NCBI GenBank assembly: GCA_007050995.1
Contig: VJOU01000012.1
Span: 1 to 64,000 of the forward strand
Reading direction: 5' to 3'
Source: Glycocaulis profundi
GTDB taxonomy: Bacteria > Pseudomonadota > Alphaproteobacteria > Caulobacterales > Maricaulaceae
Length of the DNA stretch: 64,000 nucleotides
Positions 1-64,000 of this stretch are shown here, one piece after another. A model generated the notes under the pieces. That model did not search any database and was not told the origin of the DNA. It saw nothing but the letters and a program-made list of their open reading frames with translations. A program made the translations under genes and the position numbers. Within the stretch, counting starts at the first letter, position 1, and every line of letters begins with the position of its first letter.

Positions 1-955
1 TCGACCCCGCCGGGATGCCCAGGCGGACCATCTCGTCGCGCACCGCGTTCGCGCGGCGCTCGCCCAGGCCCATGTTGTAGGCGGCCGAACCGGAGGTGTC
101 GGTGTGGCCGTCGATCTGCACGCGGGCCACGCCGCAGGTGCGGGCTTCATTGACCGCTTCGTTCACGACCGAACGCGCCTGATCGGTGATGTTCGAGCGA
201 TCCCACTCGAAGTACACCACGAAGCCGACATCCTCACACGCCGGAGCCGGAGGCGGCGGCGGGGGCGGAGGCGGCGGGGGCGGCGGAGGCGGCGGGGGCG
301 GAGGCGGAGGAGGCGGAGGAGCCGCGAAGGTGTAACGCAGGCCGACCCAGCCCTCGTGGCTGCCGTAACGGTCGAGATCCGCACCGCCATAAGAGGTGCT
401 GTTATAGCCGAAATAGCGGTACTCGGTGTCGAGCGCCAGGTTCGGGGTCAGGTACCAGGCCACGCCCGCGATGCCCTGATAGGCCAGCGCGTTGTCCTTG
501 TCCCGGACGGTCACGTAGTTGGAGGTCGGGCCCACGGTGCCGGTGTCCCAGCCGCCAGCGGAGAAACTGGACTGAACCCAGCCGATGCCCGCGCCCAGAT
601 AAGGACGGAACGCGTTCTCAGGAACGCCGAATTCATAGATGGCGTTGACCATGCCCGACCAGGCGTGGATCGAGCTGTAGCTGTCTTCGAAATTGCCCAC
701 GGCGCCGGTCTGGTTGAACCGGTGGGCCAACTCGCCCTCGAACCGCCAGTTGTTCCACTGGTAGCCCGCGGCGAGCGCTTCGCGCAGGTCGCTCTTGCCG
801 CTGATGTCGCCATTCAGAGACCCGGAAACTTCGATGTCTCCCGGAGCGCCATAACCCAGTGCGCCGCGGACGTACCAACCCTCTTGGGCGACCGCCACGG
901 ACGGAAGGGCGAGAAACGCCCCCAGCGCCGCGGCCGTAAGAAGCCGTTTTTTCAT
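1..955 (-). CDS. OmpA-family outer membrane protein (partial, 3' end beyond window)
   Basis: Outer membrane beta-barrel protein that tethers the envelope to peptidoglycan. The visible 318 residues show a signal peptide (MKKRLLTAAALGAFLALPSVAVAQ), a barrel of roughly residues 24-208 rich in alternating aromatic and polar residues and ending YTF, an uninterrupted run of about 24 prolines near residues 212-235, and the start of an OmpA C-terminal peptidoglycan-binding domain with a DGHTDTSG motif and an ERRANAVRD segment. The gene runs off the left edge, so the last part of the OmpA domain is missing. The start is the ATG whose signal peptide follows directly; upstream is a gap of about 150 bases to the CoA-transferase gene. 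Family assignment is secure; the barrel's cargo or ligand is not readable. Confidence 0.93.
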   Translation of the reverse strand, partial: MKKRLLTAAALGAFLALPSVAVAQEGWYVRGALGYGAPGDIEVSGSLNGDISGKSDLREALAAGYQWNNWRFEGELAHRFNQTGAVGNFEDSYSSIHAWSGMVNAIYEFGVPENAFRPYLGAGIGWVQSSFSAGGWDTGTVGPTSNYVTVRDKDNALAYQGIAGVAWYLTPNLALDTEYRYFGYNSTSYGGADLDRYGSHEGWVGLRYTFAAPPPPPPPPPPPPPPPPPPPPPPPPAPACEDVGFVVYFEWDRSNITDQARSVVNEAVNEARTCGVARVQIDGHTDTSGSAAYNMGLGERRANAVRDEMVRLGIPAGS

Positions 956-1106
956 TTTTCAATCCCCTTCGGACGTGGGAAGTCGTCCGTCGTGTGAACG
1001 TGGTGATGTGCCGCCACTCAGCGGCCACGCTTGAACGCCGCCAGGAGCGGCGCCACCTACAAAGCGCAGCGCCCCGGCGCACGGTTCCCCTCACGCTCCC
1101 AAAAAA

Positions 1107-2321
1107 TTACATCCCGGCAACGGTTCCAGACGCCATGAGCGCGTCGATCTCGTTGTCTCTCAGGCCTAATTCTTTCCTGAGAACGTCATGCGTGTGCTCA
1201 CCAAAAACTGGTGGAGCCCTTCGGGCCGAAGGAGGCGTGGCGGCGAGCCGCATCGGGCTGGCGACCAGTGCGGCGGCGGAGCCGTCTGCGCGCTCCGCAC
1301 GCTGGCTCAACCCTCTTTCAACCGCCTGGGGGTCGGCGAAAACGTCATCGACGCCGCGGATGGGTCCGCAGGGAATTCCCGCCGCCTTGAGCGCCGTCTC
1401 CCACCAGGTGGTCGGCCGACGCACCATGGCCGGCTCTATGAGCGCGCACAGCCCTTCCCTGTTGGCCACCCGGTCCGCGTTGCGGGCGTAAAGAGAGTCG
1501 TCCGCCCATTCAGGATGGCCCAGAACCTCCGCGAACCTGCGGAACTGGCGGTCGGCGCCCACGGCCACGGCGATGCGGCCGTCCGCGGTGGGGAAATCCT
1601 GATAGGGCACGATGTTGGGGTGGCGGTTTCCCATCCGGCCCGGCGCCCGGCCCCCGACCAGATAATTGCAGGCCTGGTTGGCGAGCATCGCGGTCTGCAC
1701 GTCGAACAGGGCCATGTCGATGTGCTGGCCGCCCAGCCCTCTGTCGCGCGCGATGAGCGCGGCCATGATGGCGCCGGCCGCATAGACCCCGGTGAACAGG
1801 TCCACGATGGGCACGCCGACCTTCATGGGCTGGTCCTCGCCCGTGACCGACATCAGCCCCCCCATCGCCTGAATGAGAAAGTCATAGCCGGGCTCGGCGG
1901 CGCGCGGACCGGTCTGGCCGAAGCCGGTGACCGAACAGTAGATCAGATCGGGTTTCACGGCCTTGAGGCTGTCGTAATCCAGCCCGTACTTCTTCAGCCC
2001 GCCCGCCTTGAAGTTCTCGATGACCACGTCCGAGCGCGCGGCGAGATCGCGGATGATCGCCTGGCCTTCGGGGCGGCTGATGTCCACCGCGATCGAGCGC
2101 TTGTTGCGGTTCGCGCACAGATAATAGGCCGCATCCCCCTGCCCGCCCTCTGCATCCGTCACGAAAGGCGGGCCCCAGCCGCGTGTGTCGTCGCCGCCGT
2201 CGGGGTTCTCCACCTTGATCACGTCCGCGCCCAGATCGCCCAGTATCTGCGCGCACCACGGCCCGGCGAGCACGCGGGACAGATCGAGCACCTTGATGTG
2301 CGACAGGGCGGATGGGGTCAT
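1107..2321 (-). CDS. CaiB/BaiF (class III) CoA-transferase
   Basis: Family III CoA-transferase, 404 residues, which moves CoA between carboxylic acids through an aspartyl-CoA anhydride. Motifs: N-terminal KVLDLSRVLAGPWC, GADVIKVENP, the KRSIAVD segment, and the GYDFLIQAMGG block whose Asp is the expected catalytic residue. The open frame extends further upstream, but the ATG at 2321 begins the conserved N-terminus and leaves about 100 bases to the divergent recQ start. The substrate cannot be told from sequence: CaiB, formyl-CoA and succinyl-CoA:dicarboxylate types look alike at this level. It stands alone, with no acyl-CoA dehydrogenase or other pathway partner next to it. Confidence 0.92.
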   Translation of the reverse strand: MTPSALSHIKVLDLSRVLAGPWCAQILGDLGADVIKVENPDGGDDTRGWGPPFVTDAEGGQGDAAYYLCANRNKRSIAVDISRPEGQAIIRDLAARSDVVIENFKAGGLKKYGLDYDSLKAVKPDLIYCSVTGFGQTGPRAAEPGYDFLIQAMGGLMSVTGEDQPMKVGVPIVDLFTGVYAAGAIMAALIARDRGLGGQHIDMALFDVQTAMLANQACNYLVGGRAPGRMGNRHPNIVPYQDFPTADGRIAVAVGADRQFRRFAEVLGHPEWADDSLYARNADRVANREGLCALIEPAMVRRPTTWWETALKAAGIPCGPIRGVDDVFADPQAVERGLSQRAERADGSAAALVASPMRLAATPPSARRAPPVFGEHTHDVLRKELGLRDNEIDALMASGTVAGM

Positions 2322-2425
2322 GGGTCTGGCCTTGATGAAATGCGGGTTTCCGCGTTCTACAGCCGACTGCGCGGCGGACCCAAGCGCGGTGTGCGCGCAG
2401 CCCCTCCTGCGGCTAGGCTGAGGCC

Positions 2426-4264
2426 ATGGCATCCCTCGATTCGCACACCCCGGCGCGCACGCCCTCGCTCGACGACGCCCGCGCGCTGATGAGCCATGTC
2501 TATGGCTTCCGCGACTTCCGGCCCGGTCAGGACGAGATCATCGAAGCGGTGCTGGCGGGCGAGGACGTGCTGGCCGTCATGCCCACGGGCCGCGGCAAGT
2601 CGCTGTGCTTCCAGCTGCCCGCTCTGCTGCGCGAGGGGCTGACCATCGTGGTCAGTCCGCTGATCGCCCTGATGCGCGACCAGGTCGCCCAGCTTCAGGC
2701 CAACGGGGTCGAGGCCGCGACGCTCAATTCCAACACCCCGCCCGAGGAGGCCGAGCAGACCTGGGACAAGATCGATTCGGGCGCGCTCAAGCTGCTTTAT
2801 CTGGCGCCCGAGCGGATGGGGGCACCGGGCCTGATGCGCAATCTCGCCCGGCGGAACGTCGCGATGATCGCCGTGGACGAAGCCCACTGCGTGTCCCAGT
2901 GGGGCCATGACTTCCGCCCCGAATACCTGCGCATCGCCGAGTTCGCCCAGACCATGGGCGCGCCGCAGATCGCCGCCTTCACCGCCACCGCGGACGCCGC
3001 GGCACGCCGCGACATCGCCGGACGGCTGTTCAGCCGCGCGCCCGCTGAGTTCGTGTCGGGCTTCGACCGGCCCAACATCCACCTCGCCGCGGCGGGCAAG
3101 CGCGACGGCTATGCCCAGATCCGCAGCTTCGTCGCCGCGCGCAGAGGCCAGTCGGGCATCATCTACTGCACCAGCCGCAAGGGCTGCGAGAGTCTGGCCG
3201 AGCGGCTTCAGGCGGACGGGGTGGAGGCGATGGCCTATCACGCCGGGCTGGAGGCGGGCGAACGCTCGCGTCGGCAGGACTTCTTCGTGGGCGAGGACGG
3301 GATCGTGATGTGCGCGACCGTCGCCTTCGGCATGGGCGTGGACAAGCCCGACGTGCGCTTCGTGGTCCATAACGGCCTGCCCAAGTCCATCGAGGCCTAT
3401 TATCAGGAGATCGGGCGGGCGGGCCGGGACGGGCTGCCGTCCGAGACCCTGATGCTGTGGTCGCTGGGCGATGCGGGCCTGCGCCGCCGCCAGATCGCCG
3501 AGAGCGAGATGAGCGAGGAGCAGAAGCGGATGGAGACCCGTCGGCTCTCCGCCCTGATCGCCTATGCTGAGGCGCCCGCCTGCCGCCGCCAGACCCTGCT
3601 GGCCTATTTCGGCGAGGACACGCAGCCGTGCGGGGTGTGCGATCTGTGCGACGACCCGCCCGAGCTGATCGACGGGCTGGAGCTGGCCCAGAAGGCGATG
3701 TCGGCCATCGCCCGCACCGGCCAGCGCTTCGGTCTGGAGCATCTGGTCAGCGTGCTCAGAGGCGTCTCGAACGAAAAGACCCAGCGGCTGGGCCATGACG
3801 CCCTGCCCACATTCGGTGTCGGCGCGGATCTGTCCAAGGACCAGTGGCTGAGCGTGTATCGCCAGCTCTTCGCGGCGGGCGCCATCGACCAGCCGATCGA
3901 CGGGCATGGCGAGTGGCTGATCACGGCGAAGGGCAAGGAAATCCTGTTCGGCCGCGAGCCCATCCGCCTGCGTCCGCCTCAGGACAAGCGCGCGTCGCGG
4001 ACCGCCTCCGCCCCCAGCCGCGCCGCCGACAGCCTGCTCAGCGACCGCGACCAGCAGCTTTACTCGGCCCTGCGCAGGCTCCGGCTCGACTTCGCCAAGG
4101 AGGCGGGCAAGCCCGCCTACACGGTGTTCTCCGACCGCACCCTGATCGAGATGGCGCTGAACAGACCCTCCAGCCTCGACGCGCTGTCAGGTGTATATGG
4201 CGTGGGCGCGCGCAAGCTCGAGCGCTATGGCGAGGCCTTTCTGGACGTGATCCGCGACGCCTAG
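2426..4264 (+). CDS. recQ: ATP-dependent DNA helicase RecQ
   Basis: 3'-5' superfamily 2 DNA helicase of the RecF recombination-repair pathway, 612 residues, close to the usual RecQ length. Walker A is MPTGRGKS (about residues 52-59), Walker B is DEAH followed by CVSQWGHDFRPEY (about 152-170), and motif VI is EIGRAGRDG. Next come the RQC zinc-binding cysteines (CRRQTLLAYFG...CGVCDLC, about 386-412), a winged helix, and a C-terminal HRDC domain (about 535-612) after a Ser/Ala-rich linker. All three canonical modules are intact. The ATG follows a GAGG six bases upstream. The stop codon interlocks with that of the convergent permease gene in a CTAG. Confidence 0.97.
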   Translation: MASLDSHTPARTPSLDDARALMSHVYGFRDFRPGQDEIIEAVLAGEDVLAVMPTGRGKSLCFQLPALLREGLTIVVSPLIALMRDQVAQLQANGVEAATLNSNTPPEEAEQTWDKIDSGALKLLYLAPERMGAPGLMRNLARRNVAMIAVDEAHCVSQWGHDFRPEYLRIAEFAQTMGAPQIAAFTATADAAARRDIAGRLFSRAPAEFVSGFDRPNIHLAAAGKRDGYAQIRSFVAARRGQSGIIYCTSRKGCESLAERLQADGVEAMAYHAGLEAGERSRRQDFFVGEDGIVMCATVAFGMGVDKPDVRFVVHNGLPKSIEAYYQEIGRAGRDGLPSETLMLWSLGDAGLRRRQIAESEMSEEQKRMETRRLSALIAYAEAPACRRQTLLAYFGEDTQPCGVCDLCDDPPELIDGLELAQKAMSAIARTGQRFGLEHLVSVLRGVSNEKTQRLGHDALPTFGVGADLSKDQWLSVYRQLFAAGAIDQPIDGHGEWLITAKGKEILFGREPIRLRPPQDKRASRTASAPSRAADSLLSDRDQQLYSALRRLRLDFAKEAGKPAYTVFSDRTLIEMALNRPSSLDALSGVYGVGARKLERYGEAFLDVIRDA

Positions 4265-6243
4265 AGCGGCCAGACCAGCAGGATCATCGGCACGCCGACC
4301 GCCACCACGATCACCTCCAGCGGCAGGCCCAGCGGCCAGTAGTCGGAAAATTTGAAGCCGCCGGGACCCAGGATCAGGGTGTTGTTCTGGTGGCCGATGG
4401 GGGTGAGGAAGGCGCACGAGGCGCCCACCGCCACCGCCATGAGGAACGGATCGGGGCTGGCGCCGAGCTGGGTCGCCGCGCCGATGGCGATGGGACACAT
4501 GACCGCCGCGGTGGCCGCGTTGTTCATGAAATCCGACAGCGTCATGGTCACGATCAGGATCAGCGCGACCGCCAGCACCGCATTGCCCTGGGCGACATAG
4601 TCGAGCATGGCGGTGGCGATCAGGTCGGCCGCTCCGGTGGTCGACATCGCGCCCGCCACCGGGATCAGCGCGCCCAGCAGCACGATCACGGGCCAGTCCA
4701 CCGCGTCGTAGATCGTCCGCAGCGGCACGACCTTCAGAAGCATGATCGCCAGCACCCCGGCGGCGAAAGCCACCGCCGCGGGCAGCAGGCCGAACGCCGC
4801 CCCCGCTATGCCCAGCGCCATCGCCCCGGCGGCCATCCAGGCCTTGCCCGGCGAGGGTATGCGCAGCGAGCGCTCGGCCAGCGGCACGCAGCCCATGCGC
4901 GCGGCGAAGTCGGACAGCTGCTCGGGGGAGCCCTGCAGCAGCAGCACGTCGCCCTCCTGCACCTTCATCGTGCGCAGGCGCGCGCGCGAGCGGTTGCCCG
5001 CCCGGGAGACGGCGAGCAGGTTGATGGAGAACCGGCTGCGCAGGCTGATGTCTGTGGCCGACCGGCCCGCGAAGGCCGAGCCGGGCGCGACCGCCATCTC
5101 CACCAGCAGCACGTCGTCGGAATGAATGACCTTGCGCTTGTCGTCCTCGGTCTTCGCCTTGTCCCTGCCCTTGCGGTCCTTCGCCTCCTCGGCGGGCGCG
5201 CCGATCTCGTGGGCCGCGGCGGCGTCAGGCTTGGGCCCGGCCAGAGTTTCGGTTTCGGGCGCGTCGCCGGGCGTCTTCGCCGCTTCGGCCTCCTCGGCCT
5301 CGCGCTTCTGCTTGCCCTCGTCGGGTTCCTCTTCAACCTTGGTGGAGACCTCCTCCTCGAGCTGAAGGCCCAGATTGGACAGGGCGGAATTGAGGCCTTC
5401 GGGGTCGCTTTCGATCACCAGCACGTCGCCCGCGCGCACCTTGCGATAAGGGCTGGGCGCAGGGATGCGGACTTCGTCGCGGACCAGGCCCACGATCTGG
5501 GCGTCCGCCTCTTCAAGCACCCGGTCGGCCTCGCGCAGGGTCATCCCCGCCGCCTTTGACTTCTCGCCCACCCGCGCCTCGGTCAGATAAGCGCTGGTCT
5601 CGAAGCCCTCCACGCTGGCGCGCTTGCGATCAGGCACCAGCCGCCAGCTGGCGATCAGGATGAACAGCAGGCCCGCCGCCGCCACCGCGCCGCCCACTGG
5701 CGCGAAGTCGAACATGGCGAAGCCCTGCCCGCCCGCCGCCTCGGTCTGGGCGCGGAAGCTCGACACCAGAAGGTTGGGCGGGGTGCCGATCAGGGTGGTC
5801 ATGCCGCCCAGGATGGAGCCGAAGGCCAGCGGCATCAGCGCCTTGCCCGGCGAAATGTTCTGACGGGCCGCGATCTGCAGGGCGACGGGCATCAGCAGCG
5901 CCAGCGCCCCGACATTGTTCATGAAGGCCGACAGGAAGGCGGCCAGCGCCGTCAGCGCGGTCAGGGTGACGAACGGCCCTGCCTTCGAAGGCAGGACCGC
6001 TCGCGTCATCGCGTCCACCGCCCCGGTGGTCTGCAGCGCGGCGGACAGGATCAGCACGCAGGCGACCGTGATCACCGCCGGATGGCCGAAGCCCTCGAAC
6101 GCGCCGTCAGCAGGCACCAGCCCCGCTACCACGCAGGCGATCAGCGCAGCCAGCGCCACGGTGTCATGCCGCCAGCGCCCCCACAGGAACAGGCCGATAG
6201 CCCCGAGTATGACGGCGCCGAGGATCATCTGGTCGAGGGTCAA
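4261..6243 (-). CDS. SLC13/DASS-family permease with two TrkA-C (RCK_C) domains
   Basis: Inner membrane transporter, 660 residues, of the type that exchanges or imports di/tricarboxylates or sulfate-like anions. It has two membrane halves, each with the family signature: SAFMNNVGALALLMP with TLIGTPPNL, and LSDFMNNAATAAVMCP with LTPIGHQNNTLILG. Two RCK_C regulatory domains sit between the halves in the cytoplasm (about residues 205-290 and 375-460). They are separated by an unusual run of about 75 highly charged residues (Glu/Lys/Asp/Ala/Pro). The first codon is TTG with GGAG eight bases upstream; the resulting MTLDQ N-terminus is typical of the family, and an ATG lies five codons in. The substrate cannot be assigned. 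Confidence 0.9.
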   Translation of the reverse strand: MTLDQMILGAVILGAIGLFLWGRWRHDTVALAALIACVVAGLVPADGAFEGFGHPAVITVACVLILSAALQTTGAVDAMTRAVLPSKAGPFVTLTALTALAAFLSAFMNNVGALALLMPVALQIAARQNISPGKALMPLAFGSILGGMTTLIGTPPNLLVSSFRAQTEAAGGQGFAMFDFAPVGGAVAAAGLLFILIASWRLVPDRKRASVEGFETSAYLTEARVGEKSKAAGMTLREADRVLEEADAQIVGLVRDEVRIPAPSPYRKVRAGDVLVIESDPEGLNSALSNLGLQLEEEVSTKVEEEPDEGKQKREAEEAEAAKTPGDAPETETLAGPKPDAAAAHEIGAPAEEAKDRKGRDKAKTEDDKRKVIHSDDVLLVEMAVAPGSAFAGRSATDISLRSRFSINLLAVSRAGNRSRARLRTMKVQEGDVLLLQGSPEQLSDFAARMGCVPLAERSLRIPSPGKAWMAAGAMALGIAGAAFGLLPAAVAFAAGVLAIMLLKVVPLRTIYDAVDWPVIVLLGALIPVAGAMSTTGAADLIATAMLDYVAQGNAVLAVALILIVTMTLSDFMNNAATAAVMCPIAIGAATQLGASPDPFLMAVAVGASCAFLTPIGHQNNTLILGPGGFKFSDYWPLGLPLEVIVVAVGVPMILLVWPL

Positions 6244-6424
6244 GGGGCGGGCTCCGGCTGCCGCGGCGCGCGCCGCTGATGGAATCGAGTGCCACCGGGG
6301 CGCGCGTTCCGCAAGTCCCTCGCCCGGTCAGGCGCGGCGTCCCGTCCCACCGGCGCGCGGTTGCAACCGCTCTCCGCCCGCCTCACACTCGATGACGGAG
6401 GGGCCGTCCGGCAGGAGGCAGGCC

Positions 6425-7189
6425 ATGAGCGCGCTGAGTTTCGATTTTTCTGGAAAGACCGCCATCGTCACCGGGGCCGGGTCGGGCATCGGCGCGGCCA
6501 TCGCGCGGGAGCTGGGCCGGTCGGGCGCGCTTGTCGTGGTCAGCGACCTGGACGAGGAGGCGGGCCGGACCATCGCCGACGAAATCTCCGGCGCGGGCGG
6601 CGAGGCGCGCGCCTTCGCCGCGGACGTGTCCGACCCCGCCGCGATGAAGGCCCTGACGGATTTCGCCGCCGATCACGGCGGCGGGCTGCATCTGGCGGTC
6701 AACAATGCGGGCATCGGCGGGCCGAGCGCGCCCGCGGGCGAATACCCCGAGGACGACTGGCGGCAGGTGATCGACGTCAATCTGAACGGCGTGTTCTACG
6801 GCCTGCGCCATCAGATTCCCGCCATGCTGGCCTCGGGCGGCGGCGCCATCGTCAACATGGCCTCCATTCTGGGCAGCGTGGGCTTCCATCAGGCCAGCGC
6901 CTACGTGGCGGCCAAGCATGGCGTTGTCGGCCTGACCAAGGCCGCCGCGATGGAGTACGCCGCGCAGGGCATCCGCATCAACGCGGTCGGTCCCGCCTTC
7001 ATCGACACGCCGCTGCTGAAGAAGAATCTCGACGACGAGACCCTGGGCCAGCTCGCCGGCATGCACCCCGCCGGGCGGCTGGGCACGTCCGAGGAGGTCT
7101 CGGCGCTGACCTGCTTCCTCCTGTCGGACCGCGCCAGCTTCATCACCGGCAGTTATCATCTGGTCGATGGCGCCTACACGGCGCAGTGA
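6425..7189 (+). CDS. SDR-family NAD(P)-dependent oxidoreductase
   Basis: Classical short-chain dehydrogenase/reductase, 254 residues, the normal length. The cofactor-binding TGAGSGIG lies near the N-terminus and is followed by an acidic residue after beta-2 (SDLDEE), which suggests NAD(H) preference. The NNAG motif is present, catalytic Ser is in NMASILG, and the YVAAK motif supplies catalytic Tyr and Lys. The C-terminal region has the PAFIDTPL block. A strong AGGAGG lies seven bases before the ATG. The next gene starts eight bases after the stop, so the two are probably co-transcribed. The substrate is unknown. Confidence 0.93.
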   Translation: MSALSFDFSGKTAIVTGAGSGIGAAIARELGRSGALVVVSDLDEEAGRTIADEISGAGGEARAFAADVSDPAAMKALTDFAADHGGGLHLAVNNAGIGGPSAPAGEYPEDDWRQVIDVNLNGVFYGLRHQIPAMLASGGGAIVNMASILGSVGFHQASAYVAAKHGVVGLTKAAAMEYAAQGIRINAVGPAFIDTPLLKKNLDDETLGQLAGMHPAGRLGTSEEVSALTCFLLSDRASFITGSYHLVDGAYTAQ

Positions 7190-7196
7190 GGCGGCG

Positions 7197-7445
7197 ATGA
7201 CGGCGTATCTCGCCTACCTGCCTGACGCGCCGGACATCGAGGCGCTGGAGATCGACGGGGCCGTGTTCGCGATGGATTCCCGCGTCCTGCTGATCGAGAC
7301 CGGCCTGACCCGCTCGCGCCTCTACCACGCGCTGAAACGCCAGCTTCCCGGCGGCGCCGCGCTTCTGGTCGCGCCGCTGGCGGACGCCCCCAAGTTCAAG
7401 GGCATGGCGGACGGCGCGCTCAAGGCGGCCCGCAGCCTGTTCTGA
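7197..7445 (+). CDS. Small uncharacterised protein (82 aa) following the SDR gene
   Basis: I do not recognise the family. The 82-residue product has no signal peptide or membrane segment and begins MTAYLAYLPDAPDIEALEIDG. The mixed hydrophobic/charged pattern fits a small alpha/beta domain. The middle holds a short basic helix (TRSRLYHALKRQLPGG). The open frame reaches upstream into the SDR gene, but the ATG at 7197 has GAGG five bases before it and lies eight bases after the SDR stop. That tight coupling suggests a two-gene operon and a linked role. The coding bias (strong G/C at third positions) matches its neighbours, which supports a real gene. Confidence 0.7.
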   Translation: MTAYLAYLPDAPDIEALEIDGAVFAMDSRVLLIETGLTRSRLYHALKRQLPGGAALLVAPLADAPKFKGMADGALKAARSLF

Positions 7446-7500
7446 AGCGTCATGAGGGGAAGTCTGATCGCACCACCGGCCCCGGGCGACGGGGAGAGGA

Positions 7501-7576
7501 TGGTGAGCCGACAGGGGCTCGAACCCTGGACCTACTGATTAAAAGTCAGTTGCTCTACCAGCTGAGCTATCGGCTC
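7501..7576 (-). tRNA. tRNA-Lys (anticodon UUU)
   Basis: Folds as a complete 76-nt cloverleaf on the minus strand. The acceptor arm GAGCCGA pairs perfectly with TCGGCTC, followed by discriminator A and an encoded CCA. The D arm is GCTC..GAGC. The anticodon stem CTGAC/GTCAG-type encloses CTTTTAA, giving anticodon TTT (lysine, AAA/AAG). The T arm carries GTTCGAGCC. No integrase or direct repeat of the 3' end is visible nearby, so there is no sign that it serves as an attachment site in this window. Confidence 0.97.
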
Positions 7577-7706
7577 CCTTGCGAGAGGCGCGGAACCTAT
7601 CCACGGCGCCCTCCCCGGTCAAGGCGAGAATGGCGCCGCTTGCGCAGTGTCCCGAAAAGCCTGTTCCGCGCCGCAACTCCGCCATGCTCACGCGAATTAT
7701 ACCGCC

Positions 7707-8351
7707 ATGACCCAGTCACGCTCGAAACCGCTTCTCCGCCTCCTTCCCGCCGCCGCGTGCGGGATGGTTCTTCTGGCCGCAGGCTGCGCCACGCCGGTGG
7801 TCGAAACGGCCATGAGCCAGACCGGCGCCGCGGCGTCCGACGCCATCGGCATGCCCCGCGAGCGGCCCGGCCCGGTGCTGGCGGACGCGGACGATCCCAC
7901 CGTGCCCACCCCCTATGGCGGGCACGGCTCGGACCGGGTCTGCCTGCCCGTGGCCCGCGACATCGCCCGTCTGACCATGGTGCTCGGCCCTGATTCGGAA
8001 GTCGAGGCGGGCCGCGACAGCGAGGAGACCTCCGAGGATCGCACCCTGTGGGACCGCGGGCGCGACCTGCTCTCGCGCGCGCCGGACGCGGCCGAGGACG
8101 CCAGCGGCGACGCCTACCGCTCAGCCATCGTGGGACTGAACCCCGCCCGTCCCGTGGGCCGCTACGTGTTCAGGGCCGACCAGATCGAATCGCAGGCCCG
8201 CGAGGCGCGGCAGATGGCCCAGAAGCGCCGCGCCTATCTGCGCGGCATGTTCGACGGCCAGCAGTGCCGTCGGACAGTGCTGGAGGACGCCTTCCGTGAA
8301 TACGGCCTGATGCGGCGCGAGAACGGAATCGAGGTGCGCGGCTACGAGTGA
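7707..8351 (+). CDS. Putative lipoprotein of unknown function
   Basis: A 214-residue exported lipoprotein. The N-terminus has basic residues, a hydrophobic core and a lipobox LAAGC with the acceptor cysteine at about residue 27. The mature part is polar and Arg/Asp-rich, with a run of about 40 residues (WDRGRDLL...) followed by a likely long helix (QIESQAREARQMAQKRRAYLRG). No catalytic motif is recognisable. The frame is open upstream, but the ATG at 7707 gives the proper signal sequence. It lies in front of two stress-type genes on the same strand, but an apparent stress promoter separates it from them. I cannot assign a function. Confidence 0.75.
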   Translation: MTQSRSKPLLRLLPAAACGMVLLAAGCATPVVETAMSQTGAAASDAIGMPRERPGPVLADADDPTVPTPYGGHGSDRVCLPVARDIARLTMVLGPDSEVEAGRDSEETSEDRTLWDRGRDLLSRAPDAAEDASGDAYRSAIVGLNPARPVGRYVFRADQIESQAREARQMAQKRRAYLRGMFDGQQCRRTVLEDAFREYGLMRRENGIEVRGYE

Positions 8352-8354
8352 TCG

Positions 8355-8380
8355 GGAACGTCTCCCGTGGGGAGCGAGTT
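8355..8380 (+). promoter_or_regulatory. Putative EcfG (general stress sigma) promoter of the PRC-barrel gene
   Basis: GGAAC at 8355-8359 and GTT at 8378-8380 with 18 bases between. This fits the alphaproteobacterial EcfG/RpoE2 pattern (GGAAC, 18-19 bases, TT), though the base before GTT is A rather than the preferred C. It sits about 37 bases ahead of the start codon at 8417. PRC-barrel genes are typical members of this regulon. Confidence 0.5.
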
Positions 8381-8416
8381 TTGCAACCACCCCCCAAGTG
8401 GACAGGAGATGTTCCA

Positions 8417-8881
8417 ATGAAAAAACTTCTTATCGCTTCCAGCGCCCTGACCCTGCTGGCCGTCCCGGCCATCGCTCAGGACTATGCCGACCCCATGACC
8501 GAGCAGCCTGCCGCGGCCACCGGCGAAGTGCACGGCGACGTGTACACCGACGGCCACCACTGGGTCGGCACCCCGGTCTATTCCTCCGACGGCGAGCGCG
8601 TCGGCTCGGTGGAAAAAGTGAAAGTGTCGGGCGATGTCGCCTTTGACGCCGAAGACGAGAACGTCGCGGTCGCCGACGCTGAAATCGATGTGGAATCGAT
8701 CCTGGTCGAGACTGGCGGTTTCCTCGGTATCGGCACCCGTGAAGTGGCCATCGACCCGGCCGAAGCGGAGCTGACCATGGTGGACGGCGACGAGCGTCTG
8801 GTCGTCAGCTACACCGAAGCTGAGATCGAGAACCTGCCCGAGTACGAAGCGGACGACGCCCGCGACGACTCCGACTGGTAA
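8417..8881 (+). CDS. Secreted PRC-barrel domain protein
   Basis: A 154-residue periplasmic protein with signal peptide MKKLLIASSALTLLAVPAIAQ. A single PRC-barrel-like beta domain follows: the HWVGTPVYSSDGERVGSVEKV opening is diagnostic, and the second half contains GIGTREVAID and a final EIENLPEYE. The tail is acidic (DDARDDSDW). PRC barrels bind partners or small ligands and in alphaproteobacteria are often induced by general stress, but the exact role is unknown. The ATG at 8417 follows GGAGA with good spacing. A strong hairpin terminator follows the gene, making it monocistronic. Confidence 0.88.
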   Translation: MKKLLIASSALTLLAVPAIAQDYADPMTEQPAAATGEVHGDVYTDGHHWVGTPVYSSDGERVGSVEKVKVSGDVAFDAEDENVAVADAEIDVESILVETGGFLGIGTREVAIDPAEAELTMVDGDERLVVSYTEAEIENLPEYEADDARDDSDW

Positions 8882-8904
8882 GCATCAGTCAGAACTGAAG
8901 ATCA

Positions 8905-8938
8905 GGCCGCGCGGACAGTGTCCGCGCGGCCTTTTCTT
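8905..8938 (+). terminator. Rho-independent terminator of the PRC-barrel gene
   Basis: Near-perfect inverted repeat GGCCGCGCGGACA / TGTCCGCGCGGCC followed by TTTTCTTT, 24 bases after the stop codon. Confidence 0.9.
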
Positions 8939-8991
8939 TGCCTTGTTTTCGCCGCCCACGACCCTGTGATCAGCTTTTCAGTGATGATCGC

Positions 8992-9016
8992 GGAACCTCA
9001 GGCTTTCCCTGCCGTT
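8992..9016 (+). promoter_or_regulatory. EcfG (general stress sigma) promoter of the acidic-protein gene
   Basis: GGAAC at 8992-8996, 16 bases, then CGTT at 9013-9016: an exact match to the alphaproteobacterial EcfG consensus GGAAC-N16/17-CGTT. It lies 53 bases before the start codon at 9070, in an intergenic region bounded upstream by the preceding terminator. Confidence 0.65.
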
Positions 9017-9069
9017 GATTTCCCGAACGCCGACACTTCCGGCGTCGTTTGGAACTGATGGAGCACGCT

Positions 9070-9780
9070 ATGAACCGCTTTCTTCTTCTCGCCAGCGCCA
9101 CCGCGCTGATCGGCGGCTCGGCCTTCGCTCAGGAAGCCGATCCGTTCGAACCCGCCCCCGAACCGGCCGAAGAGACCTTCGAGACCCAGGACGACGCTTG
9201 GGACACCGAAGACACTCAGGACACCTGGGAAGAGCCGGCTGAAGACGACGCCTGGATGGATGACACCCAGGACGACAGCTGGATGGACGACACCCAGGAC
9301 GATCCTCTGACCGAAGATCAGGACGACGCCGATCCGTTCGCGGATGACGCCGATCTGGACTTGGACGCCGACATCGACGCTGAAGCTGAAGCCGAGACGG
9401 ATGTCGAAGCTGAAGCGGAAGTCGAGGCCGAGCCCGCTCCCGCGCCGGAAACCGACTATTCCGACCCGGTGAATCAGGCCGCTGACGCCGAGCTGGTCGA
9501 TCCCACCGAGCTGGACGTCGAGCCCAACGGCACCGGCGGTGTCCTCGAAGAAGACGCCTATGAGCCGGCCGACGCCGAGTACATCGACGAGGAAGACGCC
9601 TATGGCGAGGAAAAGCCTCGCCACGAGGAAGAGCCGATGGCTGAAGACGCCTATGGCGAAGAAAGCTGGGAAGCCGACGACGAGGCGGCTGACGCCGAGT
9701 TCGCCGATCCCGACGACCTCGACGCCGACATCGACGAAGACGTCGAAGACGAAGAAGTCGAGCCCTTCGAAGGCCGCTAA
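9070..9780 (+). CDS. Hyper-acidic secreted low-complexity protein
   Basis: A 236-residue protein with signal peptide MNRFLLLASATALIGGSAFA. By my count about 95 of the 216 mature residues are Asp or Glu and only about three are Lys/Arg. The chain is built from degenerate repeats: DDAWMDDTQDDSWMDDTQDD near the start, alternating Ala-Glu/Asp in the middle, and EEDAYGEE-type units later. No globular domain is evident, so it is probably intrinsically disordered in the periplasm or outside, where it could bind divalent cations or basic proteins. The ATG follows GGAG at a six-base spacing. It has its own EcfG-like promoter and a terminator, so it is a stand-alone, probably stress-induced gene. Confidence 0.82.
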   Translation: MNRFLLLASATALIGGSAFAQEADPFEPAPEPAEETFETQDDAWDTEDTQDTWEEPAEDDAWMDDTQDDSWMDDTQDDPLTEDQDDADPFADDADLDLDADIDAEAEAETDVEAEAEVEAEPAPAPETDYSDPVNQAADAELVDPTELDVEPNGTGGVLEEDAYEPADAEYIDEEDAYGEEKPRHEEEPMAEDAYGEESWEADDEAADAEFADPDDLDADIDEDVEDEEVEPFEGR

Positions 9781-9803
9781 GAGCCCTCAGAGCTGAGACT
9801 GGA

Positions 9804-9830
9804 AAGGGCGCTCCTCGGAGCGCCCTTTTC
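9804..9830 (+). terminator. Terminator between acidic-protein gene and tgt
   Basis: AAGGGCGCTC-CTCG-GAGCGCCCTT followed by TTC on the plus strand. The stem is symmetrical and lies immediately after the tgt stop on the other strand, so it may serve both convergent genes. Confidence 0.8.
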
Positions 9831-10949
9831 TCATGCCTGGCCTTGCTCCCATCGCGCTCTGAATTCCGCGCGGAATGCTTCGAAGCGGCCCTCGGCGATG
9901 GCCGCGCGCATGCGCGCCATCAGGTGCTCGTAATAAGCCACGTTGTGCCAGCTCAGGATCATCGAGCCCAGATACTCGCCCGCCCGCACCAGGTGGTGCA
10001 GATAGGCCTTCGACCAGTCCCGGCTGGCCGGACAGTCGATGCTCTCGTCCAGCGGGCTCTGATCCTCGGCGTAGCGGGCGTTCTTCAGATTGAAGGGGCC
10101 GAAATCCGACCACGCCTGCCCGTGACGGCCCGAACGTGTGGGCATCACGCAGTCGAACATGTCGATGCCCCGCGCGACCGCCTCGACCAGATCGATCGGC
10201 CGCCCCACCCCCATCAGATAACGAGGGCGGTCGCCGGGCAGGTGCGGCGTGGTCGCGTCGAGCACCTGGCACATGGTCTCGAACCCCTCCCCCACGGCCA
10301 GCCCGCCCACCGCGTAACCGTCGAAGCCGGTCTCGATCAGCGCCTCGGCGCTCTGGCGGCGCAGGTCCTCATAGACCGAGCCCTGCACGATACCGAACAG
10401 GGCCTGGCTCTGGCGCTCGCCGAACGCGGCTTTGGACCGCGCGCCCCAGCGCACCGACAGCTCCATGGACCGCGCCGCCTCGTCCCGCTCACACGGGAAA
10501 GGCGTGCACTCGTCGAACTGCATGGAGATGTCCGCGCCCAGCAGGTCGGCCTGGATCTCGATGGAGCGCTCAGGCGTGAGCATGTGCTTCGAGCCGTCGA
10601 TATGGCTTTTGAACTCCACACCCTGTTCGCTCATCTTCCTCAGCGCGGAGAGCGACCAGACCTGGAAGCCGCCTGAATCGGTCAGGATCGGCCCGTCCCA
10701 GCCCATGAAGCGGTGAAGCCCGCCCAGCCGCGCGACCCGCTCCGCGCCGGGGCGGAGCATGAGGTGGTAGGTGTTGCCCAGAATGATGTCCGCGCCGGCC
10801 TGCCGGACCTGATCGGGATACAGCGCCTTGACCGTCGCGGCGGTGCCCACCGGCATGAAGGCGGGCGTGCGGATGTCCCCGCGCGGGGTCTGCAGCGCGC
10901 CGGTGCGCGCTGCGCCCTCGGTGGCGTCGAGACGGAAGGGGAAGGGCAT
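9831..10949 (-). CDS. tgt: tRNA-guanine transglycosylase
   Basis: Exchanges guanine-34 of GUN-anticodon tRNAs for preQ1, the first tRNA-level step of queuosine synthesis. It has 372 residues. [11 protein letters not shown] and the [14 protein letters not shown] block supply the two catalytic aspartates, and GGLAVGEG is conserved. The C-terminal zinc site is unusual. Aligned by eye with the Zymomonas enzyme (C318, C320, C323, H349), the equivalent residues here are I304, C306, S309 and H335, so two of three cysteine ligands are lost. The neighbouring minus-strand gene upstream is queA, the next enzyme of the pathway, which supports the function despite the altered zinc site. Confidence 0.95.
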
Positions 10950-11007
10950 GGACGGCCTCGGTTCTGCTCAGCGCAGGTGCAAAGCCCATCCGCGCCGCGA
11001 AGGCAAG

Positions 11008-12066
11008 TCAGGCGCGCTCTATGAAACAGGCGTCGCCATAGGAGAAGAAGCGGTAGCGGTTCGCGATGGCGTGGGCGTAGGCCGCCTGCATCCGATCCAG
11101 ACCCGCCAGCGCGCTGACCAGCATGAACAGGGTGGATTTCGGCAGGTGGAAGTTGGTCAGCAGCGCGTCCGCGACCCTGAACCGATAGCCCGGCGTGATG
11201 AAGATGTCCGTCTCGCGCGCGCCCGGCGCGATCCGCCCTTCCCCGTCCGCCGCGCTTTCCAGCGTGCGCAGCGAGGTGGTGCCCACCGGTATCACCCGCC
11301 GGCCCGCCGCCTTCGCCGCGTTGATGGCGGCGGCGGCCTCGGGAGAAATCTCGAACCACTCGCCATGCATGCGGTGCTCGGCCACGTCCTCGGTCTTGAC
11401 CGGCAGGAAGGTGCCCGCCCCCACGTGCAGGGTGACGTGGGCGCGCTGGACGCCGCGCGCGTCCAGCGCCGTGAACAGGCGCTCGGTGAAGTGCAGGCCC
11501 GCAGTGGGCGCGGCCACCGAGCCGGTCTTGTCCGGCGCGGCGTACAGGGTCTGGTAATCGTCCCGATCCGCCTCGTCCGCGGCGCGCTTGGACGCGATAT
11601 AGGGCGGCAAAGGCGGCGCGCCCGCCGCTTCAATGGCCCGGTCCAGCGCCTCGCCAGACAGCGGGAAGGCCAGCACGATCTCCCCGCCCTCGCCCTTGGT
11701 CTCGACCACGGCTTCGAGCCCCCCTGAAAACCTCACGGCGTCGCCCTCGCGCAGGCGCTTGCCCGGCCGGGCGAAGGCGCGCCAGCGGTCCGCTCCCTCG
11801 CGCCTGTGCAGATTGATCTCGATGGCCGCGTCCCCGCCACCGCCATGGGCGCGCGCGGGCCGCACGCCGCTGAGCGATGCGGGCAGGACGCGGGTGTCGT
11901 TGAACACCAGAAGATCGCCCGGGTTCAGCAGGCCCGGCAGGTCCAGCACCCCCAGATCTTCCAGCGCCCCGCCCACATGCAGCAGCCGGGCGGAATCCCG
12001 CGGTCGCGCGGGCCTGAGCGCGATGCGGTCCTCGGGCAGATGGAAATCGAAATCGGAGAGTTTCAT
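11008..12066 (-). CDS. queA: S-adenosylmethionine:tRNA ribosyltransferase-isomerase
   Basis: Transfers the ribosyl part of SAM to preQ1 in tRNA to give epoxyqueuosine. Its 352 residues are full length. Signatures: [24 protein letters not shown] at the N-terminus, [52 protein letters not shown], and [11 protein letters not shown]. It is followed by tgt 58 bases downstream on the same strand, the usual queuosine pair. The ATG at 12066 begins the conserved N-terminus. Confidence 0.97.
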
Positions 12067-12176
12067 GGGGGCGGTGTAGCGGCGGACGCAAAAATCGCAA
12101 GGCGGGCGTGCGCCGCCTGAATTCCGCCGCAGCGAGGCATCCAGATGCGGTTCCGCAACGAGAGAGCGCAGGACTG

Positions 12177-13178
12177 ATGAAGAGCACGCTGCTGATCCCG
12201 CTGGCCGGCACCGCCGTGCTTGCCATTTACGTGATCGTGTCCCTGGCTGGCCGATGGTCCGCGACGGCCGATCTGGTCAATCAGTTCTGGTTCGGCGGGG
12301 CGCTCGCCGCCCTCGCCTGCTCGGTCTGGTTCGTCGCCGCTGGCGGCCATAAAATCTCCGCCCTGGTTGTCGTGATCCACACGGCGCTGGCGGTCATCGC
12401 CCTCCTGCGGTCCGCGCCGGGAGAGCATCTTTCACCTCCGGTGGCCGAGGCGTCCCCGCCGGGCGCGATCCGGGCCGTCAGCTTCAATGCCTGGGGCGGC
12501 AACGGGCGGCAGGATCTCGCTCTGGATATGCTGACCGCGCTGAATGCGGACGTCATCGCCCTGCAGGAGGTCTTCGGCCGGTCTTCAGGACTGGCGGATG
12601 CCCTGTCAGCCACGCACCCTCACGCCGCCGACTGCATTCACGGTCCCACCCGGATCGTGTCCCGCCTTCCCGTGCTGAGCTCGGGGTGCCTGCCTCAGGA
12701 CCCGCCGCGATGGCGGACGCTCACGACACGGCGCGCCATGCCCTTCCCCGCGGCGTGGGCCGAAATCGAGACCCCGGACGGACCCGTGACCATCATTGCC
12801 GTGCATTTCGACTGGCCCGCCCTGATCGGCGACCACGAGAGCCAGCGCGAGCGCCTCGCCGAGTTCATAGCCGGAAAAGATCCGGCGGCCATGCTGGTGA
12901 CGGGCGATTTCAACCTCGCGGATCCGTCTTACATGATGCGCAGTATGGACGAGGCGCTGGCGCCGCTCGAACGGGTGAGCCGCGGTCGCAGGACATGGCC
13001 CTCCGACCGGTTCTCGCCCTTCCCGCTGATCGGGATCGACCACGCCTACGCAGGGTCGCGCGTGGTTGCGGAGAGGGTCGCGGCGGGGCCTCACGGCGGG
13101 TCCGATCATCGCCCCCTGGTCGTGGACTTCCGCCTGCACCCCGGAATCAGAAGCCCCGGCGCAGGGGCCGGGGCTTGA
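12177..13178 (+). CDS. Membrane-anchored endonuclease/exonuclease/phosphatase (EEP) family protein
   Basis: A 333-residue protein with two to three N-terminal hydrophobic segments (about residues 1-85) that place the following EEP domain on the outer face of the inner membrane. The hydrolase domain has the family motifs in order: SFNAWG, ALQEVF, a conserved VHFDWP, TGDFNLA, IDHAYA and the catalytic SDHRPLVVD. The fold covers phosphodiesterases, nucleases and sphingomyelinase-like enzymes; the substrate cannot be read. The frame is open further upstream, but the ATG at 12177 with AGGA before it begins the first membrane segment. The last codons form half of a GC-rich hairpin shared with the convergent cyclophilin gene. 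Confidence 0.88.
13151..13176. terminator. GC-rich hairpin at the convergence of EEP and cyclophilin genes
   Basis: A perfect 10-bp stem AAGCCCCGGC/GCCGGGGCTT with a six-base loop, within the last codons of the EEP gene and just past the cyclophilin stop. No T-tract follows on either strand, so it is a plausible but unproven bidirectional terminator. Confidence 0.4.
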
Positions 13179-13181
13179 GGG

Positions 13182-13628
13182 TCACTGGACCGTGGCTTTG
13201 ACGATCTTGCCCGGCTTGGCGGGCGGTTCGCCCTTGGGCAGGGCGTCGACGTATTCCATGCCTTCGGTCACCTCGCCCCAGACGGTGTACTGGTTGTCCA
13301 GATAGGGCACGGCGTCCAGGCAGATGAAGAACTGGCTGTCGGCGGAGTCCGGGTCCGCGGTGCGGGCCATGGACATGGTGCCGCGCACATGGCGCTCGGC
13401 GTTGAACTCGGCGGGAATCTTGGTGCCCGAGCCGCCGGTGCCGTTGCCCTTGGGGCAGCCGCCCTGGGCGACGAAGCCGTCGATCACGCGGTGGAAGGAG
13501 ATGCCGTCATAGAACCCCTCCTCGGCCAGTTCGGTGATGCGGGCCACGTGCTTGGGCGCGAGGTCGGGACGCAGGCGGATCTTCACGTCGCCGCCGGTGT
13601 CCAGGGTGAAGATGAGGGTGTCGGCCAA
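13182..13628 (-). CDS. Cyclophilin-type peptidyl-prolyl cis-trans isomerase (cytoplasmic)
   Basis: Catalyses proline isomerisation during folding. Its 148 residues form one cyclophilin domain with no signal peptide. The active-site blocks are present: FHRVIDGFVAQGG (catalytic Arg), the GTMSMARTADPDSADSQFFI core and the YTVWGEVTEGM end. The start is TTG, preceded by GGAG that overlaps the stop region of the upstream cyclophilin gene five bases away. It is the last gene of the gyrA-coaD-cyclophilin-cyclophilin run. The pairing of a cytoplasmic and an exported cyclophilin suggests an old duplication. Confidence 0.93.
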   Translation of the reverse strand: MADTLIFTLDTGGDVKIRLRPDLAPKHVARITELAEEGFYDGISFHRVIDGFVAQGGCPKGNGTGGSGTKIPAEFNAERHVRGTMSMARTADPDSADSQFFICLDAVPYLDNQYTVWGEVTEGMEYVDALPKGEPPAKPGKIVKATVQ

Positions 13629-13633
13629 AACTC

Positions 13634-14532
<899 letters not shown>

Positions 14533-14536
<4 letters not shown>

Positions 14537-15027
14537 CTCGCGAACTTCTCCAGAAGCCGGGCCTTGACCAGCGCCGGCACGAACGGGGTCACGTCACCGC
14601 CCAGCCGGGCGATCTCCTTGACCAGACGGGAGGCCACGGCCTGGTGACGCGGATCGGCCATCAGAAACACGGTCTCGATGTCCGGATTGAGGCGCTGGTT
14701 CATGCCGACCATCTGGAACTCGTATTCGAAGTCGGACACGGCCCTGAGGCCGCGGATGATCGAACCGGCGCCGACCTCCTGGGCGAAATGCATCAGCAGG
14801 CCGGAGAAGGGCCGCACCTCGATCTCGGTGCCCCCGGCCACGCTCTCGGCCAGCTCGCGGGCCATGTCCGCGCGCTCTTCAAGGGAGAAGAGCGGCTTCT
14901 TGTCCTCGTTGCGCGCCACGCCGATCACCAGCTTGTCGTAGAGCTTCACGGCCCGGCCGATGATGTCCAGATGCCCGCTGGTCAGCGGATCGAACGTGCC
15001 CGGATAAAGCGCGACGCGCTGTTTCAT
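14533..15027 (-). CDS. coaD: Phosphopantetheine adenylyltransferase
   Basis: Penultimate step of coenzyme A synthesis: 4'-phosphopantetheine + ATP to dephospho-CoA. It has 164 residues, the normal length. The nucleotidyltransferase signature GTFDPLTSGHLDII carries the T/HxGH motif, and GLRAVSDFEYEFQM and the SSR-like ASRLVKEIA segment are also conserved. The start codon shares one base with the gyrA stop (TGATG), and gyrA-coaD is a common alphaproteobacterial pairing. Confidence 0.97.
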
Positions 15028-17813
15028 CAGCCTTCATCCCCCGGCGCCTCGGGCGCGGCGGTTTCGCCGTCCTCGCCTTCGCCATCCTCGCCGTTTTCGG
15101 CCACCCGGACCACCGAGACGACCCGTTCGCCCTCGCTGAGCCGGATCAGGCGCACGCCCTTGGTCGCCCGGCCCGCGATGCGCACCGTGTCCACGGGGAA
15201 GCGGATGAGCTGGCCGCCGTCGGTGACGGCCATCACCGTGTCGCCGTCCGACACCGTGAAGCAGCCCGCCAGCGGCTCGGGGAAGCGCTTGTCCTTGGTC
15301 CACACGCCCTGGCCGCCGCGGCCCTGGGTGAAGTACTCGTAGCTGACCACGCGTTTGCCCATGCCGGACTCGGCCACGTTGAGCAGGATCTCCTCGTTGG
15401 CGCGCAGCTCCATGAAGCGCACGTCCGACAGGGTGATCTCCTCGCCGTCATCCTCGCCCTCGTCGGCCTCGATCTCGGACGTTTCGAGCTCTTCCTCGCC
15501 CTCGCTGCGCATCTCCGCGCGGCGGCGCTTGATGTAGGCGCGGGTCTCGGCGCGGCTGATCTCGATGCCGTTCAGGATCGCCATGGAGATCAGGCTGTCG
15601 CCTTCGGGCATGCGGATGCCGCGCACGCCGGTCGAATTGCGGCTGGCGAACACGCGCACGTCGGTCACCGGGAAACGGATCGCCTTGCCCGAGGCGGTGA
15701 CCAGAAGCACGTGCTGGCTCTCCCGGCACAGGCGGACGTCCAGGATGCCCCCCTCGTCGTCGAGCTTCATGGCGATCTTGCCGTTGCGGTTGACCTGCAC
15801 GAAGTCCGACAGCTTGTTGCGCCGCACCGTGCCCGAGGTGGTGGCGAACATCACGTCGAGTTTCGACCACTCCGCCTCGTCCTCTGGCAGGGCCATCACC
15901 GAGGTGATCCACGCGCCCTCGTTCACAGACGGCAGCAGGTTGGTGATGAACTTGCCGCGCGCGTTCGGCGCGCCCAGCGGCAGCCGCCAGGTCTTGGTCT
16001 TGTAGACCATGCCGTCGGAGGTGAAGAACAGCAGCGGCGCGTGGGTGGAGGCGGTGAACAGGGTCGTCACCACGTCCTCGTCCTTCATCGCCATGCCCGC
16101 CCGGCCCCGGCCGCCGCGGTTCTGGGCGCGGTAGGTGGACAGCTGGGTGCGCTTGACGTAGCCGCCGCGGGTGATGGTCACCACCATGTCCTCGCGGGGG
16201 ATGAGGTCTTCGTCCTCGATCTCGAAATCGCCCTCCACGATGGCGGAGCGGCGCGGCACGGCGAACTGGGCCTTGGACTCCTCCAGCTCGGTGCGGATGA
16301 TCTCGCGGATGCGCGACGGGCTGCGCAGGATGTCCAGCAGGTCGGCGATCTGCTCGGCCAGCTTGGCCGCCTCGTCGCCGATCTCGTCCCGGCCCAGCGC
16401 GGTCAGACGGTTCAGGCGCAGATCGAGGATCGCGCGGGCCTGCTCGTCGGTCAGGTGGATGGTGTTGCCGTCGCGGATGATCGAGCGCGGGTCGGCGACC
16501 AGCTCCACCAGCGAGGCCACGTCCGCCGCCGGCCAGGCGCGCGCCTTGAGCTGATCGCGCGCGGTGGCGGGATCGGGCGCGGCGCGGATCAGGCGGATGA
16601 CCTCGTCGATATTGGCCACGGCCACGGCGAGACCGATCAGGATGTGAGCCCGGTCGCGGGCTTTCTTCAGGTCGAACTTCGCCCGGCGGGCGGCGACTTC
16701 CTTGCGGAACGCGATGAAGGTCTCGAGGAAGGTCCTGAGGCCCGCCTGCTGGGGCTTGCCCCGGATCAGGGCGAGCATGTTCACACCGAACGAGGTCTGC
16801 AGCGGGCTCCAGCGGTAGAGCTGGTTGAGGATGACGTCCGCGTTGGCGTCCTTCTTCAGCTCGATCACCACGCGCAGGCCCGAGCGGTCGGACTCGTCGC
16901 GCAGGTCGGCGATGCCTTCCACGCGCTTTTCACGGACCAGCTCGGCGATCTTCTCGATCATCGAGGCTTTGTTCACCTGATAGGGGATCTCGTGGACGAT
17001 GATGGCCTGGCGGCCCGAGCGGACCTCCTCCATCGTCACGCGCCCGCGCACCAGCACGGAGCCGCGCCCGGTCATCAGCCCGTTGCGCGAGCCGGTCCGG
17101 CCGATGATCTCGCCGCCCGTGGGGAAGTCCGGGGCGGGCACGATCTCCAGAAGTTCGGTGTCGGTGGTCTCGGGGTTGTCCAGCAGCGCCAGCGTGGCGT
17201 CGACCACCTCGCCCAGATTGTGCGGCGGTATGTTGGTGGCCATGCCCACCGCGATGCCCCCCGCCCCGTTCACCAGCAGGTTGGGGAAGCGGGCGGGAAG
17301 CACGACCGGCTCACGCTCGGAGTTGTCGTAGTTCTCCTGGTAGTCGACCGTTTCCTTGTCGATGTCGGCCAGCAGAGCCTCTGCGGGCCTGTCCATGCGC
17401 ACTTCGGTGTAACGCATCGCCGCGGGCGGATCGCCGTCGATGGAGCCGAAATTGCCCTGACCGTCCAGCAGCGTCAGGCCCATGGAGAAGTCCTGGGCCA
17501 TCCGCGCCAGCGCGTCATAGACCGCCTGGTCGCCGTGAGGGTGGTATTTACCGATCACGTCGCCGACGACGCGGGCGGATTTGCGGTACTGCTTGTCGTG
17601 GGTGTAACCCTGCTCGTGCATGGACCACAGGATCCGCCGGTGGACCGGCTTCAGCCCGTCGCGGGCGTCGGGGATGGCGCGGCTGACGATCACGCTCATG
17701 GCGTAATCGAGATAGCTGCGGCGCATCTCGTCCTCGATGGTCACCACCGGACCGCCCTCGGGGCGGATCGGCTCGTCCTCGGGGTTCTCGAAGTCGTCGG
17801 GCGTGTCGTTCAA
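15027..17813 (-). CDS. gyrA: DNA gyrase subunit A
   Basis: Breakage-reunion subunit of gyrase, 928 residues. The N-terminal domain contains the catalytic tyrosine ([10 protein letters not shown], about Y135). The quinolone region reads [17 protein letters not shown], with Gln at the E. coli Ser83 position (about residue 96) and Asp kept at the Asp87 position. The GyrA box is QNRGGRG, and the beta-pinwheel repeats follow. The C-terminal domain holds an acidic insertion at about residues 765-795. The first codon is TTG with AAGGA six bases upstream; starting there gives the expected N-terminus before [17 protein letters not shown], and the next Met would truncate it. It heads the run gyrA-coaD-cyclophilins. 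Confidence 0.97.
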
Positions 17814-17950
17814 GACGTGTCCTTAACAGCTCTGTCGGAGCGCCGCGCCGGGAAGGCGGAAACGGCCGGAGGCGCGGGGTCCGGCGCCCCCTGCAGGAGC
17901 CGGAATCACGCGGAAGGGAAATCTGGCAGAAGGTTTACCAACCCCAGCCC

Positions 17951-17968
17951 CTCGCGGCAAACCGCGAG
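17951..17968 (-). terminator. Small hairpin downstream of the beta-lactamase gene
   Basis: CTCGCGG-N4-CCGCGAG stem-loop 22 bases past the beta-lactamase stop and upstream of gyrA. It lacks a T-tract, so termination activity is uncertain. Confidence 0.3.
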
Positions 17969-17989
17969 CACCGCGCCCCGAAGGCGTGT

Positions 17990-18781
17990 TCAGCCGCCCT
18001 GCCAGCCGCTGGCGGACTCCAGCGCCCGCCGGGTCAGGACCGTGCGCAGGGCGACCTCCCGGTCGGGGTCGGGCATGTCGATGTTGAGCGCGAAAAGATA
18101 GGTCTCCCCCCCCTGCTCCAGCCAGCCGACGTGCCAGCCGATGTCGGGCTCGCCGTCGAAGCGCCAGCCGGTCTTGCCGCGCAGGATCCAGTCCTCGCCC
18201 GCGCCGGTCTGCATCACCGAAATCACGGTCTCCATGACCTCCTCCCGGACCGGCAGGTCGCGGGCGTGGAGCCGGGCGAGGAGGCCGACCTGCTCGCGGG
18301 CGCTGATCGTCAGCGGGCCTTCCAGCCAGAAACTGTCGACGTCCTCCGGCCCGCCGATGTCGCCGCTGCCATAGCCCAGCGCCGCGACCTGGGAGGTCAT
18401 GTCGTCATGGCCGACCTCGCGCGCCCAGTGCTGATAGGCCCAGACGGTGGAGCGCGGGAAGGCCTCGGCCAGGGTCTGGTCCTGGTTCCAGACTTCCAGC
18501 CAGCGGGTCTCGCCGTCCCAAGGCAGAATCTCGGTCGCGGCGTCCGTCACGACGCCGGTTTCAAGGATGATGAGCGAGTTGGGGATCTTGAAGGTCGAGG
18601 CGGGGATGAAGCGCTCATCGACCCTGTTCCCGCCGCCGGTCCATTCGCGTCCATCGGAGACCCGGTGGACGATCAGCGCGCCGGTCACGCCGGCGTCTTC
18701 AAGCAGGGGGTCGAGTTCCTGAGCGCAGGCCAGGGCGGACAGGGTCACGGCGGCGGCCATCGCGGCGGCGAGTGTCTTCAA
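17990..18781 (-). CDS. Class D (OXA-type) beta-lactamase
   Basis: A periplasmic serine beta-lactamase of 263 residues. It has signal peptide KTLAAAMAAAVTLSALACA, nucleophile motif STFK (S62, K65), the S-x-V motif as STV (S111-V113), and a YGS in place of the usual YGN (about 137-139). The omega-loop Trp is in FWLEGPL and the KTG triad is at about 203-205. The frame is open far upstream into ssb, but the TTG at 18781 has GGAG five bases before it and starts a proper signal peptide. The ssb terminator separates it from ssb. No mobile element flanks it and base composition matches its neighbours, so it looks like a resident chromosomal gene. The drug spectrum is unknown. Confidence 0.88.
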   Translation of the reverse strand: MKTLAAAMAAAVTLSALACAQELDPLLEDAGVTGALIVHRVSDGREWTGGGNRVDERFIPASTFKIPNSLIILETGVVTDAATEILPWDGETRWLEVWNQDQTLAEAFPRSTVWAYQHWAREVGHDDMTSQVAALGYGSGDIGGPEDVDSFWLEGPLTISAREQVGLLARLHARDLPVREEVMETVISVMQTGAGEDWILRGKTGWRFDGEPDIGWHVGWLEQGGETYLFALNIDMPDPDREVALRTVLTRRALESASGWQGG

Positions 18782-18812
18782 ACGATGCTCCGAAGCCCCC
18801 GCCCCTGAGAGG

Positions 18813-18839
18813 AAAAAGGCGGCCCCGCGGGGCCGCCTT
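18813..18839 (-). terminator. Rho-independent terminator of ssb
   Basis: Palindrome AAGGCGGCCCCGCGGGGCC (continuing GCCTT) followed on the minus strand by TTTTT, ten bases after the ssb stop. Confidence 0.88.
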
Positions 18840-18848
18840 GAACTTTGA

Positions 18849-19349
18849 TCAGAACGGGATGTCGTCGTCGAGCGTGTCGGACGCGAAGCTTTCGCGGGGG
18901 CGGTCGTTCTGGCGCTGGCCGCCGCCCTGGGAGCCGCCGCCATAGTCGCTGTTGTTGTCATAGCCGCCCGAACGGCCGCCGCCGCCACCGCCTTCGCCGC
19001 GGCTGTCGAGCATCTGGAGCTCGCCGCGGAATTTCTGGAGCACCACCTCGGTCATGTAACGGTCCTGCCCGTTCTGGTCCTGCCATTTGCGGGTCTGCAG
19101 CGAGCCTTCGAGGTAAACCTTCATGCCCTTCTTCAGGTAGTTCTCGGCCACCTTGGCGAGCTGGTCGTTGAAGATGACCACGTTGTGCCACTCGGTCTTC
19201 TCGCGCTTTTCGCCCGACTGCTTGTCGCGCCAGGTCTCCGAGGTGGCCACCGGGAACTTGGCCATGCGGTCGCCGGACGGCATCGCCTTCATCTCCGGGT
19301 CCGCGCCCAGATTGCCCACCAGGATAACCTTGTTGATGCTGCCCGCCAT
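18849..19349 (-). CDS. ssb: Single-stranded DNA-binding protein
   Basis: Binds single-stranded DNA in replication, repair and recombination. It has 166 residues: an N-terminal OB fold ([19 protein letters not shown]...; [23 protein letters not shown]), a Gly/Asn/Gln-rich disordered linker, and the acidic tip DTLDDDIPF that recruits partner proteins. The frame extends 13 codons upstream, but MAGSINKV is the conserved start and has GGAG nearby. It is divergent from uvrA across 223 bases that contain a LexA box, so it is probably SOS-inducible. Confidence 0.97.
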
Positions 19350-19382
19350 CTCACCGCTCCGCTTGCGTCTTTTATGAAATTT

Positions 19383-19397
19383 GTTCACATTCTGTTC
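19383..19397. promoter_or_regulatory. LexA (SOS) box between ssb and uvrA
   Basis: GTTC-ACATTCT-GTTC, an exact match to the alphaproteobacterial LexA operator GTTC-N7-GTTC. It lies 33 bases upstream of the ssb start and 175 bases upstream of uvrA, so repression of ssb is the most direct reading, with uvrA probably also affected. Confidence 0.85.
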
Positions 19398-19572
19398 CGG
19401 GCGTCAACCGCGCCCGAGTCGGCGGCCATCTGATCGCATCCCGGTTCGCGTGTCCACGGCGCGGGCGCCGGAGCGGACAGGCCCGCCACACGTTTCTCAC
19501 AGGGGCGGTGGAAGCGCTCGCCCGCGCGCCCTACTTAAGCCCGTCGATCCGCCCTCGAAGGACACGCCCCGC

Positions 19573-22464
<2,892 letters not shown>

Positions 22465-23342
22465 CGGGTTCAGGCTCCTGAGCCGCCTTGGTCTCGCCGC
22501 CCGCTTCGATCACCAGCGCCGCCTGCACTGCGACGCCGCGGAGCATGAGGCGGCAGAGCCAGGACAGCGTGATCGCAGCCCCGGCAGTCGCCCATGCAGG
22601 CCCCGCCACGCCTCCCGCGGCCGCTTGGCGCACGAGCTGACCGGCGCTCATGTCGAACTGGCCCAGGACATGGTGGTAATCGAGCCCCGTGGCGGCAGCC
22701 GCGATGGCCACCATGAACCCCAGGAAGGCATAGATGAGGGCCAGGCACGCCAGCGCCCAGCGCAGACGGCCCCGCATGGGGTGTGTTTCCTCCCAGAAGG
22801 AGACGGGTTCGAACCTGCCTGACAGGAGAACGCAGGCGGGAAGAGCCATGAACCGGGCGTAGAACCAGGCGATCAGGCCAACGACTCCGAGCATCCAGAA
22901 CCCGGCGACCCATTCCAGCCGCATTCCCCCGAGAATGACTCCCGGCAGACCGAGCACGAAAACAAGAGGCGCGGCGATCACTACGCCCAGGGCGTAAAGA
23001 CCCAGCAGCCTGAGTTCACCGCCGCCCAGCCGATGGGGCAGCGGGCCGGGCAGCTCCCGCCCGCCGAGAAACCGCAGCCACGCCGCCAGCGAGACCAGCG
23101 TCCAGACAAGATAGACCGCCATCGCTGCAAGGGCTGCGGCCGCCTTTGGCTCTGAAGCGCCGGTGAAGATTCCGCCCGGCAGCAGCATCCCCATCCCTGC
23201 CGCAGCCCCGCCGATCACCGCCACGTCGCACGCCACCAGCCTCAGCGCGCGCCAAGGCTGCGCCTTGATGCGGGAGAAAGGCAGGCTGAGCCCGTCGGTG
23301 GGCAGAAATCGGCCGGTCGCGGTGATCGTCATGGTCCGGAAG

Positions 23343-24359
23343 CTAACCTCCGGTTGCTCGCCGGTCCACCTTGCGCTCACCCCTTTTGCGGATCAGTGCG
23401 ATCAGCACGCCGCTCAGGATCAGGAAGGCCAGCCCCTGCACCCAGTTCTGGGGGCCCAGCGTGACGGCATCGGGGCCGGCCTGACCGGTCACCCTCCGCA
23501 TCGTCTCGGCGAAGGCCGCGCCGATGTCGCCGTCCTCGCGCGCGCTGATCTGAGCTGCCAGCGGCATCACGATGATGAGGATGTTGAAGGCGCCGTGGGC
23601 GGCGACCGGTCCCCAGATCGACCGCTCCCACAGGGCGTAGAGGGCGAAGAACAGCCCCGTCGCCCCCAGCCCGAACAGCGCCACCGCGCCATAGGCCAGG
23701 CCGGACGTGAAGACGTGGGCGTGCACCAGCATGAAGACCAGGCTGGACCCGGCCACCGCCGCCACCGCGCCCCAGTGCGCGGCCAGCGCGCTCATCATCC
23801 AGCCGCGGAACACGACCTCCTCCATCGCGCCCTGCAGCAGAAAGACCGCGGCGATACCCGCCAGAAGGGCGAGCGCGAGCGGGGTGAAGAGCCTCGATAT
23901 GTCCGCGTCACGCAGCGCCGCCTCCGCCTCGGCGGCCGCTTCGGGCGCGGGGAAGACGGCCAGCACCGCCGTGGCGCAGAGCCACAGCAGCACGGCGCAG
24001 CCCGCCCCCACGGCCAGCCCGCGCAGATACCGGGTCAGCCAGCGATGCCGCCCCAGCCCGAGCGTGGCGAGGCCGCGCCGTTCGAACTGGGCGGTCCACC
24101 ACACGATCAGGCCGCCCCAGGCCGCGAACTGGAGCAGCAGGGTGGGCAGCATGACGCCGGGGGCCATCGCTCCAGCCTGGATATCCGCCGCCGATCCGCC
24201 CTGCATCGCGACGGACATGGCCGCCACCGCGCCGGGCACGATGGCGGGGATGATGGCCAGGCCATAGCTGATCAGCACGACCGCAGGGGTGGCGAAACCC
24301 CATGTCCGCCGCGAGCCTTCCGGCCACGGCGCATAGAGCGCGACGGGGCTGAAACGCAT
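23343..24359 (-). CDS. CPBP-family intramembrane metalloprotease
   Basis: A 338-residue polytopic protein with the three signatures of the CPBP (CAAX protease / bacteriocin-processing, Abi) family: EEVVFRG (the EExxxR motif), a histidine in VHAHVFTSGL and the terminal HGAFNI. These form an intramembrane Glu/His active site. About eight membrane segments are predicted. Members cleave or modify membrane peptides and some serve in immunity to bacteriocins. The start overlaps the stop of the preceding membrane-protein gene by one base, so the two are co-translated. A processing role towards its cluster neighbours is possible but is inference. Confidence 0.88.
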   Translation of the reverse strand: MRFSPVALYAPWPEGSRRTWGFATPAVVLISYGLAIIPAIVPGAVAAMSVAMQGGSAADIQAGAMAPGVMLPTLLLQFAAWGGLIVWWTAQFERRGLATLGLGRHRWLTRYLRGLAVGAGCAVLLWLCATAVLAVFPAPEAAAEAEAALRDADISRLFTPLALALLAGIAAVFLLQGAMEEVVFRGWMMSALAAHWGAVAAVAGSSLVFMLVHAHVFTSGLAYGAVALFGLGATGLFFALYALWERSIWGPVAAHGAFNILIIVMPLAAQISAREDGDIGAAFAETMRRVTGQAGPDAVTLGPQNWVQGLAFLILSGVLIALIRKRGERKVDRRATGG

Positions 24360-25366
24360 CAGGCCAGAGGCTCGTCGCCCGCGCGCGGCGGGGTCTGCTC
24401 AGTCGCGGGCGCGGGCGGCGGCGGCGCGGCGGGCGCCGCCTGATCGGTCCGGAGCGCGGAGATGTACAGCGCCGCCTTGGACGCCACCCCGCGCGCCAGC
24501 AGATAACCCGGCAGGGAGATGATCATCAGGATCACGTAGCTGACGAAGGCGACCAGCAGCGTGCCGGTGTTGGCGAACATGGCCGACATGGCTTCGCCGT
24601 AGGCGGCGGGATTGGCCGCGTCCATGCTGGCCGCCATCATCGCCCCCATCGGGCCGGGCATCATCAGCGCCACGACCCAGCCCACCAGCGACAGGGCGAG
24701 GAAGACCAGCACGACGAGGAACCAGGCGCCGAAGAGCGGCCAGAAGATCGTCCGCGACCCGCCGATGCCCCCCCCGATGCGCAGGCCGCGCTCGAGCACG
24801 CTGAGCGCCACCACCGGCGAGATGCGCACACACCAAGCCAGAAAGAAGAACAGGGCGACCAGCCCCAGGAGCGCCCCGGCCAGATAGCCGAACACGGCGC
24901 TGACCTGCCCCGCGGCCCAGCCTGCCACAGCCACCAGCGCGGTCAGCAGCACCAAGACGAGCACGCTGAGAATCCACAGGATCAGGAAGCCGAGGAACAC
25001 CCGCAGAACGTCGGCGGGGTTGGGCAGAAGCCCGCCCTCGCCCCGCGTGGTCAGGCGCAGCCAGCCCGCCTCGACGATGAACCAGATGGCGATGAAGGGC
25101 ACGTAACCCAGCGCCATCGCGCCGAAGAAGGCGCCCAGCTGCTCAGGCGTGGGCTCTACGCCGCCCGCGCTGGCGGTCATGAAGGCCGCGGTCGGCTCGG
25201 CGGTGATCCACAGCATGATCAAGGAGGCGATGGAGAACAGCAGGACGTGGATCACGCTCAGGCCGATGAACGCCCCCGGACGGGCGCGATACACCTCGAA
25301 AATGAACGTGAAGGCCTTGCCGGAGTCGAAATGGGGCCGCGGCGCGGCGCTGCTGGTGTCGGTCAT
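24359..25366 (-). CDS. Polytopic inner membrane protein, glycerophosphodiesterase-membrane-domain-like
   Basis: A 335-residue protein with about six membrane segments. The opening FDSGKAFTFIFEVYRARPGAFIGLS resembles the entry segment of GPDPase-type membrane domains. The block ISPVVALSVLERG...GSRTIFWPLFGAWFLVVLVFL is the typical middle loop, and a Pro/Ala-rich disordered C-terminus follows. No enzymatic domain is attached. It is tightly linked to the downstream CPBP protease (one-base overlap). The role is unknown; these domains are thought to be scaffolds or sensors in the membrane. Confidence 0.75.
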   Translation of the reverse strand: MTDTSSAAPRPHFDSGKAFTFIFEVYRARPGAFIGLSVIHVLLFSIASLIMLWITAEPTAAFMTASAGGVEPTPEQLGAFFGAMALGYVPFIAIWFIVEAGWLRLTTRGEGGLLPNPADVLRVFLGFLILWILSVLVLVLLTALVAVAGWAAGQVSAVFGYLAGALLGLVALFFFLAWCVRISPVVALSVLERGLRIGGGIGGSRTIFWPLFGAWFLVVLVFLALSLVGWVVALMMPGPMGAMMAASMDAANPAAYGEAMSAMFANTGTLLVAFVSYVILMIISLPGYLLARGVASKAALYISALRTDQAAPAAPPPPAPATEQTPPRAGDEPLA

Positions 25367-25440
25367 GGATGTCCCTGCCCTCTGAGCGCCCGCGAACCGG
25401 CGGGCCTTGCCGCCAGCATATCGGGCGGGGCGGGACGCGT

Positions 25441-26229
25441 CTAAGCGGAATCGGGCTGAATGGCGTTAAATTTCCGATACAAGGCCGACCACAGGGCCAT
25501 CAGCGGCGCGACCAACAGCGCGACCCCCGCCAAACCCTGAAGGAAGGCCTGCAGGACCGCAGGGAGCGGCGCGGCGGCCAACGCGTACATCGCGGCGATG
25601 CCCGGCGCGGCGGCCAGAAGGCTGGTCAGGGCGATCGCGTGGGACCGGCCCGTGGACAGCGGCCAGATCGACAGCACCTGCACCCGGCCCCGCTCCAGCG
25701 TGGCGGGCCCGGCCATCGCCACCCGCGCCAGCACCCACAGGCTGAACACCGCGAACGCGGCCAGCAGCACCGTGGCGACGATCCATTCGCCGGTCCCGAA
25801 CAAGGCGAAGATGTTCACGAATCCCTCGGGCTGCTCGGTCATGCCCGCCCGGTCCGCGCCGATCAGCGCCAGCGCGCCCAGCATGAAGGCCAGGCACAGG
25901 AAGGCCGTGCCGATGACCGTGCCCAGCAGGATCAGGATCAGGATCATCACCCAGACGAAGCGCGCCTCGTCGGCCCCCGCCGCGAAGCCCAGCACGCCCT
26001 TGCCGGGCAGTTCCAGCGCCATGCGCCCGAACCCGGCCGCGGCGATGAACAGCACCGCCAACGCCGCGAACAGGGCCAGCCCCGCCGCGGCCCCCGCACC
26101 CGCCTGAGCGAACGCGATCTGAACCGCGTGAAGTCCCCCGTAGGCCAGCGCCGCAAGCCCGACCGGCACGGCATGTCGGAGGGGAAAGCCGGCCGCGCGG
26201 CCCAGCGCCTGAAGATCGATCAACATCAT
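25441..26229 (-). CDS. Polytopic inner membrane protein, unknown
   Basis: A 262-residue protein, almost entirely hydrophobic, with about six membrane segments (AGAAAGLALFAALAVLFIAAAGFG; FVWVMILILILLGTVIGTAFLCLAFML; ALTSLLAAAPGIAAMYALA). It contains the loop motif R-V-A-M-A-G-P-A-T-L-E-R-G, which parallels the loops of the 335- and 309-residue neighbours. It lies 74 bases upstream of the 335-residue gene and 55 bases downstream of the duplicated cassette, all on the minus strand. No signal peptide or catalytic motif. Function unknown. Confidence 0.72.
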   Translation of the reverse strand: MMLIDLQALGRAAGFPLRHAVPVGLAALAYGGLHAVQIAFAQAGAGAAAGLALFAALAVLFIAAAGFGRMALELPGKGVLGFAAGADEARFVWVMILILILLGTVIGTAFLCLAFMLGALALIGADRAGMTEQPEGFVNIFALFGTGEWIVATVLLAAFAVFSLWVLARVAMAGPATLERGRVQVLSIWPLSTGRSHAIALTSLLAAAPGIAAMYALAAAPLPAVLQAFLQGLAGVALLVAPLMALWSALYRKFNAIQPDSA

Positions 26230-26284
26230 GGGCGCGGGAGGTAGCCCGAAAGCGCCGCATAGCCAAGTGCGGCGCGCCGCCGCG

Positions 26285-26980
26285 TCAGGGGGCAGCCGGG
26301 TTGTGACCGGGACGGCAGATTTCGACAGACGCGCCTGAGCGGTCCCGATAGGTCTGGCAGGGCGCGAGGACGATCACGTGCTCGCGATGATTGACGCCGG
26401 TCGGATGATGAAGGTCCCGCGGCAGGTCGCCGGCGACGTCCCCCGCCTCGCCTTGCGGATAGTCGAACAGCACGGTCAGGCGACGCAGGCGCCCGTTGTT
26501 CGACCACTGCGCACGCGTCAGGGCGATGGCCGCCTCCCCCTCTCCGCGCGCCGGGCCGCGCGCATCGAGCCCGCCCAGCGAGGCCTGCCCGCAGGACGCC
26601 TCCGCCGCAGGATCGCCCAGCGCGAGGTGGAAGCGGTCGGTTTCAGGCAGCCGTCCGGGCGGGGCGGAAAAGCGCCGCGCCGCCCGGCGCGCACGATCTG
26701 ACAGGGCGCGGCCGCAGGCCTGCTCGTAGCGCAGCGCCGCCCAGGCCCGATACGCCGCTTCCGCCCTGCGCCCGTCCGCGGCCGCCTCGAGCCCGGCGAT
26801 GAAAGACAGGATGGCCCCGTCGCCCATGACCGCTTCTGAGTCGTCGAGCAGCGACCGCGCCGCCTCCCCCGCCGCCTCCAGTCGTCCCTCCGCCCATGCC
26901 CGCCGCACCTCGTCACGCGGATCCGAGGCCGACTGCATCGCCATGACGGCGGCGATCAGCGCGGCTGCGCCCCCCGCCAT
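26285..26980 (-). CDS. Small secreted four-cysteine protein, second copy of a duplicated cassette
   Basis: A 231-residue protein with an N-terminal hydrophobic export signal (MAGGAAALIAAVMAMQ). It is clearly related to the gene at 28157-28834. Shared blocks are GDGAILsFIAGLeA, an AcGRaLSdrARrA block, a CGqASLgGLDARgP block ahead of the GEAAIAL motif, and a terminal PCqtyrDRsG..vEICRPg. Four cysteines are conserved between the copies, which suggests two disulfides in the periplasm. No known domain is recognised. ATG at 26980 shares one base with the upstream stop (TGATG); a GTG one codon earlier is an alternative start. It is translationally coupled to the TonB_C protein. Confidence 0.78.
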   Translation of the reverse strand: MAGGAAALIAAVMAMQSASDPRDEVRRAWAEGRLEAAGEAARSLLDDSEAVMGDGAILSFIAGLEAAADGRRAEAAYRAWAALRYEQACGRALSDRARRAARRFSAPPGRLPETDRFHLALGDPAAEASCGQASLGGLDARGPARGEGEAAIALTRAQWSNNGRLRRLTVLFDYPQGEAGDVAGDLPRDLHHPTGVNHREHVIVLAPCQTYRDRSGASVEICRPGHNPAAP

Positions 26981-28107
26981 CACCGATCCATCATGAACTG
27001 GAAGCTGGTGATCACGCCCTCGCGCTCGATGGCCTGGCCGTCAAGGCGCGCGGGTTCATAGCGCCAGCGCCGGATCGCGCGCTCTCCCGACTCTCCGAAA
27101 ATCCGGTGAGGGATGGAGAACAGCGTCTCGACTTCATCCACGCGGCCATCGGCGCCCACGGTGAAGCGGTGGACGGACACCCCGTCCACCATCGCCTGAG
27201 CCGCTTGCATGGGATAGCTGGGCGTCGGACGCCGGATCGGGCTGGCATCCTCCCACTCGGCGCCCTCTGGAATGTCGGGACCTTCGCGCTCCCAGCGTTC
27301 GGGTTCGGCGGCCAGCAGTTCAGCGTACACGCTCTCGCCCAGGCTTTCGACAAGCCGGGTCTGGGCCCGCCGGTCGAGATTGCCGCGCGAGTAGATCGAC
27401 CACGCGTCCGCGGCGCGGGAGTTCACCCAGTCGGGATCCGTCTCCCGCACCAGCGCTGTGGAGAGCGCGAAGAAATAGGCGGCCTGCTCGTGCTGCTGGC
27501 GCATGGAGCGGCCCCCGCCGGCCATGAAAGCCAGCATCGCCGCGTCCAGATTCACGACGGGCTCTCCCAGCGCCTCGATCACCTCGATGGCGGCTTCCGC
27601 GGAAGCGCCGGCCTGACGGTAGCGGCCCCGGCCCCACTCGGCGTTGGCGATGATCATCCGCGCCGAGTACAGCATGCCCGAAGGCGCGTCCCCCAGCAGC
27701 CCGGCCGCCGCGCTGGCATGGCTCTGCGCGGCGCGCAGGTCTTCAGCGCGGAAAGCCTCGGCCGCCGCACGGGCCAGAAAGGCCGCACGGTCCTCGCCGG
27801 ACCCGCCCCGGCCCTCCACGAGACCTGCCAGTTCCACGAAAGCGTCGGCTGACCGGGAGGGTTGTGCGGCTTCAGACAGCGCCTGCGCGCGGTTTTCCGC
27901 CAGCGCCTCCAGCAGCCCCTGTTCGATGCTTTCGGCGCGACCGGCCTGAAACGCCTGTTCGGCGAGTTCGGCGGCGCGCTCGCGCTCGCCCGCCTCGAAT
28001 GCGGCGAGATAATCGCGATACGGGGCCATGACCGCTTCGGACGGCTCGATGGCGGCGGCCTGAGCCCCGGCGGCGAGCAGGCATGCGGCGATGATCGCGG
28101 ATTTCAT
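26980..28107 (-). CDS. Secreted repeat protein with TonB C-terminal domain, second copy
   Basis: A 375-residue exported protein (signal peptide MKSAIIAACLLAAGAQA). Residues about 25-270 are an Ala/Glu/Arg-rich helical array of TPR character ([34 protein letters not shown]). The last 85 residues match a TonB C-terminal domain: PTPSYP, DGVSVHRFTVGADGRV, FGESGERAIRRWRYEPARLDG, TSFQFMMDR. It lacks the Pro-rich spacer and cytoplasmic anchor of a true TonB, so it is unlikely to energise receptors with ExbBD. It is homologous along its length to the gene at 28831-29967. A GGGGGA lies four bases before the ATG. Confidence 0.85.
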   Translation of the reverse strand: MKSAIIAACLLAAGAQAAAIEPSEAVMAPYRDYLAAFEAGERERAAELAEQAFQAGRAESIEQGLLEALAENRAQALSEAAQPSRSADAFVELAGLVEGRGGSGEDRAAFLARAAAEAFRAEDLRAAQSHASAAAGLLGDAPSGMLYSARMIIANAEWGRGRYRQAGASAEAAIEVIEALGEPVVNLDAAMLAFMAGGGRSMRQQHEQAAYFFALSTALVRETDPDWVNSRAADAWSIYSRGNLDRRAQTRLVESLGESVYAELLAAEPERWEREGPDIPEGAEWEDASPIRRPTPSYPMQAAQAMVDGVSVHRFTVGADGRVDEVETLFSIPHRIFGESGERAIRRWRYEPARLDGQAIEREGVITSFQFMMDR

Positions 28108-28156
28108 GGCGTCCCCCTTCTGCGCGGGGGCAGACTTCCCGTCCCGCGAGCGGAGG

Positions 28157-28834
28157 TCAACCCCCGGTTACGTCCGTGGACGGGCGGCACACCTCGCTCA
28201 CGCCGCCCTGACGGTCGAGAAAAGACAGGCAGGGGTCGAGGCGGATGATGCGCGTGGTCCCAAACCGGCTCATCCAGCCGCGATCCTCCTCGGCCCGAAG
28301 CCGTTCATGAACGGCGGCCATCTCCTCGCTCGGATACCCGTAGACCATTCTGGAAACCCCGCGGCGCCCCATCAGGAACGCGACCGCGGCCTCACCCGCG
28401 CCGGGCTCGGGCGACCGGGCGTCCAGTCCCTCCAGCGAGGCGGGGCCGCAGGTCCGGTCCGTCATGCGGAGATAAGGAGAACTCGCGTAGAGCCGGTCGG
28501 ATCGGGAATCGCGGGCGGGACGGTCATTGCGGAGCTCCGTGGCTTCGCGGGCCGCGCGGGACAGGGACCGGCCGCAGGTCCGTTCATGGTTCGCGGCGAC
28601 CCAGAAATAGTATCCCGTGGCCGGCCACTCCTCCCGCCATTCCGCCGCGAGCCCTGCGATGAAGGCCAGGATCGCGCCGTCACCCAGAAGCGGGCCGGAC
28701 GGGTCGACCGCCTGCAGGCATTCCGAGGCGACGCGCCCGGCTTCCTCCAGTTCGCCCGACAGCCAGGGCTCCGAGACCGGGCACGGCCCGGCGGCGACCG
28801 CGACGGATGCGAGCACGACGGCCAGGGCGCTCAT
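28157..28834 (-). CDS. Small secreted four-cysteine protein, first copy of the cassette
   Basis: A 225-residue exported protein beginning [16 protein letters not shown]. It is related throughout to the protein at 26285-26980: [73 protein letters not shown]. The four cysteines shared with the other copy are joined here by two extra N-terminal ones (GPCPVS, SECLQ). No enzyme motif is seen. The ATG overlaps the stop of the TonB_C gene by four bases (ATGA), as in the other copy, so the partner proteins are made together. About 50 bases separate it from the second cassette. Confidence 0.78.
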
Positions 28835-29967
28835 CGGTTATCGATCATGAAATTGAAGGATGTGAACACGTCGCGCTTTTCGACGGGCTGCCCGTCGACC
28901 GTGGCCGGATCGTACCGCCATTGGCGGATCGCCTCTTCCCCCGGAGGTCCGAACATCGGATGCGGGATGGACGCGAGCGTGCGGATATTCGTCGTCCTTC
29001 CCTGCTCATTCACATCGAAGACGTACAGGGCGACGCCGTTCAGGCCACGGCGCAGCCCTTCGTGCGGATAAGCGGGGGGAGTGTTCCGCAGCCTCACCGT
29101 GTCACGCCAGTCCCGTCCTTCATATTCTGTCGGCGGCCCGTTTTCGTCGGCGCTGTCGCAGTCCTCCAGCAAAGCCGCCTGATAAGGGCTGGCGGCCATG
29201 CGCTCAAGCAGGGCCAGCCCTTCGGCTTCACTGAGAACCGAACGCGCGAATATCGCCCAGCCGTACAGCACGCTTGCGGAATCGTCCTCCCCGGTTTCGG
29301 CTTCCAGACGCCTCCCGATGGCGCTGGCCAGAGAGAAATGATAGGCCGCATCCGGGTTGTCCCGGCGCATGAGCCCCCCGATGCCCGCCATGAAGGCCAT
29401 CAGCGCCGGACTCGACGCATAGGCCGGCTCACGGTGATGCAGGGTTTCCACTGCGGCCTTTGCGCTGTCTCCAGCCTGACGGAGGCGGCCCCGGTCCCAC
29501 TCGAGCTGGGCCAGCAGGGCATGAGACTGGAAAGCCAGGGCGGATCCGGCCGGCAGGCCGCCGGCGTGAAAGACGGCCTGTCCAGCCTGCTCCCGCGCGT
29601 TCCGCTCATCCCCGGCCGCACGCCACGCCCCCGCGGCCCTGAGCCGCAGCTCAGCCGCCCGCGCGGCGTCAGCGCCGCTTTCGGCTTCAATGCCGGCGAG
29701 GTCCTCGTAGGCCGCAGCCGCTTCGGCCATCCGGCCAAGGTCTTCGAGCACCTGCGCGCGGTTTTCCGCCAGCGCGGCGAGCGTCCCGGCATCCACGCCC
29801 TCCGCCCGGCCGAGCCTGTAAGCCTCCTGAGCATGCCCGGCGGCGGCGGCGAGATCATCCGCCTCTATCGCCGCCATGTACGCGTGATAGGCGCCCATGA
29901 CGTCATCGCTCTGCGCGCCCGTGAGCAGAGATCCCGCCGCAGCGGCGGCCACCATCAGCAATTTCAT
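28831..29967 (-). CDS. Secreted repeat protein with TonB C-terminal domain, first copy
   Basis: A 378-residue exported protein (signal peptide [20 protein letters not shown]). An Ala-rich helical repeat region of TPR character (about residues 25-270) carries the [14 protein letters not shown] block also found in the second copy. A TonB C-terminal domain follows ([50 protein letters not shown]). I chose the ATG at 29967 rather than 29973 because GGGGGA then sits at the best spacing, exactly as in the second copy. It is the first gene of the cassette, behind a possible sigma-70 promoter. Its function is not known; a periplasmic binding or scaffold role is inferred from the domains. Confidence 0.84.
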
Positions 29968-29990
29968 GAACATCCCCCGATCACCCTGAG

Positions 29991-30020
29991 TAGAATTCTT
30001 CAGGCCGGTTTCGGCGTCAA
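29991..30020 (-). promoter_or_regulatory. Possible sigma-70 promoter of the duplicated cassette
   Basis: On the minus strand TTGACG (30015-30020) and, after 17-18 bases, AATTCT/ATTCTA. It ends about 24 bases before the chosen start at 29967. The -10 match is only moderate. Confidence 0.35.
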
Positions 30021-30093
30021 TCCGGATTCGCGCGCCCGGGGCGCCGCGCCGGGCGCTTTCGCCCCGGGCGGCTCCGTCCTATATCCTGCCCCC

Positions 30094-31503
30094 ATGACAG
30101 ATCAGCGACCCATCCACATCGTCGGCGGCGGCATGGCCGGTTCAGAAGCGGCCTGGCAGGCGGCGAACGCAGGCGCGCGCGTGGTGCTCCACGAGATGCG
30201 CCCCGTGCGCAAGACCGAGGCCCACCAGACCGAGGGGCTGGCCGAGCTGGTGTGCTCGAACTCCTTCCGGTCAGATGACGCCGAGACCAACGCGGTGGGC
30301 CTGCTGCACGAGGAGATGCGGCGCGCGGGCTCGCTGATCATGGCCATGGGCGACCGCAACCAGGTCCCTGCGGGCGGCGCGCTGGCGGTGGACCGCGACG
30401 CCTTCTCCCAGGCCGTGACCGCCGCGCTGGAGGCCCACCCGAACATCGAGATCGTGCGCGAGGAGATCGTCGGGCTGCCGCCTGAAGACTGGGACAGCGT
30501 GATCATCGCCACCGGCCCGCTGACCTCGCCCGCCCTGGGCGAGGCGGTCCATGCGATCACCGGCGAGGGCGAGCTGGCCTTCTTCGACGCCATCGCGCCG
30601 ATCATCTATGCGGACAGCATCGACATGGGCGTGGCGTGGAAGCAGTCGCGCTACGACAAGGGCGAGACCGAGGAGGACCGGGCCGCCTACGTGAACTGCC
30701 CGATGACGAAGGACCAGTACGAGGCCTTCGTGGACGCGCTGCTCGCCGCGCCCCAGACCGAGTTCAAGGACTGGGAAAAGGACACGCCGTATTTCGACGC
30801 CTGCCTGCCCATCGAGGTGATGGCCGAGCGCGGGCGCGAGACCCTGCGCCACGGGCCGATGAAGCCGCGTGGCCTGACCAACGCCCACGACCCGGAGACC
30901 AAGCCTTATGCGGTCGTCCAGCTGCGCCAGGACAACGCGCTGGGCACCCTGTTCAACATGGTCGGTTTCCAGACCAAGATGAAATACGGCGTCCAGACCG
31001 AGGTGTTCCGCATGATCCCGGGGCTGGAAAACGCCAGCTTCGCCCGGCTGGGCGGCATCCACCGCAACACCTTCCTCAATTCGCCCAAGCTGCTGGACGG
31101 TGTGATGCGCCTGAAGGCCCGCCCCGCCCTGCGCTTCGCGGGCCAGATCACGGGCGTGGAAGGGTATGTGGAGAGCGCGGCCATGGGCCTGCTGGCGGGC
31201 CGCTTCGCCGCCGCGGAGCGGCTGGGCCGGGACATGGCCCCGCCTCCCGCCGACACCGCGCTGGGCGCGCTGCTGACCCATGTGACCACCGGCCACGTGC
31301 CGGGCCGCAAGGGCGCCTTCCAGCCCATGAACGTCAATTTCGGCCTCTTCCCCGACATCGCCGACGCGCCCACGAAGGACGCGGACGGCAGGCGCCTGCG
31401 CGGCGCGGCCAAGGCCCAGGCGAAAAAGCGCGCCATGAGCGCCCGGGCGCTCCGCGCCATCGACGGCTGGCTGGGCGCGGACGCGGCGAAAGCCGCGGAA
31501 TAG
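30094..31503 (+). CDS. trmFO: Methylenetetrahydrofolate-tRNA (uracil-5-)-methyltransferase
   Basis: Folate- and FAD-dependent enzyme that makes ribothymidine-54 in the tRNA T-loop. It has 469 residues. The FAD-binding [17 protein letters not shown] opens the chain, then [27 protein letters not shown] (catalytic region Cys), [38 protein letters not shown]-like [11 protein letters not shown], and the [12 protein letters not shown] close. A long open frame runs upstream through the divergent region, but the conserved protein begins at this ATG. No obvious Shine-Dalgarno precedes it. Confidence 0.97.
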
Positions 31504-31574
31504 GGGCAGCCCCCGGCCTTGCACAACTGAAAATCGCAACGCATCATCCCTCGCGAACATCACCGGGGGAGGCC

Positions 31575-33539
31575 ATGCGCTTCATAACGACACTTGGACT
31601 TGTCTTCTGCCTGACGGCCGCTCTGGCCGCAGCCTCCGCGCCCCCCGCTTCAGATTTCGCGGAACTGCCCGCCATCCACGAACCGGCCCTGTCTCCGGAC
31701 GGCACCCGCCTGGCCTACGCCACGAACCAGGGCGAAGACCGGCACATCATCATCGTGGACCTCGCCACGGGCGAACGCTCAGCACTGGGCGCATCCCACG
31801 TCCGCGTGGAAGGCCTTTACTGGGTCGGCGACACGCATCTGGTCGTCCGGGCGGGCAATCCGCGCAACCTTCCTCATGTCCGCGGCGTGGTCGACTTCGC
31901 CCAGCTCATGTCCTTCGACACCCGGACCCAGCGCTTCCAGCGCCTGGTCCGGCAGACCCGCAACATGGGGTTCAACCCTGACGTGGCCCAGGTCCAGGCC
32001 ATCGATCACGAGGGCGGCAGGGTCCTGATCCGCGTGTTCTCCAGCTCCGGGGACGCGGATCTGTACTGGGTGGACGTGTCCGGCGGTTCGTTCATCCGCC
32101 ACGAGCGCGGCAATTCGAACACGACGGGGTGGGTGCTGGGTCCAGATTTCCAGACCGTCGCGCGGCTGGACCGGCCTGAGAACGGCGCTCTGCGCATATT
32201 CGTGCGCGATGGACGCAGCTATGAGCCGCTGCCCCGCCGTGAAGGCGGCTCCCGTCTCGATGCGGTCTACGGCCTGGACGAGACCGGAACCCGCCTGATC
32301 GCCTCAGAGCGCCGCAGAGGACGGGTGGCCTCGGTGGTCTCCGTGCCGCTGGATGGAGAGGGCGAGGACGTCGCGCTCTTCGACGACCGGACACACGACG
32401 TCGCTTCGGCGATCCAGGAATCCTACACCAACGCCGTCATCGGCGTGGAGTGGGCGGACACGGACGCGCGGACCCGCTGGTTCTCCGACGATCTGGCCGA
32501 ACTGCAGTCCCAGCTCGAAGCGAGCCTGGAGGCGTCCTCCATACGGATACAGGCCTGGTCGCGCGACCGCACCGTCGCGGTGGTGCAGGTGGACAGGCCG
32601 GACATGCCTGCCGCGTTCTACATCTACCGGCAGGACGGCCCTGACGGCGGGGGCCGGCTTGAAGGGCCTCTGCACACGAACGCCGCCGTAGCCGAACACC
32701 CGCTGCCCGAGCGCGTCTCCATCACCTACACCGCTCGCGACGGCGTCGAGATTCCCGGCTATCTGACGCTGCCGGACGGCCCCGGCCCGCACCCCTTCGT
32801 CGTGCTGCCCCATGGCGGGCCGGCCGCCCGCGATTACGGCGGGTACGATTATTTCGCCCATTTCCTCGCGAGCCGCGGATATGGCGTCGTGCAGCCCAAC
32901 TTCCGCGGATCAGCAGGCTATGGCAGGCCCTGGAGGGTCAGCGGCCATGGCGAGTGGGGGCTGGGACTGATGCAGCACGACCTGACGGATGCGGTCGAGG
33001 CCCTCGTGGAATCCGGCATGGCCGATCCGTCACGCATCTGCATCGCCGGCGGCAGCTATGGCGGCTACGCGGCGCTCGCAGGCGCGGCCTTCACGCCCGA
33101 GCTTTACGCCTGCGCGATCTCGATCAACGGCGTCTCGAGCCTGCAGAGGATGCTGTCCTACACCCGCGACCGCTTCGGGCCGAGAAGCACCCCGCTGAAC
33201 TACTGGCGCTCCACAATCCTGAACGACGTCGACGAATCCGAAGGCGGTTATCTGCGCGCCCGGTCGCCTGCGGACAACGCCGAAGCGATCCGCGCCCCCG
33301 TGCTGCTGATCCACGGCAGGGACGACAGCGTCGTGCCGGTCGATCAGAGTCGCCGGATGGCCTCGGTGCTCAGGCGCCAGGGCCGGGATGTGCGTCTCGT
33401 CGAGCAGTCGGGCGGCGACCACTGGCTGACGGGGTATGCGGCCCGTCGCGAGACGCTCGAAGAGATCGAGGGATTTCTCGCCCTCCACCTCGCCCCGCGG
33501 ACCGGGACGGCGAGCTCAGCGCCCCAGCAGGGAGAGTGA
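31575..33539 (+). CDS. S9-family (prolyl oligopeptidase-like) secreted serine peptidase
   Basis: A 654-residue exported peptidase (signal peptide MRFITTLGLVFCLTAALAAASA). Residues about 25-390 form the beta-propeller (SPDGTRLAYATNQG is a typical first blade). The C-terminal alpha/beta hydrolase follows: HGGP oxyanion loop, GGSYGGYAAL nucleophile elbow (Ser at about 493), Asp in HGRDDSVVP (about 582) and His in GGDHWL (about 615). It cleaves oligopeptides, probably dipeptide or acyl-aminoacyl type. GGGGGAGG precedes the ATG. The last 24 bases overlap the convergent gene. Confidence 0.94.
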   Translation: MRFITTLGLVFCLTAALAAASAPPASDFAELPAIHEPALSPDGTRLAYATNQGEDRHIIIVDLATGERSALGASHVRVEGLYWVGDTHLVVRAGNPRNLPHVRGVVDFAQLMSFDTRTQRFQRLVRQTRNMGFNPDVAQVQAIDHEGGRVLIRVFSSSGDADLYWVDVSGGSFIRHERGNSNTTGWVLGPDFQTVARLDRPENGALRIFVRDGRSYEPLPRREGGSRLDAVYGLDETGTRLIASERRRGRVASVVSVPLDGEGEDVALFDDRTHDVASAIQESYTNAVIGVEWADTDARTRWFSDDLAELQSQLEASLEASSIRIQAWSRDRTVAVVQVDRPDMPAAFYIYRQDGPDGGGRLEGPLHTNAAVAEHPLPERVSITYTARDGVEIPGYLTLPDGPGPHPFVVLPHGGPAARDYGGYDYFAHFLASRGYGVVQPNFRGSAGYGRPWRVSGHGEWGLGLMQHDLTDAVEALVESGMADPSRICIAGGSYGGYAALAGAAFTPELYACAISINGVSSLQRMLSYTRDRFGPRSTPLNYWRSTILNDVDESEGGYLRARSPADNAEAIRAPVLLIHGRDDSVVPVDQSRRMASVLRRQGRDVRLVEQSGGDHWLTGYAARRETLEEIEGFLALHLAPRTGTASSAPQQGE

Positions 33540-34349
33540 GACCAGCCGGATCTGCCGCGTCAGCAGGGCGGGCTCGCGCACCTGCTGATAGGCCGGCGTC
33601 CGGGCGGCGCGCCTTAGGTCGTCCCGCGCCAGACCCGCATACCCCGCCGCGGGAAACACCGAGGCGGGCAGCGCGGCGCGGAGCGCTTTCAGGGGCACCT
33701 CCGCCGCCCGCGCCCTGGCCATCAGCATCGCCCGCGCCCTCGCGGCGGCCTCGGGGTTGAGGCCGCGGCGGGCTTCGGTTTCGGACAGGCCCGCCTCGGC
33801 CATCTCCGCCTCGGTCAGGGGCGGGCGTCCGGCGGCGCACAGGGCGGGGAAGGCGCGCACCAGGCCCGCATGGCCCCACAGCCGCCCGGCGGCGTCGACC
33901 GCTTCCAGCCCCTGCCCGCTCAGGCCGGGCTCGGCCAGGCGCGCCGCCAGCCGCATCACCAGCCCCGCCGTGCGGTCCACATAGGCCTCGCGCTCGGCAT
34001 CGTCGGGAAAGGCGCCCTGCCCCAGATCCGCCGCGCGGGCCTCGATCAGCGTGGTCAGTTCATCTTGCGTGGGCGCGCCGGGCGCGGTCGTCAGCGCCGC
34101 CAGCGCCTCGTAGACGTCATGGCGGCGGACCTTCTGAGGCGAGGCGTAAAGATCGGCCACCGCGTCGCGCGCCCAGGCCAGCCGCATTTCCCCGATCACC
34201 GGCTCTGAGACCGTGTCGGGGATTTTCGCGATCTCGTGGCTGAAGGCGTAGAGCGCGAACAGGCGCGCGCGCAGCTCGGGCGCGGCGAACAGGGCGGCCA
34301 GCCGCCGGTCCGGGTCGTGGCGCGCCAGCAGCGCGTCGAAATCGGCCAT
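33516..34349 (-). CDS. Squalene/phytoene synthase-fold protein, NDUFAF6-like
   Basis: A 277-residue all-helical protein of the squalene/phytoene synthase superfamily. The front segment RLFALYAFSHEIAKIPDTVSEPVIGEMRLAWARDAV is typical of the group that includes mitochondrial NDUFAF6. The Asp-rich DxxxD substrate motifs of true prenyl synthases are not evident, and no carotenoid genes lie near. The best reading is an assembly-factor-type protein for respiratory complex I, by analogy with NDUFAF6. A second complex I assembly-like gene (Mth938/NDUFAF3-type) lies 1.5 kb away. Functional transfer from mitochondria is inference. Confidence 0.82.
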   Translation of the reverse strand: MADFDALLARHDPDRRLAALFAAPELRARLFALYAFSHEIAKIPDTVSEPVIGEMRLAWARDAVADLYASPQKVRRHDVYEALAALTTAPGAPTQDELTTLIEARAADLGQGAFPDDAEREAYVDRTAGLVMRLAARLAEPGLSGQGLEAVDAAGRLWGHAGLVRAFPALCAAGRPPLTEAEMAEAGLSETEARRGLNPEAAARARAMLMARARAAEVPLKALRAALPASVFPAAGYAGLARDDLRRAARTPAYQQVREPALLTRQIRLVSLSLLGR

Positions 34350-34521
34350 GGCCTCGCCCCTCAGGCTTCATCCTGCCCGCGCTTCATATCCGCCCGGCCG
34401 GGCCGGGGCCACAGCGCGCTTCATGACGGAAGCGCGAAAATCGCGGCCGGGCCGAGTTCGTGATTGATTTCCCGAGCCCGGAGCGCGAGCCTTGCGCCGC
34501 ACAATTGCTTCGGGGGCCCTC

Positions 34522-35868
34522 ATGCATTCATCGTCCGATTTCCGCCTGTCCCGTCTGTTCGCCGCCGCCGCGCTGGCCGCCCTGCTCGCCGGGTGCGGCC
34601 GGGACGAACCGCGATCCGCCGCCCCGGCGCCGGACCGTCCGGCCGCCGAAGCGCCCGCCCCCGCCGAGACCGCCAGCCGTCTCGACCCCGAGGCGCTGGC
34701 CCGGATCGACGCCGAGCTCGACCGGCTGGCCGAGGCGGGCGACCGGTCGGGTTACGTCATGGCCATCGCGATGGATGGCAGGGTGGAGCATGTCTCCGAG
34801 GCCGGATACGCCGACATCGACAGCGCGACGCCCATGACCGCGGACACGGTGATGCGCATCGCCTCGATGACCAAGCCCGTGACGGCGGCGGCGATCCTGA
34901 TCCTCGCTGAAGACGGCGCGCTGGAAGTCGGCGATCCGGTGTCGGACTACGTTCCTGCCTTCGCCGAGACCCGCGTGGCGACGTCGGTCAGCCGAAACGA
35001 CGATTACGAGATCCCCACCGAACCGCTGGCCCGGCCCATCACCCTCGAGGACCTGCTCACCCACACCTCGGGGCTGGGCTATGTGTTCGACTACGAGACC
35101 AATCTGGGCGCGCTCTATCTCGACACGAACGTGTACGAGGACCGCAGCCTGTCGCTGGCCGACCGCAACGCGGCCCTGGCCGGGCTGCCGCTCTACTTCC
35201 AGCCGGGCGAGCGCTGGCAGTACAGCTGGTCGAACGACGTGCTGGGCTCGGTGATCGAAGAAGCCTCGGGCATGTCGTTCGAGGACTTCGTCCAGGAGCG
35301 CATCTTCGGCCCGCTGGGCATGGACAGCACCACCTTCTTCCCCGCGCGGAACCCGGCGATCATGGACCGCGTGGCCACGCTCTACACCCATGACGAGGAC
35401 GGCGCGCTGGTCGCGATCGATCCGCGCACCGACTTCGCGGCGGACGCCAATGTGGAGGCGGGCGGTGCGGGGCTGTTCTCCACGGTGAACGACTACATGC
35501 GTTTCGCCCAGATGCTGGCCAATGGCGGCGAGCTGGACGGCGCGCGCATCCTGTCGCCCGAAAGCATCGCGGCGATGGCCACCGACCATGTGGGTCCCGA
35601 CCGCATGCCCGACGACATGAACCGCCAGAATCTCGGCTACGGCTATTCGGTGGGCGTGACCCGCGAAGGCGACGGCCCGGCGCCGGCGGGCCTGCCGGGC
35701 GATTTCGGCTGGGGCGGGTATTTCGACACCAGCTTCACCATCAGCCCGTCCACGGGCCTGGTCGCGGTCATCATGGCTCAGGAACAGCCCGGCCCCGGCA
35801 CCCAGGGCACCACGGGCGCGGGCGCGGTGTTCCGGCCCCTGCTGTCGGACGCGCTGGGCGGCGGCTAG
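34522..35868 (+). CDS. Serine hydrolase lipoprotein (class C beta-lactamase/esterase family)
   Basis: A 448-residue lipoprotein of the beta-lactamase/DD-peptidase fold. The lipobox LLAGC gives the acylated Cys at about residue 25, and a Pro/Ala-rich linker follows. The nucleophile motif SMTK is at about 115-118, HTSGLGY follows, and a YSWSND motif at about 234-239 supplies the catalytic tyrosine. A GGYFDTSF-type segment stands where the KTG/HTG motif would be. This pattern fits EstB-like esterases or D-aminopeptidases more than true AmpC. The ATG at 34522 begins the signal sequence with GGGGG before it. Its TAG interlocks with that of the convergent gene (CTAG). The substrate is unknown. Confidence 0.9.
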   Translation: MHSSSDFRLSRLFAAAALAALLAGCGRDEPRSAAPAPDRPAAEAPAPAETASRLDPEALARIDAELDRLAEAGDRSGYVMAIAMDGRVEHVSEAGYADIDSATPMTADTVMRIASMTKPVTAAAILILAEDGALEVGDPVSDYVPAFAETRVATSVSRNDDYEIPTEPLARPITLEDLLTHTSGLGYVFDYETNLGALYLDTNVYEDRSLSLADRNAALAGLPLYFQPGERWQYSWSNDVLGSVIEEASGMSFEDFVQERIFGPLGMDSTTFFPARNPAIMDRVATLYTHDEDGALVAIDPRTDFAADANVEAGGAGLFSTVNDYMRFAQMLANGGELDGARILSPESIAAMATDHVGPDRMPDDMNRQNLGYGYSVGVTREGDGPAPAGLPGDFGWGGYFDTSFTISPSTGLVAVIMAQEQPGPGTQGTTGAGAVFRPLLSDALGGG

Positions 35869-36227
35869 ACCGCGATCAGGGCGGCGCCCACGCGCCGCCC
35901 CTCGCCCGCCAGCAGGTTCCACGACCGGCAGGCGCCGGGCGTGTCCAGCGCCTCGAGCCCCACATTCGCCTCGCGGAAGGCCCTGCGGACCTCCGCCGGA
36001 GGATGGACGAGACGCTCGCCCAGTCCCAGCAGGACGAGATCGGGCCGGACCGGGCCGGTCAGGAAGGGGGCGAAGTCGTCAGGGGAAAGCCCTTGCGGGC
36101 CGGAGGCCACCCACGGACGGATCGAGCCGTCCACGATCAGCAGCGAGCCCTCGCGGCGCACCCCGCCAATGCGGAACCCGCCGTCACCGAAAGCGTCGAC
36201 GGGCGGCGCTGAGCGCCGGTCCGTCAC
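35865..36227 (-). CDS. Mth938-like domain protein (DUF498; NDUFAF3-type)
   Basis: A 120-residue single-domain protein: FGDGGFRIGGVRREGSLLIVDG, then PDLVLLGLGE, then GACRSWNLLAGEGRRVGAALIAV. These are the marks of the Mth938/DUF498 family, whose mitochondrial member NDUFAF3 assists complex I assembly. It starts with GTG and overlaps the secF stop by four bases (GTGA). It is therefore part of the yajC-secD-secF transcription unit, an arrangement known in alphaproteobacteria. Complex I assembly as its bacterial role is inferred from the mitochondrial homologue. Confidence 0.9.
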   Translation of the reverse strand: MTDRRSAPPVDAFGDGGFRIGGVRREGSLLIVDGSIRPWVASGPQGLSPDDFAPFLTGPVRPDLVLLGLGERLVHPPAEVRRAFREANVGLEALDTPGACRSWNLLAGEGRRVGAALIAV

Positions 36228-37198
36228 GCCTTCTTCTCGTCGTCGTCCGAACCGCGCTTGACGCCGGTGATGGTCAGCAGCGGCGCGGCCACGAAGATCG
36301 ACGAATACGTCCCGATGCCCACGCCCCAGATCAGCGCCCAGGCGAAGCTTTCCAGCGCCGGGCCGCCCAGAAAGGCGAGCGCGAACAGCGCGATCAGCGT
36401 GGTGCCTGACGTCATCAAGGTGCGCGACAGGGTCGCGTTGATGGCGATGTTGAGCACGTCCGGGGTCGGCATGGTCTTGTATTTGCGGAACATCTCCCGG
36501 ATGCGGTCATAGACCACCACGGTGTCGTTCATCGAATAGCCCACGATGGTCAGGATCGCGGCGATCGTGGGCAGGTTGAACTCCTTCTGCGTCAGCGCGA
36601 AGAAGCCGATGGTCGCGATCACGTCGTGCGACAGCGCGAGCACCGCGCCCACCGAATACTGCCATTCGAACCTGAGCCAGATGTAGACCAGCATCAGGAA
36701 GAGCGCGATCACCACCGCGGTGGTGCCCGCCACGATCAGCTCGCCGGAGACCTGCGGCCCGACCACCTCCACCCGTTCATAGGTGACGCCGGGGTAGAGA
36801 TCGCTCAGGACGGCCTGCACCTGCTGGCGCGCGACCTGCTGGGCCGCTTCGGCGTCCACGTCCGCGGGCACGCCCTCGATGGACTGAACCTGCTCGGGCG
36901 TGACGGTGGCGACCCGGATGAGGACGGAGTTGACCCCACCGAAATCCTGCACCTGCACGTCGCCCAGCCCCAGCCCGTTCAGGGCCTCGCGGATTTCGCC
37001 CAGATCAGGCTCCTGCTCGGTGGTGATCTCGATCAGCGTGCCGCCGCGGAAGTCGATGCCGAAATTCAGGCCGATGCCGAAGAAGGCGCCGACCGATCCC
37101 AGGATCAGGAACAGCGAGACGATGAACGCAATGAAGCGCGCCCGCATGAACGGGATGTCGGTCTGGACCGGGATGTGGCGGACAAGGGGGAAAGCCAT
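36224..37198 (-). CDS. secF: Protein translocase subunit SecF
   Basis: Membrane partner of SecD that uses the proton gradient to help pull proteins through SecYEG. It has 324 residues and six membrane segments. GIGLNFGIDFRGGTLIEI marks the P1 head, and the C-terminal half carries SHDVIATIGFFAL, TIVGYSMNDTVVVYDRIRE and a conserved NATLSRTLMTSGTTL. It lies 12 bases after secD and overlaps the Mth938 gene. Confidence 0.97.
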   Translation of the reverse strand: MAFPLVRHIPVQTDIPFMRARFIAFIVSLFLILGSVGAFFGIGLNFGIDFRGGTLIEITTEQEPDLGEIREALNGLGLGDVQVQDFGGVNSVLIRVATVTPEQVQSIEGVPADVDAEAAQQVARQQVQAVLSDLYPGVTYERVEVVGPQVSGELIVAGTTAVVIALFLMLVYIWLRFEWQYSVGAVLALSHDVIATIGFFALTQKEFNLPTIAAILTIVGYSMNDTVVVYDRIREMFRKYKTMPTPDVLNIAINATLSRTLMTSGTTLIALFALAFLGGPALESFAWALIWGVGIGTYSSIFVAAPLLTITGVKRGSDDDEKKA

Positions 37199-37210
37199 TT
37201 CGCGCGTTCC

Positions 37211-38842
37211 TTATATCGCCAGGGTGGACGGGCGGCGCGTGCGCACCCAGATCGCGATCACCATGCGGCTCACCACGAAGGCGGTGAACACCGAGGTGAT
37301 GATGCCGATTCCCAGGGTGACGGCGAAGCCGCGCACCGGGCCCGCGCCCATCATGTAAAGGACCGCCGCGGCGATGAAGGTGGTGACGTTCGCGTCCAGA
37401 ATGGCCGAGAAGGCCTTGTCGTAGCCGGTCTCGATGGCGTTGATGACCTTGCGCCCCTCCCTCAGCTCCTCGCGTATCCGCTCGAAGATCAGCACGTTGG
37501 CGTCCACCGCCATGCCGATGGTCAGGATGATGCCCGCGATGCCGGGAAGCGTCAGGGTCGCCTGCACGCCCGACAGCGCGCCTATCAGAAGGACCAGGTT
37601 CAGCAGCAGGGCCGTGGTCGAGACGATGCCGAAGAAGCCGTAGGCGATCAGCATGAAGAAGATGACCGCCACGAAGCCGATCAGAATCGCGTTCGTGCCC
37701 CGGTCGATGGAGTCCTGCCCCAGCCCCGGACCCACGGTCCGCTGCTCGATCGGGCTCAGGCGCGCGGGCAGCGCGCCCGCGTTGAGCATGTTGGCCAAGT
37801 CGTTGGCGGTCTGCACGGTGAACCCGCCGTCGATCATGCCCGACCCGCCCAGGATGGGCACCCGGATGCGCGGCGCGGAGATGATGGTGTCGTCCAGCAC
37901 GATGGCGAAGCGGCGGCCCACGTTCTGGCTGGTGGCGTCGCCGAAGGCGCGCGCGCCGGACGTGTTGAAGCGGAAATTGACCGAAGGCTGGCCCTGCTCG
38001 TTGAAGCCCTGGCTGGCGCTGACCAGCTGCTCGCCAGTGACCATGGCGCGGCTCTGGACGGCCAGGAAGGGCTCTTCAGGATAGTCGGTGGCCAGGATCA
38101 TCACGCCCGGCGGGGTGCGGGCCTCGCCCGTCGGCCCCGGGTCCACGCCCTGCTCGACCATGTGGAAGGTCATGCGCGCGGTGGTGCCGACCAGGTCGAT
38201 GATCCGCTGGGGATCGCTCTCCCCGGGCACCTGGACCAGCACGCGGTCATCGCCCTGCCGGGCGATCGTGGGTTCGGTGGTGCCCGTGGCGTCCACCCGG
38301 CGGCGGATGACCTCGATGGACTGGGTCACCGTGCGGCGCTGGATGTCCTCCAGCGCAGCGTTGGTGATCGACAACCGGATCGAGCGCCCGTCAGGCGCGC
38401 GCTGGATGTTCAGGATCTGGCCCGAGCCGGGCTGGCCCATCGTGCCGGGGATCGGCTCGTTGATGCCGTTCAGGCGCTCCATCGCCCGGTCCATGTCCTC
38501 GGGCCGGGACAGGCGGACCACCACGGCGCCGTCCGACACCGCCGGAGGCGCGGTCAGGATGGGCGGGCTCTGGCGCAGAGCGGTGCGGACGTCGTCGGCC
38601 AGATTGCTCAGCCGGTCGGCGCGCACCTCGTCCATGTCCACCTGGAACACGAGGTGCGAGCCGCCCCTGAGGTCGAGGCCCAGATTGACCGAGTTCGAGG
38701 GCAGATACTCCCAGATCCCGATGCGCTCGCCGTCCTCGGTCATCCGCTGCTCGGCAGGGAAGAAGTTGGGCAGCAGGAACACGAAGCCGGCGACGATCGC
38801 CACGAGGATCAGGGCGATTTTCCAGCGGGGGAAGTGGAGCAT
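37211..38842 (-). CDS. secD: Protein translocase subunit SecD
   Basis: The 543-residue partner of SecF with six membrane segments and a large periplasmic P1 domain. Signatures are LGLDLRGGSHLVFQVD, the P1-head region, and the C-terminal GMAVDANVLIFERIREEL and a conserved AFSAILDANVTTFIAA. Separate secD and secF genes (not fused) are present. It follows yajC by about 55 bases on the same strand. The Shine-Dalgarno is weak. Confidence 0.97.
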   Translation of the reverse strand: MLHFPRWKIALILVAIVAGFVFLLPNFFPAEQRMTEDGERIGIWEYLPSNSVNLGLDLRGGSHLVFQVDMDEVRADRLSNLADDVRTALRQSPPILTAPPAVSDGAVVVRLSRPEDMDRAMERLNGINEPIPGTMGQPGSGQILNIQRAPDGRSIRLSITNAALEDIQRRTVTQSIEVIRRRVDATGTTEPTIARQGDDRVLVQVPGESDPQRIIDLVGTTARMTFHMVEQGVDPGPTGEARTPPGVMILATDYPEEPFLAVQSRAMVTGEQLVSASQGFNEQGQPSVNFRFNTSGARAFGDATSQNVGRRFAIVLDDTIISAPRIRVPILGGSGMIDGGFTVQTANDLANMLNAGALPARLSPIEQRTVGPGLGQDSIDRGTNAILIGFVAVIFFMLIAYGFFGIVSTTALLLNLVLLIGALSGVQATLTLPGIAGIILTIGMAVDANVLIFERIREELREGRKVINAIETGYDKAFSAILDANVTTFIAAAVLYMMGAGPVRGFAVTLGIGIITSVFTAFVVSRMVIAIWVRTRRPSTLAI

Positions 38843-38897
38843 GAGCTGACTCGAAAGGTCTGGGCGGGATCAGAAACGGACGGCGGTCGTCCGCCGG

Positions 38898-39269
38898 TCA
38901 GTCGCGCTTGTCTTCGGCGTCGTCCTCGTCGGCGCGGGTCTTGACCCGGCCGGCGGGTTCGGTGCGGCCGCGCACGTCGGTGATCGTGGCCCGGAGCACC
39001 TTCACCCGCACGCCCTCGGCGATCTCGATGGTGGCTTCGGCGTCCGCCAGACGGGTCACCTTGCCGATGATGCCGCCCTGGGTGATCACCTCGTCGCCGC
39101 GGCGCAGGTTCTCGACCATCTCGCGGTGCTTCTTCATGCGCTGCTGCTGGGGACGGATCAGCAGGAAGTAGAACACGACGATGATCAGGACGAAGGGCGC
39201 GAGCTGGAGCAGCATGCCCGCCCCGCCTCCGGCGGCGGCCAGGTGCAGGGAGTCGAGGGCGAGGTTCAT
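38898..39269 (-). CDS. yajC: Preprotein translocase subunit YajC
   Basis: A 123-residue accessory protein of the SecDF complex: one membrane helix (LAPFVLIIVVFYFLLIRPQQQRMKKH), then a cytoplasmic domain with GDEVITQGGIIGKV and a charged tail. Two ATGs are close together. The one at 39269 is preferred because AAGGA lies eight bases upstream of it, whereas it is only two bases from the ATG at 39275. First gene of the yajC-secD-secF-Mth938 unit. Confidence 0.95.
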   Translation of the reverse strand: MNLALDSLHLAAAGGGAGMLLQLAPFVLIIVVFYFLLIRPQQQRMKKHREMVENLRRGDEVITQGGIIGKVTRLADAEATIEIAEGVRVKVLRATITDVRGRTEPAGRVKTRADEDDAEDKRD

Positions 39270-39366
39270 GAGCATAGTCCTTGGAAAATGTGCGGCTTTG
39301 GTCGCGCCGGACTATATCGGCGCGCGGCGCTGTTGCAACAAGGCCTTCAGGACAGACTGACTCAGT

Positions 39367-40209
39367 TCAGCGCCGCGGCAGGTGCTGGGCCGGATCGACC
39401 GGGGTGACCCCGCGCCGGATCTCGAAGTGCAGCTGGGGCCGGTCGGCCGCGCCGCTGGACCCCGCCTCGGCGATCATCTCGCCCTGGCGCACCTGCTGGC
39501 CCACCGACACGCGCAGCACCGAATTGTGCGCGTAGGCGGTCACCCAGCCGCCCTCGTGGCGCACCAGAACCAGCTCGCCATAGCCCTGCAGCTCGTTGCC
39601 CGCATAGACCACCTCGCCGTCGGCGGCGACGTTGACCGGATCGCCCACGCGGGCGGCGATCTTCACCCCGTCGCTGCGCCGTCCGCCGTCCTGCGGGCCG
39701 AACCCGGCGAGCACTTCGCCGCGATGAGGCCAGACGAAGCCCGGCGCGTCCGCGGCGCGGGCTGGAGGGGGCGGCGGCGGAGGCGGGGGTGGCGGAGGCG
39801 GCGAGGCCGTCTCGACGCGGGCGGGCGGCGGGGCCGCGTCCCGGCCCGGCTCGGTCAGCCGGGAGGGCGGCGTGATCTCGCCATCCGTGTCCCGCGAGGC
39901 GGTCCGCGTCGGGGCGGGCGCAGACCCGCTGACGCGCAGCTCCTGGCCGGGATAGATGGTGTAGGGCGCGCTCAGCCGGTTCAGGCTGGCCAGCTCCTGC
40001 AGGGTCATCCCGTGCGACATCGCGATGCGGTAGAGATTCTCTCCCCGCTGGACCACGTGCACGCCGGACGCCGAAGACGTCCCCGCGCCAGAATCACGCG
40101 CGGCGGCGCCCCGCATCTCCACCTCGGCAGGCGTGCGGGAAGATGACGAGCAGGCCGCGAGCGCGCAGAGCGCCGCAGCGGAGACGATGAGGCGGAGGCG
40201 GTGGGCCAT
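39367..40209 (-). CDS. NlpD-like LysM/LytM lipoprotein
   Basis: A 280-residue envelope lipoprotein: lipobox LAAC with Cys at about 20, a LysM peptidoglycan-binding domain (about 49-95; VVQRGENLYRIAMSHGMTLQELA), a disordered linker ending in about 14 prolines, and a C-terminal M23/LytM domain. The LytM metal site is degenerate: the first HxGxD-like motif reads RSDGVKIAA and only AYAHN and LHFEIR remain. This matches E. coli NlpD, an amidase activator rather than an enzyme. The neighbourhood surE-pcm-nlpD supports the call. A possible CtrA-like site lies 57 bases upstream. Confidence 0.9.
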   Translation of the reverse strand: MAHRLRLIVSAAALCALAACSSSSRTPAEVEMRGAAARDSGAGTSSASGVHVVQRGENLYRIAMSHGMTLQELASLNRLSAPYTIYPGQELRVSGSAPAPTRTASRDTDGEITPPSRLTEPGRDAAPPPARVETASPPPPPPPPPPPPPARAADAPGFVWPHRGEVLAGFGPQDGGRRSDGVKIAARVGDPVNVAADGEVVYAGNELQGYGELVLVRHEGGWVTAYAHNSVLRVSVGQQVRQGEMIAEAGSSGAADRPQLHFEIRRGVTPVDPAQHLPRR

Positions 40210-40266
40210 AGAGCGGCGAATCTCCAGCAGGATCGCGAAGCGATGCAGGATGATCCCGCCCGAGCG

Positions 40267-40281
40267 TTAACCGCGCGTTAT
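40267..40281. promoter_or_regulatory. CtrA-like site upstream of the NlpD-like gene
   Basis: TTAA-CCGCGCG-TTAT, one base off the CtrA consensus TTAA-N7-TTAA, 57 bases upstream of the start codon. CtrA controls several envelope and division genes in Caulobacter relatives. With one mismatch it could be chance. Confidence 0.3.
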
Positions 40282-40311
40282 CCAAATGCGTCCGTCGCTG
40301 TCACGGAGGCT

Positions 40312-40713
40312 TCAGGCCCCGGCCGGCTCCACCGGCTCCAGCAGCTCATAGGCGCCCAGCGAGCACGACCCGGTCATCATCCGGCTGCCCTGATCGACCA
40401 CCGTGAGGATTTCACCCTGGCAGAGCTGGGATCCCGTGGTGCGGTACTCGATGTAGGTGTAGCTGCGGTCGATGTTCGAGCACCGGCTTCTGAGAGTGTT
40501 CAGATAGGTGGCGCCACCGCGCATCTCGACCAGCATGCGGGTCTCGTCGACGGGTTTCATGGAGCGCACGCGGTTGAGCGCGACGCAGCTCTGGGTTTGC
40601 CCGGTCTGGCGGAACCCTTCGAGCGCGTCGTCAGGCTGGACGGCGAAGCCGGGCGCGGCGGCGGACAGCGCCAGCGCGCAGGCGCCCAGAACGGACAGTG
40701 AGGCGGTCTTCAT
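40312..40713 (-). CDS. Small secreted protein, tentatively DUF6491-like
   Basis: A 133-residue exported protein (signal peptide MKTASLSVLGACALALSAAAPGFA) with four cysteines in the mature chain: SCVALNRVRS, SRCSNID, QLCQGE and GSCSLGAYE. The pattern of a Cys-x-x-x-Asn-x-x-x-Ser block, a Y-L-N-x-L segment and a final C-x-LG-x-Y/F resembles the DUF6491 type of small periplasmic proteins; this is from memory and tentative. The frame is open further upstream, but the ATG at 40713 with GGAG before it starts the signal peptide. It interrupts the usual pcm-nlpD adjacency. Confidence 0.75.
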   Translation of the reverse strand: MKTASLSVLGACALALSAAAPGFAVQPDDALEGFRQTGQTQSCVALNRVRSMKPVDETRMLVEMRGGATYLNTLRSRCSNIDRSYTYIEYRTTGSQLCQGEILTVVDQGSRMMTGSCSLGAYELLEPVEPAGA

Positions 40714-40808
40714 GATCGGTCTCCTGAATGCGTCCCTGCATCCCTCGGGATCATCCCATGATATCAGAATTACGCGCAAGAGAGCCGCATGGCTTCATGA
40801 AATCCGGT

Positions 40809-41453
40809 TCACAATGCCCGCGCGGCGCCCGCGACCAGCGGCACGAAGCGCACGTCGAACAGGAATTCCTCGCTGTAGCCGTCCGGATGGCAGACATAGC
40901 GCATGAGGGTCTGGACCGGCCCGTTCTGGACCGGCGCCACGCAGATTCCGCCCTCGCGGAGCTGGCCCAGCAGCTCGATGGGCATTTTCGGCGCCGCGGC
41001 GGTGACGATTATACGATCAAACGGCGCCTGTTCGGGCCATCCCACCGAGCCGTCCCCGATCCGGTGGACGATGGTGGTCAGGCGCAGGGCGCTGAACCGC
41101 TCCAGCGCCTCGCGGGCCAGCGTGCGGTAGCGCTCGATGGTGTAGACCCGGCGCGCCAGCCTTGCCAGCACGGCGGCCTGGTAGCCCGAGCCGGTGCCGA
41201 TCTCCAGCACCTTGCAGCGGTCGGTGACCTGCAGCGCCTCGGTCATTTTCGCGACCACCAGCGGCTGGGAGATGGTCTGGCCGCAGTCGATGGGCAGGGG
41301 CCGGTTCTCGAACGCCTGATCCTGAAAGCCCTGGGGCACGAACAGGTCGCGCGGCGTGCGCTCGATGGCCGACAGCACGGCCTTGTCGCTGACCCCGGCC
41401 GAGCGCAGGGCCATGACGAGCTGGACGATCCTCGGATCGAAGGGCGTGGTCAT
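40809..41453 (-). CDS. pcm: Protein-L-isoaspartate O-methyltransferase
   Basis: Methylates isoaspartyl residues to start repair of aged proteins, using SAM. It has 214 residues. The family features are [25 protein letters not shown], the SAM-binding [16 protein letters not shown] and [13 protein letters not shown]. The ATG overlaps the surE stop by four bases. surE and pcm are a classic stationary-phase survival pair. Confidence 0.96.
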
Positions 41454-42265
41454 GCCTTGCGGACCTGCCTGACGGGGCCGGAGAAGGCTTTCGACAGCCG
41501 TTCGCGCGTGGGGTGGTGGGTCATGTCCAGATGCAGCGGGGTAATGGAGATGCGCCCCTCGTAGAGCGCGCGCAGGTCGGTGCCCACCGCCGGGTCTGAC
41601 AGGCGGCCGTGGAAGCCCAGCCAGTAATACGGATTGCCCCGCAGGTCCTCGCGCCGCTCGGCGTGCAGATTGTGCTGGTCGCGGCGGCCCTGCACGGTCA
41701 CCTCGATGTCGATGACGTCCCCGGGGTCGCGGTCAGGGAAGTTCACGTTCATCATGACGTTCTCCTCCCAGGTCTCCGCGATCAGGCGTTTCAGGATGTC
41801 CGGGCCGTGGGTCCGCGCGCAGTCCCACTTGATCGCCGCGCGCCCCGCCGGGCCGTAGCCTTGGGAGAAGGCGATGGAGGGCACGCCAAGCTGCAGCCCC
41901 TGCATCGCTCCCGCCACCGTGCCGGACATGGGGATGTCCTCGGCGATGTTCTGGCCCCGGTTCACGCCCGACAGCACCAGATCGGGCTCCTTGCCCTCGA
42001 TCAGGTCCTGGATGCCCATCAGGATGCAGTCGCCCGGCGTGCCGGTGATCGCGAAGCGCCGCGGACCCATCTCTCGCACCCGCAGCGGATCGTTCAGGGT
42101 GATGGCCCGGCTCATGCCGGACTGCTCCTCGGCGGGGGCGACCACCCACACGTCGTCGGACACGCTGGCGGCGATCTGCTCGATCACCTTCAGGCCGTCG
42201 GCGCGCACCCCGTCATCATTGGTGATCAGGATGCGCGGATTGTCCGAGGTGATCACGGGGCTCAC
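41450..42265 (-). CDS. surE: 5'/3'-nucleotidase SurE
   Basis: Metal-dependent nucleoside monophosphatase, 271 residues. The metal site opens with [14 protein letters not shown], and [21 protein letters not shown] and [25 protein letters not shown] follow; all are diagnostic. It starts with GTG overlapping the serS stop (GTGA) and is followed by pcm with a four-base overlap, so serS-surE-pcm form one transcription unit. Confidence 0.96.
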
Positions 42266-43539
42266 GGCTCCAGCCTCTCCACCCCATCCATATAGGGACG
42301 CAGGGCGGCGGGGACAGTGACCGAGCCGTCCGCGTTCTGGTGGTTCTCCAGAACCGCCAGCAGCGCCCGGCCCACCGCCACGCCCGACCCGTTCAGGGTG
42401 TGCAGGAATTCAGGCTTTTTCTCGCCCTCGCGGCGGAAGCGCGCGTTCATGCGCCGCGCCTGGAAGTCCCCGCAGTTCGAGCACGAGGAGATTTCGCGAT
42501 ACGTGTTCTGGCTGGGCAGCCAGACTTCGAGATCATAGGTCCGCCGCGCCGAGAAGCCCATGTCGCCCGAACACAGCAGCATGGTGCGGTAAGGCAGCTC
42601 CAGCGCCTGCAGCACCTTTTCCGCGCACTCGGTCATGCGCTCCAGCTCTGTGTCGGCGTCCTCGGGCCGGACGATGGAGACCAGCTCGACCTTGTTGAAC
42701 TGGTGCATCCGCATCAGCCCGCGCGTGTCCCGCCCCGCCGACCCGGCCTCGGACCGGAAGCACGGCGTGTGCGCGGTCAGGCGCAGCGGGAAGTCGGCCT
42801 CCTCGGAGATGGACTCGCGCACCAAGTTCGTCAGGGGGACTTCGGCGGTGGGGATGAGCCAGCGGCCGTCGGTAGTGCGGAACAGATCCTCGGAGAATTT
42901 CGGCAGCTGCCCCGTCCCGAACGCCGCCTCGTCGCGCACCAAAAGCGGCGGGCTCGTCTCCAGATAGCCGTGCTCCTTGGTGTGAAGGTCGAGCATGAAG
43001 GCGCTCAGGGCGCGTTCCAGCCGGGCGATCTTGCCCTGCAGCACCGCGAAGCGGGCGCCGGACATGGCCGCGGCCTTCTCGAAATCCAGCCCCTTCAGCC
43101 CCTCGCCCAGCGAGACGTGATCCTTCGGCTCGAAATCCAGCGCGCGGGGCTCGCCCCATTGCCGGACCTGCACGTTGGCGGTCTCGTCCGCGCCCTCGGG
43201 CACGTCCTCGAAAGGCAGGTTGGGGAGGGTCGAAAGAGCCTCATTGAGTTCAGCGCCAGCCTGTTCAGACAATGCGTTGTTGAGGCTCATGTCGATCTTG
43301 AGCTTCTCCATGTCCTCGCGCAGGCGATTGAATTCATCCTCATCGCCTTTCGCCTTCGCCTGGCCGATCAGCTTGGACTTCGAATTGCGCTCGGTCTCGA
43401 TCTGCTGCAGGCGCGCAACCGCGTCGCGACGAGCCGCGTCCAGCTCGATCAGGCGCGCGGCCTGGGGGCCCAGCCCGCGCTTGGCCATCCCGGCGTCGAA
43501 GGCGTCGGGATTGTCCCGGATGAAGCGGATGTCATGCAT
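42262..43539 (-). CDS. serS: Seryl-tRNA synthetase
   Basis: Charges tRNA-Ser. It has 425 residues: an N-terminal antiparallel coiled-coil arm (about residues 30-105), then the class II catalytic core with TAEVPLTNL, the motif 2 region [27 protein letters not shown], and motif 3 [17 protein letters not shown]. The start [15 protein letters not shown] is the conserved N-terminus. Confidence 0.98.
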
Positions 43540-43740
43540 GGAGAGGCCCCGTGGTGTGCGCTGGCACGGTGATAGCCGCGCCCGCCGGGATCGTCCACCG
43601 GTCAGGCTGGTCTCGGGCCTGTCGTTGCGGCCAGCGCCGCGGTGTGCGCCGAACCGCCGCGCAGCGGCGCCAGCGCGAACGCGCGCCCGCAGCGAAGCGA
43701 GGACCGACCGAGCGGAGCGAGGGAGGACAGAGAAAGAGCC
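43540..43740. other. Intergenic region with paired AGCG-AGCGAG motifs
   Basis: The 201 bases between serS and the RNA methyltransferase contain two imperfect copies of a purine-rich unit, AGCGAAGCGAGG (43691-43702) and AGCGGAGCGAGGG (43711-43723), preceded by a CCGCCGC-GCA-GCGGCG-like hairpin. I see no coding sequence and no clear terminator. It presumably holds the serS promoter. Confidence 0.4.
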
Positions 43741-45012
43741 TCAGCCCCTTCTGAACACCGCCACGGTCTCGACATGAGCGGTCCAAACGAACTGGTCGAC
43801 CGGGGTGACGGGGCCGATCCGGTAGCCGCCCTCGATCAGGATGGCGGCGTCCCGCGCGAAGGTGGCCGGATTGCACGAGACGGACACGATCACAGGCACG
43901 GCGCTGTCCGACAGCCGCTCCATCTGGGTCTTCGCGCCGTTGCGCGGCGGGTCGATGACCACGCAGTCCACGCCCGTCATCTCCATCAGGCTCAGCGGCT
44001 CGGCGGCCAGATCGCGATGCTTCGTCTCGACCGGTTTCAGGCCCGGCGTCCGGTCGGCGGCGTGGCGCAGGGCGGCGAGCGCATCCGCCTCCCCCTCCAC
44101 CGCCAGAACCGGGGCGAAGGCGGCCAGCCGCAGCGCGAAGGCGCCCGAGCCCGCATACAGGTCCACGATCTTCGTCGCGCCCTCGGCGGCTTTCAGGACA
44201 TGCTCGGCCAGCACCCGCTCGCCTTCCTCGGTGGCCTGCAGAAAGCCGCCCGCGGGCGGGCTGACCTTGGCGGTTCCGAAGGCGATCTCGGGGCGGCGCA
44301 GCTCGGCGGCGGGCTCGCCGTTCAGGGAGATGCGGGCGGTGTTCTCGGTCTGCGCGAACTCGGCGGCGTCCAGCCGGTTGTCCAGCGTGATCTCGGGCAG
44401 GCCGCGCACGGCGATGTCCAGCCCGGTGTCGCTCGCCGTCACCGCCAGCGAGATGCGCCCCCGGCCCGGCCGGTCGCTCGCGGGCGCCAGCTTTCCGGCC
44501 AGCCGCCGCAGGGCGGGAATGGCGGCCTGGATGGCCGGCACGGAGACCGGGCAGCCGGGAATGTCCACGATCCGCTCGCCCGCGCGCTCTATGAAGCCGA
44601 ACTCCACGCGCTTGCCGGCGCGCTCGGCATGGAAGGTCGCCCGGCGGCGCCCCTGCCCGCTGGCGTCGACCAGATCGCCCACCTGGGCGATGACGTCCGC
44701 ACGTTTGAGCGCGTCGGTCACCAGCCCCCGCTTCCACGCGCGATAGGCCTCTCGGTCCCAGTGCTGGAGCGCGCACCCGCCGCAGCGATCCGCGACGGGA
44801 CAGAAGGGCTCGACCCGTTCAACACTGTCGGAGAGCCGCTCGATCACCCGGCCCCGCTCGCCGCGGACTTCCAGCCGCGCGCGCTCTCCGGGCAGCAGGC
44901 CGGGCGCAAAGACCGGGCCTTCCAGCACGGCGTCGCCCCGCGCGCCCACGCTGAGCGCGGTGAGATCGGCGGTGCGGGCGGGCTGTGGCTTCTTGCGGCG
45001 GCGCTGTTTCAT
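43741..45012 (-). CDS. Class I SAM-dependent RNA (uracil-5-) methyltransferase, RlmD/TrmA family
   Basis: A 423-residue enzyme that methylates C5 of a uridine in rRNA or tRNA. N-terminal TRAM-like domain (about 15-75), Fe-S cluster cysteines in CPVADRCGGC plus a later GCPV, the SAM site VDLYAGSGAFALRLA, DCVVIDPPRNGA, and the catalytic cysteine in SVSCNPATFARDA. The frame is open further upstream; the ATG at 45012 begins a basic KQRRRKK segment. The target base cannot be told: 23S U747, U1939 and other types share this architecture. Confidence 0.92.
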   Translation of the reverse strand: MKQRRRKKPQPARTADLTALSVGARGDAVLEGPVFAPGLLPGERARLEVRGERGRVIERLSDSVERVEPFCPVADRCGGCALQHWDREAYRAWKRGLVTDALKRADVIAQVGDLVDASGQGRRRATFHAERAGKRVEFGFIERAGERIVDIPGCPVSVPAIQAAIPALRRLAGKLAPASDRPGRGRISLAVTASDTGLDIAVRGLPEITLDNRLDAAEFAQTENTARISLNGEPAAELRRPEIAFGTAKVSPPAGGFLQATEEGERVLAEHVLKAAEGATKIVDLYAGSGAFALRLAAFAPVLAVEGEADALAALRHAADRTPGLKPVETKHRDLAAEPLSLMEMTGVDCVVIDPPRNGAKTQMERLSDSAVPVIVSVSCNPATFARDAAILIEGGYRIGPVTPVDQFVWTAHVETVAVFRRG

Positions 45013-45075
45013 CGCCGTGTGATGCGGGGGCCGGGCGGGCGCGTCAACAGGGGCGCTCACGCGAACCTGAAGCAA

Positions 45076-45093
45076 CCGTTCATGTACCGCTCA
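45076..45093 (+). promoter_or_regulatory. Shared upstream motif, copy 1
   Basis: CCGTTCATGT-N3-GCTCA, ending 72 bases before the start codon at 45166. The same 15 fixed bases recur ahead of the next gene at nearly the same distance. An inverted repeat GAACCTGA/TCAGGTTC (45063-45070, 45091-45098) brackets this copy. Probably an operator or activator site for a regulator I cannot name. Confidence 0.5.
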
Positions 45094-45165
45094 GGTTCAG
45101 AAAGTTAACGTGCAGGTAATGGGCCGGAGCTCGGCTGACCGACACACGATCCGAAAGGAACGCGC

Positions 45166-46332
45166 ATGTCCCTGAGAGACATCACGATCATCGCCGTCAT
45201 CGGTGCGGCGTTCGCCGTGCCCGCCTTTCCTCAGTTCGCCCCTCAGGCCCAGGCCGCCGTCTCTGCGGCAGCCGCCGACGCGCAGGAGCGCGGACGCGGC
45301 GGCGGGCGTGAGAGCCGCGGCAACCGCGGCGCCCGGTCGGACTCCAATCGCGGCGGCCGGGCTCAGGCCCAGCGCGGCGGCAATGGCCGGCGCGCCCAGG
45401 CGCCCCGCCAGCAGAACGTCCAGCAGCAGCGCCCGCAGCGCGACAGCCGCCAAGCCAATCGCGGCGGCGGCGATCGCCCGACCCCGGCGGTGTTCCAGCA
45501 GCGACGCGACGACAGCGCCCGGCAGGCCAGCCAACAGCGCCCCCAGCAGTCGCGCCCCGCCCAGCAGCAGCGCCGGGCGGAATCGCGCGGACCTGACCGC
45601 CGGGACTTCGCCCAGAACAACCGCTCGAACCAGCGCGTCACGGGCCGTCCGGACAACCGCAACAGCTTCCGGCCCGACAACCGGCGTCCGCAGGCCGATC
45701 GCCGCGGCTCGAACCAGCGCAGCTCCGGCCCGCCGCCGCGCCAGCAGCGCTATACCCCGCCTCGCGGCTCACAGCGCTACAGCCCGCCGCGCCGAGGCTA
45801 CAATCCGCCCCGCAGGAACGTGCGGCACGTCTACCATCCGCCGCGCCGGATCGTGCACCACCACTACACGGTGCGGCCGAGCTGGCGGTATCACAACCGC
45901 TATCGCTCGCACTATTCGAACGTGAACTTCTACTATGCTGACGGGCTGTGCCGGCCTTCGGGCGGCGCGGTGCTGACGGGCGCGCTGGCAGGCGCGCTGA
46001 TCGGCGGCGTGGTGTCCGAGGGCAGCTCGGGCGGCTATCTGGCCGGGGGCCTGATCGGCGCCGGCCTGGGCACGGCGCTCAGCTCGTGCGACCGCGGCCA
46101 GTATCACTACGCGACCCATTACGCCTTCGCGAACAACTCGCCCGCCTACTGGCACAACCCGTATTCGGGCGTGCGCGGCGTGATCTACGCCCGCGACTAC
46201 CACAACTGGAACTCCATGCGCTGCCGCTGGGGCGACGCGGAGATCTTCATGCCCGACGGGCAGATCGCCTATGACCGCGTGCGCATGTGCCAGGACCGCT
46301 CAGGCTACTGGCAGGTCGCGCCCCGCCAGTAA
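45166..46332 (+). CDS. Secreted Arg/Gln/Pro-rich glycine-zipper protein
   Basis: A 388-residue exported protein. After the signal sequence (about residues 1-31) comes a strongly basic, disordered stretch of some 200 residues dominated by Arg, Gln, Asn and Pro, shading into tandem PPR-RxY units. A His/Tyr-rich segment follows, then a glycine zipper (TGALAGALIGGVVSEG...GGLIGAGLGTAL) able to insert in a membrane. The C-terminal domain has paired cysteines (RCRWGD...MCQDRSGYWQVAP). The last motif resembles the end of the next gene's product. It may interact with LPS, DNA or acidic polymers; this is inference. AAGGAA precedes the ATG. Confidence 0.82.
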   Translation: MSLRDITIIAVIGAAFAVPAFPQFAPQAQAAVSAAAADAQERGRGGGRESRGNRGARSDSNRGGRAQAQRGGNGRRAQAPRQQNVQQQRPQRDSRQANRGGGDRPTPAVFQQRRDDSARQASQQRPQQSRPAQQQRRAESRGPDRRDFAQNNRSNQRVTGRPDNRNSFRPDNRRPQADRRGSNQRSSGPPPRQQRYTPPRGSQRYSPPRRGYNPPRRNVRHVYHPPRRIVHHHYTVRPSWRYHNRYRSHYSNVNFYYADGLCRPSGGAVLTGALAGALIGGVVSEGSSGGYLAGGLIGAGLGTALSSCDRGQYHYATHYAFANNSPAYWHNPYSGVRGVIYARDYHNWNSMRCRWGDAEIFMPDGQIAYDRVRMCQDRSGYWQVAPRQ

Positions 46333-46365
46333 GCGCTCATCAGGTCTCGGGGGAGACCGCGGAAG

Positions 46366-46408
46366 AAAGGGCTCGCAACCATCAAGGTTGGCGGGCCCTT
46401 TCTTTTTC
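46366..46408 (+). terminator. Rho-independent terminator of the Arg/Gln-rich gene
   Basis: AAAGGGCTCGCAACC-ATCAA-GGTTGGCGGGCCCTTT imperfect stem-loop followed by CTTTTTC. Confidence 0.8.
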
Positions 46409-46434
46409 TGAACGGCGCCCTGACGGCGCCCGCC

Positions 46435-46452
46435 CCGTTCATGTCAGGCTCA
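46435..46452 (+). promoter_or_regulatory. Shared upstream motif, copy 2
   Basis: CCGTTCATGT-N3-GCTCA, identical at all 15 fixed positions to the copy at 45076-45093. It ends 76 bases before the start codon at 46529. Confidence 0.5.
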
Positions 46453-46528
46453 TCGCGGCTCTGGCATGGTGCATGCGAGACTGATGATCGCCCGTCTCCC
46501 CCAAGGCGATCAGGCAAGGAGCAGACCG

Positions 46529-47329
46529 ATGACGATGTTCAAGATCAGCGCAGCCGCCCTCGCCGCCGCAGCGGTCCCGTTCGCGCTCGGCGCGGAGGCC
46601 GAAGCCCAGCAGCGCGCGCCGCAGACCTATGAGGAATGCATCTCCCAGCGCCAGAGCCAGCAGGTCACCGGCGCGGTGATCGGCGGCCTCGCGGGCGCCG
46701 TGCTCGGCGCGCAGCTTCACAACCGCTCCGAACAGGTGCGCCGCAACGACCACAACGCCAACCAGCGCGGCTGGAACCGCGGCGGACGCGGCTGGGACCG
46801 CGGGCGCAATTATCGCGGGCGCGACACCTATCAGCGCCGCTCGAACGCCGGGTCGGTGACCGCGGGCGCGGGTCTGGGCGCGGTGGGTGGCGCGCTGCTG
46901 GGCAGCGCGGGCCCGGACTGCAACGCCCTGCCCCGCCAGGGCGCGTACGGCTACAGCCAGCACTCCAACGCCCAGTACAACCAGGGCTACGCCCAGCCCT
47001 ACAGCCATCAGGTCCAGAGCCAGGACTATGGCTGGCAGGGCGACGACTACGGACACCAGGAGCCCTATTACGGCGATCAGGGGTACGCCGATCAGGGCTA
47101 CGACCCGTATTACGACGAATACGGGTACGATCAGGGTTATTCCGATCAGCTCGCGGGCGCGCCCGGCGGCTATGATCCCTATCAGGATCAAGGCTATGCG
47201 GCCCAGAGCTACGGCTATTCGGCGCCTCAGGCGGTGAGCGGCAACTGCCGCTTCGTGGACACCGCGGGACGCCGCCAGCAGGTCTGCCAGAGCTCGGACG
47301 GCATCTGGCGCCCGGTCGGCCAGCACTGA
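46529..47329 (+). CDS. Secreted Tyr/Gln/Gly-rich glycine-zipper protein
   Basis: A 266-residue exported protein: signal sequence (about 1-27), then YEECISQRQSQQVTGAVIGGLAGAVLGAQL, the first part of a glycine zipper. A basic Asn/Arg/Gly stretch follows, then the second zipper half (VTAGAGLGAVGGALLGSAG). About 100 residues of Tyr/Gln/Asp/Gly repeats come next (DQGYADQGYDPYYDEYGY type). The C-terminal module has two cysteines (GNCRFVDTAGRRQQVCQSSDGIWRPV). AAGGAG lies seven bases before the ATG. It is a paralogue in plan of the preceding gene and shares its upstream motif. Function unknown; the aromatic repeats suggest an assembling envelope or surface protein. Confidence 0.82.
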   Translation: MTMFKISAAALAAAAVPFALGAEAEAQQRAPQTYEECISQRQSQQVTGAVIGGLAGAVLGAQLHNRSEQVRRNDHNANQRGWNRGGRGWDRGRNYRGRDTYQRRSNAGSVTAGAGLGAVGGALLGSAGPDCNALPRQGAYGYSQHSNAQYNQGYAQPYSHQVQSQDYGWQGDDYGHQEPYYGDQGYADQGYDPYYDEYGYDQGYSDQLAGAPGGYDPYQDQGYAAQSYGYSAPQAVSGNCRFVDTAGRRQQVCQSSDGIWRPVGQH

Positions 47330-47357
47330 TCCTGTCCAGCGCTGGACCGAAATGAAA

Positions 47358-47390
47358 ACGGCGGACCCGATGGGTCCGCCGTCTTTTTTT
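47358..47390 (+). terminator. Rho-independent terminator of the Tyr-rich gene
   Basis: ACGGCGGACCC-GATG-GGTCCGCCGT followed by CTTTTTTT. Confidence 0.92.
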
Positions 47391-47410
47391 CGTGCCGGAG
47401 AGAGGCGCGG

Positions 47411-47845
47411 CTAGCGCGGCTCTTTCTCCTTGTCGGCAGGATGGGCCTCGATGGCGTTCAGGACGGTCTGCTCCTGCGAGCCCTTGCCCAGCAGGCGCAG
47501 CTCCAGCGACTTGGACGCCCGGGGCAGCACGCCCTTGAGCGCGTCGCGGTCCTCGTCCACGTGGAAGTCCGCGCCCGACACGTAGGTGGCCCGGCCCAGC
47601 AGGTGGCCCGCCACCGGCAGGGTCGCCAGCAGGAAGACGATGATGGCGATGGCGGTGCCCGTCACGTTGCCGGGAAAGGCCACGGCCACGCCCGCCACCA
47701 GCAGGCCCGCGCCCAGCGTGCCCGCCTTGGTGGAGGCGTGCAGCCGCAGGAAGGGATCGCCCAGCCGGAACACGCCGATGGCGGCCATCAGCAGGAAGAA
47801 CAGCCCGCCCAGCAGCAGGACGGTCGCGATGATGTCGGCGATCAT
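47411..47845 (-). CDS. mnhG: Mrp cation/proton antiporter subunit G
   Basis: Last subunit of the Mrp complex, 144 residues. Three membrane helices include the family motif AAIGVFRLGDPFLRLHASTKAGTLGAGLL. A cytoplasmic tail of about 60 residues is longer than in many MnhG proteins. Its ATG overlaps the mnhF stop by four bases. Confidence 0.93.
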   Translation of the reverse strand: MIADIIATVLLLGGLFFLLMAAIGVFRLGDPFLRLHASTKAGTLGAGLLVAGVAVAFPGNVTGTAIAIIVFLLATLPVAGHLLGRATYVSGADFHVDEDRDALKGVLPRASKSLELRLLGKGSQEQTVLNAIEAHPADKEKEPR

Positions 47846-48114
47846 TGCTCGTTGCCCTTCTTCTCGAGGAACACCGCCAGCGCCACCGTGGCCACGAAGC
47901 CGGTCACAGCCAGGCCCAGGCCGATGTCGATGAACTCCTGCCGCCCGGTGATGAGCGTGGTCAGGGCGGCGGCCGCGACGGCCAGCGCGGTCATCATGTC
48001 CAGCGCCACGAAGCGGTCCGCGAAGCCCGGCCCGATGATCAGGCGCACGCCGGTCAGGATGATGCCGAGCATCAGGCCGACCAGCAGGTAGATGGAGATG
48101 GATTCAGCGATCAT
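47842..48114 (-). CDS. mnhF: Mrp cation/proton antiporter subunit F
   Basis: A 90-residue protein with three membrane helices. The GPGFADRFVALDMMTALAVAAAAL stretch is the subunit F signature. It follows mnhE by three bases and overlaps mnhG by four. Confidence 0.93.
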   Translation of the reverse strand: MIAESISIYLLVGLMLGIILTGVRLIIGPGFADRFVALDMMTALAVAAAALTTLITGRQEFIDIGLGLAVTGFVATVALAVFLEKKGNEQ

Positions 48115-48117
48115 GGC

Positions 48118-48462
48118 TTACCGCTCCGATGCCAGCAGACGGCGTTCGAACGTGGACTTGATGCCTTCGACGGCCCCCGCCTCGTCCTGCAGGTTCAGGA
48201 CGTGGATGTAGAGCGTCGACCGGTCGTCGCTGACGTGCAGCGAGGTGGTGCCTGGCGTCAGCGAGATCATGTTCGCCAGCGTGGCGATGTGGATGTCGGA
48301 CTTCAGCTCCAACGGATAGGCGATGATGGCCGGATGGATCGTCGCCTTCGGATTGAGCACCGCCCACGCCACGGAGACGGAGGACTTGAACAGCTCGATC
48401 ACGAAGATCACGCCCAGGAACAGCCAGATCGGCAGCTTGGTGATGATGCGGACCGGGTTCAT
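48118..48462 (-). CDS. mnhE: Mrp cation/proton antiporter subunit E
   Basis: A 114-residue protein with one N-terminal hydrophobic hairpin (LPIWLFLGVIFVIELFKSSVSVAW) and a soluble part with the MISLTPGTTSLHVS block typical of subunit E. It is shorter than the usual 150-170 residues because the first membrane segments are reduced. The ATG overlaps the mnhD stop by four bases. Confidence 0.92.
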   Translation of the reverse strand: MNPVRIITKLPIWLFLGVIFVIELFKSSVSVAWAVLNPKATIHPAIIAYPLELKSDIHIATLANMISLTPGTTSLHVSDDRSTLYIHVLNLQDEAGAVEGIKSTFERRLLASER

Positions 48463-50003
48463 TGCTCACCCTCCTCCACGACGGGGTCCGTCACGTCTTC
48501 GGTCCCCTCGATCACGGCCTGGATCACGCCTTCCGAATACAGCGGCGGGTTCATCAGGATCTCGCCGGCCGCGTCCGCGGTCTCGATCAGGGGCTGGGGC
48601 CACAGGCCGATGGCGGTGGAGACCAGCACCAGACCCGTCACCGGCGCCATCACCACCAGCGGCAGCTTGGGCCGCGCGGCGATGTCCACGCCCTCGGGGG
48701 CGGCCTTCCAGAAGGCCTCCATCCATATCTTGGCGACGCAGTACAGGTTGAGGAAGCCCGCCACCAGCGCAGCGGCGGCCAGCCAGTACGCGGCCCCGTC
48801 CATCGCCGCGCCGATGATCAGCACCTTCGCCCAGAAGCCGGAGAACAGCGGCAGCCCCGCCAGCGACAGCCCGGCGAAGATGAACACGCCCGCCAGCACC
48901 GGATGGCTGCGCACCAGCCCGCCCGCCTGACGCAGGTCGTAGGTGCCGCCCGCGAAGAACACCGCCCCGGCCAGCAGGAACATGGCGCCCTTCACCACGA
49001 TGTCGTGGAACAGGTAGAAGATCGACGCGCTCACCGCCTCGGTCGTGCCGATGGCGATGCCCATGAGCAGATAGCCCATCCCTGACATGATCAGGAAGAC
49101 CAGCATCCGGCGGATGTCGCTCTGGGCGGCCGCGCACAGCGCGCCGACGAGCATGGTCAGGGCGGCCACGATGGTCAGCACGGTGGTCAGGTCCGCCGCC
49201 TGGGCGCCGAAGATCAGCGTGACGATGCGGATCGTCGCATAGATGCCCACCTTGGTCAGCAGCCCCGCGAAGATCGCCGAGATGGCCGCGGGCGGCGTGT
49301 GGTAGCTGATCGGCAGCCAGAAGAAGAGCGGGAACAGGCCCGCCTTGACCGCCAGGGCCAGCAGGAAGAAGGCCAGCGCCACCGTGATCCCGGTGCTCGC
49401 GCCCAGCTCGGGCAGGATCACGGCCAGGTCGGCGATGTTCAGCGTGCCCGCCGCGCCGTACAGGAAGGCGACGCCCATCAGGAACAGAATGGTGCCGAAC
49501 AGGTTCAGGGCGGCGTATTTGACCGCGCCGTCCAGATTCACGCCCCCGCGCCGGACGACCAGCAGGCCGACCGCGCAGACCAGCATCACCTCGAACCAGA
49601 CATACATGTTGAACACGTCGCCGGTCAGGAACGAGCCGTTCACGCCAAGAACCAGGCCGTTGAAGAGCGGGAAGAACCCGCCCCGCAGCTCGTTCATGCC
49701 CACGTCGCGGAAGGAGAAGACCGCCACGGCCATCGCCAGGATGGAGGCGGCCAGCACCAGCAGGACCGAGAGCGGGTCGGCGACGATGGAGATGCCGAAC
49801 GGCGCCGCCCAGGCGCCCGGCTGGGTCGCCATGATGCCGTTTTCGCGGACCGCGAGGACCAGCGCGACGGCGCAGGCCAGCAGCGCGGCCATGCCGATCA
49901 CGGTCACCACGCGCTGGGCGGACGGGCGCAGCCAGAACAGGCCGCACAGCGCCGCGGCGGTCAGCGGGACCAGAAGGGGGAGGATGACGAGAAGATCTGT
50001 CAT
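48459..50003 (-). CDS. mnhD: Mrp cation/proton antiporter subunit D
   Basis: A 514-residue, about 14-helix subunit homologous to complex I antiporter subunits (NuoN/M). It has the proton-channel segment AGLFPLFFWLPISYHTPPAAISAIFAGLLTKVGIYA and an upstream MYVWFEVMLVCAVGLLV with the conserved Glu. It forms part of the proton path. Two bases separate it from mnhC. Confidence 0.96.
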   Translation of the reverse strand: MTDLLVILPLLVPLTAAALCGLFWLRPSAQRVVTVIGMAALLACAVALVLAVRENGIMATQPGAWAAPFGISIVADPLSVLLVLAASILAMAVAVFSFRDVGMNELRGGFFPLFNGLVLGVNGSFLTGDVFNMYVWFEVMLVCAVGLLVVRRGGVNLDGAVKYAALNLFGTILFLMGVAFLYGAAGTLNIADLAVILPELGASTGITVALAFFLLALAVKAGLFPLFFWLPISYHTPPAAISAIFAGLLTKVGIYATIRIVTLIFGAQAADLTTVLTIVAALTMLVGALCAAAQSDIRRMLVFLIMSGMGYLLMGIAIGTTEAVSASIFYLFHDIVVKGAMFLLAGAVFFAGGTYDLRQAGGLVRSHPVLAGVFIFAGLSLAGLPLFSGFWAKVLIIGAAMDGAAYWLAAAALVAGFLNLYCVAKIWMEAFWKAAPEGVDIAARPKLPLVVMAPVTGLVLVSTAIGLWPQPLIETADAAGEILMNPPLYSEGVIQAVIEGTEDVTDPVVEEGEQ

Positions 50004-50005
50004 GG

Positions 50006-50392
50006 TCAGCGGGTCTCAGCGGGCTCGGAGCCGAAGGGATCGCCCTCGTCGCGGGCCGCGGTCATGGCGTCGGCGTCCAGCGTGCCCAGCGTGCGGGTGG
50101 CCTCATAGGCCAGCACGCAGGCCAGCGCGGTCAGCGAGAAGCCGATCACGATGGCGGTCAGCACCAGCGCCTGGGGCAGCGGGTTGGCCGCGCCCTCCAT
50201 CAGGGCGTAGGTCCCCGTGGAGATGATGGCGGGATCGACCGGGCCGAGGCGTCCGGCCAGGAAGATGATCAGGTTCACGCCCGTGGCGACCAGCGCCAGT
50301 CCGAGCATGATCCGGAACACGTTCCGGTCGAGCATCATGTAGACGCCGGCGGCCATGACGGCCCCGACGGTTATGGCGTACAGCAGGATCAC
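50006..50392 (-). CDS. mnhC: Mrp cation/proton antiporter subunit C
   Basis: A 128-residue, three-helix homologue of Nuo[42 protein letters not shown], then [29 protein letters not shown]. The GTG at 50392 overlaps the mnhB stop (GTGA) and gives the conserved N-terminus; the open frame upstream of it is not coding. Confidence 0.93.
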
Positions 50393-50823
50393 CAGCCGGC
50401 CTCCTCTTCGCCCGTGTCGTAAAGACGGAACAGCATCGACAGCACGCCGCCGACCACGACGAAATACACGCCGATGTCGAACAGCAGGGTCGTGCCAAGA
50501 TGCAGCTCGACGCCGCCGATCTCGCCGATCCACCACAGATGGGTCAGGAACGACCCGCCCATGCCCATCAGCGGCGGCAGGCCGCTGAGGATGGCGCAGA
50601 CGAGGCCCACGCCGCACAGGACGACCGGGTGGATGATCAGCCAGCGCTGGGCCACGTGGGCGCCGAACGCCATGGTCACCACCGCATAGGCCGACGCCCC
50701 GGCGAGCCCGCCGATGAAACCGCCGCCCGGTTCGTTGTGCCCGCGCAGCAGGATGAAGATCGAGAAGATCAGCATCGCCGCGAAAAACAGGCGCGTGAGC
50801 GCGTGAAGGATCACCGAGTTCAT
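50389..50823 (-). CDS. mnhB: Mrp cation/proton antiporter subunit B
   Basis: A 144-residue, four-helix subunit [43 protein letters not shown] carries the signature [13 protein letters not shown]. It follows mnhA with a four-base overlap and precedes mnhC with another. Confidence 0.95.
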
Positions 50824-53147
50824 TGGCCGGCCTCCTTTTCGGGGGTTCGGCGGCGCAGCAGCGCCCAGACCGCCAGCGTGGCGAACGCCACCACGGCGAT
50901 CTCGCCCAGCGTGTCCAGCGCCCGGAAGTCCACGAGGATCACGTTGACCACGTTCCGGCCGTGCGCCTCCGCATAGCTGACCTCGCCGAAGTATTCGGAC
51001 AGCCGCGGATCGAAGTTCAGCGCGTTCATGGCCAGGATCGACAGCGTGGTCGCCGCGCCGAAGCCGATGGCCGCGATCGCCGACCGGGGCCGTTTCTTCA
51101 GCGGCCGGTGCAGCGCGCTGCCCAGCGGGATGCGCAGCAGGACCGCGACCAGGATGACCAGGAACAGGGTCTCCACCGTGAACTGGGTGAAGGCCACGTC
51201 CGGCGCGCCGTTGATCAGGAACAGAAGCGCCATGCCGTAGCCGACGATGCCCACGCCGATGATGGTGATCAGCACCGAGCGGGCGAAGGCGGCCACCGCC
51301 ACGCCCATCAGCACGAAGATCAGGATCAGGACGGCATAGGGCCGGATCGGCTCGATCAGCGCGGCCTCGATCATCGCGCCCTCGAACCCGATAAGGGCGA
51401 AGGCGACGCCGACCACCGTGACTCCCACGGTCGCACCGATATAGCTGCGCAGCGTGCCGGTCTGCAGGGGCTTGGCCAGCTTCGGGGCGGCGATCTCCAC
51501 CCCGCCCATGACCTTGTTGTAGCAGAAGTCGGCCAGCATGAAGCGCGGGCGCAGGCTGTCAGGATCGCGGTGCATCCGCGTCCACAGCCAGACCAGTCCC
51601 AGACCGGCGGCCAGCAGGCCGATGGTCAGCAGAAGGCGGGCGTCGACATGGGGGATGACATAGGCGTCCACCGGCGCGGTCGGCGCGCCGTAGAGCGCGG
51701 CGATGGCCGGCTCCATGACCGGGCCCCACAGCAGGAAGGGCGCGACGCCGAACAGCAGGCCCAGCGCGCCCAGCACCAGCGGCGGCAGGGCCATGCCGAA
51801 GGATTCGCCGTGATACAGCTTCACCTCGCCATAGGGCGCCTTGAGCCAGAAGGGTTTGAACGCGGCGAGCAGGCCCACCATCGTCATCGCCGCGGACATG
51901 ATCAGCGCGCACAGAGTGGCCCACCAGGCCAGCGAGTCGGCGCCGAAGCTGGCGGTGAACAGCAGGTCTTTCGCCTTGTAGCCCAGGAACAGGGGCAGGC
52001 CCGCCATCGAGATCGCGGCCAGCACCGAGGCGATGAAGGTCATCGGCATTTTCCAGCGCAGCCCGCCCAGGCGCGCCAGCTCATACACGTGGGTGGAGTG
52101 GATCACCCCGCCCGCCGCGAAGAACAGGGCGGCCTTGTAGAGCGCGTGCGCGACCAGGAAGCCGATGGTGGCCTTGACCGCGTCCGAGCCGGGGATGCCC
52201 ACCAGCACGATCAGCGTGGCCAGCGAGGCGACCGTGGAATAGGCCAGCACCGCCTTGAAGCCGGTCGAGCGCACCGCCTGGACCGAGGCGATCAGCATGG
52301 TGATGCCGCCGAACACGATCAAGGGCACGTAGAAGATCGGCTCGTTGCCGAACCCGGTGTCGAAGCGGGCGACCAGATAGACGCCCAGCTTCACCATGGT
52401 CGCCGAGTGCAGATAGGCGCTCGCCGGGGTCGGCGCGGCCATCGCGTTGGGCAGCCAGAAATGGAAGGGGAACTGGGCGGACTTGGTGAAGGCGCCGATC
52501 AGCACCAGCACCACGATCGCCGGGAAGAGCGGGCTCTGGGCGATGTCGCCGGCCTGCGCGGTGATCTCGCTGAGCGAGAACGTGCCCGCCACCGAGCCCA
52601 GCAGCAGGATGCCGCCCAGCAGCGCCATGCCGCCGCCCGCCGTGACCACCAGCGACTGGAGCGCGGAATCGCGCGCGGCGCGGTCCTCGTGCTTGAAGCC
52701 GATCAGGAAGAAGCTGACCAGGCTGGTCATCTCCCAGAACACGAACAGGACGATGAGGTCGTCGGCCATGACCGTGCCGAGCATGGCGGTCATGAACAGG
52801 ATGATGAAGGCGAGGAACCGGCCCCGGTCCTTGGCCTCCTTGCCGGAGAAATACGTCCCCGCGTAGATCACCACCAGCGTGCCGATGCCCGTGATGAGCA
52901 TGGAGAACAGCACCGAGAAGCCATCCAGCCGGAAGCCCAGATTGACGCCGTAGGCGGGTGCCCACTCGATCACCTGCATCACGACGCCGCCATCGGCGAC
53001 CTCAGGCAGGAGCTGGACCAGCGAGATGAACAGGAAGGCGGGGATCAGCGCCAGAAGCCAGCCTGCGGCCTGGCCCGTGAAACGGGCCACAGGGGCGGCT
53101 ATGGCGGCGCCGAAGGCCGCTATCAGAACGAACAGCAGGGGGGACAT
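50820..53147 (-). CDS. mnhA: Mrp cation/proton antiporter subunit A
   Basis: Large subunit, 775 residues, combining a NuoL-like antiporter domain ([56 protein letters not shown]) with the C-terminal MbhD/MbhE-like region ([53 protein letters not shown]). The complete A-G set implies a working Na+(K+)/H+ antiporter for salt and alkaline tolerance, consistent with a marine habitat. Of two adjacent ATGs the second (53147) has the better spacing from GGAGG. Confidence 0.96.
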
Positions 53148-53200
53148 CATGCCTCCGGGCCAATGTCGGATGTCGCACAAACGCGGGAAGTCGCGCAGGT

Positions 53201-53229
53201 GTTAAGCAAACGGGCGAACAGACCGTCAA
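53201..53229 (-). promoter_or_regulatory. Possible sigma-70 promoter of the mnh operon
   Basis: On the minus strand TTGACG (53224-53229), 17 bases, CTTAAC (53201-53206), ending about 53 bases before the mnhA start. The -35 is strong, the -10 moderate. Confidence 0.4.
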
Positions 53230-53301
53230 CTCTTGTTTTCCACGCTACCACGCCCCACCGGCGCCTCCACGCCTTGTAAACCGTGCGCGATCACCGATTT
53301 G

Positions 53302-54024
53302 TCATCGCCGCCGCGCGCAGATCAGACGCTCGCGGTTGCCGTCGCCGCCCTGGATCGGGCTCTCGGTGATTCCCTTCACCGACCAGCCCGCGTCCTCGAG
53401 AAACGCGCAGGCGGCGTCGAGCGCGGCCTGCACCGCGGCCTCGTCCTTGACGATCCCGCCCTTGCCGATGGCGGCGCGGCCGACCTGGAACTGAGGCTTG
53501 AACAGCGCGACCAGAACCGCCCCCTCCCCCGCCAGCGACAGAGGCCGGGCGATGACTTTCTCCAGACCAATGAAGCTGGCGTCGCACACGATCAGGTCGG
53601 GCGCGCCGCCGATCATGGCCGGGGTCAGCGTCCGGGCGTCGGTGGCCTCCAGGCTGAGCACGCGGGGGTCGGCTTTCAGTTTCGGGGCGAGCTGATCCCG
53701 GCCCACGTCCACCGCCGCCACCCGCGCCGCGCCGCGCGCCAGCAGGACTTCGGTGAACCCGCCCGTGGAGCTGCCCACGTCCAGACAGAACAGCCCCGCC
53801 GGGTCCACGCCGAACGCGTCCAGCCCCGCGGCCAGCTTGAGCGCGGCGCGGCTGACCCAGGGATGAGCGGGCTCGGCGGTGACCGCCGCGCCCTGGGGGA
53901 TTTTCTGGGACGGCTTGCGCACCGGCTCGCCGTTCACGCGGACCAGACCCGCCGCGATGGCTTCCTGGGCTTTCGCGCGGGTGTCGAAAACGCCGGTCTC
54001 GATCAGATGAAGGTCTGCGCGCAT
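53302..54024 (-). CDS. TlyA-family rRNA (cytidine-2'-O)-methyltransferase / S4-FtsJ protein
   Basis: A 240-residue protein with an N-terminal S4 RNA-binding domain (RADLHLIETGVFDTRAKAQEAIAAGLVRVNG) and a FtsJ-type SAM domain (CLDVGSSTGGFTEVLLARGA, LIVCDASFIGLEKV, FKPQFQVGR). TlyA proteins methylate rRNA and are often annotated as hemolysins, a name not supported by this architecture. The frame is open upstream into the cspA promoter region; the ATG at 54024 begins the S4 domain. Often associated with dxs in bacteria, which here lies 1 kb away. Confidence 0.92.
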   Translation of the reverse strand: MRADLHLIETGVFDTRAKAQEAIAAGLVRVNGEPVRKPSQKIPQGAAVTAEPAHPWVSRAALKLAAGLDAFGVDPAGLFCLDVGSSTGGFTEVLLARGAARVAAVDVGRDQLAPKLKADPRVLSLEATDARTLTPAMIGGAPDLIVCDASFIGLEKVIARPLSLAGEGAVLVALFKPQFQVGRAAIGKGGIVKDEAAVQAALDAACAFLEDAGWSVKGITESPIQGGDGNRERLICARRR

Positions 54025-54223
54025 GGCGGTTTGATTTGCCCCTCCGGGAGCCGATGTCGATTTAATTTGCGGATTCTGCTGAAAAATCCTACATAGCGGC
54101 ATCGATTGCTGGCCGATGGATTGGTTACGCGTCCTGCGCGCCGCTGAGAAGTCCCTTCACTTCGATATCGATCCCGCGTCGAACCCGGCGCACGTTTTAC
54201 TCTGTCTACAAGGAATTTTTCCC

Positions 54224-54436
54224 ATGGCTACGGGAACTGTGAAGTGGTTCAACACCACCAAAGGCTACGGCTTCATCCAACCTGACGGTGGCGCGAAGGA
54301 CGTGTTCGTCCACGCCTCCGCGGTCGAGCGCGCCGGCATGCCGCCGCTGCAAGAAGGTCAGCGGATCTCTTTCGAAGAGACCCGTGACGAGCGCAGCGGC
54401 AAATACTCGGCGACCGACCTCAAAGCGGCCGACTAG
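54224..54436 (+). CDS. Cold-shock domain protein
   Basis: A 70-residue single cold-shock domain that binds single-stranded RNA/DNA. RNP1 is KGYGFIQPD and RNP2 is VFVHASAV, after the invariant ATGTVKWFN start. AAGGA lies before the ATG at 54224. The 199-base gap shared with the divergent tlyA gene leaves room for the long leader typical of cold-shock mRNAs. A strong bidirectional terminator follows. Confidence 0.96.
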
Positions 54437-54473
54437 AGACCGCATGACCGTCCCCCGGGGCGGTCGCGCAGAC

Positions 54474-54508
54474 AAAAACCCCCGGATCGACGGATCCGGG
54501 GGTTTTTT
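54474..54508. terminator. Bidirectional terminator between cspA-like and cupin genes
   Basis: AAAAACCCCCGGATC-GACG-GATCCGGGGG followed by TTTTTT; the A-run on the left makes it work on both strands. Confidence 0.93.
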
Positions 54509-54527
54509 CGTGCGCGCTCGCGGGGGC

Positions 54528-54983
54528 TCAGAACGGCGTGCCGTCCTTGTGCGCATAGCCCGAGCGGCCGGGCAGGAATTTCATGTCGATGTCGGAATAC
54601 TCGCCGTGATCCTCGGGGATGCGCGAGCCGACCACGAGGAACAGCACGGTGTCGTCCGACAGGTTCTTCAGGACATGCCCGTCCTTCACCCCGGCCGCGA
54701 AGCCCGCGCAGTCGCCGGGGCCCAGCACCTGCTCGCCCGCGTCGGTGGCCAGGGTGGGCGCGCCTTCCAGCACATAGACGAACTCGTCCTCCAGAGCGTG
54801 CCAGTGGCGCTGGGACGACCAGACGCCGGGCTCGAGCCTGACGAGATTGACCCCGAACTGGCTCAGCCCGAACGCATCGCCCAGCGCCCGCCACGCCCGC
54901 GCCCTGCAGGGCGCGTCATGGGGCGGCGGATAGCGCGTGCCGGATGTCTCTTCGATGTCGGCGGCGGGTCTGGCGGCGGTCAT
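54528..54983 (-). CDS. Cupin-domain protein
   Basis: A 151-residue single-domain cupin. Motif 1 reads SSQRHWHALEDEFVYVLEG, with His, His and Glu as metal ligands; motif 2 contains the CAGFAAGVKDGHVLKNLSDD block. The small size and fold fit a sugar-binding or metal-dependent cupin. The substrate is not evident and it has no operon partner. AAGGAG lies a few bases before the ATG. Confidence 0.88.
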   Translation of the reverse strand: MTAARPAADIEETSGTRYPPPHDAPCRARAWRALGDAFGLSQFGVNLVRLEPGVWSSQRHWHALEDEFVYVLEGAPTLATDAGEQVLGPGDCAGFAAGVKDGHVLKNLSDDTVLFLVVGSRIPEDHGEYSDIDMKFLPGRSGYAHKDGTPF

Positions 54984-55042
54984 GGGCGGCTCCTTGGGAA
55001 GGGGAGCGCGAGGCTACTCCCGCCCGGCCCGCCTCGGAAGCC

Positions 55043-56947
55043 TCACGCCAGCGCCTTGGCCGCCTCGTCCGCCCGCCCCAGCGCGCCCAGCGCGGTGGCG
55101 GTGATGTGCCGGGCGTTCAGGCCCGCGGTCTCGTACATGGCGTAGGGGCTGTCATGGTCCTGGAAGACGTCCGGCAGGGTCATGGTGCGGATCTTCAGGC
55201 CCGCGTCGAGCGCGCCCTTCTCCGCCAGCATGTGCAGGACGAAGGCGCCGAACCCGCCCCGTGCGCCTTCCTCGATGGTGATCAGAACCTCGTGCTCGCG
55301 CGCCAGGCGGATGATCAGGTCCTCGTCCAGCGGCTTGGCGAAGCGGGCGTCCGCGACCGTGGCCGGCAGCCCGTGGGCGGCCAGCTCGTCGGCGGCTTTG
55401 AGCGCCTCCTGAAGCCTGCCGCCCAGCGACAGGATCGCGACGGCATTGCCCTCGCGCACGATCCGCCCGCGGCCGATCTCCAGCGGTTCGGGGTTGAGCG
55501 GAATCTCCACGCCCGTCCCCTCGCCCCGCGGATAGCGGAAGGCGCTGGGACCGTCGTCGATCATGGCGGCGGTCTTGACCATCCGGGCCAGCTCCGCCTC
55601 GTCGGACGCGGCCATGAGCACCATGCCGGGCAGCGCGCCCATGAAGCCGATGTCGAAACTGCCCGCATGGGTCTGCCCGTCCGCGCCGACCAGCCCGGCC
55701 CGGTCGATGGCGAAGCGCACCGGCAGGGACTGGATCGCCACGTCGTGGACGACCTGGTCGTAGCCGCGCTGCAGGAAGGTGGAATAGATCGCCGCGAAGG
55801 GCTTCATCCCGTCCGCGGCCAGCCCGGCGGCGAAGGTCACCGCGTGCTGCTCGGCGATGCCCACGTCGAAGGCGCGCTCGGGGAAGCGGGCGGCGAACTT
55901 GTCCACGCCGGTCCCTGAGGGCATGGCGGCGGTGACCGCCACGATGGAGGCGTCGCGCTCGGCCTCGCGGACCAGCGCGTCGGCGAACACGCCGGTATAG
56001 CTGGGGGCGGCGGCCTTGGATTTCTTCTGCTCGCCGGTGATGACGTCGAACTTGGCCACCCCGTGATACTTGTCCGCGGCGTTCTCGGCGGGCTTGTAGC
56101 CGTGGCCCTTGTGGGTCACGCAGTGGATCAGGACCGGGCCGTCATTGCTGTCGCGGACATTGCGCAGGACGGGGACGAGCTGGTGCAGGTCGTGCCCGTC
56201 GATGGGGCCGATGTACCGGAAGCCCATCTCCTCGAACAGCGTGCCGCCCACGGCCATGCCGCGCATGTATTCCTCGATCTTGCGCGCCGCCTCCTGCACG
56301 CCGACCGCCTTGGCCAGGTTCTTGCCGAACTTGCGGAAATTGCGGTAGCCGGGCGAGGAGACCAGCCGCGCGAAATAATGGCTCATGGCGCCCACGGGCG
56401 GGGCGATGGACATGTCGTTGTCGTTCAGGATGACGACCATGTTCTTCTTCAGCGCCCCGGCGTTGTTCATGGCCTCATAGGCCATGCCCGCCGACATGGA
56501 GCCGTCGCCGATCACCGCGACCACCTTGTTGTCGCGCCCCTGCAGGTCGCGCCCCGCCGCGAAGCCCAGCGCCGCGGAGATCGAGGTGGAGGCGTGCGCG
56601 GCGCCGAACGGGTCGTATTCGCTTTCGCTGCGCTTGGTGAAGCCCGACAGCCCCCCGCCCTGGCGCAGGGTGCGGATGCGGTCGCGCCGCCCGGTCAGGA
56701 TCTTGTGCGGATAGCACTGGTGGCCGACATCCCAGACCAGGATGTCTTCGGGCGTGTCGAACACGTGATGGAGCGCCACGGTCAGCTCGACCACGCCCAG
56801 ACCCGCGCCCAGATGCCCGCCGGTGACCGAGACCGCGTCCACGGTCTCCGCCCGCAGCTCGTCGGCCAGCCGGATCAGCGCCTCGGTGTCCAGGCCCTTC
56901 ATGTCCTTCGGGCTGGCGATGCGGTCGAGGGTGGGCGTGTCGGGCAT
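55043..56947 (-). CDS. dxs: 1-deoxy-D-xylulose-5-phosphate synthase
   Basis: Thiamine-dependent condensation of pyruvate and glyceraldehyde-3-phosphate, the first step of the MEP isoprenoid pathway. It has 634 residues, full length. The TPP site is [20 protein letters not shown]; also [53 protein letters not shown] and [17 protein letters not shown]. The frame extends 17 codons upstream, but the ATG at 56947 has GGAG at ideal spacing. It lies 58 bases after ispA in the xseB-csaA-ispA-dxs run. Confidence 0.97.
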
Positions 56948-57005
56948 GAAAGCTCCAGTAAGCGCGGGGCGGGACGGCGGGGCCGTCATCCGCTTCATTT
57001 AACAG

Positions 57006-57896
57006 TCAGACGCGCCGATCCAACACGAAATCGACAGCGGCGCGAAGAATGGCCGCGCCCTCGCCGAACGGGTCGAGATGGGCCTTGGCCTGCTCGCCCA
57101 GATGCGCGGCCCGCTCGCGGGCGGCCTGGACGCCAAGAATGGTCACGAAGGTGGCCTTTCCTTGACCGGCGTCCTTGCCGGTGGCTTTCCCCGTCTGGTC
57201 GGGCAGGCCCTCGGCGTCCAGCAGGTCGTCCACGATCTGGTATATCAGGCCCAGATCATGGGCATAGCCCTCCAGCGCAAGCCTCACGTCGCTGTCGGCG
57301 CGGGACAGGATCGCCCCCGCCTCCACCGCGAAGGAGATCAGCGCGCCGGTCTTCATCCGGTGCAGCCGGGTGATCAGGCCGATATCGTCGTTGTCGCGGG
57401 TGGGCGAGGCCATGTCGATCATCTGCCCGCCGGCCATGCCCTGCGCGCCCGACGCTTTCGCCAGCCCCGCGACCAGCTCCACCCGCACCGAAGACGAGGC
57501 GTGGGTCTCCGGGCCGGTCAGGATTTCGAAGGCGGCGGTCTGCAGCGCGTCGCCTGCCAGCACCGCGGTCGCCTCGTCATAGGCGATGTGCACGGTGGGC
57601 CGCCCGCGGCGCACGTCGTCGTCGTCCATGCACGGCAGGTCGTCATGGATCAGCGAATAGGCGTGCAGGCACTCGATGGCGCAGCCCGTGCGCAGCAGCC
57701 CGCGCTCCTCCGCGCCCAGCATCCGGCCCGCGGCCAACGTGAGGAAGGGCCGGATGCGCTTGCCCGGCCCCAGCGCGGCGTAGCGCATGGCCGAGATCAG
57801 CGGCTTCTCCGGCCCGTCCGGGCGCGGCAGCAGGGCATCGAGCGCCACGGTGACGCGATCGGCGGACTCCTCGAGCTGGCGCTGGAATCCCGCCAT
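57006..57896 (-). CDS. ispA: Farnesyl/geranyl diphosphate synthase (short-chain polyprenyl synthetase)
   Basis: Condenses IPP with allylic diphosphates. It has 296 residues, the IspA length. The first Asp-rich motif DDLPCMDDDD lies in YSLIHDDLPCMDDDDVRRGRPT and the second is QIVDDLLD. The two residues inserted in the first motif and the aromatic-poor residues before it fit a C15 product. The ATG shares one base with the csaA stop. Confidence 0.94.
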   Translation of the reverse strand: MAGFQRQLEESADRVTVALDALLPRPDGPEKPLISAMRYAALGPGKRIRPFLTLAAGRMLGAEERGLLRTGCAIECLHAYSLIHDDLPCMDDDDVRRGRPTVHIAYDEATAVLAGDALQTAAFEILTGPETHASSSVRVELVAGLAKASGAQGMAGGQMIDMASPTRDNDDIGLITRLHRMKTGALISFAVEAGAILSRADSDVRLALEGYAHDLGLIYQIVDDLLDAEGLPDQTGKATGKDAGQGKATFVTILGVQAARERAAHLGEQAKAHLDPFGEGAAILRAAVDFVLDRRV

Positions 57897-58255
57897 CAGC
57901 TCACCCGCGCGCCGTCCGGCGCGTCGAAATCGGCGTTCAGAAGCAGCACGGCGCCGTCCGTGTCCGTCACGCCCAGAACCAGCACCTCGGACCGGAACGG
58001 GCCGATCTGGCGCGGCGGGAAGTTGACCACGCCCAGCACCCGGCGGCCGGCGAGGTCTTCGAGCGTGTAGCGGTCGGTGATCTGGGCGGAGCTTTTGCGC
58101 TCGCCCACGCCGGGGCCGAAATCGATCCACAGCCGATACGCCGGCTTGCGCGCCTCGGGGAAGGGCTCGGCGCGGATCACCGTGCCCAGCCGGATGTCGG
58201 CCTTGAAGAACAGCTTGGGGTCGATCTCCGCCGCGGCTGGATCGTCGGGCGTCAT
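57896..58255 (-). CDS. csaA: tRNA-binding domain protein, CsaA-like
   Basis: A 119-residue EMAP/Arc1p-type OB-fold protein with KADIRLGTVIRAEPFPEARKPAYRLWIDFGP, SSAQITDRYTLEDLAGRRVLGVVNFPPRQIGPFRSEVLVLG. CsaA of Bacillus has export-chaperone and tRNA-binding activity; the cellular role here is unknown. It overlaps xseB by four bases and ispA by one, so it is embedded in the isoprenoid operon. Confidence 0.92.
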   Translation of the reverse strand: MTPDDPAAAEIDPKLFFKADIRLGTVIRAEPFPEARKPAYRLWIDFGPGVGERKSSAQITDRYTLEDLAGRRVLGVVNFPPRQIGPFRSEVLVLGVTDTDGAVLLLNADFDAPDGARVS

Positions 58256-58500
58256 CCGTCCAGATCCGCCGGTTCCGCCCGCGCCTGCCCGTCCGGGCCG
58301 AGCACGATGCGGTCGACCTTGAGCTGGGCGTCCTTCAGGCGCGCCTCGCAGTGGGCGCGCAGGGCCGCGCCGCGCTCGTAGATGGCGATGGATTTCTCCA
58401 GCTCCACCTCCCCGCGCTCGAGCTGCTGGACGATGGATTCAAGCTCGGCCAGCGCGGCTTCGAAGCTCATCGCCTTGATGTCGTCGGGGGTCTGGCTCAT
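58252..58500 (-). CDS. xseB: Exodeoxyribonuclease VII small subunit
   Basis: An 82-residue, two-helix protein that coats the large subunit of exonuclease VII: MSFEAALAELESIVQQLERGEVELEKSIAIYERGAALRAHCEARLKDAQLKVDRI is the full family signature. xseA is not in this window. The frame is open upstream; ATG at 58500 is the conventional start. It leads the run xseB-csaA-ispA-dxs. Confidence 0.95.
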   Translation of the reverse strand: MSQTPDDIKAMSFEAALAELESIVQQLERGEVELEKSIAIYERGAALRAHCEARLKDAQLKVDRIVLGPDGQARAEPADLDG

Positions 58501-58567
58501 GGCGCGCTCCTGCAAATCAGTCCGGCCCAGCAAACTCCGGCAGGCGGTTTCGATCAACCGCCAAGGC

Positions 58568-59173
58568 TCAGCCGTCGTCGCGGCCGCTCATCGCCTTGAA
58601 CTCGTAACGCCGCCAGGACCAGTAATCGTCGCCGCCGTCGCGCACGCAGGTCCAGCCGCGCGATTTCAGCTCGGGCCGGAGCATGCGGTTGAACCAGCCA
58701 TGGGCGAACAGGGCGACCGAGCCCTCCTGAGCGGCCCGGACGAGCTGCTCGGCGGCGAGCGCGGCGCGGGCCTCGGCCTCGGGCCGGGTCTCCTTGTCGC
58801 GCGACAGGCCCAGCCACCAGGCGCAGCGGGCGTACACGCCCCAGGTCTTGGACCGGAATTTTCCCGGAAAGCCGGGCGGCGGCAGCGGCGCCTCGACGAA
58901 GACCGGATCGGTGATGAAATCGTCCCCGCCGGTCGCCGCCCGCGCGGTCTCGATGGCCCGCGGCAGGGTGGAGGCGAAGACGGTGTCCGCCTGCCGCGCC
59001 TGCTCGCGCAGGCAGTCGGGCGCGGTCTGGCCGGGCTTGAGCCCCGCCAGATCGTAATTGGCCCACCAGCGCTCATAGTCGCGCCAGGTCAGCAGCTCGC
59101 GCCGGTCGGCGTCGGGCTCGCCATGGCGGGCGATGGTGATGTAGCCCGGCTGGTTCCGGCGGTCGTCGGTCAT
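58568..59173 (-). CDS. Histidine phosphatase superfamily protein
   Basis: A 201-residue phosphoglycerate-mutase-like phosphatase. The catalytic RHG motif is at the N-terminus (TIARHGEPD), an SxxPRxxxTA-type STLPRAIETARAA follows, and the second catalytic His is in LFAHGWFNRML. Sequence does not separate phosphatase from mutase, and the substrate is unknown. It is 49 bases downstream of the HDAC-family gene on the same strand. Confidence 0.9.
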   Translation of the reverse strand: MTDDRRNQPGYITIARHGEPDADRRELLTWRDYERWWANYDLAGLKPGQTAPDCLREQARQADTVFASTLPRAIETARAATGGDDFITDPVFVEAPLPPPGFPGKFRSKTWGVYARCAWWLGLSRDKETRPEAEARAALAAEQLVRAAQEGSVALFAHGWFNRMLRPELKSRGWTCVRDGGDDYWSWRRYEFKAMSGRDDG

Positions 59174-59222
59174 GAGGCTCTGTCGGGATGGAAGGCGGGG
59201 CGCACGGCTGCGGCGGTCCCGT

Positions 59223-60134
59223 TCAGGCCGCGTCGAGCGCGCGCAGGAAGGCTCTCACCGAACTCTCCAGCGCCGGGCAGTCGTATCCGCCCTCGAGCAC
59301 GCAGACAAGCCGGGAGTGCGCCGCGTGCTTGGCCAGGGCGGCCAGCGCCGCGCCAGCGCGGGCGAAATCTTCATCCTCCAGCGCCAGCCCCGCCAGAGGG
59401 TCCGCGCGATGGGCGTCGAAACCGGCCGAAACCATGAGCAGATCAGGCTTTTCCGCCTCCACCCGGTCGAGAATCGGCTGCAGGGCGGCGAACCATGCCT
59501 GTCCCGCCGTGCCCGCCTCCACCGGCGCGTTCATGATGTTGCCGTGCCGGCCCGTCTCGTGGGCGGCGCCGGTGCCCGGATAGATCCAGCCCTGATGGAT
59601 CGAGCCGAACACGATCCGCGGCTCGCGCTCGGCGGCGGCCTGAGTGCCGTTGCCGTGATGGACGTCGATGTCGATGATCGCGACCTTGGACAGCCCGCGC
59701 GATTCAAGGGCGTGCAGCGCGCCGACGGCGATCTGGTTGAACAGGCAGAAGCCCATCGCCCGGTCCGGCTCGGCGTGGTGGCCCGGCGGGCGGCAGGCCG
59801 CGAACACCGCCTCGGCCTCCCCGTCCAGCACCCGGTCGACCCCGGCGGTCACCGCCCCGGACGCGCACAGCGCGGCGTGCAGCGAGCCGGGGCTCATCCA
59901 GGTGTCCGAATCCAGCGAAACCAGTCCCTCCTCAGGCGCCGAGGCGAAGACCGCCTCCACGTAGTCGGGGCGGTGCACGCGCTCCAGCGCCTCGCGGGGC
60001 GCGGGGCCGGCATGGACGATCTCATGGCCCTCGCAGGCGCGCATCACGGCTTCGAGCCGCTCCACGCGCTCGGGATGGCCGTCAGGGGTGCGGTGCTCGA
60101 AACCGGCGTCGGACGTCAGAACCAGGGTCTTCAT
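59223..60134 (-). CDS. Histone-deacetylase-family (acetylpolyamine/acetoin-type) amidohydrolase
   Basis: A 303-residue zinc-dependent deacetylase of the arginase/HDAC fold. HPERVERLEAV is at the start; RPPGHHAEPDRAMGFCLFN contains the catalytic His pair; IDIDVHHGNGTQ and SAGFDAHRADPLAG provide the zinc-binding Asp, His and Asp; the chain ends with LEGGYD. Bacterial members act on acetylpolyamines or other acetyl-amides; the substrate is not readable. It is followed by the histidine phosphatase gene. Confidence 0.94.
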   Translation of the reverse strand: MKTLVLTSDAGFEHRTPDGHPERVERLEAVMRACEGHEIVHAGPAPREALERVHRPDYVEAVFASAPEEGLVSLDSDTWMSPGSLHAALCASGAVTAGVDRVLDGEAEAVFAACRPPGHHAEPDRAMGFCLFNQIAVGALHALESRGLSKVAIIDIDVHHGNGTQAAAEREPRIVFGSIHQGWIYPGTGAAHETGRHGNIMNAPVEAGTAGQAWFAALQPILDRVEAEKPDLLMVSAGFDAHRADPLAGLALEDEDFARAGAALAALAKHAAHSRLVCVLEGGYDCPALESSVRAFLRALDAA

Positions 60135-60179
60135 GCCCCGAAGGGATGCCCGGCCCCGGCCCCGCTGTCCAGAGGCCGG

Positions 60180-60626
60180 TCAGGCGCCCTTTCCGTTCAG
60201 CGCCCGATCGTTGGCCGGGGCGAAGGCGCCGACCATGGAGGGGAGCATGTGGAAGTCCGGCTCGAACTCGGCGTAGTCGCAGGTGATCTCCTCGCCCGCC
60301 GCGATGTCCCGGATCGCGTAACCGAAGACCGCGTCGCGGAAATCGGTGTTGGGGGTCTGCGAGTGGTTCATGTGCCGCCCGTTGTCCGCGTCCAGCACCA
60401 CCGTCCCGGCCTGGGCGGGGTGGGGATAGGTGTAGCGGTCCACGAAGCGGCGGATGCTGTCGGGCATCTCGGCCAGATCGCCCGAGGAGATGAGCCGGTC
60501 GAAACCGGGCTCGAAGCGGTAGATGAGCTGGCCCTTCTTGATCGGCTCAGCCGCGAACACGCCCACGCCCTCGATGGAGCTGGGACCGATGAATGTATCG
60601 ATCAGAAGCATGTGAAAGAACGCCAT
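60180..60626 (-). CDS. SET-domain protein
   Basis: A compact 148-residue SET domain: SIEGVGVFAAEPIKKGQLIYRFEPGFD, MNHSQTPNT (the NHS motif for SAM binding) and GEEITCDYAEF (the catalytic Tyr motif). No pre- or post-SET zinc clusters. SET proteins transfer methyl groups to lysines; bacterial targets are mostly unknown. The open frame extends far upstream, but conserved sequence begins at about this ATG. It is 45 bases upstream of the HDAC-family gene on the same strand. Confidence 0.88.
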   Translation of the reverse strand: MAFFHMLLIDTFIGPSSIEGVGVFAAEPIKKGQLIYRFEPGFDRLISSGDLAEMPDSIRRFVDRYTYPHPAQAGTVVLDADNGRHMNHSQTPNTDFRDAVFGYAIRDIAAGEEITCDYAEFEPDFHMLPSMVGAFAPANDRALNGKGA

Positions 60627-60827
60627 GACGCGCGCCGCGCGTCGACGCGGGCGGGTTATGAGGCGGCCCGATTCGACCGGACCGCGGAGTGCGACGCTCC
60701 AATTGCCTATGATGGAGGTTTCAGGGGAAATGCAAGCGGCAATTTCGAGGCGAACCGCCCCGCGGGGCCGAACCCGGCCCGCCCGATCCGCGTTGGTTTC
60801 ATGAGACGTCGCAACCGGAGGCCTCAG

Positions 60828-61478
60828 ATGCCCCTCTCCCCGCTCGCCGAGAACATGGACCCGCCCCAGCCCCCGCCCGCCGAGACCACGCCCGGCCGGG
60901 CGCTGGAACGGCTGATGGAAGGCAACCGGCGCTTCGCCACCAACCGCCCCGAGGCGAAGGACTACACTGCCGAGCGGATCGCCCAGGCCCAGCGCCAGCA
61001 GCCCTTCGCGGCGGTCCTGACCTGCGCGGACTCCCGGGTCTCGCCCGAGCTGGCCTTCGATCAGGGGCCGGGCCGGGTGTTCGCGATCCGGCTGGCGGGC
61101 AATTTCCTGAACACCGACGGGCTGGCGAGCCTGGAATACGGGGTTGGCGTGCTGGACATCCCGCTGGTTCTGGTGCTCGGCCACAGCCATTGCGGCGCGG
61201 TCAACGCGGCCATCCAGGCCCAGGAGCCCGACGCCCCGCCCCTGCCCGGCGCCCTGCCCGAACTGGTCAGGTCGATCACTCCCGCGGTGGAGGCCGCCAA
61301 GGCGCTGGCGCCTGAAGACATGCTCGACGAGGCCAGCCGCCAGAACGCCCTGATCGCCCGCGCCCGGATCGAGGGGGCCACCCCGCTGATCGCGGACAAG
61401 GCCGCCTCAGGCGCGGTTAAGATAGCCGCGGGGATGTTCGACCTGTCCACCGACGAGGTGGAACTGCTCGCGCACTAA
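60828..61478 (+). CDS. Beta-class carbonic anhydrase
   Basis: Reversible CO2 hydration. It has 216 residues. Zinc ligands are in LTCADSRVSPE (Cys and the Asp/Arg dyad) and LGHSHCGAV (His, Cys). FAIRLAGNFLNTDGLASLEYGV is the family core. It has an N-terminal Pro-rich leader without a clear export signal. The ATG at 60828 has GGAGG six bases before it; an ATG nine codons upstream lacks this. It is divergent from the SET gene. Its TAA overlaps the convergent DUF2059 gene's stop. Confidence 0.95.
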   Translation: MPLSPLAENMDPPQPPPAETTPGRALERLMEGNRRFATNRPEAKDYTAERIAQAQRQQPFAAVLTCADSRVSPELAFDQGPGRVFAIRLAGNFLNTDGLASLEYGVGVLDIPLVLVLGHSHCGAVNAAIQAQEPDAPPLPGALPELVRSITPAVEAAKALAPEDMLDEASRQNALIARARIEGATPLIADKAASGAVKIAAGMFDLSTDEVELLAH

Positions 61479-61954
61479 TTGGCGGGAGCAAATATCTCTT
61501 CGATGCGAGGCTGAGCTCGGACGCCGGCCTGCATGCCCTGCTGCATGCCGTACTGCTGGCTTTCCTGCATGATGCCGGGCAGGAGTTCGATCATGCGGGC
61601 GCCTTCCGGAGTCTCATAGAAATCCCGAGCGGCCTGAAGCTCGGCGAGCGTGAAGCGTTCCGCATAAAGCTTCACGGCGAAGTCGGTGATGCCTGAGAGG
61701 GCCTCGGTCATTTCTTCGCGGAAGATCTGAATGCCCTCTTCGATCTGCGCCTCATCGGCGTCAGGATAGTTTCTCTGCAGCGACGGCCCGAGCGTGGGCT
61801 CGAGCGCTTCGAGCATCTGATGGCTGATTTCCGCGACCTGAGTGATCTGGACCAGTTCGAGAGCGACAGCTTCGCGCTCGGCTTCGTCCTGGGCCAAAGC
61901 TGGGGAGGCCGCGGCGGCGGCCAGACACAGGGCGGCGGTCATGCTCTTGAGCAT
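61475..61954 (-). CDS. Secreted DUF2059-type protein
   Basis: A 159-residue exported helical protein (signal peptide MLKSMTAALCLAAAAASPALAQ). The segment FTLAELQAARDFYETPEGARMIELLPGIMQESQQYG matches the DUF2059 signature (F-x-x-x-E-L-x-x-x-x-x-F-Y-x-T-P-x-G). The tail is Gln/Met-rich. AAGGAAG lies five bases before the ATG. Family function unknown. Confidence 0.88.
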   Translation of the reverse strand: MLKSMTAALCLAAAAASPALAQDEAEREAVALELVQITQVAEISHQMLEALEPTLGPSLQRNYPDADEAQIEEGIQIFREEMTEALSGITDFAVKLYAERFTLAELQAARDFYETPEGARMIELLPGIMQESQQYGMQQGMQAGVRAQPRIEEIFAPAN

Positions 61955-62057
61955 CGAATCTTCCTTTGAGACATCCCGGGCGCAGAAGCGCGCACGCCGC
62001 AACCTTCGGTCAGGTTCTGCGTGCTGACAAGTGGCGCTGGATACTGATGCCGCCTGC

Positions 62058-62816
62058 TCAGCCCTCGCCGCCTTCATCATCCGCAGGCCGGGGCAGCTGG
62101 TCGGGCGGGGTATCGTCGGGCGAGCGGCGCCATTCGCCCCGCTCCCAGCGCCGGGGGCGGACGCTTTCAGGATCGTATTCGACGATCTCGCCTTCCGCCC
62201 ATGCCACCAGCTCCTGCGCGGCCTGCGTGGAGGCGCGCGAGAAGGCGTCGATGATCGCGCCCTGCCGGTTGGCGGTGGCGCGCTCTCGGGCGGTGAAGGC
62301 GCTGACGGCGGTCGCGCCGCGGTTCTCGGTGTCGATCAGGCGCGCGCGCAGGAACATCTCGACCTGAGGCGCGGCGTCCTCGCCGCGGTCATAGACCGCC
62401 TCGAAGCGGCGCACCTCGACACGCAGGTCCCAGCGCGCGGTGACCGCGTCGTCGGGGCGGGCGGCGGTCACGCGGGTGGCCTGCAGGTCGAACGTGTCCA
62501 GCAGCAGCTCCTGGATCAGGGTGGGCGCGGGGCTGACCCAGCTCGCCTGGCTCATGTAGGAGATCCGCCCGCCGCCGGTGTCCAGCGCCACCCGGTCCAG
62601 CGCCAGCGCGCGGGACATGATCGGGCGGTTGATGCGGATGATCGGCGCGCCGCGCGGCGCGCGCCCCGGCGCGTCCGCGGCGGTGGAGGCCAGCCGGTAG
62701 AGCGTGGTGGGCTGGGGCTCGGGCAGCAGAGAGACGCAGCCGGTGAGCGCCACGGCGCCCGCGCCGATCAGGGCTGTGGCCCTCAGGCGGGCCGATGTCA
62801 GAACGGCACGGATCAT
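62058..62816 (-). CDS. ABC-type lipid transport auxiliary lipoprotein (PqiC/YmbA-like)
   Basis: A 252-residue lipoprotein (VALTGC, Cys at about 27). The YRLAS and RPIMSRALALDRVALDTGGGRISYMSQASWVSPAPTLIQELLLDTF segments are typical of the PqiC-like partner that sits in the outer membrane and receives lipid from an MCE protein. A charged Arg/Pro/Asp tail closes the chain. The ATG overlaps the MCE gene by four bases. With the genes beyond, it forms an Mla-type operon. Confidence 0.9.
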   Translation of the reverse strand: MIRAVLTSARLRATALIGAGAVALTGCVSLLPEPQPTTLYRLASTAADAPGRAPRGAPIIRINRPIMSRALALDRVALDTGGGRISYMSQASWVSPAPTLIQELLLDTFDLQATRVTAARPDDAVTARWDLRVEVRRFEAVYDRGEDAAPQVEMFLRARLIDTENRGATAVSAFTARERATANRQGAIIDAFSRASTQAAQELVAWAEGEIVEYDPESVRPRRWERGEWRRSPDDTPPDQLPRPADDEGGEG

Positions 62817-63769
62817 TGGGGCACCTCCACTTCCTCGCCGCGCGGACGGGTCACGAAACCGGCGGGATCGCTTTCAAGAGACAGGGCTATGCGTTCGAGC
62901 GTTTCGGCCAGCGAGCGGATGTCGGAAGTCGCGGCCGTGAGCTGGCCCAGCCCGTCATCGGCGAAGGCCTCGATGCTGGGACGGATCTGCTGGATCATCG
63001 CCGCCGCCTCGCTGGCCGCCACGTTGACCTCGGCGGCCGAGGCGTCGACCTCGCGCACCATCTCGGCCACCTCGCCGTCCAGGAAGGCCTGCGCGGAGGT
63101 TCCGAACTCCTCCAGCCCCGCCGCGGCGCGCCCGATGTCCTGGGCGGCCTGGTCGATGCTGACCACCGCCGCGCGGATATCCGCGGCCATCGTCTCCTGG
63201 GCGGCGAGCTGGTCGCTCAGCGTTGTGATGTTGGCCAGCAGGTCGGAGAAATTGTCCACGTTGTCGTCGCTCAGCAGCCGGTTGATCGAGACCGTCGTGG
63301 TGGTGATGGATTCCAGAAGGCTCTCCCCGCCCGCCAGAAGCTGGTCGAGCTGGGTCTGCTGGCCGTAGATGCGCGCGGGCCGGTCGCCGGGGCGGCTTTC
63401 CAGAAGCGGCGATTCCGGGCTGCCCGGCGTGATCTGGATGTAGGACAGCCCCGTCAGGCCCTGCGGCTCCAGCCGGGCGGCGGAGTCCGCGCGGACCGGC
63501 GTGGTGGCGTCCACCCTCACCCGCGCGATGACTTCGGACGTGTTCTGCGGATTGAGCCCCAGCTCGGTCACCTCGCCCACCTGGATGCCGTTGAAGTGGA
63601 CCTCCGAGGACGTCCTGAGGCCGCGCACCGCGCCCTCGAAGACGATGTCGTAATGGGCGTATTCGCGGTCGAAGGAGAACTGGGCCAGCCAGAGCGAGAA
63701 GAACGCGCCCGCCAGCGTCAGCAGGACGACGAAGAAGCCGACAAGCGCGTGATGTGCCTTGGTTTCCAT
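62813..63769 (-). CDS. MlaD-family MCE-domain protein
   Basis: The 318-residue periplasmic substrate-binding part of a lipid ABC transporter. A single N-terminal membrane anchor (ALVGFFVVLLTLAGAFFSLWLAQF) is followed by an MCE domain (YDIVFEGAVRGLRTSSEVHFNGIQVGEVTEL; LTGLSYIQITPG). The rest is a long helical region (about 150-318) rich in Ala/Ser/Asp likely to form a coiled barrel. The ATG at 63769 begins the anchor. It is co-transcribed with the ATPase upstream and the lipoprotein downstream. Confidence 0.95.
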   Translation of the reverse strand: METKAHHALVGFFVVLLTLAGAFFSLWLAQFSFDREYAHYDIVFEGAVRGLRTSSEVHFNGIQVGEVTELGLNPQNTSEVIARVRVDATTPVRADSAARLEPQGLTGLSYIQITPGSPESPLLESRPGDRPARIYGQQTQLDQLLAGGESLLESITTTTVSINRLLSDDNVDNFSDLLANITTLSDQLAAQETMAADIRAAVVSIDQAAQDIGRAAAGLEEFGTSAQAFLDGEVAEMVREVDASAAEVNVAASEAAAMIQQIRPSIEAFADDGLGQLTAATSDIRSLAETLERIALSLESDPAGFVTRPRGEEVEVPQ

Positions 63770-63789
63770 CTCTTTCGCCTTTCTCGGGC

Positions 63790-64000
63790 CTATCCGGCCC
63801 GCGCCGCGCGGCCGCGGGGGCCGTGGAAGTATTCCTGGATCCACGGGTGGGGGTTGTCTTCTAGTTCGGGCACCGGAGCGGTCGCGATCACCTTCTTCTC
63901 GGCCAGCACCGCCACGCGGTCGCAGATGGCGTGCAGGCTGTCGAGATCGTGGGTGATCATGATGACCGTGAGCCCCAGCGTCTTGGAGAGATCCTTGATG
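63790..64000 (-). CDS. Mla-type ABC transporter ATP-binding protein (partial, 5' end beyond window)
   Basis: The last 69 residues of an ABC ATPase. The H-loop lies in TVIMITHDLDSLHAICDRVAVL and the C-terminal segment HPWIQEYFHGPRGRAARA is typical of MlaF. The gene runs off the right edge. It is followed 20 bases later by the MCE gene, consistent with an mlaF-mlaD-lipoprotein operon. Confidence 0.93.
   Translation of the reverse strand, partial: IKDLSKTLGLTVIMITHDLDSLHAICDRVAVLAEKKVIATAPVPELEDNPHPWIQEYFHGPRGRAARAG

Follow-up and report, generated by a model that had tools for sequence, protein, structure and literature searches.

Background

The C-terminal domain of TonB is the target-binding end of a motor-driven transducer, and it binds its targets, as does that of TolA, by strand addition (PMC12204202). 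TPR proteins are found beside such systems: in Vibrio vulnificus the TonB2 system cannot do without the TPR protein TtpD2, encoded at the end of the tonB2 operon (PMC6957404), and TPRs also occur in CpoB (PMC12204202).

The DNA analyzed here (the window) is a stretch of 64,000 nucleotides from Glycocaulis profundi, positions 1 to 64,000 of contig VJOU01000012.1. Its minus strand carries two units, each consisting of a gene for a predicted exported TPR/TonB_C protein (big) and a gene for a shorter, predicted exported protein (small), as read from the open reading frames and their translations. Like the TonB energy transducer, the bigs have a full TonB_C domain (PF03544), along with PxYP and WRYxP stretches; unlike it, they have a TPR array replacing the spacer, a signal-peptide-like start, no exbB or exbD on the contig, and a degenerate sibling, small, as a partner. 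The likeness to TtpD2 lies in a TPR protein working alongside TonB, but TtpD2 is a separate protein whereas in the bigs TPR and TonB_C form one chain. The likeness to TolA and CpoB/YbgF lies in the TolA domains 4g7x and 3qdp among the listed structure matches of small2 and in the TPRs of CpoB; they differ in that the bigs fuse TPR to a TonB/TolA-type domain and that no tol-pal gene was recognized among the labelled neighbours. The last gene of the row resembles the CPBP (Rce1-like) proteases in matching PF02517 and in keeping the invariant residues. Searches of the open-licence literature with narrow terms, a body that leaves most subscription papers outside, found no exported TPR-TonB_C protein with such a partner and nothing on a CPBP protease with TPR-TonB_C partners.

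By examining the window together with its relatives, we conclude with considerable confidence that this row of envelope genes is a conserved one, belonging to a single family (Glycocaulis with its relatives) and headed by a translationally coupled pair, in which big combines a predicted exported TPR array with an intact TonB_C domain and small is a shortened paralogue made of the last TPR helices and, in the predicted structure, a TonB-like domain without the TonB hallmarks, in which paired cysteines act as a brace, and that the pair was duplicated as a unit in the window genome.

Results

A coupled pair at the head of a conserved gene row

The four open reading frames of the two units lie at the coordinates and in the frames given in an earlier note on this DNA (Table 1), and big overlaps small by 4 nt in unit 1 and by 1 nt in unit 2. 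The coupled pair proposed there is borne out among the relatives: DNA was read from all 16 small-bearing genomes, the window included, and their 18 smalls each lie directly behind a big, at a gap of -4 to +20 nt, so that 18 of 18 units keep the pairing. We infer transcription as an operon from spacing and strand alone, because the scan for terminators and promoters gave terminators at chance (3 against 2.8 expected) and 1 promoter-like site against 0.4. PADLOC gave no match for 7 proteins, and a related-locus search with protein P0003 as query returned no relative.

Table 1. Features of the two units and of the genes around them (positions in the window)
Feature	Position	Strand	Description	Evidence
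big1	28831..29967	-	378 aa, predicted exported, TPR + TonB_C	ORF, translation; TonB_C E 2e-12
TonB_C domain of big1	28879..29079	-	residues 297-363	Pfam PF03544
small1	28157..28834	-	shortened big paralogue of 225 aa with six cysteines	
big2	26980..28107	-	375 aa, predicted exported, TPR + TonB_C	AF2 model pLDDT 91, pTM 0.86
TonB_C domain of big2	27007..27225	-	residues 295-367	Pfam; phmmer vs solved TonB domains, best E 6.4e-12
small2	26285..26980	-	shortened big paralogue of 231 aa with four cysteines (C89, C130, C208, C222)	
TonB-like C-terminal fold of small2	26360..26551	-	residues 144-207; invisible to sequence searches	
mem7	25441..26229	-	membrane protein, 7 hydrophobic stretches, next gene in row	all 16 small-bearing loci; hydropathy
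mem6	24359..25366	-	membrane protein, 9 hydrophobic stretches, weak kinship to mem7	
CPBP (Rce1-like) intramembrane protease	23343..24359	-	last gene of row	Pfam PF02517 E 9.8e-15
trmFO	30094..31503	+	divergent landmark upstream of cassette	neighbour at all 16 loci

Overlooked in the earlier note, the cassette heads a conserved row of membrane protein genes. At 16 of 16 small-bearing loci the divergent trmFO flanks it on one side and mem7 comes next on the other; in G001 and G002 an additional big stands between cassette and mem7 (the labels trmFO and uvrA are those that we presume from the sequences). With the window protein as query, mem6 gave a match (E 1e-3) at 12 of these 16 loci; CPBP was matched at 13, the remaining three being G026, where the contig ends, and G012 and G028, which have no CPBP of this type at 1e-30. 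Among 61 relatives, mem7 was found in 24 (E <= 1e-4) and CPBP of this type in 21 (E <= 1e-30), and wherever a big was present at a trmFO-side locus that was read (20 loci), mem6 or mem7 accompanied it. Two genomes (G005 and G033) have trmFO followed by mem7, mem6 and CPBP but neither big nor small, and three others (G016, G024 and G029) have trmFO, mem6 and big without small; this gene content suggests that the membrane proteins and big are older and that small was added later.

Neither mem7 nor mem6 matched a Pfam family; a weak cross-match between the two families was observed, as was a GxDExRL motif common to their consensus. The CPBP protein of the window has 8 hydrophobic stretches, and its EE..R, F...H and H...N residues, which we take to be the motif of these proteases, are invariant in 14 of 14 aligned homologues. 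To our knowledge, little is known about the roles of CPBP proteases in bacteria.

Big joins a TPR array to an intact TonB_C domain

Pfam finds TonB_C in all 22 bigs of the family (E 1.4e-14 in big2), and a P-x-Y/F-P motif near the C-terminal end is present in 22 of 22 bigs and in none of 18 smalls. All 22 bigs keep the Y298, P299, W348 and P352 of big2, and the RRWRYEP stretch of big2 is shared with the TonB of structure 2gsk. The TPR body that had been described for the bigs stands in the model and in part of the family more than in the window's own Pfam matches: the TPR match of big1 is sub-threshold (E 0.097) and none is listed for big2, while TPR_12 is found at E <= 0.01 in 9 of 22 bigs and the model of big2 is a TPR-like helical array over residues 24-274. 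The 50 listed structure matches of big2 are TPR superhelices (LGN, kinesin light chain, Rap), with no TonB structure among those 50 because one domain, TPR, fills the list. As the array takes up residues 24-274 of the model, the Pro-rich spacer reported as missing is indeed missing.

No stretch of 19 residues exceeds KD 1.6 past residue 35 in any of the 22 bigs. A short N-terminal hydrophobic stretch is present in 20 of them (big1 has none), with a nearby A-x-A in 17 of the 22, as in cleaved signal peptides; the gene starts of relatives were picked by hand, and three bigs (L046:5249, L047:9847 and L078:7008) begin without a start codon, which affects these N-terminal counts only.

Big-like proteins were also seen outside the pairs. 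In G030, a genome in which small was not found, the protein at L052 5388-6773 is matched twice by the A2 profile (model positions 4-329 and 288-374) and may carry an extra TonB-like stretch ahead of its TonB_C; Pfam finds a single TonB_C in it and hhalign reads the extra stretch as an insertion. In G004, a further big (L047 9847-11010) has no small and stands across trmFO from the cassette. A distant TPR-TonB_C-like protein belongs to another family of the order (G047, L090 5176-6360), with no trmFO, mem6 or mem7 in the stretch read.

Small, a probable shortened paralogue of big

The earlier note had treated the smalls as a distinct partner family, a view that gives way to a closer kinship: small is a shortened paralogue of the second half of big, composed in its predicted model of the last TPR helices and a TonB-like domain. 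The small and big profiles match with a probability of 96 (E 4e-9 over 160 columns, through the helices), and a profile built from smalls alone matches the window bigs at E 4e-8 and 5.8e-7. The model of small2 (pLDDT 83, pTM 0.84), computed from an alignment of smalls only, is collinear with that of big2, with the same order and lengths of elements (e.g. strands 309-317/322-332 of big2 and 151-159/164-174 of small2), and the beta-beta-alpha-beta fold of TonB C-terminal domains is present at its C-terminus. All 14 listed structure matches that begin at residue 144 or 145 of small2 are C-terminal domains of TonB, FusB or TolA.

Sequence comparison of the C-terminal domain gave a different picture. 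Pfam detects TonB_C in none of the 18 smalls, for which no Pfam match is better than E 0.14; the C-terminal halves of small and big alone align at E 0.026 by hhalign; the TonB_C profile of the bigs scores smalls no better than shuffled sequences in hmmsearch; and searches of solved structures with small profiles returned weak TPR matches only (best E 0.029). An early iterated profile mixed smalls and bigs, so its strong E-values are no evidence for TonB_C in small. Of the two findings that by the earlier note would have told against it, a match of the smalls to a well-described family of unrelated role and a pairing absent from other genomes, neither was made. We also considered the smalls as an unrelated cysteine-rich family, which is ruled out by the helical profile match and the collinear models.

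The four cysteines reported as common to small1 and small2 are present in both, but small1 has two more and the first of the shared four is no family constant. Three cysteines are invariant in 18 of 18 smalls, and the total is even in every one (four in 13, six in 5), as disulfides in an oxidizing compartment would leave it. The fourth cysteine occupies one of two positions, never both: in the window's genus (6 smalls) it lies at a helix end, and in the 12 smalls from three other genera it comes just before the preceding helix; as the switch follows the genus split, it may be a single event. A borderline later hydrophobic stretch occurs in 2 of the 18 smalls. In 17 of 18, no K or R lies within the first ten residues, which is unusual for a signal peptide.

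Duplication, distribution and co-evolution

With 38% identity between the bigs (E 3e-65) and 36% between the smalls (E 9e-24), the two units of the window are, judged by their sequences, old duplicates. Trees that include relatives place the two window bigs together as sisters (support 99/98), and the two window smalls likewise (90/86); duplication of the whole unit in this lineage is therefore the simplest reading, as the earlier note had supposed. A second tandem pair of units occurs in genome G268 (L079), and its two units do not group in the trees.

At least 16 of the 299 genomes sampled from the order, in 4 of 54 genera, carry small, as does at least 1 of 385 from the class, which is the window's own genome; absences are lower bounds, as at most 9 (order) and 7 (class) candidates were scored per genome, each sample covered part of a larger group, and the family was represented in the class sample by this genome alone.

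Between big and small, tree distances correlate at r 0.78, with a partial r of 0.76 after trmFO (0 of 2000 permutations), and the corresponding partial correlations of mem7 are 0.51 with big and 0.43 with small. Swapping partners between tandem units lowers r from 0.50 to -0.04 in G268 and from 0.18 to 0.14 in the window. Neighbouring genes share a history, and the big-small correlation is therefore weak support for contact.

Motor genes elsewhere in the genome

That exbB and exbD are absent nearby, as first noticed from the sequence, extends to the whole contig of the window: family searches across the genome returned 6 MotA/ExbB and 4 ExbD matches, all on other contigs. One other contig of this genome (C55, L054 4205-10914) encodes a TonB2-type cluster with DUF3450, two MotA/ExbB, two ExbD, TonB, a TPR protein of 525 aa and another TonB_C protein. 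The TPR position downstream of tonB in this cluster is filled by L054 5023-6597 and not by the bigs.

Discussion

We hypothesize that big and small act in the periplasm as an adaptor pair that works without a motor, the TonB-like head being intact in big and degenerate in small; this is our best explanation of the whole at a probability of roughly 0.4. The simplest use of big, given its intact TonB head and TPR array and the lack of a motor nearby, would be energy-free strand capture, and the membrane proteins of the row, mostly including a CPBP protease, would be its obvious receivers. Big and small would join as a soluble periplasmic heterodimer; the intact head of big would use beta-strand addition, in the manner of TonB and TolA, to grip a client of the outer membrane or periplasm by an extended peptide; and the degenerate head of small would serve as a structural or regulatory subunit. 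Through the TPR arrays the dimer would dock to the row's own membrane proteins, among them the CPBP protease in most species, and binding of a client would thereby be linked to an event at the membrane (assembly, retention or proteolysis) instead of proton-driven transport, and the tandem units would serve different clients. This specific division of labour, in which big grips, small supports or regulates, and the TPRs dock to the row's membrane proteins, is put forward tentatively, and the further step that the heterodimer senses or captures TonB-box-like periplasmic strands and so controls a CPBP protease complex we consider improbable.

Alternatively, the bigs may be accessories or decoys of a TonB system, whose soluble head binds the TonB boxes of receptors and competes with the membrane TonB or hands over to it, with small tuning the exchange. 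The best other match of big1 in its genome is the TonB_C domain of the TonB in an exbB/exbD cluster (39% identity, residues 283-377), and the essential role of a TPR protein in a TonB system, that of TtpD2 (PMC6957404), suggests that bigs may act beside an ordinary TonB. However, neither ExbB nor ExbD is found on the contig or among the labelled genes common to the loci, and the TonB cluster of the genome already includes its own, separate TPR protein, which leaves this alternative somewhat doubtful. An envelope scaffold akin to CpoB/YbgF, in which TonB/TolA-type and TPR modules hold envelope proteins without gripping a client, is a further alternative, which we regard as unlikely given a generic TPR match, the lack of a recognized tol-pal gene among the labelled neighbours and the retention of the TonB P-x-Y/F-P motif in every big. 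It is very improbable that small is a decaying, functionless duplicate of big, as its loss of TonB hallmarks and longer end branches (median 0.83 versus 0.65 for the bigs) might suggest, because the frames are open (221-274 aa) and the cysteine counts even in all 18 smalls, with three cysteines invariant and the place kept in 16 genomes.

A conserved, TPR-fused and predicted exported TonB head that has no local motor genes and is followed by the gene of a degenerate sibling raises the question of what motor-free heads do, and the cassette offers a small, testable system in which to address it. The CPBP protease, for its part, gains named candidate partners in the periplasm. If the heterodimer should indeed capture such strands and control a CPBP protease complex, which we consider improbable, a former part of a force transducer would have become a soluble adaptor with a pseudo-subunit, a new kind of device for envelope signalling or quality control.
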